From an uncultured delta proteobacterium (GTDB taxonomy: Bacteria; Desulfobacterota; Desulfovibrionia; Desulfovibrionales; Desulfovibrionaceae): a stretch of DNA of 42,470 nt. Location of the stretch: the NCBI GenBank assembly GCA_903835685.1, contig CAILNX010000010.1, positions 1-42,470 on the forward strand. Direction: 5' to 3'. This document shows, piece by piece, positions 1-42,470 of this stretch. The number at the start of each line of letters is the position of its first letter. The stretch's first letter is position 1. The translations under genes and the position numbers were made by a program. The notes under the pieces were generated by a model. That model saw only the letters and a program-made list of their open reading frames with translations, did not search any database and was not told the DNA's origin.

Positions 1-2
1 AG

Positions 3-1091
3 TGCACGGAGATTCCGGCCAACATCTTGAAGCTCCAGAACCGTCCGGCCAAGAAGGCCGAGGCCCCCGCGCCCGAGGTCAAGCCCGAGGACCAGGTCTT
101 TGCGGCCTTGAAGCAGATCAAGAACCGCCAGCAGGAATGGCACAAGGCCCGCAAGCAGAGCTTCCAGCAGTGCGAAAAGCAGTACCAGAAGACCTTTTCC
201 AGCGTGTCCACCATCATCCGCCGGGTCAGCGGCAAGGCCGTGGACGCCGTGAACGAGGCCTCGGTGGTGGTAAGCTCCATGGTCAAGGTCTTTGTGTCCG
301 ACGCCAACGTGGTCTTAAACCTCATGAACATGAAGGACCCCGAGGCCCGCTACCAGTTGCACTGCATGAACGTGTCCGTGCTCTCGCTCATGGTGGGCAA
401 GCGCATCGGACTGTCCGAAGAGGCCATGAACCACCTGGGCATGGGCGCGCTCTTCCACGACATCGGCAAGGAGATGCTGCGCAAGGCCACGCTCATGGAC
501 GAGAAGGCCAAGTTCAACATCTACAAGAAGCACCCGGCCGTGGGCGAGGCCCTGGTGGCCAACATCCACACCGTGACCAAGGAAGTGCGGGCCATCATCC
601 TCCAGCACCACGAGGCCGAGAACGGCAAGGGCTTCCCCTCGGGCCTGAAAGGGGACCAGATCGACCGTCTGGCCAAGATCGTGGCCATCGCTGACCTCTA
701 CGACAACCTGTGCAACGACCTGGGGGACGAGAAGAGGACCACCCCGCACCAGGCCGTGACCAAGCTGTACAAGGCCAAGGAGCAGTTCGCCCTGAACCTG
801 TTGCAGCACTTCATCCGCATCATGGGCATCTACCCCCCGGGCTCCGTGGTCCAGCTCTCCAGCGACGAGATCGGCCTGGTGGTCTCCGTGGACCCCTTAA
901 AGCCCCTTTTGCCCAGCGTGCTGGTCTACAACGAGAAGATCCCCAAGAACGAGGCCCAGGTCGTTGATCTGGGCGAGGAGGAGGGGGCCTTGCGCGTCGT
1001 CAAGGGCCTGCATCCCGATGATCTCCCCCGCGAGGTGTTTGCCTACTTGAGTCCGGCCCGAATGGTGGGTTACTCCGCCGACGTCATGTGA
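3..1091 (+). CDS. HD-GYP-like phosphohydrolase, 5' end outside the window
   Basis: The frame is open to the first base of the window and reads C-T-E-I-P-A-N-I-L before the first possible start (TTG at 27), so the true start is probably upstream and this is a C-terminal part. An HD domain is visible: the HDIGK motif lies at nt 456-470, followed by H-P-A-V-G-E, I-L-Q-H-H-E and the signature region N-G-K-G-F-P-S-G-L near nt 621-645. The canonical signature is GYP; here it reads GFP. The HD-GYP family hydrolyses cyclic di-GMP or related nucleotides, using paired His/Asp metal ligands, most of which are present. The N-terminal part visible is Lys/Glu-rich without a membrane segment. The gene ends 25 bases before the adenylate cyclase gene on the same strand, so the two may be cotranscribed. 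Substrate cannot be told from sequence. Confidence 0.8.
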   Translation, partial: CTEIPANILKLQNRPAKKAEAPAPEVKPEDQVFAALKQIKNRQQEWHKARKQSFQQCEKQYQKTFSSVSTIIRRVSGKAVDAVNEASVVVSSMVKVFVSDANVVLNLMNMKDPEARYQLHCMNVSVLSLMVGKRIGLSEEAMNHLGMGALFHDIGKEMLRKATLMDEKAKFNIYKKHPAVGEALVANIHTVTKEVRAIILQHHEAENGKGFPSGLKGDQIDRLAKIVAIADLYDNLCNDLGDEKRTTPHQAVTKLYKAKEQFALNLLQHFIRIMGIYPPGSVVQLSSDEIGLVVSVDPLKPLLPSVLVYNEKIPKNEAQVVDLGEEEGALRVVKGLHPDDLPREVFAYLSPARMVGYSADVM

Positions 1092-1116
1092 CCGGGCGCG
1101 AGCTGCGGATCGGCCC

Positions 1117-4100
1117 ATGTCACGCGAACTCATCGTCAAGCTCCGGGAAAACCTGCACAAACCCCTGGCTGACGGCCTGCCGGTCATCCTGAGGGACCTG
1201 CGCCGGGCGGCTGAGTTGGCCCGGGACCCGTCCCAGAATCTGGCCGAGCGGGAACGCACGGCCCACAGCCTGGCCACCCTCATCTTCGCCTTTCTGGAAG
1301 AGGAGACCGACAAGGCCTTTGGGCCCGAGGCCCTGCGCCTGCTCTTCACTCTGGGGCGGCCCGGGATCGTGCTCGGGCTCAAACATCTGCGCCGCCGCCG
1401 CCTGCCCGCTCCCGAGGCCGAGGCCCTCATCCTGTCCGGGCCCAAGCCCGAACAACTCCTGTTCTTTAATCACTATTTTCAGGCCCCGGCCGACCTGGAC
1501 CCGGTCCTGGACGCCCGTTTCTGGAAGGCCTTCCTGGCCCTGGCCAGCGAAGACGCCGAACTGATCCTCAATTTTCTGGGCCAGGGCCTGCGCCTGGCCC
1601 TGCCCATCCAGAAGGCCCTGGTGGAAGGGTCGTTCTGGATGTGGATGCGCCGCCTGTTCAAGGGAGGACTGGCCCCGGACCAGGCCGCCTATGTGGCCAA
1701 CAGCCTGGCCGCCCTGGAGTCGGCCGAGGTGGCCGTGCATCTGGCCGGTCTTCTTGACACCAGCAGCGCCCAGGCCGTGCGCGCCCTGCTCACGGCCATG
1801 GGCGCGGCCGGGGCCACCCGGGACCCCCGGATCATCAAGCCCCTGGCCGGTCTGCTGGACCACGCCGATCTGGCCGTGCGCCAGGCCGCCCTGGGCCTCC
1901 TGGTGGGCATGAAGGCCCCGCGCGCGGCCCTGGCCTGGGCCAAGTGCAGCCGCCAGGGAAAGGAGGGTCGCCCGGCCCTGGCCCTGATCGCCCTGAAGAT
2001 GGACAGCGAGGAGTTCCGCGCCCTGCTCTCGGCCCTGCCGGTGGAGGACCGCAAGGAGCTTATCCTGACCCTGTTCTCAGCCCTGTCCCTGTTTTTCCCG
2101 GGCTTCCTGCACCGTTTTCTGGGCAGCGCGGCCTCTGGAGCCAAGGCCGCCGCCGCAGTGGACGCCCTCATGGCCTTTTCCCGGGACCACAAGCCGCCAA
2201 AACTCCTGGGCAAGCTCTTTCGTCCTCCGGTCGGGGCCGAGGCCGCGCCCTGGTTCGAGCCCGTGGCCGGGACCGCGCTGCCCGAGAAGAAGAAGGGGGG
2301 CCTGTTTTGCCGCAAGCCTGCCGAGGGTCCCTCCCTGGCCGAGCAAATGGCCGGGGACGGGGCCACGGGCGTGGAGGCCCCGGGCCAGGTCCTTGCGGAC
2401 AAGTCCTTCAAGGGGCTTTCCCTGCGCGGGGCCGGGCTCAACCGTTGCTGCCTGACCAAGGTGGTGTTCGAGGATTGCGTGTTCACCCAGGTGGATTTGC
2501 GGGGCGCGCGCCTGGACGGGGTGCGCTTCACGAACTGCCGCTTCCAGCATGTGCGTCTGGGCGAGGCCACCCTGGTCGGCTCGACCTTTGAGTCCTGCCG
2601 CTTCGAGCGCTGCGACCTGGTCCGGGCCACCTTCGAGCGGGCGCGCCTGACCGAGTGCGAGTGGTCCGGCTGCATGCTGGACCAGGCCGCCTTTTCGGCC
2701 TCGGCCCTGGATCGCTGCCTGTTCGAGGCCTGCAATTTCTGGGCGGCCAGCTTTCGCGGAGTGGAGGCGTCCGGGGTCAGTTTCGAGTCCACGGACTTCA
2801 GCCAGGCCTTTTTCTCGGCCTGCCGCTTCCAGGGCCTGGGCCTGGCCGAGTGCACTTTTACCGGGGCCAGGGGCCGGGAGATGCTCCTGGCCGGGGTCTC
2901 GGTCCAAGGCTGCTCGTTCGAGGGCGCGCATTTCCTGGGACTGACGACCTTCGATCCTGATTTTCTGGAGGCCGAGGCCCGCACCCTGGACCATATCCTG
3001 GCGGCCAGCGCCGAGCGCTTCGAGCCCCAGGCCGCGCCCCCGGCCTGTTCCGAAGGCCCGGCTCTGTCCCTGGCCGCCCGGGCCGTGGCCGAGTGGATCG
3101 CCCAGCGCGAGGCCCGGGACCGCTGTCGCCTGTCCATGGCCCACAACCGCCGCCGTCTGGCCTGGGCCGGGGCCAAGATGGGGGCCGAGGCCGGACGCTT
3201 TTTGCGCCTCCTGCCCCTGGTGCTGGCGGCCGATCTTTCCGCCACGGCCAAGGGGGCCTTTGCCCACACCCCCTGTCTGGTGGACGGCGGCCCGCCCACC
3301 CACGGCGAGCGCCGCCTGCTGGAGCGCTATTTCCCCGGGGCCAAGCTCACGCCCTTTGAACCCGGCGGGGTGCGGGTGCTGGGGCTCTATTCCATCGGGA
3401 GCTTCGGCTCCATCGCCCAGACCGGGGCCTCGGACATCGACCTCTGGGTCTGCCTGACCCCGGACAGCCCCCGGGGCGAGGACCTGTTCCCCTTCCGGGC
3501 CAAGATGGCCTGGCTGGAGACCTGGGCCGCGTCCACCTTCGGCCTGGAGGTGCATTTCTTCCCCATGGAGCTTTCTAAGGCCCAGACCAATGATTTTGGG
3601 CTCTCCGACGAGGAGGGGGCCGGGTCCTCCCTGGCCCTTTTGCTCAAGGAGGAGTTCTACCGCACCAGCCTGTGCCTGGCCGGGCGAGTGCCGGTCTGGC
3701 TGCTCACGGACCCGGGCGCGCCCGAGGCGGCCTACGCGGCCCAGGTCCTCCGCCTGGAGCGCCTGGCCGGATTCCCGGCCGAAGGGCTCCTGGACTTAGG
3801 GCATCTGGGCCAGATCCCCGAGGATGAGTTCTTCGGGGCCAGCCTGTGGCAGATCGTCAAGGCCCTGAAGAGCCCGTTCAAGTCCGTGATGAAGTTGGCC
3901 CTCATGGAAAAATGCATGGAGCGGAGGGAAGAGGCCGGGACCCTGCTCTGCGACCGGCTGAAAGCCAACCTGCACCGGGGCGTGCGCGACCTCTGGGCCG
4001 TGGACCCCTACGCCCTGCTGTTCAAGGAGGTCAACGACCACTACCAGGCCCGGGGGGACCAGGAAACCATGCTGCTGCTGGGCATGGCCTTCTGCCTCAA

Positions 4101-5022
4101 GGCCGGGGTGGGCGGCCGGGACGACCTCTTTCCGCGCTTGAACCCCCAGGTGGGCAACAGCCTGGGCGAATATTTCTATCCCTCCTCGACCTTCCGGCCC
4201 GGGGACAAGATCAAGACCGCCCAGGCCGACATCCAGACCTTTACCGGCCGCTCCGAGGTGGGCCAGAAGGTGGCCCAGTTCATGGCCGGGGCCTACCAGC
4301 GCATGACCAAGGGCCTGGGCCAGGACGTGGCCGCGCGCATCAGCCGCCAGGACCTGACCAAGCTCGGCCGCCGGGTCATGGCCCATTTCTCCCCCAAGGA
4401 GAACAAGGTCATGCGCATCCCCTTCATGTCCTCGCCCAAGGGCCTGTTCCGCACCCTGTCCTTTTCCGCCGAGGCCGGGCAGTGGGTGGCCAAGGGCCAA
4501 CTGAAGGCCATTGGCGAGCACAAGGGCGACCACAAGCCCGATCACAAGATGGAGGCCGAGGTCATCCGCCGGGAGCCCGGGCCGCTCAAGCTCATGGCCT
4601 GGCTCATCGTGAACGGGATCTACACCCCAGACGTGTACCTCCAGATCGACCCGGCCCTAAGCCCGGTGTCGGCCGAGGACGCGGCCGCGCTCATGAAGGC
4701 CCTGTACGACTTCTTCCCCTGGAAGCAGACCTTTGACCCGGACATGGAGCAGAACCTGGCCCCGGAGCAGGTGGTCAAGGCCTTTTTCGCCCTGAACCTG
4801 CGCGCCCCCCGCCAGGAGACGGCCGTGACCGAGGCGGGCCTGGTCCTGGCCACCAACTGGGGCGAGATGTTCTGCATCCCGGAGGCCAAAAACCCGGCCC
4901 GGGCCGAGCGCGCGCCCTTCCCCTTTCTCAAGGAGAACACCAAGGCCAAGATGGCCGAGGGCATCCTGTGCACGGCCTTTGTCCCCAAGCACGCCAACTG
5001 CCCGCCCATCCATTTCTTCTGA
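1117..5022 (+). CDS. Class I adenylate cyclase fused to HEAT-like and pentapeptide-like repeats
   Basis: A 1301-aa protein. Residues about 180-290 are Ala/Leu-rich helical repeats with HEAT-like phrases such as DPRIIKPLAGLLDHADLAVR. Residues about 425-615 form a long pentapeptide-like right-handed helix, with repeated A-x-L/F and C-x-F units such as STFESCRFERCDLVRATF. From about residue 690 the sequence is that of the class I (enterobacterial CyaA type) adenylate cyclase catalytic region: G-S-F-G-S-I-A-Q at 761-768 and S-D-I-D-L-W with the metal-binding pair D773 and D775. The family makes cAMP from ATP. No signal peptide or membrane segment is seen, so it is probably cytoplasmic. The repeat modules upstream of the catalytic part are unlike the E. 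coli enzyme, which is about 850 aa with its regulatory part C-terminal. Catalytic assignment is firm by motif; the role of the repeats (docking or sensing) is inference. Confidence 0.85.
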   Translation: MSRELIVKLRENLHKPLADGLPVILRDLRRAAELARDPSQNLAERERTAHSLATLIFAFLEEETDKAFGPEALRLLFTLGRPGIVLGLKHLRRRRLPAPEAEALILSGPKPEQLLFFNHYFQAPADLDPVLDARFWKAFLALASEDAELILNFLGQGLRLALPIQKALVEGSFWMWMRRLFKGGLAPDQAAYVANSLAALESAEVAVHLAGLLDTSSAQAVRALLTAMGAAGATRDPRIIKPLAGLLDHADLAVRQAALGLLVGMKAPRAALAWAKCSRQGKEGRPALALIALKMDSEEFRALLSALPVEDRKELILTLFSALSLFFPGFLHRFLGSAASGAKAAAAVDALMAFSRDHKPPKLLGKLFRPPVGAEAAPWFEPVAGTALPEKKKGGLFCRKPAEGPSLAEQMAGDGATGVEAPGQVLADKSFKGLSLRGAGLNRCCLTKVVFEDCVFTQVDLRGARLDGVRFTNCRFQHVRLGEATLVGSTFESCRFERCDLVRATFERARLTECEWSGCMLDQAAFSASALDRCLFEACNFWAASFRGVEASGVSFESTDFSQAFFSACRFQGLGLAECTFTGARGREMLLAGVSVQGCSFEGAHFLGLTTFDPDFLEAEARTLDHILAASAERFEPQAAPPACSEGPALSLAARAVAEWIAQREARDRCRLSMAHNRRRLAWAGAKMGAEAGRFLRLLPLVLAADLSATAKGAFAHTPCLVDGGPPTHGERRLLERYFPGAKLTPFEPGGVRVLGLYSIGSFGSIAQTGASDIDLWVCLTPDSPRGEDLFPFRAKMAWLETWAASTFGLEVHFFPMELSKAQTNDFGLSDEEGAGSSLALLLKEEFYRTSLCLAGRVPVWLLTDPGAPEAAYAAQVLRLERLAGFPAEGLLDLGHLGQIPEDEFFGASLWQIVKALKSPFKSVMKLALMEKCMERREEAGTLLCDRLKANLHRGVRDLWAVDPYALLFKEVNDHYQARGDQETMLLLGMAFCLKAGVGGRDDLFPRLNPQVGNSLGEYFYPSSTFRPGDKIKTAQADIQTFTGRSEVGQKVAQFMAGAYQRMTKGLGQDVAARISRQDLTKLGRRVMAHFSPKENKVMRIPFMSSPKGLFRTLSFSAEAGQWVAKGQLKAIGEHKGDHKPDHKMEAEVIRREPGPLKLMAWLIVNGIYTPDVYLQIDPALSPVSAEDAAALMKALYDFFPWKQTFDPDMEQNLAPEQVVKAFFALNLRAPRQETAVTEAGLVLATNWGEMFCIPEAKNPARAERAPFPFLKENTKAKMAEGILCTAFVPKHANCPPIHFF

Positions 5023-5159
5023 TCCCGGCTCGGGGGACGATTCTCTTTGGGACGGCCCATGGCCAGCCAGTTGCCAACCGCTGCGAAATGGGGGAAAGTC
5101 GGCCCGCCGGAAATTCCCCGGCCAGTACGCGGATCAGTCCGCAGAATCGGAGAAAAAGA

Positions 5160-5804
5160 ATGAAAAGCAAGGTGTTTGCCCTGGCCCTGGCGCTCGTCGG
5201 CTGCCTGGGCGCGGCCGGGGTCCAGGCCTCGGAACTGACGGTGAAGATCCAGAAACAGTACGAGTCCATCAAGTCCTTCCAGGCTGATTTCCTCCAGGAG
5301 CTGACCAATGCGGGCAGCCAGGAGACCACGGCCCGGGGCGGCCGCATCCTGTTCCAGCAGCCCGGTCTAGTGCGCTGGGACACGGTCTCGCCCGAGCGGG
5401 AGTCCCTGGTGGTGGGCAAGGAGGTGGTCTGGGACTATTTCGCGGACGAGAAGCTGGCCATGAAGTACAAGGTGGGCCAGGTGTTCAACTCCAAGACCAT
5501 GCTGCGCTTCATCACCGGCCAGGCCAGGCTGGACGATGATTTCGTGGTGGTCGAGGACGGCCAGGAAGAGGGCCTGACCAAGCTCAAGCTGACCCCCAAG
5601 GAAGCCGAGCCCGGCCTCATCGAGGCCCAGGTCTGGATCGACCCGGTCCAGAACATGGTCAGGGCCGTGCGCATCAAGGATTTCTATGGCAACGTGAACT
5701 ATTTAAGATTGGACAAGCTGACCTTGAATCCCGAACACCCCAAGGGGAGTTTCGAGTTTGCGCCGCCCAAGGGGGTGGATGTGCAGGATAATACCAAGGA
5801 GTAG
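5160..5804 (+). CDS. lolA: Outer-membrane lipoprotein carrier protein LolA
   Basis: A 214-aa periplasmic chaperone that moves lipoproteins from the LolCDE complex to the outer membrane. The start at 5160 is chosen because GGAG lies 7 bases upstream and because it gives a clean signal peptide (MKSKVFALALALVGCLGAAG, cleavage after VQA near residue 23). Family features are visible: Y-E-S-I-K-S-F-Q-A-D-F near the mature N-terminus, G-G-R-I-L-F-Q-Q-P-G-L-V-R-W-D, then the central beta-rich barrel (L-V-V-G-K-E-V-V-W-D-Y) and a C-terminal F-E-F-A-P-P-K-G-V-D-V. The length is normal for the family. The frame is open further upstream but overlaps the cyclase gene there. A strong intrinsic terminator follows within 55 bases, so this ends the transcription unit. 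Confidence 0.9.
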   Translation: MKSKVFALALALVGCLGAAGVQASELTVKIQKQYESIKSFQADFLQELTNAGSQETTARGGRILFQQPGLVRWDTVSPERESLVVGKEVVWDYFADEKLAMKYKVGQVFNSKTMLRFITGQARLDDDFVVVEDGQEEGLTKLKLTPKEAEPGLIEAQVWIDPVQNMVRAVRIKDFYGNVNYLRLDKLTLNPEHPKGSFEFAPPKGVDVQDNTKE

Positions 5805-5855
5805 GATGGGGGCGGGCGCTGTGCGCCCGGGTAAAGAAGAATTGAAGCCGCAATG

Positions 5856-5888
5856 GGCCGTCTTCCGGGAGGGAGGCGGCCTTTTTTT
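5856..5888 (+). terminator. Intrinsic terminator of lolA
   Basis: An 11-bp stem (left arm 5856-5866, right arm 5871-5881, two G-T pairs) with a GGGA loop is followed immediately by seven T residues. It closes the leftward block of plus-strand genes and precedes an abrupt fall in GC content. Confidence 0.9.
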
Positions 5889-6008
5889 GTTTGTGGTAAT
5901 GACTGGGTGGTTTTAGTGGGTTTACGTGTATAGTAAATGATATTGATATGATCAGTGTCCAAAATCGATGGATAGTACAATAGTGTGATCATGTTCGTAA
6001 TGGCATAA
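5889..6008. other. AT-rich intergenic stretch next to the cassette
   Basis: About 120 bases of AT-rich sequence with no convincing gene. It holds two copies of ATGATCA (one at about 5947, one at about 5984 as TGATCAT), separated by about 30 bases. A 97-aa reading frame crosses it on the minus strand but runs into lolA antisense and has no coding character. Together with the attC site beside it, this is likely flanking DNA of an inserted cassette. Confidence 0.4.
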
Positions 6009-6065
6009 TAACGCTATAATAAAGCCGTGCCGCAGAGTGTCGTCGGCTTGAACGAACTGTTAGGC
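6009..6065 (-). repeat. attC: Integron attC recombination site
   Basis: Read on the minus strand, the site starts with GCCTAAC, a perfect match to the R'' core RYYYAAC, then TTCGTTCAAGCCGAC, a short spacer, CGGCTT and finally GCGTTA, the R' side. The arms AAGCCG/CGGCTT and TAAC/GTTA pair to form the imperfect hairpin typical of attC. From memory, the left arm is nearly the same as that of aadA-type cassettes. The first core overlaps the TAA stop of the 82-aa gene, as is usual in cassettes. The R' core is followed by TTATTA rather than the consensus TTRRRY, as expected if the cassette sits in a secondary chromosomal site. Confidence 0.8.
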
Positions 6066-6308
6066 TTCAGCGAGTTCCCAGATGCCAAAAGGTGAAATAT
6101 TTGCAGGTGTCATGGTGCCAGCGTGCCGGAGCCTGGTGGCTGACCAGCGCATATCGTACTGCCAAGTGTAGAACAGATCACCGGACGAGCGAAGCTCCTG
6201 CTCGTGATTCTTCCATATCTCCCGTGCAACATCAACGAGCGAGCCGCGACCACCCAACTGCTCAAGCGCGGAAATAACCCATTCAGTTACATCATTTTTT
6301 GTGGCCAT
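6060..6308 (-). CDS. Uncharacterised 82-aa protein, cassette-borne, probable small winged-helix
   Basis: ATG at 6308 is preceded by AAGGG about 8 bases upstream. The product begins MATKNDVTEWVISALEQLGG and has a pattern of helices followed by W-Q-Y-D-M-R-W-S-A-T-R-L-R-H-A-G, then F-G-I-W-E-L. This layout (helix, V-A-R-E-I-W, Arg/Trp-rich helix, short wing ending in W-E-L) resembles the small winged-helix domain found at the N-terminus of some restriction-related proteins; that is inference from pattern only. The TAA stop lies inside the attC R'' core. It is the third and last gene of a small minus-strand cluster after DUF4160 and DUF2442. GC content is lower than in the flanking core genes. 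Function unknown. Confidence 0.7.
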   Translation of the reverse strand: MATKNDVTEWVISALEQLGGRGSLVDVAREIWKNHEQELRSSGDLFYTWQYDMRWSATRLRHAGTMTPANISPFGIWELAEA

Positions 6309-6345
6309 GTATGATACCCTTTAAGGATTCAGGAGTAAATGTGTT

Positions 6346-6582
6346 CTACCGCAACAACCCCTCCACGCTCACGTCTTCGTCAACATCCGGGAAATGAATC
6401 CCCACTCCGCCAGCGATGAGCCGGAAGTTCTCCCGTTGGGCCGAGGTGGCTCCTTTGAGCCGGGGGAACCAGTCCAGGGGTACGCCGATCTCCCGGCCGT
6501 CGGACAGAGACACGCGCATCATGTCTTCGCGGAAGGTGACAGTGCGGGCCAAAGCCTGTTTTTCATGCGCCAAAGTGTTCAT
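6346..6582 (-). CDS. DUF2442 domain protein
   Basis: A 78-aa protein starting MNTLAHEKQALARTVTFRED at ATG 6582. It shows the DUF2442 pattern: V-T-F-x-x-D-x-x-x-V-x-L-x-D-G-R-E-I-x-V-P-L-x-W-F-P-R-L, then A-T-x-x-Q-R-E-N-F-R-L-I-A-G-G-x-G-I-H-F-P-x-x-D-E-D-V-S-V-E-G-L-L. The family has no established biochemical role, but it is repeatedly paired with DUF4160 proteins, an arrangement often suspected to be toxin-antitoxin-like. Here the start codon lies 20 bases inside the 3' end of the DUF4160 gene, so translation is probably coupled. The longer frame upstream is only the overlap with DUF4160 and is not used. Confidence 0.85.
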   Translation of the reverse strand: MNTLAHEKQALARTVTFREDMMRVSLSDGREIGVPLDWFPRLKGATSAQRENFRLIAGGVGIHFPDVDEDVSVEGLLR

Positions 6583-6799
6583 GCCATTTCCCCAATAAAT
6601 CAGCCTGGTTTTCCCTGACAATCTGGAGGGCTGTCCGAAGATTCTTGGCGTCCATGCCGTAGTTTTGTGCCACCTCGACGCGTTCAAGCCAAACCTTGAC
6701 CAAGTGCTCGCCGTGTTCCACATGAACATGCGACGGTTTTCCTCTTTCGTTACTGAAAAAGAAGAGCCTGAACCCTCTGTCTCTCAATACTGTTGGCAT
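6563..6799 (-). CDS. DUF4160 domain protein
   Basis: A 78-aa protein beginning M-P-T-V-L-R-D-R-G-F-R-L-F-F-F-S-N-E, the usual opening of DUF4160, followed by P-S-H-V-H-V-E and a helical C-terminus ending K-W-H-E-H-F-G-A. The start at ATG 6799 is chosen by family length and motif; a TTG at 6823 would add eight residues, and its only purine-rich site (GGAGG) abuts it directly. No good ribosome binding site precedes 6799. The start is 24 bases inside the proposed cassette boundary G|TTGAAC (minus strand, 6824), consistent with cassette genes that start close to the crossover point. Role unknown; probably works with the overlapping DUF2442 protein. Confidence 0.85.
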   Translation of the reverse strand: MPTVLRDRGFRLFFFSNERGKPSHVHVEHGEHLVKVWLERVEVAQNYGMDAKNLRTALQIVRENQADLLGKWHEHFGA

Positions 6800-6817
6800 A
6801 AGATTTTGTAAATGCTG

Positions 6818-6824
6818 GTTCAAC
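6818..6824 (-). other. Possible cassette left boundary (G|TTGAAC core)
   Basis: On the minus strand the heptamer GTTGAAC fits the integron core consensus GTTRRRY. If recombination occurred between its G and TT, the inserted cassette runs from 6823 down to 6012, about 812 bases. It would hold the three small genes and end with the attC site. The consensus is short, so the match alone is weak evidence; position and orientation are what make it attractive. Confidence 0.45.
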
Positions 6825-6869
6825 CTCCGTCAAGCATCCCATCGGAAATCGTGTTTGGGTGTCTTTCCC

Positions 6870-9512
<2,643 letters not shown>

Positions 9513-9549
9513 ATGCAACTCCTTGCGGATGATTTCCTGTCCATGGAGC

Positions 9550-9577
9550 ATGATAACGACAAATGGGGGGCAGTCAA
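9550..9577 (-). promoter_or_regulatory. Promoter candidate of clpB
   Basis: On the minus strand, TTGACT (9572-9577) is separated by 16 bases from TATCAT (9550-9555), five of six matches in each box. The expected transcription start leaves about 30 bases before ATG 9512, with a good ribosome binding site between. A C-rich CCCCCCATTT lies in the spacer, as in the -10 region of heat-shock sigma-32 promoters, but the spacing does not fit that class cleanly. Confidence 0.6.
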
Positions 9578-9606
9578 GGCGAGCGGATCGGGAATAAGCA
9601 GAAGCA

Positions 9607-9651
9607 GGGCAGGGGGATGCGGCTTCAGCCCGGCAACAGGCCGCACTGCCC
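9607..9651 (-). other. Inverted repeat between cbpM and clpB
   Basis: Two-part stem: GGGCAG/CTGCCC outside and TGCGGC/GCCGCA inside, with a 5-base bulge on one arm and a 16-base loop. No T-run follows on the minus strand, so it is not a standard intrinsic terminator. It could stabilise or process the cbpA-cbpM message before the separate clpB promoter. Confidence 0.4.
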
Positions 9652-9690
9652 CTTGGAATGGGCGCAAGGACCCCTTTGACGCGAAAAATC

Positions 9691-10005
9691 CTACAGCAGC
9701 TGTTCCAGCTCCCGGATGCGAGCCTCCAGCCGTTCCACCTGGTCCACCAGGTCCACGATGATGCTCCCGCCCAGATAGGAGATTTCCAGGTCCCGGCAGA
9801 TGCGGGTCAGCTTGATGAGCCGGTACACGTCGTTGCGCTGGAACAGGAACTCGTCCGCGCCCGTGCGCGAGGGCTCCACCCAGCCCAGGCCGATGATTTC
9901 CTGGACCTGGCCAGCTTCCAGGCCGACCAGTTCCAGCAGTTGGGCGAAGCCGACCAGCTCCGAGCAGGTGGGCAGGGTGGTCGGCGCGGTCATTTTCAGG
10001 CTCAT
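9691..10005 (-). CDS. CbpM-like chaperone modulator
   Basis: A 104-aa protein with MerR-like N-terminal pattern (S-E-L-V-G-F-A-Q-L-L-E-L-V-G-L), G-W-V-E-P-S, F-x-x-x-D-V-Y-R-L-I-K-L-T-R-I-C-R-D-L-E-I, and a C-terminal coiled coil (V-D-L-V-D-Q-V-E-R-L-E-A-R-I-R-E-L-E). CbpM proteins bind the J domain of the co-chaperone CbpA and reduce its activity. The position 57 bases downstream of a CbpA-type J protein gene on the same strand supports this reading. It could be annotated as a MerR-family regulator, but the full DNA-binding pattern is not strong and the neighbour argues for a J-protein modulator. The start at ATG 10005 gives the expected family length. Confidence 0.75.
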   Translation of the reverse strand: MSLKMTAPTTLPTCSELVGFAQLLELVGLEAGQVQEIIGLGWVEPSRTGADEFLFQRNDVYRLIKLTRICRDLEISYLGGSIIVDLVDQVERLEARIRELEQLL

Positions 10006-10062
10006 GGCAGTGGCTCCTGCGAAATCTGGGAAGGGTTCGGGCCGGTTCCGCAGTCCCAGACC

Positions 10063-11025
10063 TCAATAGTGGCGTGGCCGGAACGTGGAGGTGTCGGCCA
10101 GCTTCTGGAAAAGTTCCTTTTCTTCCGGGCTCATTTCAGCAGGTACCTGGACCATGAGGCGCACGATCTGGTCCCCCTTCTTGGCCCCGCAGCCCAGTCC
10201 CCGGCCGCGCACGCGCAGCTTCTTGCCGCTGCCCGATCCCGGGGGGATGCGCATCTCGATCTGCCCGTCCAGGGTGGGCACGGTCACGGTAGCGCCCAGA
10301 GCCGCCTCCCAGGGGGTGAGGGGCAGGTCCAGGATCACGGTGTCGTCCTTGATCTTGTACAGGGGGTGGGAGGCCAGGCCGACCTTCAGGTACAGGTCCC
10401 CGGCCGTGCCGCCCATGCTGCCGGGATTGCCCTGGCCGGACAGGCGGATCTTCTGCCCGTCCTTGATTCCGGCCGGGATGTCCACGCTCAAGGTCTTGGT
10501 CGAAAGCGTGGGCCGTCCGTCCGGGGTCAGGGTCTGTTCCTGGAGGGTGATGGACTTGTGCCCGCCCTGGTAGGCCTCCTCCAGGTTGAGCTCCAGCGCG
10601 GCCTCCACGTCCGAGCCCCGGCGGGGCCTGCGTACGCCCCGGCCACCGAAGCCGCCCTGGGAGAAATGGCCGCCCCCGCCCGCGCCGCCGAACAGGGTCT
10701 CGAAGAAGTCGCTGAACCCGTCGGCCTCGCCGCCTTGGCCGCCGAAATTGAAGCGGACGTTCTCGAATCCGGGCGGGGGTTGGAAATTCTGTCCCTGCTG
10801 CCAGTTGGGGCCCAGGGTGTCGTAGAGCTTGCGCTTCTCTTCATCCTTGAGCACCTCGTAGGCCTCGTTGATTTCCTTGAACTTGGCCTCGGCCTCGGGC
10901 TTGTTGGGGTTCAAGTCCGGATGGCACTTGCGGGCCAGCTTTTTGAAGGCCTTGGATATCTCTTCCTTGGAAGCGGTCTTGGTCACTCCCAGGGTCTTGT
11001 AATAATCCTTGTATTCAACAGGCAT
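10063..11025 (-). CDS. cbpA: DnaJ-family co-chaperone, CbpA type
   Basis: A 320-aa J protein. The J domain occupies residues 1-72 with the H35-P36-D37 triad that stimulates DnaK ATPase. It is followed by a Gly/Phe-rich linker (about 90-135: GGAGGGGHFSQGGFGG and neighbours) and then two C-terminal beta-sandwich substrate-binding domains ending near residue 315. The Cys-rich zinc-finger region of full DnaJ (four CxxCxGxG repeats) is absent, which places it in the CbpA/DnaJ class B group. It heads the minus-strand chaperone cluster cbpA, cbpM-like, clpB. A sigma-70-like promoter lies about 50 bases upstream. Confidence 0.9.
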   Translation of the reverse strand: MPVEYKDYYKTLGVTKTASKEEISKAFKKLARKCHPDLNPNKPEAEAKFKEINEAYEVLKDEEKRKLYDTLGPNWQQGQNFQPPPGFENVRFNFGGQGGEADGFSDFFETLFGGAGGGGHFSQGGFGGRGVRRPRRGSDVEAALELNLEEAYQGGHKSITLQEQTLTPDGRPTLSTKTLSVDIPAGIKDGQKIRLSGQGNPGSMGGTAGDLYLKVGLASHPLYKIKDDTVILDLPLTPWEAALGATVTVPTLDGQIEMRIPPGSGSGKKLRVRGRGLGCGAKKGDQIVRLMVQVPAEMSPEEKELFQKLADTSTFRPRHY

Positions 11026-11074
11026 TGAAGCGTTCTCCTGGGATCGTTGCGCCGAAAGGGGCGTTCAATGGGGA

Positions 11075-11102
11075 ACAATAACGCATCGGGTCCGGGAGTC
11101 AA
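11075..11102 (-). promoter_or_regulatory. Promoter candidate of the cbpA operon
   Basis: On the minus strand TTGACT (11097-11102) is 16 bases from TATTGT (11075-11080). CCCCATT (11067-11073) follows at once. The same TTGACT, 16-base spacing and C-rich CCCATT block occurs before clpB, which suggests the two chaperone units share a control mode. Confidence 0.5.
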
Positions 11103-11311
11103 GAAATGATGGCCAAGGGGGTGGGGAAGGGGCAGGGTGTGGGTAGGGCTTGGCCAGTGCACGGAACTCGGCTGGAGTACGCGAAATGTTCGCTTTTGGC
11201 GTACACAATCCCTCTCATTTTGTTTGTTTATCATTAAAATCCAGCCGATTACATCAATAGACCAGGATGACTGGCGAAACCTGTAACAACTTGTTCTGTA
11301 ACGAATATTTT

Positions 11312-11341
11312 TCTAGAAAATGTCTGGCATTTGTCTTGATA
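11312..11341 (+). promoter_or_regulatory. Two-part motif TCTAGAAA-N14-TCTTGATA, copy 1
   Basis: Upstream of the 234-aa gene. The same two octamers at exactly the same 14-base spacing occur again at 12178-12207 before the next gene. Sixteen of sixteen fixed bases match. The layout (two boxes, one short helical turn pair apart) suits a promoter for an alternative sigma factor or a bipartite activator site. Confidence 0.55.
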
Positions 11342-11465
11342 CATTCCCTGGTTTGAGGTAAAGGCATCTCATCTACAGGGGACGAGCCGGGATCGGTGCG
11401 CCTCTCGGCCCAAGCAGGCCGGGCGTTTTGAGCGGTTTTCGTCCTCCCAGGGAAGGAGAACGCCA

Positions 11466-12170
11466 TTGCGTCAGTCAGCCAACGCTGAGAACAGGGAGCA
11501 GGGGGCCGGGACGGGCTTTGTGCCCGGGGCGTCCAGGGCGTATGCCGCAGGGCCTACCGGGAGTGGCCGGGTGGTCACGCCCTCGGCCTGGGTCCGGCGC
11601 GAACCGGCCGAGAGCGAGGCTCTCCTCAGGCTCCGCGACGAGGTCCGGGGGCTTCGGCAGCGCCTGGGCGGCGCCGAGCAGGAGCGCGCGGCCATGGAGT
11701 CCGCCTATCTGGCCCGCATCCAGGGTCTGGAGACCCGGGTGCAGGCCCTGGGCCGCGAACTGGACCTGGCCCAGCAGAGTCCGGCCAGGGTCGCGCCCCC
11801 TCCGGCCGAGATTTTGTCCAAGCCCCTGGTCATCCGCTCGGACCAGGGCGAGTATCTGGGGGTCCTGGGCAAGGAGCGCAAGCATTTCACTCTGCGCGAT
11901 TTCGTGGCCCTCATGGAGCAGAACGCCGGGCCTGAGTTGGGCATCACCGTGGCCTGGGAGAAAAAGGCCGAACACTGGGTTCTGCTGGTCGGGGCCAGGG
12001 ATTCGGCCAGCGACCAGGAGCAGAAGCTGGTCCTGGTGGTCCGGGAGATGGTCACCCCGAACAACAATCCCGTGGTGCTCATCCTGCGTTTCAACATCGA
12101 CGGGCGGGACGTGTCCGAAGCGCTCCTCCTTGGTCTCTTCAAGCAGATTCGCTCGGGTCTAGACGTTTGA
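11466..12170 (+). CDS. Uncharacterised 234-aa coiled-coil protein
   Basis: The start is TTG at 11466 with GGAAGGAG 7 bases upstream; no ATG is better placed. Residues about 47-105 are heptad-like (S-E-A-L-L-R-L-R-D-E-V-R-G-L-R-Q-R-L) and likely form a coiled coil. After a Pro-rich break the C-terminal half (about 118-234) looks like a compact alpha/beta domain: P-L-V-I-R-S-D-Q-G-E-Y-L-G-V-L-G, W-E-K-K-A-E-H-W-V-L-L-V-G-A-R-D, then L-V-L-V-V-R-E-M-V-T-P-N-N-N-P-V-V-L-I-L-R-F-N-I-D-G-R. No signal peptide or membrane segment. I do not recognise the family. It precedes the 141-aa gene and shares an upstream motif with it, so the two may act together. Confidence 0.8.
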   Translation: MRQSANAENREQGAGTGFVPGASRAYAAGPTGSGRVVTPSAWVRREPAESEALLRLRDEVRGLRQRLGGAEQERAAMESAYLARIQGLETRVQALGRELDLAQQSPARVAPPPAEILSKPLVIRSDQGEYLGVLGKERKHFTLRDFVALMEQNAGPELGITVAWEKKAEHWVLLVGARDSASDQEQKLVLVVREMVTPNNNPVVLILRFNIDGRDVSEALLLGLFKQIRSGLDV

Positions 12171-12177
12171 AATTTGC

Positions 12178-12207
12178 TCTAGAAACGCTCTTGATTGGTT
12201 CTTGATA
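12178..12207 (+). promoter_or_regulatory. Two-part motif TCTAGAAA-N14-TCTTGATA, copy 2
   Basis: Lies 8 bases after the stop of the 234-aa gene and 61 bases before the start of the 141-aa gene, so the second gene has its own control site rather than relying only on read-through. Confidence 0.55.
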
Positions 12208-12267
12208 TTTGCTTAAGAAAGAAGCACGCTCCGGGAGAGTCAGGCCCGGGGGAGCGCAGGAGGATGT

Positions 12268-12693
12268 ATGCCGCAAGTTGCCGCCAGGATCACCCACGAC
12301 CACGAGCAATGGCTCAAGAACTACTTCCGGACCAAGAGCGCGGGCGCGGAGTTCATCCTGCCCTGGGCCGTGGACATGTTTTTCAAGACCTTGAAAAGCG
12401 TGGCCGCTGAATTTTCGGTCTCGGAGATGAAGACCATACTGGAGGCCCACCGGGACGCCAAGCTGCTCCCGAACCAGTCCAAGCAGGCCTATTTCCTCTT
12501 GCGCATTGAAGAGGCCTGCAACGAGCGGGGCATCCATACCCAGAACAACACCAGCCGCTCCACCCTGGAACTGAAAATCAAGCGGCTCACGGACATCCAG
12601 GCCACGGCGCTGATGATCTGGGCCACGGCCTACTGGACCAGCCGGACCTGGAACGGGGTCTCCGCCGAGGAATATGTCAAGCTGACCTGCTAG
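12268..12693 (+). CDS. Uncharacterised 141-aa helical protein
   Basis: ATG at 12268 follows AGGAGG by 4 bases. The product begins MPQVAARITHDHEQWLKNYF and is predicted largely helical: A-G-A-E-F-I-L-P-W-A-V-D-M-F-F-K-T-L-K, then F-S-V-S-E-M-K-T-I-L-E-A-H-R-D-A and a C-terminal A-T-A-L-M-I-W-A-T-A-Y-W-T-S-R-T-W. No signal peptide, no metal motif. It shows no family I can name. The opening stretch (D-H-E-x-W-L, S-A-G-A-x-F-I-L-P-W) is reminiscent of small ribbon-helix-helix-associated proteins, but this is a guess. It is a single gene followed by a GC-rich hairpin. Confidence 0.8.
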   Translation: MPQVAARITHDHEQWLKNYFRTKSAGAEFILPWAVDMFFKTLKSVAAEFSVSEMKTILEAHRDAKLLPNQSKQAYFLLRIEEACNERGIHTQNNTSRSTLELKIKRLTDIQATALMIWATAYWTSRTWNGVSAEEYVKLTC

Positions 12694-12720
12694 TGTCCTG
12701 CGCAACGCATGCCGGATCGC

Positions 12721-12741
12721 GGCCGCCCTGAAGGGGCGGCC
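12721..12741 (+). terminator. GC-rich hairpin after the 141-aa gene
   Basis: A perfect 8-bp stem (GGCCGCCC / GGGCGGCC) with a TGAAG loop, 27 bases after the stop. The nearest T-run (five T) is about 12 bases further on, so termination would be weak or Rho-assisted. Confidence 0.45.
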
Positions 12742-12849
12742 CCCGGATTGCCCGTTTTTCGCCTTTCCAGCCCTTGTTCCTTTTTTGCCCGCGTTCCTCA
12801 AGCGGCCCCGGGGGAAATCCCCCGCACCTGCAACCTGGAGTTTCTGGGC

Positions 12850-14211
12850 ATGGAGCCTCTTTCCTGCATCCTGACCATCGCCGGGTCTGACTCCGGCGGC
12901 GGGGCCGGCATCCAGGCCGATTTGAAGACCATCACCGTGCTCGGCGGCTATGGGGCCTCGGTGATCACCGCGCTCACGGCCCAGAATACCCTGGGCGTGG
13001 CCGCCATCGAGGCCGTGCGCCCGGAATTCGTGGCCAAGCAGCTTGAGACCGTGCTGGAGGACATCCCGGTGGCGGCAGCCAAGACCGGCATGCTCTTTTC
13101 CTCGGCGGTCATCGAGGCCGTGGCCCCCATCCTCCAGGACCGGGACTTCCCCCTGGTGGTGGACCCGGTCTGCGTGGCCCAGGGCGGGGCCAAGCTCTTG
13201 CGCGACGAGGCCGTGGCCGCCATGCTGGAGCTCATATTTCCTCTGGCCGACCTGGTCACCCCCAACCTTTTCGAGGCCGAACTCTTCGCCGGACGGGAGA
13301 TCACCTGCCGGGAGGACGTGTTCTCGGCCCTTGCCGCCATCCTGGACCAGGGACCCGAGGCCGTGCTCATCAAGGGCGGGCATTTCGACTCCCCGGTGGT
13401 CACGGACTGGCTGGCCGTGCGCGGACAGAAACCCATCCCCCTCATGCACCAGCGGGTGGACACCACCAATCTGCACGGCACGGGCTGCACCCTGTCGGCG
13501 GCCATTGCCACGGGTCTGGGCCAGGGCCTGGACCTGATTCCGGCCATCACCCGGGCGCAGAAATACCTGAATCTTGGACTGCGGGCCGGGTGGGACCTGG
13601 GCCGGGGCAGCGGGCCGGTGAACCACTCGGCCCCGCTTTTGAAGGACCGCGCGCGCCTGGGCGTGCTGATCAGCCTGGATAGGGCTGGGCAGGAGCTCAT
13701 GGTCATGCCCGGGCTGGCCCGGCTCATTCCCGAGGTGCGCATGAACCTGGCCCTGGCCCTGCCCTTTGCCGACGGTCCCGAGGAAGTGGCCGCCTTTTCC
13801 GGCCGCATCACCCGCACCAGCCAGGGCCGGGTGATCATCCCCGGGTGCCCGGAATACGGGGCCTCGACCCATCTGGCCCGGGCCTTGCTGTCCGCCCGGC
13901 GGATCGTGCCGGAGCTGTCCTGCGCGGCCAACATCCGCTTCGACCAGGACATCCTGCGCGCGGCCCGGGGCTGCAAGCTGGAGGAGGCCTGGTTCGACCG
14001 GGCCGAGGAGCCCGGGCACGCCAAGGATTTGGAAGGCGGGTCCCTGGACTGGGGCACCTACCAGGCCTTGGACTCCCACCCCCATCCCGGCCGGGTGGAC
14101 ATGGTCTGCGACCGGGGCGAGGCGGGTAAGGAGCCCATGATCCGGGTCCTGGGCCGGACCATGGACGAGCTTTTGGACAAGCTGGCCCGGGTGGCTGCGG
14201 CCCTGGCCTGA
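12850..14211 (+). CDS. thiD: ThiD-ThiN fusion: HMP-P kinase / thiamine-phosphate synthase
   Basis: A 453-aa bifunctional enzyme of thiamine synthesis. Residues 1-265 are ThiD: I-L-T-I-A-G-S-D-S-G-G-G-A-G-I-Q-A-D at 7-24, the V-V-D-P-V substrate loop, L-V-T-P-N, and the G-T-G-C-T-L-S-A anion-hole motif near 214. This part phosphorylates HMP and HMP-P. Residues about 290-453 match ThiN, the archaeal-type thiamine-phosphate synthase unrelated to ThiE (A-L-P-F-A-D-G-P-E-E-V-A-A-F-S-G-R-I, then C-A-A-N-I-R-F-D and V-D-M-V-C-D-R-G). ATG 12850 is chosen over the longer frame from 12709 because it starts at the conserved N-terminus and has TGGAG 9 bases upstream. No TPP riboswitch is seen upstream. 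Confidence 0.9.
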   Translation: MEPLSCILTIAGSDSGGGAGIQADLKTITVLGGYGASVITALTAQNTLGVAAIEAVRPEFVAKQLETVLEDIPVAAAKTGMLFSSAVIEAVAPILQDRDFPLVVDPVCVAQGGAKLLRDEAVAAMLELIFPLADLVTPNLFEAELFAGREITCREDVFSALAAILDQGPEAVLIKGGHFDSPVVTDWLAVRGQKPIPLMHQRVDTTNLHGTGCTLSAAIATGLGQGLDLIPAITRAQKYLNLGLRAGWDLGRGSGPVNHSAPLLKDRARLGVLISLDRAGQELMVMPGLARLIPEVRMNLALALPFADGPEEVAAFSGRITRTSQGRVIIPGCPEYGASTHLARALLSARRIVPELSCAANIRFDQDILRAARGCKLEEAWFDRAEEPGHAKDLEGGSLDWGTYQALDSHPHPGRVDMVCDRGEAGKEPMIRVLGRTMDELLDKLARVAAALA

Positions 14212-14236
14212 TTTTCCCTGGCCCGATTTTCCCTGG
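14210..14236 (+). repeat. Two-unit 15-base tandem repeat
   Basis: GATTTTCCCTGG occurs twice, 15 bases apart, directly over the thiD stop codon. Probably a local duplication; no known role. Confidence 0.6.
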
Positions 14237-14295
14237 ACAGAGCGCCGTTCCGTTCTTATCTGTCGGCCTCGACACCATTTTCAAGGGGGACAACC

Positions 14296-15483
14296 ATGTC
14301 CATCATGCTCAAGGACAACGTGCACTGGGTCGGCGTGACTGACTGGAGCCTGCGCAAATTCCACGGGGAGGAGTACTCCACCCACCGGGGGTCCACCTAC
14401 AATTCCTATCTGGTCCAGGACGAGAAGACCGCCTTGATCGACACGGCCTGGGGGCCTTTTGCCCGCCAGTACGTCGAGAACCTGGCCCGAACCGTGGACC
14501 TGGACCGCATCGATTTCGTGGTGGCCAACCACGGGGAGCCGGACCACAGCGGGGCCTTGCCGGAGCTCATGCGCCACATCCCGAACAGACCGGTCTACTG
14601 CACGGCCAATGCCGTGAAATCCCTGAAAGGGCAGTACCACGCGGACTGGAATTTCCAGGTGGTCAAGACCGGGGACCGCTTAAGCCTGGGCAGCCGGGAG
14701 CTGATCTTCATCGAAGCGCCCATGCTGCACTGGCCGGACACCATGTTCTGTTACCTCACCGGGTCGAGTATCCTGTTCTCCAACGACGCCTTTGGCCAGC
14801 ACCTGGCTTCCGAGACCATGTATAATGATCTGGTGGACCAGTGCGAGCTGTGGCAGGAGGCCATCAAATACTACGCCAACATCCTGACCCCCTTCAGCCG
14901 TCTGGTGGAGAAGAAGATCATGGACTTCGCTGCCTTAAGCCTGCCTCTGGACATGATCTGCCCCAGCCACGGGGTGGTCTGGCGGGACAACCCCATGCAG
15001 GTGGTGGCTCAGTACCTGGAATGGGCCAAGGACTACCAGGAGAACCAGGTGACCGTGGTCTACGACAGCATGTGGGGGGCCACCCGGGCCATGGCCGACG
15101 CCCTGGCCCAAACCCTGGCCGCCGAGGTTCCCGGACTGGCGGTCAAGGTCTTCAACATCGCCAAGCAGGATAAGAACGACGTGATCACCGAGGTGTTCAA
15201 GTCCAAGGTCCTGCTGCTCGGCTCCTCCACCATCAACCGTGGGATTCTCTCGGCCGTGGCCGCCTTTCTGGAGGAGATGAGGGGCCTGGGCTTCAAGAAC
15301 AAGAAGGCTGCGGCCTTCGGGTCCTACGGCTGGAGCGGGGAGGGCCTGCGCCAGATTTCCGAGGGGCTGAAAGGGGCCGGGTTCGAGGTCTTAAGCGAGG
15401 GCGTGCGTGAGCTCTGGAAGCCTGACGCCGCCGGTCTGGATCGCTGCCGGGAGTTCGCCCGGAGCCTGGTTCCGGCCCTGTAG
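14296..15483 (+). CDS. Flavodiiron protein (A-type flavoprotein, rubredoxin:oxygen oxidoreductase type)
   Basis: A 395-aa cytoplasmic enzyme that reduces O2 to water or NO to N2O with electrons from rubredoxin. The N-terminal metallo-beta-lactamase-like domain carries the diiron ligands H79-x-E81-x-D83-H84 (HGEPDHSGAL), followed by M-L-H-W-P-D-T-M, F-S-N-D-A-F-G-Q and C-P-S-H-G-V. The C-terminal flavodoxin domain from about residue 250 starts V-T-V-V-Y-D-S-M-W-G-A-T, the FMN phosphate loop, with G-S-Y-G-W-S-G-E near 350. All canonical ligands are present, so it should be active. AAGGGGG lies 6 bases before the start. It is a single gene, upstream of the tRNA. In Desulfovibrio such enzymes protect against oxygen and nitric oxide. 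Whether it prefers O2 or NO is not readable. Confidence 0.93.
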   Translation: MSIMLKDNVHWVGVTDWSLRKFHGEEYSTHRGSTYNSYLVQDEKTALIDTAWGPFARQYVENLARTVDLDRIDFVVANHGEPDHSGALPELMRHIPNRPVYCTANAVKSLKGQYHADWNFQVVKTGDRLSLGSRELIFIEAPMLHWPDTMFCYLTGSSILFSNDAFGQHLASETMYNDLVDQCELWQEAIKYYANILTPFSRLVEKKIMDFAALSLPLDMICPSHGVVWRDNPMQVVAQYLEWAKDYQENQVTVVYDSMWGATRAMADALAQTLAAEVPGLAVKVFNIAKQDKNDVITEVFKSKVLLLGSSTINRGILSAVAAFLEEMRGLGFKNKKAAAFGSYGWSGEGLRQISEGLKGAGFEVLSEGVRELWKPDAAGLDRCREFARSLVPAL

Positions 15484-15528
15484 CCGGGCCGTCGCACCGG
15501 GCGTCCAGGCAGGCCGGGGCGAAACGAT

Positions 15529-15557
15529 TTGACAGAAACGAGCCCGGCCGGTAAGAA
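15529..15557 (+). promoter_or_regulatory. Promoter of tRNA-Leu
   Basis: A perfect -35 TTGACA (15529-15534), a 17-base spacer and TAAGAA(T) (15552-15557/8) place the transcription start a few bases before the tRNA 5' end at 15570. Confidence 0.65.
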
Positions 15558-15569
15558 TTTCTCTTTTGT

Positions 15570-15654
15570 GCGAGAGTGGCGGAAGTGGTAGACGCACTTG
15601 ACTTAGGATCAAGCGGCACTGTCCATGGGAGTTCGAGTCTCCCCTCTCGCACCA
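15570..15654 (+). tRNA. tRNA-Leu (anticodon UAG)
   Basis: An 85-base class II tRNA. The acceptor arms GCGAGAG (15570-15576) and CTCTCGC (15644-15650) pair perfectly, the discriminator is A and CCA is encoded. The anticodon stem CTTGA/TCAAG encloses the loop CTTAGGA, giving anticodon TAG. The T-arm GGGAG-TTCGAGT-CTCCC is canonical and a variable arm is present, as expected for leucine. No integrase gene or repeated 3' end lies beside it, so there is no sign of an integration event here. Confidence 0.97.
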
Positions 15655-15711
15655 CGGCCCCTCCCGGGCCTTCCACACAGAAAGCATCCAGCGCAAGGAG
15701 GAACGAGCGTC

Positions 15712-17016
15712 ATGGAATATAAGCTTGAAGACATTTCCCCGGTGGCCAAAAAGGTCCTGGTGACCGTGCCCACCGAGGAAGTGAACGGGGCTCTGGCGGC
15801 CACCATCGCCATGTATAAGGTCAAAGTGGACATCCACGGCTTCCGCAAGGGCAAGGCCCCGGCATCGGTCGTGGAGCAGCAGTTCCGCAAGCAGATCTAC
15901 GGCGAGGCCACCACGGACTTGATCAATGTGCACATCAACGAGATTTTGGCTGAAATAAAGCTCTCCCCCCTGTCGAAAATCGACGTGGACGCCGAAGAGT
16001 TCGTGCGGGACCAGGATTTCATTTACTCCTTCTCCTTTGAGTTGGCCCCGCCCATCGACCTGCCCGAGTACGTGGGCGTCAAGGTCGAGGAAGAGAAGAC
16101 CGAGGCCGATCCCAAGGTGGTGACCAAGGTCGAGGAGCGCATCCTGGACAACATGGCCGAGGTCAAGATCATCGAGGAAGTGCGCCAGCCCCGGGACGGG
16201 GACGTGGCCACCGTGACCTTTGGGGTCTACGAGGGCGACACGATCCTGGACGGAATCCAGGCCGAGAATTTCGAGATGACCCTGGGCCAGCAGCAGGCCC
16301 TGCCCGAGTTCGAGGCCCTGGTGAAGGGGCTCAAGCAGGGCGAGAGCGGAGAAAAGGACGTGGAGTTTCCCGCTGATTTCATCAACACCCGCCTGGCGGG
16401 CAAGAAGGCCCTGATCAAGGCCACCCTGCACGCCATCAAGGAGCGCAAGGTTCCGGAAATGACCGACGAGCTGGCCAAAAAGGTGGGCTACGACGACGTG
16501 ACCAAGCTGCGTACGGCCCTGGCCGAGTCCTATCTGGCCAACCGCAAGAACCTGCACAAGTCCGCAGCCCAGAAAAAGCTGGTGGACTCTCTCCTGGCCC
16601 AGGTGAGCTTCCCCCTGCCGCCTTCCCTGGTGGAGTCCCGGCTGGACATGCTCATCTCCGAGCTGGCCGAGAGCCTGGAGCGCCGGGGCAAGAGCATCGA
16701 ATCCCTGGGCAAGACCCGGGAACAGTTGCGCGCCGAGAGCCGCGAACGGGCCGAGGACATGGCCCGCACCGAACTCTTCCTCCTGGCCGTGGCCAGCAAG
16801 GAAGGCCTGGCCGTCTCCCCCCAGGAGATCGACGCCGTGCTGAAGCGGGTTTCGGACCAGAGCGGGCAGAACTTCTTCGAACTCAAGCGCTATTACGAGG
16901 AGTCCGGCATGGTGGTTCCCTTGAAGGACCGCATCCTGGCGGACAAGGCCATGGATTTCATCTACTCCAAGGCCGAGGTGGTCGAGATTCCGGCCAAAGA
17001 GGAGGCCGGGGTCTAG
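15712..17016 (+). CDS. tig: Trigger factor, ribosome-associated chaperone and prolyl isomerase
   Basis: A 434-aa protein that binds the ribosome exit and assists folding of new chains. The start ATG 15712 follows AAGGAGG by about 10 bases; the frame runs back into the tRNA and cannot be used. In order: ribosome-binding domain (1-145) with the signature [12 protein letters not shown] near 43-54, FKBP-like isomerase domain (about 155-245: D-G-D-V-A-T-V-T-F ... [12 protein letters not shown]), and the helical C-terminal arms (about 250-425). Length is typical. It heads the tig-clpP-clpX block with a gap of only 20 bases to clpP, an arrangement shared by many proteobacteria. Confidence 0.97.
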
Positions 17017-17036
17017 GACCCGGCCAAGGAGCGCCC

Positions 17037-17651
17037 ATGCCCACCATCCCTATTGTCATCGAGACCACGGGCCGCACCGAGCGGGCCTATGACATCTACT
17101 CGCGCCTGCTCAAGGACCGGATCATCCTCCTGGGCACGGCCATTGACGAGCATGTGGCCAGCCTGATCTGCGCCCAGCTCCTTTTCCTGGAGTCCGAGGA
17201 CCCGGAAAAGGACATCGCCATGTACATCAACTCCCCGGGCGGCATCGTGACCGCGGGCCTGGCCATCTACGACACCATGCAGTACATCTCCGCGCCGGTG
17301 TCCACCCTGTGCATGGGCCAGGCCGCCAGCATGGCCGCGCTGCTCCTGGCCGCGGGCGCCCCGGGACGGCGCTTCTCCCTGCCGCACAGCCGCATCCTCA
17401 TCCACCAGCCCCTGGGCGGGGCTCAGGGACAGGCCACGGACATCGGCATCCAGGCCCGGGAAATCCTGCGCCTGCGCGAGGAACTGAACGGCATCATGCA
17501 TCGGCACACGCATAAGTCCATCGAGGACATCGAGCGGGACACCGAGCGAGACTATTTCATGACCGCCGAGGAAGCCCAGGCTTATGGAATCGTTGACAAA
17601 ATCCTTGTTTCCCGCACCGAGCTGGGAACCGAGGCCCAAGAGAAGAAGTAA
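17037..17651 (+). CDS. clpP: ClpP protease subunit
   Basis: A 204-aa serine peptidase that forms the tetradecameric chamber of ClpXP and ClpAP. The catalytic triad is S98 ([10 protein letters not shown]), H123 (I-L-I-H-Q-P-L-G-G) and D172 ([10 protein letters not shown]). The family landmarks [11 protein letters not shown] and A-I-Y-D-T-M-Q-Y-I are present. The N-terminus [28 protein letters not shown] is standard. It sits 20 bases after tig and 24 before clpX, so the three are probably one operon. Confidence 0.98.
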
Positions 17652-17675
17652 CGTCCGACAAGGCGTTTAAAAATT

Positions 17676-18914
17676 ATGGCTCCAGAACTGCACTGCTCAT
17701 TTTGCGGCAAGGGACAGGATGAGGTCCAGCGGCTGATCGCCGGACCCGAAGTGTACATCTGCGACGAATGCGTTCGCCTGTGCACGGACATCATGACCCA
17801 GGAGAACGTCTCCGAGGGCCTGGAAGAGGGCAAGCTCCTCACCCCGGCCGAAATCAAGAACCTGCTGGACGAGTACGTCATCGGCCAGGAGATGTCCAAG
17901 AAGATCCTGGCCGTGGCGGTGCACAACCACTACAAGCGGGTCTTCTTCGCCTCGGCCCTGTCCGACGAGGTGGAGCTGGACAAGAGCAACGTGCTGCTCA
18001 TCGGCCCCACGGGCTCGGGCAAGACCCTTCTGGCCCAGACCCTGGCCCGCATCCTCAAGGTGCCCTTTGCCATCGCCGACGCCACCACCCTGACCGAGGC
18101 CGGGTACGTGGGCGAGGACGTGGAGAACATCCTGGTCCAGCTCCTGCAGAACGCGGACTACGACATCGAGGCCGCTTCCCGGGGCATCATCTACGTGGAC
18201 GAGATCGACAAGATCGCCCGCAAGGGGGACAGCCCGTCCATCACCCGGGACGTATCCGGCGAAGGCGTGCAGCAGGCCCTGCTGAAAATCATCGAGGGCA
18301 CCGAGGCCAATATCCCGCCCAAGGGCGGCCGCAAGCACCCCCAGCAGGAATTCATCCGGATGGACACCTCCAACATCCTGTTCATCCTGGGCGGGGCCTT
18401 CATCGGCCTGGAAAAGATCGTGCAGCAGCGCATGCAGGGTTCGAGCATCGGCTTCGGGGCCAAGGTGGAGTCCAAGCGGCAGCTTGAGACCGACACCCTT
18501 TTGGCCAAGGCCATGCCCTCGGACCTGATCAAGTTCGGGCTCATCCCGGAGTTCGTGGGCCGCATTCCCATTGTCACGGCCCTGACCGAGCTCACCGAGA
18601 ACGACCTGGTGCGCATCCTGACCGAGCCCAAGAACGCGCTCATCAAGCAGTACCAGAAGCTCTTCGAGCTGGACAAGGTGGGCCTGCGCTTCACGGACAA
18701 CGCCATGCGGGCCATCGCCCGCAAGGCCATCGAGCGCGAGACCGGGGCCCGGGGCCTGCGCAACGTCATGGAGAACATCATGCTGGACATCATGTACAAC
18801 CTGCCGTCCCTGTCCGGCGTGAAGGACTGCGTGATCAACAAGTCCGTGGTGGAAAAGGGCCTGGAGCCGCTCATGCTCTACCATCAGGAGGTCCAGTCGG
18901 CTCAGTCGGCCTAG
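17676..18914 (+). CDS. clpX: ClpX, ATPase and unfoldase of ClpXP
   Basis: A 412-aa AAA+ protein that recognises tagged substrates and feeds them to ClpP. The N-terminal zinc-binding domain has C-S-F-C-G-K (residues 6-11) and C-D-E-C (near 29-32). Walker A is G-P-T-G-S-G-K-T near residue 110; Walker B is [11 protein letters not shown]. The pore loop G-Y-V-G-E-D-V and the R-K-H loop ([11 protein letters not shown]) are intact, as is the sensor-2 region A-R-G-L-R-N-V-M-E. Length is normal. The ribosome binding site before the start is weak, so expression may depend on coupling to clpP. Confidence 0.98.
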
Positions 18915-18954
18915 GCGCGGCCTCGGCGAAAACGACCTTTTTGCGCCTTCCTCG

Positions 18955-18982
18955 TTGACAGGGACGGACTCGGCCTTACGAT
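18955..18982 (+). promoter_or_regulatory. Promoter candidate of lon
   Basis: Perfect TTGACA at 18955-18960, a 16-base spacer and TACGAT at 18977-18982. A 6-bp hairpin, ACGGGG-TTAC-CCCCGT, at 18988-19003 would lie at the very 5' end of the lon message and could affect its stability. This suggests lon can be transcribed independently of the tig-clpPX genes. Confidence 0.6.
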
Positions 18983-19041
18983 AAGTCACGGGGTTACCCC
19001 CGTCACCTTTATCGCGGCCCTTGGGGCCAGGAGCACCATAT

Positions 19042-21507
19042 ATGACAACCGCCATTTTCGATGTCGGCGAACCGCGGCCCCTGACCGTTTCCCTGCCCAT
19101 GATGTCGCTTCGGGAAGTGGTCATGTTCCCCAGGTCCATCGTGCCCCTTTTCGTGGGCCGGGACGCCTCCATCAAAGCCATTGAATCAGCCATCAGCGAA
19201 TACGACAAGAAGATCTTCCTGGTCACCCAGAAGCTCCCGGAGAAAGAGAAGCCCCAGGCCGGGGACCTCTACGAACTGGGTTGCGTGGCCCGGGTCCTCC
19301 AGATGCTGAAGCTTCCCGACGGGACCATCAAGGTCCTGTTCGAGGGGCTCTACCGGGCCAAATGGGACCAGGCCAAGGAAGACTGGGCCATGGACGAGGA
19401 CTTCCCCATCGTGCAGGTGGAGCGGGTGCTCGAGGCCGACCGCCTGGGCGCGGACAGCGAGGCCCTTTTGCGGGCCGTGCACGAGGCCCTGGAGAATTTC
19501 GCCAAGATCAACAAGAAGATCGCGCCCGAGACCGTGCTGGCGGTCTCCTCCCTGAAACAGCCGGGCAAGCTGGCCGACGCCATCATGCCCCACTTGAAGG
19601 TCCCCTTTGCCCGCAAGCAGAAGGTCCTGGAGGAAGTGGACCCGGTGGTCCGTCTGGAAGAGGCTTATGAACTGCTCCTGGGTGAGATCGAGATCGTCAC
19701 CCTGGAGAAGAAGGTCAAAAGCCGGGTCAAGAACCAGATGGAGAAGAACCAGCGCGAGTACTATTTAAACGAGCAGATCAAGGCCATCCACAAGGAGATG
19801 GGCCGGGAGGAAGACCCGGCCTCGGAAGCTGCCGAACTGGAGCAGCAGATCGAGAAGAAGCTCCTGTCCGAAGAGGGCCGCGAGCGCGCCCGCAAGGAAC
19901 TGAAAAAGCTCAAGCAGACCCCGCCGTCCTCGGCCGAGTACGCGGTCATCCGCAACTACCTGGACTGGATACTGGACCTGCCCTGGGGCGAACTCAAGGA
20001 AGCCAAGCTGGACTTGAAGCTGGCCCAGAACATCCTGGACGAGGACCATTACGGCCTGGAGAAGCCCAAAGAGCGCATCCTGGAGTATCTGGCCGTGCAG
20101 AGCCTGGTGGAGACCTTGAAAGGCCCCATCCTCTGTCTGGTGGGTCCTCCGGGCGTGGGCAAGACCTCGTTGGCCAAGTCCATCGCCCGGGCCACGGATC
20201 GCGAGTTCATGCGCATCTCTCTCGGCGGGGTGCGCGACGAGGCCGAGATCCGGGGCCACCGCCGCACCTACGTGGGCGCCCTGCCCGGCAAGCTCATCCA
20301 GTCGCTCAAGCGCTGCAAGTTCAACAACCCGGTGATCTGTCTGGACGAAGTGGACAAGATGAGCATGGATTTTCGCGGCGACCCCTCGGCCGCCCTGCTG
20401 GAAGTCCTGGACCCGGAACAGAACGTGGCCTTCCGCGACCATTACCTGGACCTGGACTACGACCTGTCCAAGGTCTTTTTCATCACCACGGCCAACACCC
20501 TGCACGCCATCCCGGCCCCCTTGCAGGACCGCATGGAGATCATCACCCTGCCTGGCTACCTGGAGACGGAAAAGGCCAAGATCGGCCGCCATTTCCTCCT
20601 GCCCAAGCAGATCAAGCAGAACGGACTGACCGAAGCGAACATGAGCATGTCCGACAACGCCCTGCTGGAACTCATCCGGCGCTACACCCGGGAGGCCGGG
20701 GTGCGCAATTTGGAGCGCGAGATCGCCTCCATCTGCCGCAAGGTGGCCCGCCGCCTGGTGGAAGAAGGGGACCTGAAGAAGTCCGTGCAGGTGGGCGTCC
20801 AGAGCCTGAACGGCTTTCTCGGCGTGCACAAGTTCCGCCACGGCGAGAAGGAGGAGACCCCCCAGGTCGGAGTGTCCACCGGCCTGGCCTGGACCCAGAT
20901 GGGCGGCGAACTCCTGGTGGTGGAAACCTCGCTCATGCCCGGCACGGGCAAGGTGGAGATCACCGGCAAGCTCGGCGAGGTCATGCAGGAGTCGGCCAAG
21001 GCGGCCCTCACCTTCGTGCGCTCCCGCTCGGACCAGTTCGGGCTCAAGCGCGACTTCCACAAGGAGATCGACATCCACGTGCATGTGCCCGAAGGGGCCA
21101 CGCCCAAGGACGGTCCTTCGGCGGGCATCACCCTGGCCACGTCCATCATCTCGGCCCTTTTGAACATCCCGGTGCGCAACGACCTGGCCATGACCGGGGA
21201 GCTGACCCTGCGCGGCCGGGTCCTGCCCATCGGGGGCCTGCGCGAAAAGCTCCTGGCCGCCCACCGGGGCCTTATCTCCGAGGTGTTCATCCCCAAGGAC
21301 AACGTGAAGGACTTGAAGGACGTGCCCGCAGCCATCCTGAAGGACCTGAAGATCACCCCGGTGGAGAGCATGGAGGAGGTCATCGCCCACGCCCTGGTCT
21401 GCACGGACCCGAGCAAGATATTCTGCGGTCGGCCCAGCGCCCTGCCCCTGTCCCCGGAACTGTTCAAGGAAGAGTACAAGGACGGCCACGCCTCGCCCAG
21501 GCAGTAG
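19042..21507 (+). CDS. lon: Lon ATP-dependent protease
   Basis: An 821-aa homohexameric protease that degrades damaged and regulatory proteins. ATG 19042 is chosen because AGGAG lies 9 bases upstream; a TTG at 19021 would add seven residues. In order: LonN substrate-binding domain (about 15-210, [13 protein letters not shown]), coiled coil (about 215-285), AAA+ with Walker A G-P-P-G-V-G-K-T near 368-375 and [10 protein letters not shown], then the proteolytic domain with the S693-K736 dyad ([14 protein letters not shown]). The Ser-Lys spacing of 43 matches the E. coli enzyme. It lies 127 bases after clpX with its own promoter and a strong terminator. Confidence 0.97.
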
Positions 21508-21536
21508 GCTGAAAGCTCATATCACGGCAAAATGAA

Positions 21537-21568
21537 GGCTGGACGGGGACTTCCCGTCCGGCCTTTTT
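21537..21568 (+). terminator. Intrinsic terminator of lon
   Basis: An 11-bp stem (21537-21547 with 21553-21563, one G-T pair), a GACTT loop, and five T residues then CTTTT. Thirty bases after the lon stop. Confidence 0.9.
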
Positions 21569-21684
21569 CTTTTCCGGCGCACGATTGTCACCCTGGAAAA
21601 CCTATTGCCCTGGCCCTATCCGCCGATATGTTTGATTGAACGCGCTTCCTCTTTGGAGGCGCGCAAAACGTCAGAGGAAGGCTC

Positions 21685-22578
21685 ATGGCCGCGCCCATCT
21701 TGTCCGTCGTCATCCCCAACCACAATTACGGGCATTTCCTGCCCCGTCTGTTCCATTGCCTGAAGGCCCAGAGCCTGGGACTTTCGGACACGGAAATCAT
21801 TTTCGTGGACGACGGGAGCACGGACAATTCCCTGGCCCTGGCCGAGCACTGGCGCGGGCTCCTGGCCTGCCCCCGGTTCGAGATCATGCGCCAGCGCCGG
21901 GTGGGACGGCCCGGGGCCGTGCGCAACATCGGGTTCGAGGTGGCCCGGGGGGATTTCCTCTTCGCCCTGGACCCCGACGACCTCCTGCGGCCCCTGTTCC
22001 TGGAGTCCTGTCTGAACGTGCTGCAGAACCGTTGGAACGTGGACCTCGTCTACACCGATTACCTGGAGTCCGCGAACGGCGCGACCCGGCTGATCCGCCT
22101 GCCGAATTTCGACGAGGACCTGCTGCGCACCCAGAACATCGTGCTCCCGGCGGTCATGCGGCGGCACGTCTGGGAGCAGTCTGCGGGCTTCCGGGTCAAT
22201 ACGGCCTACGAGGACTGGGACTTCTGGGTCCAGGCCAGCCTGGGAGGTTTCAGCTTCGTCCGGCTCCAGACCCCGCTGTACATCTACGAGCGGCACGGCC
22301 TGGGCTATTCCATGGAGGCGGCCAGGCAGGACGGCCTGTCCAAGGCCATGATCGTGCGCAACAACCCGGAGTTCTTCGATCCCCTGGTCCGGCGCTGGGC
22401 CCGGGGCCTGGTCCAGAGCGAGCCCTGGGCCCTGCCCTTCCAGACCGGGCTCATTCCCCGGCCCGAGGACGTGACCCAGTTCCTGGAAATATTCGTGACC
22501 GCCTCCCACAACTACCGCCAGAACCGCCCGGCCGTGCTGGCCGCCCCGCACCTGCGCCTGCTGGCCGTGGGCGGCTGA
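21685..22578 (+). CDS. Family 2 glycosyltransferase
   Basis: A 297-aa GT-A-fold enzyme that would transfer a sugar from a nucleotide-sugar donor. The N-terminus P-I-L-S-V-V-I-P-N-H-N-Y-G-H-F-L is the typical GT2 opening. It is followed by I-I-F-V-D-D-G-S-T-D-N-S (nucleotide binding), R-V-G-R-P-G-A-V-R-N-I-G-F and the metal-binding F-A-L-D-P-D-D. The Y-E-D-W-D-F-W motif near residue 173 resembles the catalytic E-D-x-D/W region. There is no membrane segment or second domain. GAGGAAGG precedes the ATG. The gene stands alone and faces the YcaO gene across a shared terminator, so donor, acceptor and pathway cannot be read. Confidence 0.85.
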   Translation: MAAPILSVVIPNHNYGHFLPRLFHCLKAQSLGLSDTEIIFVDDGSTDNSLALAEHWRGLLACPRFEIMRQRRVGRPGAVRNIGFEVARGDFLFALDPDDLLRPLFLESCLNVLQNRWNVDLVYTDYLESANGATRLIRLPNFDEDLLRTQNIVLPAVMRRHVWEQSAGFRVNTAYEDWDFWVQASLGGFSFVRLQTPLYIYERHGLGYSMEAARQDGLSKAMIVRNNPEFFDPLVRRWARGLVQSEPWALPFQTGLIPRPEDVTQFLEIFVTASHNYRQNRPAVLAAPHLRLLAVGG

Positions 22579-22600
22579 TCCGAACAGATCGTTCCAACAC

Positions 22601-22638
22601 AAACGGCGGATTCAGGGCTCTTCCCGAATCCGCCGTTT
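22601..22638. terminator. Bidirectional terminator between convergent genes
   Basis: A perfect 13-bp stem (22601-22613 with 22626-22638), ending in AAA/TTT, with a 12-base loop. It serves the glycosyltransferase on the plus strand and the ycaO operon on the minus strand. Confidence 0.8.
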
Positions 22639-22664
22639 GCGTTGCGGCTTCTGTTTCCCTTGGT

Positions 22665-24356
22665 CTACTTCCCGAACAGGGCCTGATAGTTGGCGAAGAG
22701 CCGGGGGCTGACCCGGGAGAAATGGTCCAGGTCGGTCATGAACTCCAGGCCTGGGACAATGGCCCGGGTGACCGGGATGCCTAAGTCCTTGCGGGTCAGG
22801 TCCACGTAGGCCGGGCGAAATCCGTTGGCCAGCAGGGTGTTCTCCAGGACCATCAGGTCGCCCTTGGCGCTGCCCGTGGAATAGTCCGGGAGGTCCTCCA
22901 AGCGGCGGGTCTGGACCGTGTCCTCAAAGGCCCGGGTGGGCGGCCCGGGAAAGGGGTAGGGGATTTCGGTCAGGGCGGAGATGAGCGCGCGCTGGCCCGA
23001 AAGCCCGCAGCCCGTGCCCTTGTTCACGTCCCCGTGGACCCCGACCACAAAGCCCTTGTAGCAGGGGATGCCCAGGTCCTGGGTCAGGTCCAGGAAGCGG
23101 ACGTGTACCCCGCCTTCGCGCAGATCGCCGAGCAGGCGGGAGACATCCGGGTCCTCGGTCTCGATCTCGAACACCCGGGCCGAGTCGTAAGGGGTCACGG
23201 CCTCGCAGTCGCGCTCCAGCACCTCGCACAGGGCGCTGACCTTGGCCTCGTTCATGGTGTTGCCCGCGCCCAGGCCCGTGGAGGAAAGCCCGCTAGTCAG
23301 GCTCGGTTCGTCCAGGTTGCAGAACAGGGTCACGAACTGGGCCGGGACCAGGACCGGGCTCTGTTCCCGGCCTTCGGGCCGGTGGCCCTGAAGCCAGTAC
23401 AATTTGGCTCCGGCAGAGGGGACCTCCAGGCGCATGGCCGCCAGGTCCAGGACCGGGTGGCCCTGGGCCGAGAGTTCCTCCTGGCTGCCATGGAAAAGGG
23501 GATAGGGCCGGGCGTATCCGCTCATGCCCTTGCGGCCGTAAGAGGCGTAGGAAGACACCCGCTCGCAGACCTCCATGTGGCAGGCGGCCGAGGCCGCGTC
23601 CTCGGAAAAGCCCCGGCCGTAGGAGGTCTGGATGCCGGACAGGGAGTTGTCCAGGTTCCCCACCCGGGTATGCACGTCCAGGCGCCAGTAGCGCAGGCGG
23701 GCGATGCGGGAAAGGCTGGACTTGTGCTGCATCATGGGGCCGATGAGCACCCCGATGTTCTCCAGCACGCCCTTGGCCCGTTCGATGGTCTCGGTCAAAG
23801 GGACCCGGGGCTTGGGTCCGGGCAATCCCTCCTGCTTCAGGCCGGAGAAAATCTCGCGCACCGATACGGATTCGGGCCGGGAGGCCAGCAGGACTTCCGG
23901 GGGCAGGGGCGGGGCCAGTCCGGTCTGGTCTGGACGAGGCAGGGGCAGGTGGTCCACGATGTTGTCGTTGAAAATCGCGTTCCAACTGGCGTGCAGTTCC
24001 TGGTCCTTGAGGCTTCGGGAGCGCAGGTGGATGAGCGGGGAGTGCACCGAGAGCGCTCTGGGGTCCTGGCCTACAAAGCGCGGCAGGAACTGGGCGTAGC
24101 GGTCATGGGTCAGGCAGACCTCGTAGAGCAGGGCCGTGAGCAGGGGGTCCTGGCCCAGGGCCTGATCGAGGAGCTTCTCCACCTTGCGGGTGCGGTGTCC
24201 GGCCATCTGCTCCAGGAGATACTTGTGCATGTAATCGTCCCAGGGGTGCTCGCGCAGATGGTCGAGCATCTGGTGGAAGCTCAAGTTCGGGGCGGGCACG
24301 GTGCTGAAACACCCCACGCCGGAAACGGTCAGGGCCAGTTTCAGGTCGTAAAGCAT
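22665..24356 (-). CDS. YcaO domain protein
   Basis: A 563-aa member of the YcaO superfamily. These proteins use ATP to activate amide bonds, as in azoline-forming cyclodehydratases and thioamidation, or assist ribosomal protein S12 methylthiolation. Central ATP-binding features are seen: R-V-G-N-L-D-N-S-L-S-G-I-Q-T-S-Y-G-R-G-F-S, A-C-H-M-E-V-C-E-R-V-S-S-Y near 260, S-T-G-L-G-A-G-N-T-M-N-E-A-K-V-S-A-L-C-E-V-L-E-R-D near 370, and R-A-L-I-S-A-L-T-E near 475. The roughly 170-residue N-terminal part is helical. AAGGA lies 8 bases before ATG 24356. It is the last gene of an operon after a permease and a hybrid kinase. No precursor peptide, TfuA or dehydrogenase partner lies nearby, so the substrate is unknown. 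Confidence 0.85.
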   Translation of the reverse strand: MLYDLKLALTVSGVGCFSTVPAPNLSFHQMLDHLREHPWDDYMHKYLLEQMAGHRTRKVEKLLDQALGQDPLLTALLYEVCLTHDRYAQFLPRFVGQDPRALSVHSPLIHLRSRSLKDQELHASWNAIFNDNIVDHLPLPRPDQTGLAPPLPPEVLLASRPESVSVREIFSGLKQEGLPGPKPRVPLTETIERAKGVLENIGVLIGPMMQHKSSLSRIARLRYWRLDVHTRVGNLDNSLSGIQTSYGRGFSEDAASAACHMEVCERVSSYASYGRKGMSGYARPYPLFHGSQEELSAQGHPVLDLAAMRLEVPSAGAKLYWLQGHRPEGREQSPVLVPAQFVTLFCNLDEPSLTSGLSSTGLGAGNTMNEAKVSALCEVLERDCEAVTPYDSARVFEIETEDPDVSRLLGDLREGGVHVRFLDLTQDLGIPCYKGFVVGVHGDVNKGTGCGLSGQRALISALTEIPYPFPGPPTRAFEDTVQTRRLEDLPDYSTGSAKGDLMVLENTLLANGFRPAYVDLTRKDLGIPVTRAIVPGLEFMTDLDHFSRVSPRLFANYQALFGK

Positions 24357-24370
24357 ATAGGATTCCTTGG

Positions 24371-25498
24371 TTATTCAGGAGTAGGAGAAGGGCAGCCCTC
24401 GGGCGGCGGGCTCAATGGGTCGCAGTATTCGTCTCCATAAATCTGGAGCATGACCATGGCGAAGCTTAAGACCAGGGGGCCGTACAGGATGCCCAGGGGG
24501 CCGAAGGCGTTCAGGCCGCCCAGGATGGAGAGAAAGATGTAGAAGGTGGAGACCTTGGAGGCCCCGCGCAGGAAATAGGGGCGCAAGAAGGTGTCGATGC
24601 CGGCCACCAGGACCCCGCACCAGAGGGCCAGAAAGATGGCCGCCTTGAACTGGCTGGTGAGCAGCAGGTAGACCGTGGCCGGAATCCAGACCAGGCCCGT
24701 GCCGATGACCGGGATCAGGGAGCTGAATCCCATTACCGTGCCCCAGAAGAAGGCCGGGATGCCGATGATGGCCAGGCCCACGCCCCCGACCACGCCCTGG
24801 CCCACGGCCACCAGGAGGCTGCCCACCAGGACCGAGCGGGACACGCGCTTCAAGCTGTCGAAAATGGTGTCGGTCTGGGCCTCGCGCAGGGGGATCAGGT
24901 ACTTGATCCGACGCAGCATGGCCGGGCCGTCGCGCAGGAAGCTGAAGATCATGAAAATCATGAGCAGGAAATGGATGGTCAGCCCGGCTAGGTTGGTGAT
25001 GGCCCCGGTGCCCGCGCGCAGGAGTTGCTGGCCTGCGGACTTGGAATAGTCGATGATCTGGGATTGGATATCCAATTTGTCCAGGTCCACGAAGGGCAAT
25101 TGGGTCTTGATCCAGGCTGTGTATTCCTCCAGGCGGCTGGTTTTCAGCAGGGCCTGGAAATCCGCGCCCCTGATCCAGGCGTCAATGGCCTTGACCGCCT
25201 CCACGCCCTGATGGATCAGGCCGAAAAAGAGGAAGAACAGGGGGATGATCAGGACCACCAGAATGATCACCGTGGTCAGAGCCGCAGCCAGGGCCTTGTG
25301 GCCCTTGCATATCTCGATGAGGCGGGTGTGCAGGGGCTGGAAAATGATGACCAGCACCGTGGAGATGATCAGGGTGTGCAGGAAGGGCAGGGCCACGCTG
25401 TAGGCGAAGGACAGGGCCAGGACCAGGAATCCGAACAGGCACAGGGTGTGGATGTTCAGGCCTGGCGGTTGGGGCCGGGTGGGCTGGTCGCTGCTCAT
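24371..25498 (-). CDS. AI-2E family permease
   Basis: A 375-aa membrane protein of the AI-2E (UPF0118) family. Hydrophobic segments occur near residues 15-60 (two), 68-90, 165-190, 230-300 (three) and 310-350. The family hallmark region P-V-I-G-T-G-L-V-W-I-P-A is near 263-274, and the C-terminal G-G-L-N-A-F-G-P-L-G-I-L-Y-G-P motif is near 329-343. Family members export or exchange small solutes (for example sodium/proton exchange, or autoinducer-2 release in the case of E. coli TqsA); the solute here cannot be read. The start codon overlaps the stop of the upstream hybrid kinase by four bases (ATGA), and ycaO follows 14 bases later, so the three genes are one operon. Confidence 0.9.
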   Translation of the reverse strand: MSSDQPTRPQPPGLNIHTLCLFGFLVLALSFAYSVALPFLHTLIISTVLVIIFQPLHTRLIEICKGHKALAAALTTVIILVVLIIPLFFLFFGLIHQGVEAVKAIDAWIRGADFQALLKTSRLEEYTAWIKTQLPFVDLDKLDIQSQIIDYSKSAGQQLLRAGTGAITNLAGLTIHFLLMIFMIFSFLRDGPAMLRRIKYLIPLREAQTDTIFDSLKRVSRSVLVGSLLVAVGQGVVGGVGLAIIGIPAFFWGTVMGFSSLIPVIGTGLVWIPATVYLLLTSQFKAAIFLALWCGVLVAGIDTFLRPYFLRGASKVSTFYIFLSILGGLNAFGPLGILYGPLVLSFAMVMLQIYGDEYCDPLSPPPEGCPSPTPE

Positions 25499-27468
25499 GG
25501 CGTTGATCCTGGCCCAGGGGCCGGAGGGGTTCGTAACTGGTTTAAGACCAGGGTCAGGGCCTGCTGGAAGGAGGCGTGCAGCTCAGCCATGGCCTGGTCG
25601 GCCAGGTCCGGGCGCTGGGCCTTGAGCCGGTCGAACACGGTGGACGCCGCGTCGCGGAGCCGTTCAGCCCCGGCGTTCATGGCCGCGCCCTTCAGGCTGT
25701 GGGCCGAGCGCAGGGCCCCGGGCATGTCCCCGGAGGCCAGTTGGGACTCCAGTTCCTTGAGCCGGTTGGGCAGGTCCGTGGCAAAGGCGTGGTAGACCTC
25801 GCGCAACAGGGGCAGGTCCCCGCCCAGACGGCGGAGGGTGTCCGTGAGGTTCAAATCCTGGGACGTGGACTGGGGCTGGCTTGAGGCTGGAGGGTGATGC
25901 CGACCGGTCAATATGGACTCCATGGCCGCACACAGGGTGGAGCCGTCCACGGGTTTGGCCAGGTAGGCGTCCATGCCCGCCGCCAGGCAGGCCTCCTCAT
26001 CGCTCTTGAAGGCGTGGGCGGTCAAGGCGATGATGGGGATGTGCGGATTGTGGCAGCCCGTGGCCGGATTGCGGATGGTCCGGGTGGCCTCCAGGCCGTC
26101 GAGTTCGGGCATCTGGATGTCCATGAGCACCAGGTCGAAGGGGTGGCGGGTCAGCTCCTGTACGGCCTGGGCTCCGGTGGACACGCAGACCACCTCCATG
26201 CCCTTGGCCTCGATAAGATGGTAGACCAGGGTCTCGCTGGTGGGGTCGTCGTCAGCCAGGAGCACGCGGCGCCCTTTCAGCATATCCGCCGAACAGGGGC
26301 GGTGCGTGGGGGCCTGGCGCGGATCGGCCTGGGGCAGGGTCTCGAAAATGGCCGAGAAGGTGAACACGCTGCCCTGGTTCAGGGCGCTCTCGGCTCGGAT
26401 GTCCCCGCCCAAAAGGCCCACCAACTGCTTGCAGGTGGCCAGTCCCAGTCCCAGGCCGCCATAGCGCCGGGTCAAATAGCTCTCCACCTGGGTGAAGCTC
26501 TCGAAAATCGTGCCCAACTGGCCATCGGGAACACCGATTCCTGTGTCCGCTATGCTGAAGATCAGGCGCACGTTTTCCGGCAGGGGCTGGCCCCGGCCGG
26601 TTTTGGCCTGGTCCAGGCCGATGTCCAGGGCCACTCCGCCTGAGTCGCTGAATTTGATGGCGTTGTGCAGCAGATGGGTGATGATCTTGCGCAGCCGCCC
26701 GGAGTCGCCCTTGAGCCAGCGGGGAATATCCGGGGTGATAACGCAGTCGATGGACAGGCCTTTTTTGCGGGCCTGGAAGGCCAGGGACCGGACCACGCCC
26801 TGGACCAGCTCCCTGAGGTTGAATTCGCCCATGCGCAGTTCCAGGGTCTTGGCCTCGATCTTGGCGTAGTCCAGGATGTCGTTTAGGACGTTCATGAGCG
26901 CCCAGCCGGAGTTCTTGATCAGCTCCAGATATTCCTTCTGCTCGTTGTCCAGGGCGGAGTGCAGGAGCAGTTCGGCCATACCCAGGATGCCGTTCATGGG
27001 CGTGCGCAACTCGTGGCTGACCGTGGCCAGGAAGGCGGTTTTGGCCTCGTTGGCGGCCTGGGCGGCCTTGGTGGCTTCGCGCAGATCGGTTTCCAGCTTG
27101 TGTTTGGACACGGCTATTTCAATGGCGAATTTGAGCTCGTGCTCTTCAAAGGGCTTGAGCACGTAGCCAAAGGAACCCGTGGCCTTGGCCCGGTCCAGGG
27201 TGTGGGCGTCCGAGAGCCCGGTCAGAAAGATCACCGGGACCTTGTGCTTGCGGTCGATGATCCGGGCTGCCTCCACCCCGTCCAGGTCGCCTTCCAGGCG
27301 GATGTCCATAAGGATGAGATCCGGCTGGAGGTCTCCGGCCAAGGAGATGGCTTCCTCCCCGGTGGTGGCCACGGCCAGGGGCTTGTAGGACAGCCGCTTC
27401 AGGGTGTTCTGGATGTCCCGGCTGACGATGCGTTCGTCCTCGACGATGAGTATGCGGATCGCGCTCAT
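25495..27468 (-). CDS. Hybrid histidine kinase, REC-HisKA-HATPase-REC-HPt
   Basis: A 657-aa cytoplasmic signalling protein. N-terminal receiver with D55 (L-I-L-M-D-I-R-L); a short coiled coil at 115-145; HisKA with H152 in A-T-V-S-H-E-L-R-T-P-M-N-G; HATPase at about 255-385 (N-A-I-K-F-S, D-T-G-I-G-V, G-G-L-G-L-G-L). A second receiver at about 405-520 has L-V-L-M-D-I-Q-M-P-E-L-D-G. The C-terminal HPt domain has A-H-S-L-K-G-A-A-M-N near 595. No sensor or membrane domain is present, so input must come through the first receiver. The start is ATG 27468 rather than TTG 27474. No DNA-binding output partner is adjacent. It heads the operon with the permease and YcaO genes, so it may control or be controlled by that unit. 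Confidence 0.92.
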   Translation of the reverse strand: MSAIRILIVEDERIVSRDIQNTLKRLSYKPLAVATTGEEAISLAGDLQPDLILMDIRLEGDLDGVEAARIIDRKHKVPVIFLTGLSDAHTLDRAKATGSFGYVLKPFEEHELKFAIEIAVSKHKLETDLREATKAAQAANEAKTAFLATVSHELRTPMNGILGMAELLLHSALDNEQKEYLELIKNSGWALMNVLNDILDYAKIEAKTLELRMGEFNLRELVQGVVRSLAFQARKKGLSIDCVITPDIPRWLKGDSGRLRKIITHLLHNAIKFSDSGGVALDIGLDQAKTGRGQPLPENVRLIFSIADTGIGVPDGQLGTIFESFTQVESYLTRRYGGLGLGLATCKQLVGLLGGDIRAESALNQGSVFTFSAIFETLPQADPRQAPTHRPCSADMLKGRRVLLADDDPTSETLVYHLIEAKGMEVVCVSTGAQAVQELTRHPFDLVLMDIQMPELDGLEATRTIRNPATGCHNPHIPIIALTAHAFKSDEEACLAAGMDAYLAKPVDGSTLCAAMESILTGRHHPPASSQPQSTSQDLNLTDTLRRLGGDLPLLREVYHAFATDLPNRLKELESQLASGDMPGALRSAHSLKGAAMNAGAERLRDAASTVFDRLKAQRPDLADQAMAELHASFQQALTLVLNQLRTPPAPGPGSTP

Positions 27469-27590
27469 GTGCAACGTCCCTGGACAGAGGGGAAGGGGAG
27501 GTGGGCCGACCTCTCCATGATGTGACGCCTTTTCGCATGAGCCGGGGGCGAGGTCAAGCGGGGTGCCCGGGAGGAGGTGTGCGCCTGGAC

Positions 27591-27627
27591 TTGACGCCCG
27601 GGCCAGAAATTGATAAATAAATTTATC
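27591..27627 (+). promoter_or_regulatory. Promoter and palindromic operator of the CI-type repressor
   Basis: TTGACG (27591-27596) and, 17 bases on, TAAATA (27614-27619). Overlapping the -10 box is the palindrome GATAAAT-AA-ATTTATC (27612-27627). Its position suggests the repressor binds there to control its own gene; that is inference. Confidence 0.5.
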
Positions 27628-27697
27628 GTTTTTGATCCAAAGCCGGGGAGATATCCCGGAACCGGCCAGGGGCCAGCCTGGTCAAGTGGAAGCATAC

Positions 27698-28405
27698 ATG
27701 AGCGCGGCTCGAAGATTCGGCGATATTCTCGAAACCGGCGCGGAAGCGGTCATCCGGCGGATGATGGCCGCCAGCGGTTTGAACTCCCAGGCCGACCTGG
27801 CCCGGGAGCTCGGTGTGCGGCGTGCGGCCGTGACCGACGCCAAGCGCCGTAAGTCGGTTCCGGCCGAGTGGTTTCTGCGCCTCTCCCGCACCCGGGGGCT
27901 CAATCCCATGTGGCTGGAAACCGGCCAGGGACCCGTGCGCATCGGGGAGACCAGCCGGGCCGAGCCCACGGTGCTGCGCTTTCACGAAGAGGAATTCTCC
28001 TTTGTGCCCATGGTCAAGGCCCGGGTGTCCGGAGGCGGCGGCTCCCTGGAGACCGACGCGGACATCGAGGCCTACTACGCCTTCCGCCACGAGTGGCTGC
28101 GCCGCAAGGGCCGCACCGGCGAGATGCGGCTCATGCGCGTGACCGGTGAATCCATGGAGCCCACCCTGCGCGACGAGGACATCGTGCTCATCGACCTGTC
28201 CCAGGCCGATGTCTATCCGGGGAAAATCTACGCCGTGGGCATCGACCAGGAGATCGTGGTCAAGCGGCTGGACAAGAAGCCCGGCAAGCTGGTGCTCTTG
28301 AGCGACAACCGCCAGCTTTACCCGCCCTTGGAAATCGAACTGAACGAAAGCGCTGACGTGCGTATCCTGGGCCGGGTGGTCTGGATGGCCCGGGAATTGC
28401 CCTGA
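27698..28405 (+). CDS. CI-like repressor with S24 peptidase fold
   Basis: A 235-aa regulator. Residues about 12-70 form the Bac_CI_repr-type helix-turn-helix (N-S-Q-A-D-L-A-R-E-L-G-V-R-R-A-A-V-T-D-A-K-R-R). The C-terminal half is an S24/LexA-like domain with the Ser-Lys pair S152 (V-T-G-E-S-M-E-P-T-L) and K189 (I-V-V-K-R-L). The usual Ala-Gly cleavage site in the linker is not obvious; the region reads A-R-V-S-G-G-G-G-S-L-E, so self-cleavage may be lost. ATG 27698 is chosen because it starts where the family starts; the frame extends 22 codons upstream through the proposed operator. Such proteins are common phage-derived regulators in Desulfovibrio. The small integrase-like gene just after it supports a phage origin. 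Confidence 0.85.
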   Translation: MSAARRFGDILETGAEAVIRRMMAASGLNSQADLARELGVRRAAVTDAKRRKSVPAEWFLRLSRTRGLNPMWLETGQGPVRIGETSRAEPTVLRFHEEEFSFVPMVKARVSGGGGSLETDADIEAYYAFRHEWLRRKGRTGEMRLMRVTGESMEPTLRDEDIVLIDLSQADVYPGKIYAVGIDQEIVVKRLDKKPGKLVLLSDNRQLYPPLEIELNESADVRILGRVVWMARELP

Positions 28406-28438
28406 ACCTGCCCCAATCCCGCCTTTCTCCCCGGACGT

Positions 28439-28630
28439 TCACCCCTTATCGGAACGACCCGCGCCTGGGTCCGCGTCCTTGGGGTCTTTGCATTGGCCGT
28501 GGAATTGCTGGATGATCCGTTCGGCGGCCAGGGTGGCCTTGGTCTTGTCCGTCTCATTGGTCGATTCGTGAATCCTGATCCCGTCCACCACGCAGTGAAC
28601 GTACCAGTGTAAGCCTTTTTTGTAGATCAT
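28439..28630 (-). CDS. 63-aa protein resembling the N-terminal arm of a phage integrase
   Basis: Begins M-I-Y-K-K-G-L-H-W-Y-V-H-C-V-V-D-G-I-R-I-H-E-S-T-N-E-T-D, the three-stranded arm-type DNA-binding pattern at the start of many tyrosine recombinases (Y-K-R-G-x-x-W-Y-V-x-x-x-V-D-G-x-R-x-R-E-S-T). A helix follows (K-A-T-L-A-A-E-R-I-I-Q-Q-F), and then the protein stops with no core-binding or catalytic domain. The start is ATG 28630 with GGAG about 10 bases upstream; the frame is open further back but lacks coding character. It is convergent with the repressor gene, 33 bases away. It may be a decayed integrase or a free-standing DNA-binding or excisionase-like protein. Confidence 0.6.
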   Translation of the reverse strand: MIYKKGLHWYVHCVVDGIRIHESTNETDKTKATLAAERIIQQFHGQCKDPKDADPGAGRSDKG

Positions 28631-28908
28631 GGGGGGATGCTCCAGTTTCCGTTCGGGATGAAAAATCTTTCCACGCCCGGGGGGCGGGGTCAAGGGCTGA
28701 TATGAACCAGAGGCCGTACGGGCTGATCGTTCGGGCGAACTGGCGACCCTCTCGCAATATTTTGCATTGTTGTCTATTTCGTACATTTTTGCATAGGTTA
28801 TTATGGCTTGAAATTGCATTAATGTAAATTTGTTTGTTGCGGTCAGCTCTGGGGATCCGGTCTATTTTGATAATTCACTGAATTTATGAGATATTATAAT
28901 TTTCTGAA
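28631..28908. other. AT-rich intergenic region with near-palindrome and -10 box
   Basis: About 280 bases, AT-rich in its right half. A 20-base near-palindrome with core CATTAATG lies at 28811-28830 (8 of 10 positions symmetrical). A perfect TATAAT at 28895-28900 has no good -35 box and is only 8 bases from the first ATG of the next gene. No gene recognised. Confidence 0.5.
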
Positions 28909-30504
28909 ATGGGCAGGCGCGGCACCCGATTTGCTATGGCCTGTTCCATGGATCAGACCCTCACCGGCTTAAAGTTGAAGGTTCTCTCGGAGATCAGCCA
29001 GCACATCCACTCCGCCCTGGACCTGGAGCAGACCTTGACCGAGGTTCTGCGCATTCTGTCCGAGACCTTGAGCCTGAAGCGGGCCACCGTGACCCTGCTG
29101 GACCCGACCACTGAACGCCTGGTCATCACCGCTTCCCACGGCCTGACCCTGGAAGAGCGCAGCCGGGGCGTGTACCAGTTCGACGAGGGGGTCACCGGGC
29201 TCATCTTCAGCACGGCCAAGCCCTACGTCATCCCGGACATCCGCCACGAGCCCCTGTTCCTGGACCGCACCGGGTCCCGGGCCATTGAGCGGGGCCGGGT
29301 GTCCTTCGTGGGCGTGCCCATCATCCTGGGCGGCAAGGTCCTGGGGGTCTTGAACGTGGACCGCCTGTTCGGGGACGAGGTGTCCCTGGACGAGGACGTG
29401 GATTTTCTGACCGCGCTGGCCACCATGGTGGCCCAGTTCATCGCCCTGAACGAGCAGATGCGCAAGGCCGTGGAGGATTTGCGGCGGGAGAACGTGTCGC
29501 TCAAGAAGCGCCTGACCCGCAAGGCCAGCGGCCTGTACATCGTCAGCCGGGGCCAGAGCATGCTGGAGGTGGAGCGCCAGATGGAGAAGGTCGCGCCCAC
29601 CAAGGCCACGGTCCTGCTCCAGGGCGAGTCCGGCACGGGCAAGACGTTGATCGCCCGCATCATCCACGAGCTTTCCGAACGCCGCAGCCACGCCTTTGTC
29701 AAGGTGAACTGCGCGGCCCTGCCCGAGAACCTCCTGGAGGCCGAGCTTTTCGGCCACGAGAAAGGGGCCTTCACCGGGGCCGAGGCCATGCGGGCCGGAC
29801 GCTTCGAGGAGGCCGACCAGGGCACCCTGTTCCTGGACGAGGTGGGGGAGGTGACCCTGCCGGTCCAGGCCAAGCTCCTGCGGGTGATCCAGGAAAAGGA
29901 GTTCGAGCGCCTGGGCAGCAACCGCACCCGCAAGGCCGATGCGCGCATCATCGCGGCCACCAACAAGAATCTGCGCAACCTGGTGGAGCAGGGGCTGTTC
30001 CGGGAGGACCTCTACTACCGGTTGAACGTCTTTCCCATCCGGGTCCCCTCCCTGCGCGAACGCAGCGAGGACATCCCCAGCCTCATCAACCATTTCCTGA
30101 ACAAGGTGGCCAATCTCTACGGACGGCGCATCGTGTTCACCCACGAGGCCCTGGCCACCCTGACCCGCTACGACTGGCCGGGCAATGTGCGGGAGATGGA
30201 AAATCTCATCGAGCGCCTGGTGATCATGGCCGATGCCGAGAGCGTGGACAACGCGGTCCTGGCCAAGGTCCTGGCCGTGCCCACCCCGGCCCAGGAGGCG
30301 GCCGAGGCCAAGTCCGAAGCCGAGTCCAATTCCTTAAAAACCATTGTGCGTAACGAAATCGTGGCCTCCCTGCGCCGCAACAACTGGGTCCAGTTGCGTG
30401 CGGCCCGGGAGTTGGGCCTGACCCCCAGGCAGTTGGCTTACCGGGTGAAAATGCTCGGCTTGCGCGAGGTCATCGGCTGGGAAAAGCTCAGCGGCCGGGC
30501 CTGA
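28909..30504 (+). CDS. Sigma-54-dependent activator, GAF-AAA-Fis (NifA-like)
   Basis: Up to 531 aa. The GAF sensor domain spans about 30-185 (S-L-K-R-A-T-V-T-L-L-D ... F-V-G-V-P-I-I-L-G-G-K-V-L-G-V-L-N-V-D). The sigma-54 AAA+ domain spans about 220-450: Walker A G-E-S-G-T-G-K-T at 239-246, G-A-F-T-G-A loop intact, Walker B G-T-L-F-L-D-E-V-G-E-V. The C-terminal Fis-type helix-turn-helix is A-A-R-E-L-G-L-T-P-R-Q-L-A-Y-R-V. Domain order and C-terminus resemble NifA, but no nif genes are in the window, so the target is open. Starts at 28909, 28936 and 28948 are all possible. The perfect TATAAT box would give an almost leaderless message for 28909. None has a good ribosome binding site. Confidence 0.88.
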   Translation: MGRRGTRFAMACSMDQTLTGLKLKVLSEISQHIHSALDLEQTLTEVLRILSETLSLKRATVTLLDPTTERLVITASHGLTLEERSRGVYQFDEGVTGLIFSTAKPYVIPDIRHEPLFLDRTGSRAIERGRVSFVGVPIILGGKVLGVLNVDRLFGDEVSLDEDVDFLTALATMVAQFIALNEQMRKAVEDLRRENVSLKKRLTRKASGLYIVSRGQSMLEVERQMEKVAPTKATVLLQGESGTGKTLIARIIHELSERRSHAFVKVNCAALPENLLEAELFGHEKGAFTGAEAMRAGRFEEADQGTLFLDEVGEVTLPVQAKLLRVIQEKEFERLGSNRTRKADARIIAATNKNLRNLVEQGLFREDLYYRLNVFPIRVPSLRERSEDIPSLINHFLNKVANLYGRRIVFTHEALATLTRYDWPGNVREMENLIERLVIMADAESVDNAVLAKVLAVPTPAQEAAEAKSEAESNSLKTIVRNEIVASLRRNNWVQLRAARELGLTPRQLAYRVKMLGLREVIGWEKLSGRA

Positions 30505-30577
30505 TCCTTTCGGGGCACGCGGAATTTTTGCAAATTTGGGAAATCATCCGGAGCGCACCCTCGGAGCAGGGGCTGAC

Positions 30578-32545
30578 TCAGCCGGCCGTGTCGCCTGACT
30601 CCATGGCGGTCTTGGTCTCCTGGGACATGTTCCGGGGCAGGCTGATGGTGAAGGTGGTTCCCTGGCCCTTTTCCGATTCGGCCCAGATGTCCCCGCCATG
30701 CTGGGTCACGGCCTGCTTGGCGATGAACAGCCCCAGGCCCGTGCCCCGGGAGCCCTTGGAAGAGAAGAACAGGGTGAAGAGCTTGTCCAGGGTCTCCCGG
30801 CTCATGCCCGCCCCGTCGTCCGCCACCCGGAACAGGATGTGGTCCAGGTCCGGGAACACGGAAAACACGATGCGGTGGCTGGGCTTGGCCGTGTCCTCCA
30901 CGCAGGCGTCCACGGCGTTCTCCAGGAGATTGACCAGGGCGGCGGACAAGGCCCCGGCATCCACCTCGATGCCCCCGGCCGCCGGGTCGAACTCGCGCAC
31001 CAGGGTCACGCCCTGCAGGGCGGCCTTGGGCTCCACGGCCGTGGCCACGTCCGTGGCGAATACCAGGGCGTCCACGGTCTGCCAGTTGAGCTGGCGTTTC
31101 TTGGCGTAGCGCAGGATGTCCAGGACCATGTTCTTGATCCGGCCGACCATGGCCTGGACCACTTCCCAGCCTGCGGCCACCTGCTCCGGGCTGTTCTTGG
31201 CGAACCCGCTGGTGACCTTGTACATGCCCCCGTCCAGGGCCGTGAGCAGGCCCTTGATTCCGTGGGACAGGGAGGCCAGGAGCAGGCCCAGGGCGGTCAG
31301 GTGCTCTTGGAGTTGCTTGACCTGGGTGATGTCCGCAGCCAGCTCCATGACCTGGACCACGGCCCCTTCGGCGTTGCGCACGGGCGCGGTCCAGACCATC
31401 AGGTGGCGGGTCTGGCCCCGGATGTCCTCGGCCGTGGTCTCCATGGTGTGGGATAGGCCGTCGGCAAAGGTCTTGTGTACCGGGCAGTCCCGGCAGGGGC
31501 CTTCGCTCTGGCCGAACAGCCGGTGGCAGGAGTGGCCCTCGGGCGGGCCGAAATCCTCCACGAACCGGCGGTTGGCCGCAGTGATGGTCAGGTCCGGCTC
31601 CAGCAGGGTTACGGCGCAGGGGGCCTCGTCGAAAAGCTGGCGATAGAGTTGCTGGGTGACCCGGAGTTCTTCCTGCAGGCGCTTGATCTCGCCCACGTCC
31701 ACGGCGATTTCCAGGACCAGCTCGATCTCGTTCTTCTGGTCCCGGATGGGCGCGGTGTGGACCATGACCGCCACCTCGTTGCCGTTGGCGCAACGCATGG
31801 TCTCCCGGCCGCGCCAGGCCTGGCCCGTGGCCAGGGTCCGGGCCGCCGGGCAGTCCCCGGCCAGGGCCTCAAGGCCCAGGTAGGCTTGGCAACTCGCATC
31901 CCCGGCCTTGAGCCCCAGGCGCTCCTGGGCCAGGGGGTTCATGGAGGCCACCTTCAGGTCCCGGGTGTGGATGAGCACGAAGCAGGGCAGGTCGTTGAAG
32001 AAGCGGACCTGACCGGGCATGTCGCCGGGCATGTCCCCGGACAAATCCTTGAAGGCGGCGGTGAGTCCGTCCACCACCTGGGTGGCGGCCAGCTTGCGCT
32101 CGAACTCGATGATCTTGTCGGCCTGTTGCGTGACCAACATTTCGAGATTTTCCGTGTAGTTGCGCATCCTGGCCCGGATGTCGATCTTTTCCCAGGCCCG
32201 GGCCAGGGAAATATCCAGGGCGTCGGGATTGATGGGCTTGTTGATGAAGTCCGAGGCCTGGAGTTTCAGGGCCGAGATGGCCAGGTCCAGGTCCCCGTGC
32301 CCGGTGATCATGATCACCTCGGTTTCTGGGGACTCGATCTTGATGCGGCGCAAAAATTCAACCCCGTCCATGACCGGCATCTTGATGTCCGTGAGCACGA
32401 TGGGCGGGTGGACGGCGCGGAAAATTTCCAGCCCTTCCTGGCCGTTGCTGGCCGTATGCACGTCATAGCCGAGGTCGGCCAGGGCGATGCCCAGGACCTT
32501 GCGGATGCCGTCCTCGTCGTCGACCAGGAGGATGGAAGCGTGCAT
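30578..32545 (-). CDS. REC-PAS-PAS histidine kinase
   Basis: A 655-aa soluble protein. The receiver is first (1-120, D53 in V-L-T-D-I-K-M-P), followed by a coiled coil (about 130-165) and two PAS domains (about 180-300 and 310-430). The second PAS has C-H-R-L-F-G-Q-S-E-G-P-C-R-D-C-P-V-H-K-T, a Cys motif shared with other sensors here; the first PAS has a reduced form. The kinase core has an unusual H-box S-L-S-H-G-I-K-G-L-L-T-A-L-D-G-G, then N-L-L-E-N-A-V-D-A, D-D-G-A-G-M and G-T-G-L-G-L-F. It closely parallels the REC-kinase at 34617-35777 in receiver and H-box. It is last in the minus-strand block after a single receiver, which may be its partner. Convergent with the NifA-like gene. Confidence 0.9.
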   Translation of the reverse strand: MHASILLVDDEDGIRKVLGIALADLGYDVHTASNGQEGLEIFRAVHPPIVLTDIKMPVMDGVEFLRRIKIESPETEVIMITGHGDLDLAISALKLQASDFINKPINPDALDISLARAWEKIDIRARMRNYTENLEMLVTQQADKIIEFERKLAATQVVDGLTAAFKDLSGDMPGDMPGQVRFFNDLPCFVLIHTRDLKVASMNPLAQERLGLKAGDASCQAYLGLEALAGDCPAARTLATGQAWRGRETMRCANGNEVAVMVHTAPIRDQKNEIELVLEIAVDVGEIKRLQEELRVTQQLYRQLFDEAPCAVTLLEPDLTITAANRRFVEDFGPPEGHSCHRLFGQSEGPCRDCPVHKTFADGLSHTMETTAEDIRGQTRHLMVWTAPVRNAEGAVVQVMELAADITQVKQLQEHLTALGLLLASLSHGIKGLLTALDGGMYKVTSGFAKNSPEQVAAGWEVVQAMVGRIKNMVLDILRYAKKRQLNWQTVDALVFATDVATAVEPKAALQGVTLVREFDPAAGGIEVDAGALSAALVNLLENAVDACVEDTAKPSHRIVFSVFPDLDHILFRVADDGAGMSRETLDKLFTLFFSSKGSRGTGLGLFIAKQAVTQHGGDIWAESEKGQGTTFTISLPRNMSQETKTAMESGDTAG

Positions 32546-32565
32546 GGGTGCGTCCGATTTGGGTG

Positions 32566-32970
32566 TCAGCGTTTGATGTCCAGGATCTGGTCCACGGCGG
32601 CCAGCAGGGCCTCGGGCCGGGGCGGCTTTTCCACGTAAGCTTCCGGCGCGCGGTAGTCCGCGCCCAGGCTCATTTCCAGCAGATGCAGGCTGTGGGCGAA
32701 GGTGGCCCCGGCAATGGCCGAGACGATGACCACCGGGACCTCTTGCAGGTCCGGGTCCTGGCGCAGGCGGGAGAAGAGCTGTATCCCCCCCTCCCGGGGC
32801 ATCATCAGGTCCAGGGAGACCAGGTCCGGGCGAATCTCCCGGGCCTTGGCGAAGCCGTCGGCCCCGTCCCGGGCCATGAAAACTTCATAGCCACCGGTCT
32901 CGTACACGGTGGCTATGAAGATTCGAAGATGCATCTCGTCGTCAACGACGAGAATTTTCTTTTTTCCCAT
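32566..32970 (-). CDS. Single-domain response regulator
   Basis: A 134-aa receiver without an output domain. K-K-K-I-L-V-V-D-D-E at 3-12 gives the acidic pocket, D54 (V-S-L-D-L-M-M-P) is the phosphorylation site, and K near 115 (Y-V-E-K-P-P-R-P) completes the site. The loop between beta-4 and alpha-4 is longer than usual (S-A-I-A-G-A-T-F-A-H-S-L-H-L-L-E-M-S-L-G-A-D-Y-R). It sits 15 bases after the tandem universal stress protein gene and 20 before the REC-PAS-PAS kinase, all minus strand. A stand-alone receiver between kinases suggests a phosphorelay or diversion role. From memory, a DivK-like receiver occupies this position next to the tmc genes of Desulfovibrio vulgaris. Confidence 0.9.
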   Translation of the reverse strand: MGKKKILVVDDEMHLRIFIATVYETGGYEVFMARDGADGFAKAREIRPDLVSLDLMMPREGGIQLFSRLRQDPDLQEVPVVIVSAIAGATFAHSLHLLEMSLGADYRAPEAYVEKPPRPEALLAAVDQILDIKR

Positions 32971-32985
32971 CGCCTGGCGTTATTC

Positions 32986-33933
32986 CTAAGCCCGGCCCTT
33001 GGGGCCGTAGGGCTCCACAGCCACCTTGTCCGGATGGTTCACCGAGAGCACCGGGCAGGAGGAGCGCAGAACCACCTGTTCGATGGTGCCGCCCAAGGAG
33101 GATTCCTCGGGGTTCACGTCCCGGGCGTGGTGGGCCATGACGATCAGGTCCGCCTTGTGCTCCCGGGCGTATTTCAGGATCTCCACGTAGGGAATGCCTT
33201 CCCATACCTCGGTGACGAAGTTGTCGAAGTCGCCCATCTTGGGCACGTACTTCTCTTCCATCTTTTTCTTGGCCGCGTCGATCTTGCACTCGATGGCGCA
33301 CTGGCCCGGAGCCAGGCCGGCCGAGTCCTTGTCCACCTCGGTGGCGTGGAAGAGGTGCAGCTTGCAGCCCAGTTCCGTGGCCACGTTCAGGGCGAACTGG
33401 AAGGCGTGGTCAGCGGGTTTGGAGAAGTCCGTGGCCACCACGATATTGGCGAAATAGGACCAGCAGGTCACGCAGGGGCGGCTGATGATGAGCACCGGGC
33501 AGCGGGCGGCCTTGGCCACCTTCTGCATGGTGCTTCCGGCGATGGCCCGGTGGCGGGTGGCGCCCACGTCCTCGTCTCGGGTGTGCGCGCCCATGATGAT
33601 CAGGTCCACCTTCTCTTCCCGGGCCTTGCGCAGGATTTCCCGGGGCGGGTTGCCCACCACGGCCTCAATGGACAGGTTGTCCAGGCCGGGGATGAGCTTC
33701 TCGTAGGTGCCCTTGATCTCTTCCCGGACCAGGGCCAGATAGTTTTCGTCCACGGTCTCTTCCTCGCCGGTGCGCACGTCCTTGACAAAGGGGCCAAACG
33801 ACCGGGTGGGCACGGCAAAGACGTGGTGCACGAACAGCTTGGATTTGTTCTTCTTGGACAATTCAAAAGCCACCTTGGCGGCGTCGTCGCAGGTCGGCGA
33901 AGCGGTGGTGGCGAACAGAATCTTGTCAAACAT
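32986..33933 (-). CDS. Tandem universal stress protein (two Usp domains)
   Basis: A 315-aa protein with two Usp domains. The first starts F-D-K-I-L-F-A-T-T-A-S and ends A-G-S-T-M-Q-K-V-A-K-A-A-R-C-P-V-L-I-I (about 1-150). The second starts F-A-N-I-V-V-A-T-D-F-S and ends G-G-T-I-E-Q-V-V-L-R-S-S-C-P-V-L-S-V (about 162-300). The ATP-binding pattern G-x2-G-x9-G-S/T is partly present in each (G-A-H-T-R ... A-G-S-T; A-H-H-A-R ... G-G-T-I). A strong AAGGAGG, inside the 3' end of the upstream gene, lies 8-10 bases before ATG 33933, so the two are translated together. Usp proteins act under stress and energy limitation; the neighbouring electron-transfer and sensor genes suggest a redox-related role. 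Confidence 0.92.
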   Translation of the reverse strand: MFDKILFATTASPTCDDAAKVAFELSKKNKSKLFVHHVFAVPTRSFGPFVKDVRTGEEETVDENYLALVREEIKGTYEKLIPGLDNLSIEAVVGNPPREILRKAREEKVDLIIMGAHTRDEDVGATRHRAIAGSTMQKVAKAARCPVLIISRPCVTCWSYFANIVVATDFSKPADHAFQFALNVATELGCKLHLFHATEVDKDSAGLAPGQCAIECKIDAAKKKMEEKYVPKMGDFDNFVTEVWEGIPYVEILKYAREHKADLIVMAHHARDVNPEESSLGGTIEQVVLRSSCPVLSVNHPDKVAVEPYGPKGRA

Positions 33934-33939
33934 GTTTTC

Positions 33940-34476
33940 TTACCTCCTTAAAGCGCATTCCCTGGGCGTCCCATGAAAACTCAACTGCCACGCAATTCCC
34001 TCTATGAACTCGAACAGGCAGAGCACGGTCTTAAACTGGAACACGTTGACCGTGTCCCCGAAGACGATGTGCTTCAGCCCGCCCAGGCGGACGGGGGTGT
34101 CCAGGAGACTCTCCACCTGAAAGGTCTTGATCTCCAGGGCCTCGTCACCCACAAGGCCGTAAAGGGTGACGTAGATCTCCAGGCGGGGCTTGCCCGGAAA
34201 ACCTATCATTTCGACGGTTTTTCCCATTTCGAGGCAGGTCAGCCCCCCTGCCTCGCTCCCGGCCGGGGGCCAGGTGGCGTACTGTTCCAGAAGCGTGTCC
34301 CAGAAGGGGTCCAGACGGGTCAGGATCGGATAGCGGCGCATCATCTCGAACACGCCGCGCAGGGTGAACCCCTCGCCCAACTCCACTCCGTTGCTCAAGT
34401 ATTTGAGCGGGTCCCCATCCACCACCTTGCCCGCATGGATCAGGGCTCCATCCCTGGACAAGGTAATGGCGTTCAT
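33940..34476 (-). CDS. Uncharacterised 178-aa protein linked to the stress-protein gene
   Basis: Starts MNAITLSRDGALIHAGKVVD at ATG 34476 with AGGAG 3-7 bases upstream. An upstream start (34518) is rejected because it falls within the -10 box of the promoter. The N-terminal stretch (residues 1-35) is followed by a mixed alpha/beta domain: F-T-L-R-G-V-F-E-M-M-R-R-Y-P-I-L, L-D-P-F-W-D-T-L-L-E-Q-Y, L-E-I-Y-V-T-L-Y-G, E-I-K-T-F-Q-V-E-S-L-L-D-T-P-V-R-L-G-G-L-K-H-I-V-F-G-D. No signal peptide or membrane segment. No family recognised. It is the first gene after the promoter at 34518-34546 and is followed by the Usp gene with a 6-base gap. From memory, a hypothetical gene lies between usp and tmcA in D. 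vulgaris; this may be its counterpart. Confidence 0.8.
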   Translation of the reverse strand: MNAITLSRDGALIHAGKVVDGDPLKYLSNGVELGEGFTLRGVFEMMRRYPILTRLDPFWDTLLEQYATWPPAGSEAGGLTCLEMGKTVEMIGFPGKPRLEIYVTLYGLVGDEALEIKTFQVESLLDTPVRLGGLKHIVFGDTVNVFQFKTVLCLFEFIEGIAWQLSFHGTPRECALRR

Positions 34477-34517
34477 TTCTCCTGGCGCTCCCGTGGACTC
34501 CTGAACATTTTTCTTCA

Positions 34518-34546
34518 ATCCTAGCGTAACACTGGGAATTCGTCAA
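34518..34546 (-). promoter_or_regulatory. Promoter of the 178-aa/usp/receiver operon
   Basis: On the minus strand TTGACG (34541-34546), a 17-base spacer and TAGGAT (34518-34523). The expected transcription start is near 34511, leaving about 35 bases before ATG 34476. It decides the start of the 178-aa gene and separates this unit from the kinase genes upstream. Confidence 0.6.
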
Positions 34547-34616
34547 CGTTCCTTACGGGGAATCGAGGCTTCCCATCCCTGGCCCGAGGGCTGACCCGGC
34601 GTCCAGGGGTTAAAGC

Positions 34617-35777
34617 TCAGGCCCTCCGGCCTTGTGGCCCAGGAGCTTTGCCTCTATCCGGGAGGGTCAGGGTGGCCACGGCCCCCTGGCCTGGTTTGTT
34701 GTCCAGGCGGATGGTCCCGCCGTGGGCCTCCACGATCTTTTTGGTGCTCATGAGCCCGATGCCCGTGCCCTTGTCCCCCTTGGTGCTGAAAAAACTCTGG
34801 AACAGATGCTTTTGGGACCCCGGGTCAAGACCCGGGCCGGTGTCGGTCACCTGGTACTGCACCCCGCCCCCGGGCAGGGAGCAGAGGCTCAAACGCACGC
34901 ACTTCTCCCCATCGGGGGATTCGGCGCAGGCGTCCAGGGCGTTGGTCAAAAGGTTCATCAGGCAGCGGTGGATGCCTTCGGGGTCCAGGGGCATGGGGGG
35001 CAGGTCAGCCGGGACCTCGGCCTGAAGGGCCACGCCTTCGTCGGCCGCCCGGGCCGCGAACAGTTCCAGGACCTCCCGGGCCGGGACGCTGGGGTCGCAG
35101 GGCCGCAAATCCGGCACCGCGTCCTTGGCGTAGCGCAGCATGTCCATGGACAGGTTTCGTATTTTTTCCACATTGGCCTTGAGCATGGCCCAGCCCTGTT
35201 CGAGATACTGGCGGTGGTCCAACTCCATGCCTTTTTCCAGGACAAAGATGCAGCCGTCCAGGCCGCCCGCGATGTTTTTTATGGCGTGGGACAGCCCGGC
35301 CACGGTCTGGCCTATGGCGGCCATGCGTTCGGCCGCCACCAGGGCCCGGGATTTCTCCTCCACCAGATGTTCCAGATTCTCGGTGTAGGCCTTGAGCTGG
35401 CGGCGCATGCGCAGGCGCTCCAAGGCCCGGTTCAGGGCGATGTCCAGGACCGCGTCGTTGATGGGCTTGGTCACGAAGTCCGTGGCCTCGTACTGAATGC
35501 TCTTGATGGCCAGGTCGATGTCCCCGTGTCCGGTGATCATGATCACCTCGGTGTCCGGGGCCTTTTCCTTGATCCGCTCCAAAAGTTCGATGCCGTCCAT
35601 GCCCGGCATCTTGATGTCCGTGAGCACGATGTCCGGGTGAGCCAAGTCCAGAAGGGCCAGGGCCTGTTCGCCGCTCTCGGCCGTGTGCACGGTGTAGCCC
35701 GCGTCGGCCAGGGAGAGGCCCAGAACCTTGCGGATGCCTTCTTCGTCGTCCACGAGCAGGATGGTCAGGTCGTTCAT
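34617..35777 (-). CDS. REC-histidine kinase
   Basis: A 386-aa soluble protein. Receiver at 1-120 (L-L-V-D-D-E, D54 in V-L-T-D-I-K-M-P, V-T-K-P near 105), coiled coil at about 125-160, then the kinase core: G-L-S-H-A-I-K-N-I-A-G-G-L-D-G-C, an unusual H-box, followed by N-L-L-T-N-A-L-D-A, D-T-G-P-G-L-D and G-T-G-I-G-L-M. It has no PAS or membrane domain, so signal input is probably phosphotransfer to the N-terminal receiver. The start ATG 35777 overlaps the stop of the heme-c sensor kinase by four bases (ATGA), which couples the two and suggests that kinase is the donor. A much longer upstream frame is only antisense-free overlap with that kinase. Closely related to the REC-PAS-PAS kinase at 30578-32545. 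Confidence 0.9.
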   Translation of the reverse strand: MNDLTILLVDDEEGIRKVLGLSLADAGYTVHTAESGEQALALLDLAHPDIVLTDIKMPGMDGIELLERIKEKAPDTEVIMITGHGDIDLAIKSIQYEATDFVTKPINDAVLDIALNRALERLRMRRQLKAYTENLEHLVEEKSRALVAAERMAAIGQTVAGLSHAIKNIAGGLDGCIFVLEKGMELDHRQYLEQGWAMLKANVEKIRNLSMDMLRYAKDAVPDLRPCDPSVPAREVLELFAARAADEGVALQAEVPADLPPMPLDPEGIHRCLMNLLTNALDACAESPDGEKCVRLSLCSLPGGGVQYQVTDTGPGLDPGSQKHLFQSFFSTKGDKGTGIGLMSTKKIVEAHGGTIRLDNKPGQGAVATLTLPDRGKAPGPQGRRA

Positions 35778-38089
35778 TGGCTGTCCGGGAGGGGGAAGCT
35801 TAAGATGAAGGTGGTGCCCTGGTCTTCCTTGGAAACGGCCTGGATGGTCCCGCCACAGTCCTGCACGATGCCGTAGCTGATGGACAGGCCGAGGCCCGTG
35901 CCCTTGCCCACCTTCTTGGTGGTGAAGAAGGGCTCGAAAATCTTTTCCAGCACGCCTTTGGGAATTCCGGCGCCGGTGTCCGTCACCTCGGCCAGGACCT
36001 TGCCGCCCTCGTGGTGGGTGTGCAGGTCGATGCGCTTGGTCCCTTTCTCCCGGTCCCGCTCGGCCCATTTCTCTTCGATGGCGTCTCGGGCGTTGATGAG
36101 CATGTTGATGAACACCTGCTCCAGCCGCCCGGCGTCGCCCATGACCACGGGCAGATCCTCGGCCAGCCTCCAGGTGACTTCGATCTCCCTCAGTTTGAGT
36201 TGCTGGCTGAAGATGTCAAAGGCCCGGCGGATGATGTCGTTGAGCTGCACGGGTTCCAAGCCCATCTCCGGCTTGCGGCCGAACTCGCGCATGTGGTTGA
36301 TGATCTTGGTGGCCCGGTCCACGTGGCTGTCGATCTCCTCGGCCATGGTTTTGAGGATTTCTTCCTTGATGGGCTCGTTCTTGGCGATCTTGCGCATGAA
36401 ATAGCTGCTGGCGGTCTTGATCACGGACAGGGGCTGGTTCAGTTCGTGGGCCACGCCCGTGGCCATTTCGCCCAGGGTGGCCATCTTGCTGGCCTGGATC
36501 AGGTGCTGCTCGGTCTCCAGGCGCTTGGTGATGTCGCTGGAGGTGGCCAAAAGGACCCGCTGGCCCGGGAAATCAACCGGGGTCGGGCGCATGGTCACAT
36601 AGATGGTGCGGCCGTCCTTGGTCACGTTCTTGACCTGGCTCATGACCTGGGCGCGCCGCAGCTTCTCGGCCGCCGGCTCCCGGATCTCCTTGGGGAAGAG
36701 ATCGGTGATGGGCCGGTCCATGATCTCTTCCTTGGCCCACCCGTAGATCTGGACCATGCTCTCGTTGCAATCCAGGACCTTCAAGGTGGTTAAGTCCAGG
36801 ACGAACACGGCGCTGGGGATGTTGTTGAAGATGGCCAGATACTTGGCCTCGGAGCGCTCCAGCTTGCGCTCCAGTTCCTTGCGGGCGGTGATGTCCAGGC
36901 TCACTTCCATGACCGAGTTGATCTCGCCGGCCGCGTCGCGGATGGGCGAGGTGGTCACCAGCCAGTGGCGGATGGTCCCGTCGTGGTCCAGGCCCGATTC
37001 CTCGCTGATGTGCGTGCGGCCGGTCTTGAAGGTCTTGGCCACCGGGCAGTCCGGGCATTTGGAGGAGCGCCCCTTGTAGGCCCGGTAGCAGTAGTCCCCG
37101 GCCTTGGGCTTGAATTTCTCGGCGAATTCCAGGTTGTAGCGCAACAGCCGGTAGTTCCGGTCTTGCACGGTGATCAGGCAGGGCACGTGGGAGAACAGGG
37201 TCTGGTATTCGTCCCGCTGGCGGTTCAGCTCCAGTTGTTTTTCGTGGATGTCCCGGCCCATCTGGGTGATGGCCTTGGCCAATTCGCCGATCTCGTCGTC
37301 CTGGGAGATGGGAATGGACACCGGGCGGCCGCCCAGGGCGATCTCCCGGGTTCCGGCCATGAGGCGCATGATGGGCTGGCGGATGAACCGGATCATGAAC
37401 AGGAAGATGGTCACCGAGGTGGCCACCAGGACCACGGCGGTCATGCCCACGATCTTGTGCTCGAAAGAGGCGAACTCCAGGTCCGTGGCCTCCAGGGAGT
37501 AGACCAAGTCTATGGCCCCGAGCACGATCTTGTCCGGGGAGTGGAAATGGCAGCCCGACGAGCAACCGGGCTCGTTGTAGATGGGGGTGAGCACGGCCAC
37601 GGATCGGCTGCCGTCCTCGCCGGTGCTGATGCGCACCCGCTCCGAGAGGTCGAGTGCGGCCTGGGGCGGGTCCGTGCGGTGGCAGACGAAGCAGGCCTCG
37701 GCCTTGATGTTGGTGACGCTGTCCACCTCGGAGTCCTGGGTGGAGAACTTGATCTGGCCTTCCTTGTTGTAGATGCGGATGTTGATGATGTCTTTCTGGC
37801 GGCCGATGTTCTTGATGATCTGGCTGATGTCGTCGCGGGAGTTGAGCATCATGGCGTAATGGGTGCCGAGCTTGATGGTGCTGCTCAAGCGGTCGGCCTC
37901 CATGACCACGGAGTTGACCAGGTTGTTCTGGTGGGTGCTGATGGCGAAATAGGCCAGTACGGACAGGCTGGCCACGAGAATGGCCCCAGTGGTGGAGATG
38001 ACCTTGGTGGTCAGCTTGTGGCGCAGTCCGTTTATTGTATGTGGCATGGAATTTAAGGGGTTCAGGTCTTTTGGGGTCACATAGCCCAT
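35774..38089 (-). CDS. Membrane histidine kinase with periplasmic c-type heme motifs
   Basis: A 771-aa sensor kinase. TM1 at about 28-50; periplasmic domain at 51-213; TM2 at about 214-234; HAMP at about 235-290; PAS at about 295-405 and 412-525; HisKA with H548 ([13 protein letters not shown]); HATPase with N-A-R-D-A-I, D-T-G-A-G-I and G-T-G-L-G-L-S. The periplasmic domain has C133-F-V-C136-H137, a standard CxxCH heme-c attachment site, and C176-S-S-G-C180-H181, a CxxxCH variant. The first PAS carries C334 ... C345-P-D-C348-P-V. It is therefore likely a heme-c redox or gas sensor. Start 38089 is the first ATG; 38047 is equally possible, and neither has a clear ribosome binding site. It overlaps the REC-kinase by four bases and is divergent from the PAS/sigma-54 activator. 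Confidence 0.9.
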
Positions 38090-38283
38090 GAATCGAGTTC
38101 TGGCAATCGGCTATTTCATTCTTGTCGGGTATGATATGCGTCTTTTTGGTTTTGTGGTGTGTTCTGCGAAAAATCTGGCTGCTGGTGTTTGTTTCAGGCC
38201 AAAGCCCTGGCATTTTTTCATCAATGGGCGTATGGAGCTCTTAAAACGACCCTTGGCCGCACAGAGAGGTCCATTTCCACGCC

Positions 38284-39612
38284 ATGCAAGCCATTTGTGA
38301 ATATCCCTGGGAAGCCATCTTCAATTCCATCGCCGATGGGGTCTTCACCGTGGACCTGGACTGGAACATCACTTTTTTCAATGAGGCGGCCAGCCGGATC
38401 ATCGGGATTCCCCGGGAGCGGGCCCTGGGCCGCAAATGCTGGGACGTGTTCCACTCCAGCCTGTGCGACGGGGCCTGCGTGCTGAAAACCTGCATGGCCC
38501 ACGGCGAGCGCCTGGCCGACCGCTCGGTGTACTTCATCCGGCCCGGGGGAGAGAAGGTGGCGGTGTCCATCAGCGCCGCGCCGTTAAAAGACGCCGAGGG
38601 CAACCTCATCGGCGGGGTGGAGACCTTCCGGGACTTGACCGACCTGCACCTCATGCGCCGCAGGCTGGAAAACGCCTATTCCTTCGACGACATCGTGGGC
38701 AAGAGCCAGGCCCTGGCCAAGATTTTCGCCTGGCTCCCCCTGGTAGCCAAGAGCGAGACCTCGGTCCTGCTCCTGGGCGAGTCCGGCACGGGCAAGGAAC
38801 TCTTCGCCCGGGCCGTGCACACCTTAAGCAACCGCAAGGACGGCCCCTACGTGGCCGTGAACTGCGCGGCCCTGCCGGACACCCTCCTGGAGGCCGAGCT
38901 TTTCGGGTACAAGGCCGGGGCCTTTACCGACGCCCGGAAGGACAAGCCCGGTCGCTTCCATCTGGCCCGGGGCGGCACCCTGTTCCTGGACGAGATCGGG
39001 GATGTGCCGCTTCGTCTCCAGGCCAAACTCCTGCGCGTGCTCCAGGAGAAACGCTTCGAACCCCTGGGCGGGGTCAAGAGCGAAACCACGGACGCGCGCA
39101 TCGTGGCCGCCACCAACCGCAATCTGGACGCCCTGGTGGCTGCCGGGGCCTTTCGCCAGGACCTCTTCTACCGCCTGAACGTGGCCACGGTGAAGCTGCC
39201 GCCCTTGCGCGAGCGGGTGGAGGACATCCCCCTTTTGGCCGCGCATTTCATCCAGGAGCAGAACGCCGTGCTGGGCAAGGCCGTGAAGGGCCTAAGCCCC
39301 CAGGTCACGGCCATCCTCATGCGTCATTCCTACCCGGGCAATGTGCGCGAACTCAAAAACATCCTCGAATTCGCCTTCATCCTCTGCCAGGACGGCCCCA
39401 TCCTGCCCGAACATCTGCCCGAACAACTCCGGCCCCAAGGCGCGGAGGCCTCCCTGCCCCTGCGGACGCGCACCCTGGACGAGATCAAGCAGGACGCCGT
39501 GGTCCTGGCCATCCAGCGTAACCAGGGCAAGAAAATGGCCGCCTGCCGGGAGTTGAATATCTCCAAGGACACCATGCGGCGCATTTTAGGGGCAGCTTCG
39601 GGCGGAAAATAA
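38284..39612 (+). CDS. PAS-AAA-Fis sigma-54 activator
   Basis: A 442-aa regulator. PAS at about 5-120 contains C-W-D-V-F-H-S-S-L-C-D-G-A-C-V-L-K-T-C, a Cys-rich loop. The AAA+ domain spans about 135-370: Walker A G-E-S-G-T-G-K-E at 165-172, Walker B G-T-L-F-L-D-E-I-G-D-V. The sigma-54 contact loop reads G-A-F-T-D-A (212-217) with Asp in place of the second Gly. The C-terminal helix-turn-helix is weakly Fis-like (M-A-A-C-R-E-L-N-I-S-K-D-T-M-R-R-I-L). It has no receiver, so it probably senses directly by PAS. It lies immediately upstream of the redox-complex operon, which has a sigma-54 promoter, so that operon is its likely target. It is divergent from the heme-c kinase. Confidence 0.9.
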   Translation: MQAICEYPWEAIFNSIADGVFTVDLDWNITFFNEAASRIIGIPRERALGRKCWDVFHSSLCDGACVLKTCMAHGERLADRSVYFIRPGGEKVAVSISAAPLKDAEGNLIGGVETFRDLTDLHLMRRRLENAYSFDDIVGKSQALAKIFAWLPLVAKSETSVLLLGESGTGKELFARAVHTLSNRKDGPYVAVNCAALPDTLLEAELFGYKAGAFTDARKDKPGRFHLARGGTLFLDEIGDVPLRLQAKLLRVLQEKRFEPLGGVKSETTDARIVAATNRNLDALVAAGAFRQDLFYRLNVATVKLPPLRERVEDIPLLAAHFIQEQNAVLGKAVKGLSPQVTAILMRHSYPGNVRELKNILEFAFILCQDGPILPEHLPEQLRPQGAEASLPLRTRTLDEIKQDAVVLAIQRNQGKKMAACRELNISKDTMRRILGAASGGK

Positions 39613-39624
39613 GCCCTGTTTTTT
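39600..39624 (+). terminator. Weak terminator of the sigma-54 activator gene
   Basis: GGGC (39600-39603) and GCCC (39613-39616) pair across the stop codon, followed by TG and six T residues. The stem is only four bases, so termination may be partial. Confidence 0.35.
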
Positions 39625-39685
39625 GCCCCAGGACGCGTTTCGCGCCCATAGTGTAGGGGTGGGCATCGGCATATTTCAGTGAATT

Positions 39686-39702
39686 CATGGAGATGCTCCA
39701 TG
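39686..39702 (+). promoter_or_regulatory. Inverted repeat next to the sigma-54 promoter
   Basis: CATGGAG-ATG-CTCCATG, perfect 7-base arms, ending 10 bases before the -24 element. The palindrome TGAATTCA overlaps its left edge. It may be the activator's binding site, although enhancer sites usually lie further upstream. Confidence 0.45.
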
Positions 39703-39711
39703 CCGGCGCTC

Positions 39712-39727
39712 CGGCACGTTTCCTGCC
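39712..39727 (+). promoter_or_regulatory. Sigma-54 promoter of the redox-complex operon
   Basis: CGGCACG-TTTC-CTGC: GG at 39713-39714 and GC at 39725-39726, exactly ten bases apart, with the full GGCACG of the -24 element. The start of transcription would be near 39738, about 110 bases before the first gene of the operon. Confidence 0.75.
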
Positions 39728-39846
39728 CTCATCCCCTTGAGCGACCGGGAAGGGCGTGTTTCTCTTCGTTTTCCTCGGCCAGCGTCACGGAATCCAAGGG
39801 TGGCGGGAAATGCGTCAAACCAAACCATTTACCTGGGGGTGACGGC

Positions 39847-40512
39847 ATGGATGTGCTCGCCTTGGCCGAAGGGCCGCTTTTGTGGATTTCCCTGGGCGTC
39901 TTTGCAGTGGGCCTGGTCACGCGGGCGGCCCTGTTCCTGGTCGAATCGCGGGAGAAGGACAAGATCTTCTGGCAGCACTTCAAATGGAAATGGGTCCTGG
40001 CCACCATGGCCAAATGGCTCGTTCCGGCCAACCGCACCGTGGCCAAGGACCCGGTGTTCTGCGCCCTGGCCTACGCCTTCCACTTCTGTCTCATCGTAGC
40101 GCCCATCTGGTGCCTGCCGCACATCATTTATTGGGAGACCTCCCGATTGGCCTGGTCCTTTACGGCCCTGCCCGACGGCCTGGCCGACTGGATGACCCTG
40201 GCCGTTCTGGCCATCGCCGTGTACCTGCTCATCCGCCGCCTGTCCTCCCCGGACCTGCGCTATCTGTCCACGGCCTCGGACTATGTGTTGCTGGTCATCA
40301 CGGCTCTGCCTTTTCTCACCGCCTATCTCTCGGTGCACCAGAGCCTGGGCACTGGGAACCTGCTGGGCGACAACATGCAGCTCATCCACATCCTGACTGG
40401 TGAGCTCATGCTGGTGGTGGTGCCCTTCACCAAGCTTTCGCATGCGGTGTTGTTCTTTTTCTCCCGGGCGGCCACGGCCGTGGAGTTCGGGCGGCGCGAA
40501 TATTCGATCTGA
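39847..40512 (+). CDS. tmcC: Membrane cytochrome b-like subunit (TmcC/HmcE-like)
   Basis: A 221-aa integral membrane protein of the NarI-like group. ATG 39847 is preceded by GGGGG about 8 bases upstream; the frame is open back to 39679 but that part lacks coding character. Hydrophobic segments: about 9-30, 73-95, 115-140, 145-165 and 190-212. Histidines suited to heme b ligation lie in or near membrane segments: A-F-H-F-C-L-I-V-A-P, L-P-H-I-I-Y, S-V-H-Q-S, Q-L-I-H-I-L-T-G-E-L and K-L-S-H-A-V-L-F-F. The role would be to pass electrons between a periplasmic cytochrome c3 and a cytoplasmic iron-sulfur subunit, possibly through menaquinone. The gene order here is C-B-A, whereas D. vulgaris tmc, as I recall, runs A-B-C-D; HmcE is the closest alternative name. 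Confidence 0.8.
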   Translation: MDVLALAEGPLLWISLGVFAVGLVTRAALFLVESREKDKIFWQHFKWKWVLATMAKWLVPANRTVAKDPVFCALAYAFHFCLIVAPIWCLPHIIYWETSRLAWSFTALPDGLADWMTLAVLAIAVYLLIRRLSSPDLRYLSTASDYVLLVITALPFLTAYLSVHQSLGTGNLLGDNMQLIHILTGELMLVVVPFTKLSHAVLFFFSRAATAVEFGRREYSI

Positions 40513-40544
40513 AGAACCAGCAAGCTTCCAGAAGGAGCAGTACT

Positions 40545-41834
40545 ATGGAGCCAAGCACGAGGTCCAAGGCCATCATGGAGTTTCTGAAACCCAGAGTGGG
40601 CGCGCGGGTCAAATCCTGGCTGGAGATTTGCACCAAATGCGGCCAGTGCGCGGACACCTGTCATTTCTACCTGGCCGCTGACCGGGACCCCAAGATGATC
40701 CCGGCGGCCAAGGTGAAATATTTGTCCGAGATCATCCGCCGCAAGGGCGAGGTGGACGACGAGTTCATCCAAAAAGCCTACGACTGCATCTATCACGAAT
40801 GCAACATGTGCCGCCGGTGCACCCAGTTCTGCCCGTTCGGCATCAACATCGCGGACATGATCGCCCTGACCAGGGCCCTGCTCTTCAGCCAGGGGGTCTG
40901 TCCCGAGGCCCTGCGCAGCGCCATCAAGAACTACCATGAAACCGGCAACCAGATGGGCGTCAGCGAAGAGGATTGGCTGGACACCCTGACCTGGTGCGAG
41001 GAGGAGATGGAGTCCGAGATCGTGGGGCTCAAGATCCCGGTGGACAAGGTCGGGGCGGAAATCATGTACACCATCAACGCCCGCGAGGCCAAGTTCTACC
41101 CCCAGGACATTCAGGAAGTGGCCAAGATCATGCATGTGGCCGGGGCGAGTTGGACCGTGCCCAGCAAAAGGGGCTGGGACGACACCAACTTGTCCATGTT
41201 CGTGGGCGACCTGAAAACCTCGCGTACCCTGGTGGAGAACACCTTTGCCCGGGCCACGGAACTGGGGGCGAAAAAAGTCGCCATCACCGAATGAGGCCAC
41301 GCCTATCGCGCGCTTCGGTTCGAAGCGCCCACCTGGCTCGGCTTCACCCCCAAGCAGGAAGTGATCCACTCCGTGGAACTCTTCCACGACTATCTGGATC
41401 AGGGAATCATCAAGCTCTCCAAGAAGGTCACCGAGCCCACCACCCTCCAAGACCCCTGTAACGTGGTCCGCTCGGGCGGACTGGCGGCCAAGAACCGGCA
41501 TGTGGCCGAGATGCTCTCCGAGGATTTCCGGCCCATGGATAATCAGGGCAACTACAACTACTGCTGCGGCGGGGGCGGCGGGGCCATCCCCATGGGCGGC
41601 GAGATGCGCAAGCAGCGCATGAAGTGCGGCAAGATCAAGGCCGAACAGATACGGGCCACCGGGGCCAAGATCGTGCTGGTGCCCTGCCACAACTGCATCG
41701 ACCAGATCCGGGACTTGAACAAGGAGTACGATTTGGGCATAAAGGCGGTGCATTTCAAGGAAATCATCGCCCACAACATGATCGTGCCCGAGCACATGAT
41801 TCCCAAGGAAGAGGACGAGGAGGAAAAAGCATGA
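40545..41834 (+). CDS. tmcB: HdrD-like iron-sulfur subunit (TmcB/HmcF-like), selenocysteine at codon 250
   Basis: Read through the in-frame TGA at 41292-41294, the product is 429 aa. Two [4Fe-4S] motifs lie at C29-C32-C35-C39 and C86-C89-C92-C96. The C-terminal CCG domain has C305, C340-C341 and C381-x-x-C384. The TGA falls in I-T-E-U-G-H-A-Y-R, where the family has Cys as I recall it (E-C-G-H-A). The frame continues with strong homology directly after it, so this is not a natural end. A hairpin at 41310-41328 fits a bacterial SECIS. Without readthrough the protein would lose its CCG domain. The protein should sit on the cytoplasmic face and exchange electrons with the membrane subunit. It overlaps the cytochrome gene by four bases (ATGA). 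The alternative is a TGC-to-TGA mutation making a pseudogene. Confidence 0.82.
41292..41328 (+). promoter_or_regulatory. Selenocysteine TGA codon and SECIS-like hairpin
   Basis: The TGA at 41292-41294 is followed after 15 bases by GCGCTTC-GGTTC-GAAGCGC (41310-41328): a perfect 7-bp stem with a 5-base loop that opens with GG. The GG is 22 bases past the TGA. Bacterial SECIS elements, as known, are stem-loops directly after UGA with a conserved G at the start of a small apical loop, roughly 16-37 bases away. Confidence 0.75.
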
Positions 41835-42310
41835 ACACCGCGCCGCTCTCCCTGAAACAGGCCGTACTGGTCCTGGCCCTCCTGGTCCTGTGCGCCCCGG
41901 CGGCCCAGGCCCAGCCCGACGAGGTGCTCATCGACAACAGCAAGGTGCTCGGGCCGCTGAAACGCTCGGCCGTGGCCTTCCCGCACGGGACGCACATGGC
42001 CGCCCTGGACTGCCTGAACTGCCACCACCGCATGGAGAAGGGCAAGAACACCCTGGACGCGGGCGCGCTGGAGGAAAAGGCCAAGGGCGTGCGCTGCCAG
42101 GATTGTCACGCGGTCAAGGGCACGCGCATCGCCCCGGACTTAGACCCCACCCAGACCCCGCTCATGCAGGCCTTTCACAAACAGTGCCTGGGCTGCCACC
42201 AGAAGACCGCAGCCTTGGGCAAGAAGACCGGCCCGCGCACCTGCGCCGGATGCCATCCTGTGGCCAAGGCCAAGGCTGCGGCCAAGGCCGAACCCAAGGC
42301 CGGTTCCTGA
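41831..42310 (+). CDS. tmcA: Periplasmic tetraheme cytochrome c3 (TmcA-like)
   Basis: A 159-aa precursor. Signal peptide at about 1-27 (L-V-L-A-L-L-V-L-C-A-P-A-A-Q-A). Four CxxCH heme sites: C-L-N-C-H near 61-65, C-Q-D-C-H near 88-92, C-L-G-C-H near 118-122, and C-A-G-C-H near 137-141. Extra His residues for bis-His ligation are in F-P-H-G-T-H, C-H-H and A-F-H-K-Q-C. The C-terminus is an Ala/Lys tail (V-A-K-A-K-A-A-A-K-A-E-P-K-A). The cytochrome c3 family carries electrons from periplasmic hydrogenases and formate dehydrogenases to membrane complexes. The start codon overlaps the HdrD-like gene's stop (ATGA), so stoichiometric synthesis is likely. The tetraheme count and context fit TmcA; the order C-B-A differs from D. 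vulgaris. Confidence 0.88.
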   Translation: MNTAPLSLKQAVLVLALLVLCAPAAQAQPDEVLIDNSKVLGPLKRSAVAFPHGTHMAALDCLNCHHRMEKGKNTLDAGALEEKAKGVRCQDCHAVKGTRIAPDLDPTQTPLMQAFHKQCLGCHQKTAALGKKTGPRTCAGCHPVAKAKAAAKAEPKAGS

Positions 42311-42341
42311 TCCTTCACGCACCGAACAGGGGAGAAAATAT

Positions 42342-42470
42342 ATGCCCAAGAAGATTCTCATCATCGACGATGACCCGGCCATCGTGGACTACTTAAAAAG
42401 CCTGTTCACGGACAACGGCTACGCCGTGGACACGGCCATGGACGGCAGCGAGGGCCTCACGAAGTTCCGG
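42342..42470 (+). CDS. Response regulator, 3' end outside the window
   Basis: The first 43 residues of a receiver domain: M-P-K-K-I-L-I-I-D-D-D-P-A-I-V-D-Y-L-K-S-L-F, with the acidic pair at 9-11, then G-Y-A-V-D-T-A-M-D-G-S-E-G-L. The phosphorylation site lies beyond the edge. GGGGAG is 8-10 bases before ATG 42342. It follows the cytochrome gene by 31 bases, so it probably belongs to the same sigma-54 controlled operon and would add a further signalling element to it. Whether it carries an output domain cannot be seen. Confidence 0.88.
   Translation, partial: MPKKILIIDDDPAIVDYLKSLFTDNGYAVDTAMDGSEGLTKFR

Follow-up and report, generated by a model that had tools for sequence, protein, structure and literature searches.

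The window analysed here, a stretch of 42,470 nucleotides, carries on its plus strand a gene for an iron-sulfur subunit resembling HdrD, TmcB and HmcF (40545..41834), which would encode 429 amino acids with codon 250 read through. The frame begins with an ATG at 40545 and ends with a TGA at 41832-41834, and the list of open reading frames holds an entry at 40545-41294 of 249 amino acids. Codon 250 is an in-frame TGA (41292..41294, plus strand) in the context I-T-E-[TGA]-G-H-A-Y-R, which, judging from the alignment of homologues, would be read as selenocysteine to give the motif T-E-U-G-H-A. An earlier, sequence-only reading had described two frames in the same phase parted by one TGA and had proposed a selenoprotein; we found that this TGA at 41292-41294 is indeed the sole internal stop in the 429 codons.

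The gene sits between two others on the same strand. A TmcC/HmcE-like membrane subunit of the nitrate reductase gamma type (39679..40512, plus strand; 194.9 bits to TmcC against a cut-off of 240, and 138 bits to HmcE against 275) stops 32 bases before it, and a TmcA-like class III cytochrome c (41831..42310, plus strand; 84.4 bits to TmcA against a cut-off of 114) follows, its ATG overlapping the stop of the candidate selenoprotein gene in the sequence ATGA. The order of the operon is thus TmcC-like, HdrD-like, cytochrome c3. Just upstream of the operon lies a gene for a sigma-54 interacting transcription activator with a PAS domain (38284..39612, plus strand), and that it regulates the operon is a guess. 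The best NCBIfam match of this activator is PrdR, at 362 bits against a cut-off of 795, a name that we take to belong to a regulator from another selenoprotein system and that may mean nothing here. Elsewhere in the window, at 1117-5022 on the plus strand, class I adenylate cyclase domains and pentapeptide repeats are joined in one frame of 1301 amino acids.

The N-terminal part of the predicted protein is of the ferredoxin type, with two [4Fe-4S] cluster motifs (C29, C32, C35 and C39; C86, C89, C92 and C96), and Pfam places a 4Fe-4S dicluster domain at residues 26-100 (Fer4_8, 40.4 bits, cut-off 27). Pfam finds a single CCG match, at residues 300-388 (33.3 bits, cut-off 20.6). The first CCG domain is degenerate, and the second, which lies 3′ of the TGA, is intact, its cysteines being those that had been numbered earlier (C305, C340, C341, C381 and C384). 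TmcB and HmcF resemble the protein over its whole length, have the same layout of ferredoxin and CCG domains, and are encoded beside similar neighbours, a TmcC-like anchor and a cytochrome c3. All three NCBIfam equivalog models gave scores under their cut-offs: TmcB (NF045724) 421.2 bits against 735, HmcF (NF045711) 440.3 against 750, and DsrK (NF045796) 188.3 against 400. The label HdrD/TmcB-like given by the sequence-only reading thus stands as a statement of kinship with TmcB but falls short of the curated cut-off, and ‘TmcB-like’ is the most that can be said of the predicted product. The HmcF of the same genome is a separate gene (G000:C37, 846 bits) with Cys. Among homologous loci inspected by eye as open frames, an anchor-like frame lies upstream in L068, L071, L072 and L074, while no multiheme frame was seen in the examined stretch downstream of L068, L071 and L074; L005, L076 and L077 have, also by eye, both anchor-like and multiheme frames.

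In bacterial selenoprotein genes, a stem-loop with a G in its apical loop stands shortly past the TGA, and the window TGA is followed by such a structure. The putative bacterial-type SECIS hairpin (41310..41328, plus strand) begins 15 bases after the TGA and has 7-bp arms at 41310-41316 and 41322-41328 around the apical loop GGTTC. It is present just as had been described, and the G and C that bound the loop can pair too, leaving GTT. Taken by itself, the hairpin is only mildly unusual: of 20,000 synonymous recodings, 522 had a stem at least as long; of 3000 recodings, 170 reached an energy as low or lower; and of 200 dinucleotide shuffles each, 38 were equally stable over 49 nt and 13 over 41 nt. 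The earlier description of a SECIS-like element therefore holds for structure and distance, while on its own the hairpin is weak evidence by these recodings and shuffles. Nor did Rfam bear out a SECIS assignment, since a search across the hairpin reported no SECIS family; the sole match there, to a viral stem-loop with an E-value of 0.64, lay far below the gathering score and was set aside.

At every TGA locus, a stem follows the TGA at comparable spacing, in several cases with quite different sequence. Scored in the register of the window hairpin, the window-type TGA rows, five in number, make 8, 8, 7, 7 and 7 of the 8 pairs, and at two positions one pair is exchanged for another (G-C to C-G and G-C to A-T); among the 65 distinct Cys rows, one makes 7 pairs and the other 64 make at most 4. 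Scored in the register of the second group of TGA rows, seven in all, these rows make 5 to 6 of 6 pairs, a single one of the 65 Cys rows makes 5 and none makes 6. Both registers were picked after the TGA rows had been seen and the rows are related, such that these counts describe the loci and are not a test. The median local fold energy was -12.5 for the 12 TGA rows vs -5.3 for the 65 Cys rows, with a Mann-Whitney p of 1.4e-7 that is overstated because the rows are related. Four close Cys relatives come near the TGA energies (L069 and L070 at -11.4, L085 and L093 at -10.9). When any register is allowed, the stems overlap, at 5-8 pairs in TGA rows and 2-8 in Cys rows, with 6 or more pairs in 6 of the 65 Cys rows and only 5 in 3 of the 12 TGA rows. 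The closest copy of all, the Cys paralogue in the same genome, is without the upper stem.

The genome that carries the window, tentatively placed by its gene content in the Desulfovibrionaceae (Desulfobacterota), has the machinery to decode such a codon. SelA, SelB, SelD and tRNA-Sec, proposed earlier as something to look for, were all found, and the tRNA-Sec scored 82.7 bits where the gathering score is 47. Three of the four FdhA genes above the model cut-off contain one in-frame TGA, at HQAR[IV]-TGA-HS, and SelD of this genome has one as well, before AAKLP. The hairpins of the FdhA and SelD genes have a G in the apical loop and, as judged by eye, are similarly spaced from the TGA. Across genomes, SelB was present in 10 of the 11 TGA genomes tested (a count that leaves aside the TGA genomes G240, G246, G263 and G323) and in 9 of 12 Cys genomes, and the one tested TGA genome in which it was not found, G258, is 76% complete. 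Presence of SelB therefore failed to tell TGA genomes from Cys genomes, and its occurrence in 9 of the 12 Cys genomes indicates that most Cys copies are not explained by missing machinery.

The expectation of a Cys at the TGA position was borne out by every homologue that we aligned. Counting TGA as Cys, residue 250 is Cys in all rows of an alignment of 43, hand-picked from 77 available; Gly251 is likewise present in 43 of 43 rows, His252 in 42, and R255 is nearly invariant. At the codon level, 79 rows of loci that cover at least 250 query residues and include the site have TGC (59), TGT (8) or TGA (12), and removal of two duplicate Cys loci leaves 77 distinct rows, 65 with Cys and 12 with TGA. 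That the rows have nothing but Cys or TGA at codon 250 shows that the placement of the TGA is not due to chance. Nine additional loci comprise four with Cys and five with TGA (L107-L111), and with the window counted in, TGA occupies codon 250 in at least 18 loci from at least 16 genomes, two of the loci being in the window’s own genome, on contigs C10 (the window gene) and C12. Among the matches listed, rows flagged for a TGA have it at this site in 7 of 11 cases in a first homologue search and in 11 of 15 in a second; own-genome rows occur in both, and the number of TGA copies counted here is to be read as a minimum. The flagged TGA falls elsewhere in G106, G108, G024 and G142 of the first set and in G237, G222, G433 and G452 of the second, and these were set aside.

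Several individual loci deserve mention. The gene of G237 (L103, G237:C192) has Cys at the UGH site and a TGA in place of the ferredoxin cluster residue Cys32, with only a weak hairpin after it; this TGA may be an error, decay or an odd Sec. The minus strand at L046 (G070:C15) carries a homologue of 28% identity that has TGA at the codon-250 site, in the context TE-TGA-GHEF, and adjoins a Cys-type gene on the opposite strand. The second UGH gene of the window’s own genome (L061, G000:C12:13893-15059, minus strand) is 42% identical to the window gene, has TGA at the codon-250 site and, by eye, an anchor-like membrane frame directly upstream, and falls into one group with six TGA copies that come from other genomes in the family.

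Alongside its two TGA genes, the genome encodes a Cys copy that is 77% identical to the window gene (L032, G000:C41:1-1104, minus strand); it ends with its contig at residue 368 and has, by eye, an anchor-like frame upstream. That this copy serves as a selenium-independent isoenzyme is a guess. Measured against it, the window gene had a dN/dS of 0.26 upstream of the TGA and 0.28 downstream, the latter over 118 codons since the paralogue stops at its contig end. Measured against L068, a 70%-identical gene that also has the TGA, dN/dS was 0.17 before and 0.18 after. In a broken gene, the value past the stop should depart from that before it, and the likeness of the values on the two sides thus favours an intact gene.

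These results bear on two ways in which codon 250 might be an ordinary stop. The true codon could be TGC or TGT, misread in sequencing, or the gene could be broken and yield only the 249-residue fragment; a single base separates TGA from the Cys codons, and a stop-free copy of 77% identity in the same genome could relax selection on the window gene. We nonetheless regard this as very improbable, given that TGA stands at codon 250 in at least 17 other loci, that the frame has no other stop in 429 codons and that dN/dS is similar on both sides. Sequencing error in particular is made unlikely by L068, which comes from another family and shares both the TGA and the core of the hairpin, as well as by selection after the TGA that resembles selection before it. 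Still less probable is a pair of polypeptides, the 249-residue N-terminal part and a C-terminal part begun at a downstream GTG or ATG. In-frame starts do exist, and the first, GTG at 41361, has AAGCAGGAA just upstream. However, translation from this GTG would drop residues 250-272, including the invariant G251 and the nearly invariant H252 and R255; the Cys rows inspected for this pass through codon 250 without a stop, and the hairpins of the TGA copies would be left unexplained. Altogether, the presence of the sel genes, the restriction of homologues to Cys or TGA and the equal selection on both sides of the TGA support the selenoprotein proposed by the sequence-only reading, and we put the probability that codon 250 is selenocysteine within a full-length product of 40545-41834 at about 0.94. 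Gene callers that treat TGA as a stop split such genes, and a recurrent selenium-dependent form of a Tmc/Hmc-type subunit is easily overlooked in this way.

Phylogenetic trees, built with the codon-250 site masked, suggest that the site has switched repeatedly between Sec and Cys. A tree of 63 rows, 17 of them Sec, requires at least 7 changes of state, 6 of which are forced by starred branches, and a tree of 65 rows with 12 Sec rows requires 4, of which 3 are forced. Rows had been thinned before either tree was built (12 dropped for the 65-row tree and 23 for the 63-row tree), the dropped rows being near copies, fragments, L063 and L103; L063 has a very long branch in the 65-row tree and was omitted from the 63-row tree, in which L110, L062, L107 and L095 also have long branches. 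In the 63-row tree, the window gene and the Cys paralogue of its own genome are sisters (100/99), and the two sit inside a clade of two Sec and three Cys rows (100/100). Far from this clade, on long branches, the TGA copies L110 and L111 (from G240 and G263) group with L062, a Cys gene of the window’s own genome. A genome in which the Sec gene coexists with a Cys copy of 77% identity, together with repeated swaps across the phylum, amounts to a natural test of what selenium contributes at such a cluster.

An AF2 model of the full-length protein has a mean pLDDT of 90.8. Its best match among solved structures is EtfD of Mycobacterium smegmatis (PDB 9ojn; Z 26.8 over 382 residues), a distant homologue with 19-20% identity, followed by the LutA-LutB model (9a6l, Z 20.6) and HdrB chains (Z 19-20), among which HdrB of PDB 5odc has the fold in common with the window protein at Z 19.1. 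The available text of the EtfD study describes a linear [3Fe-4S] cluster, D1, held by Cys503, 538, 581 and 584, and a noncubane [4Fe-4S] cluster, D2, held by Cys637, 672, 673, 709 and 712 and His583, and states that FadF and DgcB are likewise without the D1 cysteines (PMC13083937). By sequence alignment, C/U250-G-H252-A253 of the window protein falls on Cys581-Pro-His583-Cys584 of EtfD, and the counterparts of the D2 ligands are C305, C340, C341, C381, C384 and H252. The full set of cysteines that HdrB-type proteins with two noncubane clusters have in both CCG domains was not found, the D1 positions keeping only residue 250; the counterpart of Cys581 is retained as Cys or Sec, and the other three D1 ligands of EtfD are lost. 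With the D2 ligands kept and the other D1 ligands gone, Sec would be the only conserved residue left of a lost cluster site. The Sec site can thereby be tied to a solved homologue: His252, which corresponds to the histidine ligand of the noncubane cluster in EtfD, comes two residues after Sec250.

These considerations lead us to propose the following model. SelB and tRNA-Sec would decode the TGA at 41292-41294 with the hairpin at 41310-41328 as SECIS, a step strongly supported by the sequence comparisons above. To judge from its operon and protein families, the full-length protein would then serve a Tmc/Hmc-like transmembrane complex as its cytoplasmic iron-sulfur subunit, alongside the membrane anchor and a periplasmic cytochrome c3. 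Electrons would probably travel among cytochrome c3, the membrane subunit, both ferredoxin-type clusters and, in the second CCG domain, the noncubane [4Fe-4S] cluster. Beside that cluster, Sec250 could act as a redox-active selenol that exchanges two electrons with a partner or substrate of the disulfide type, and in the Cys homologues Cys250 would serve as Sec250 does. A redox-active selenol near the noncubane cluster is, in our judgement, the most likely role of Sec250, and we hold to it tentatively, at somewhat less than an even chance.

Our next choice, which we think unlikely, would have Sec250 or Cys250 bind Fe of the noncubane [4Fe-4S] cluster directly instead of acting as a free redox group. 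Residue 250 aligns with the D1 ligand Cys581 and lies near the D2 ligand His583, and with the other D1 ligands gone, the remaining cluster could have taken it over; in EtfD, however, D2 is already ligated by five Cys and one His, whose positions are conserved in nearly every row, leaving no obvious free site. It is also doubtful that Cys and Sec are simply interchangeable at this position, with no special chemistry owed to Sec. The changes of state on the tree (at least 7, 6 of them forced by starred branches) and the occurrence of Sec and Cys copies within one genome would fit such interchange, but no third residue occurs at the site in the 43 aligned rows. The restriction to Cys or Sec in these rows suggests that sulfur or selenium is needed there; it does not thereby make selenium the better of the two. 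A composite proposal seems to us improbable: Sec would be a direct Fe-Se ligand or an exchangeable substrate-binding group of a noncubane [4Fe-4S] cluster within a transmembrane respiratory complex, and the last trace of a second cluster, with selenium and sulfur toggled as separate isoenzymes of sulfate reducers.

Selenoproteins of this kind are familiar. Members of the UGH family presumably combine a ferredoxin-type domain with a CCG domain, and the window protein shows the traits of the family, a TGA right before G-H together with ferredoxin-type and CCG domains. In the portions of the literature available to us, the UGH Fe-S oxidoreductase-like family (GlpC, COG0247 / PTHR43551) has its Sec directly before Gly-His, as in the window protein. 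The available text of a 2026 review has the entry ‘Fe-S oxidoreductase-like protein, PTHR43551, UGH’ (PMC13188914); that of a 2022 review includes GlpC selenoproteins (PMC9312934), which a 2006 survey, in the part accessible, reports from Deltaproteobacteria, among them Desulfovibrio vulgaris, Syntrophobacter and Desulfotalea (PMC1794560). An Fe-S oxidoreductase selenoprotein is also listed for a marine deltaproteobacterium in the accessible part of PMC8318568, while the available text of PMC5109826, PMC4287179, PMC8691401 and PMC9012536 names no UGH-type Fe-S oxidoreductase selenoprotein. The product of the window gene would therefore be a UGH-type selenoprotein of a kind already in print. 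A literature search, mostly outside the subscription journals, found no paper on Sec in a Tmc or Hmc subunit, and within the same scope neither the operon setting nor the link between the Sec site and the EtfD cluster ligands was found in print. What we add is this operon setting, the alignment of Sec with Cys581 of EtfD and the count of Sec/Cys switches on the tree, and the place of a known selenoprotein family in a membrane complex, with its repeated swapping to Cys, is worth a closer look. The main text on Desulfobacterium autotrophicum HRM2 describes the selenoproteins HdrD4 and HdrF2 with Cys paralogues (PMC2702500), a pairing of HdrD-type proteins with Sec and with Cys in one genome like that in the window’s genome; that text gives neither the Sec position nor a Tmc-type operon for them. 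The setting of the UGH gene also differs between organisms: according to the available part of the source, which assigns the family neither structure nor function, glpC of Syntrophobacter adjoins hdrA-frhD-frhG-frhA, whereas the window gene adjoins a TmcC-like anchor and a cytochrome c3.
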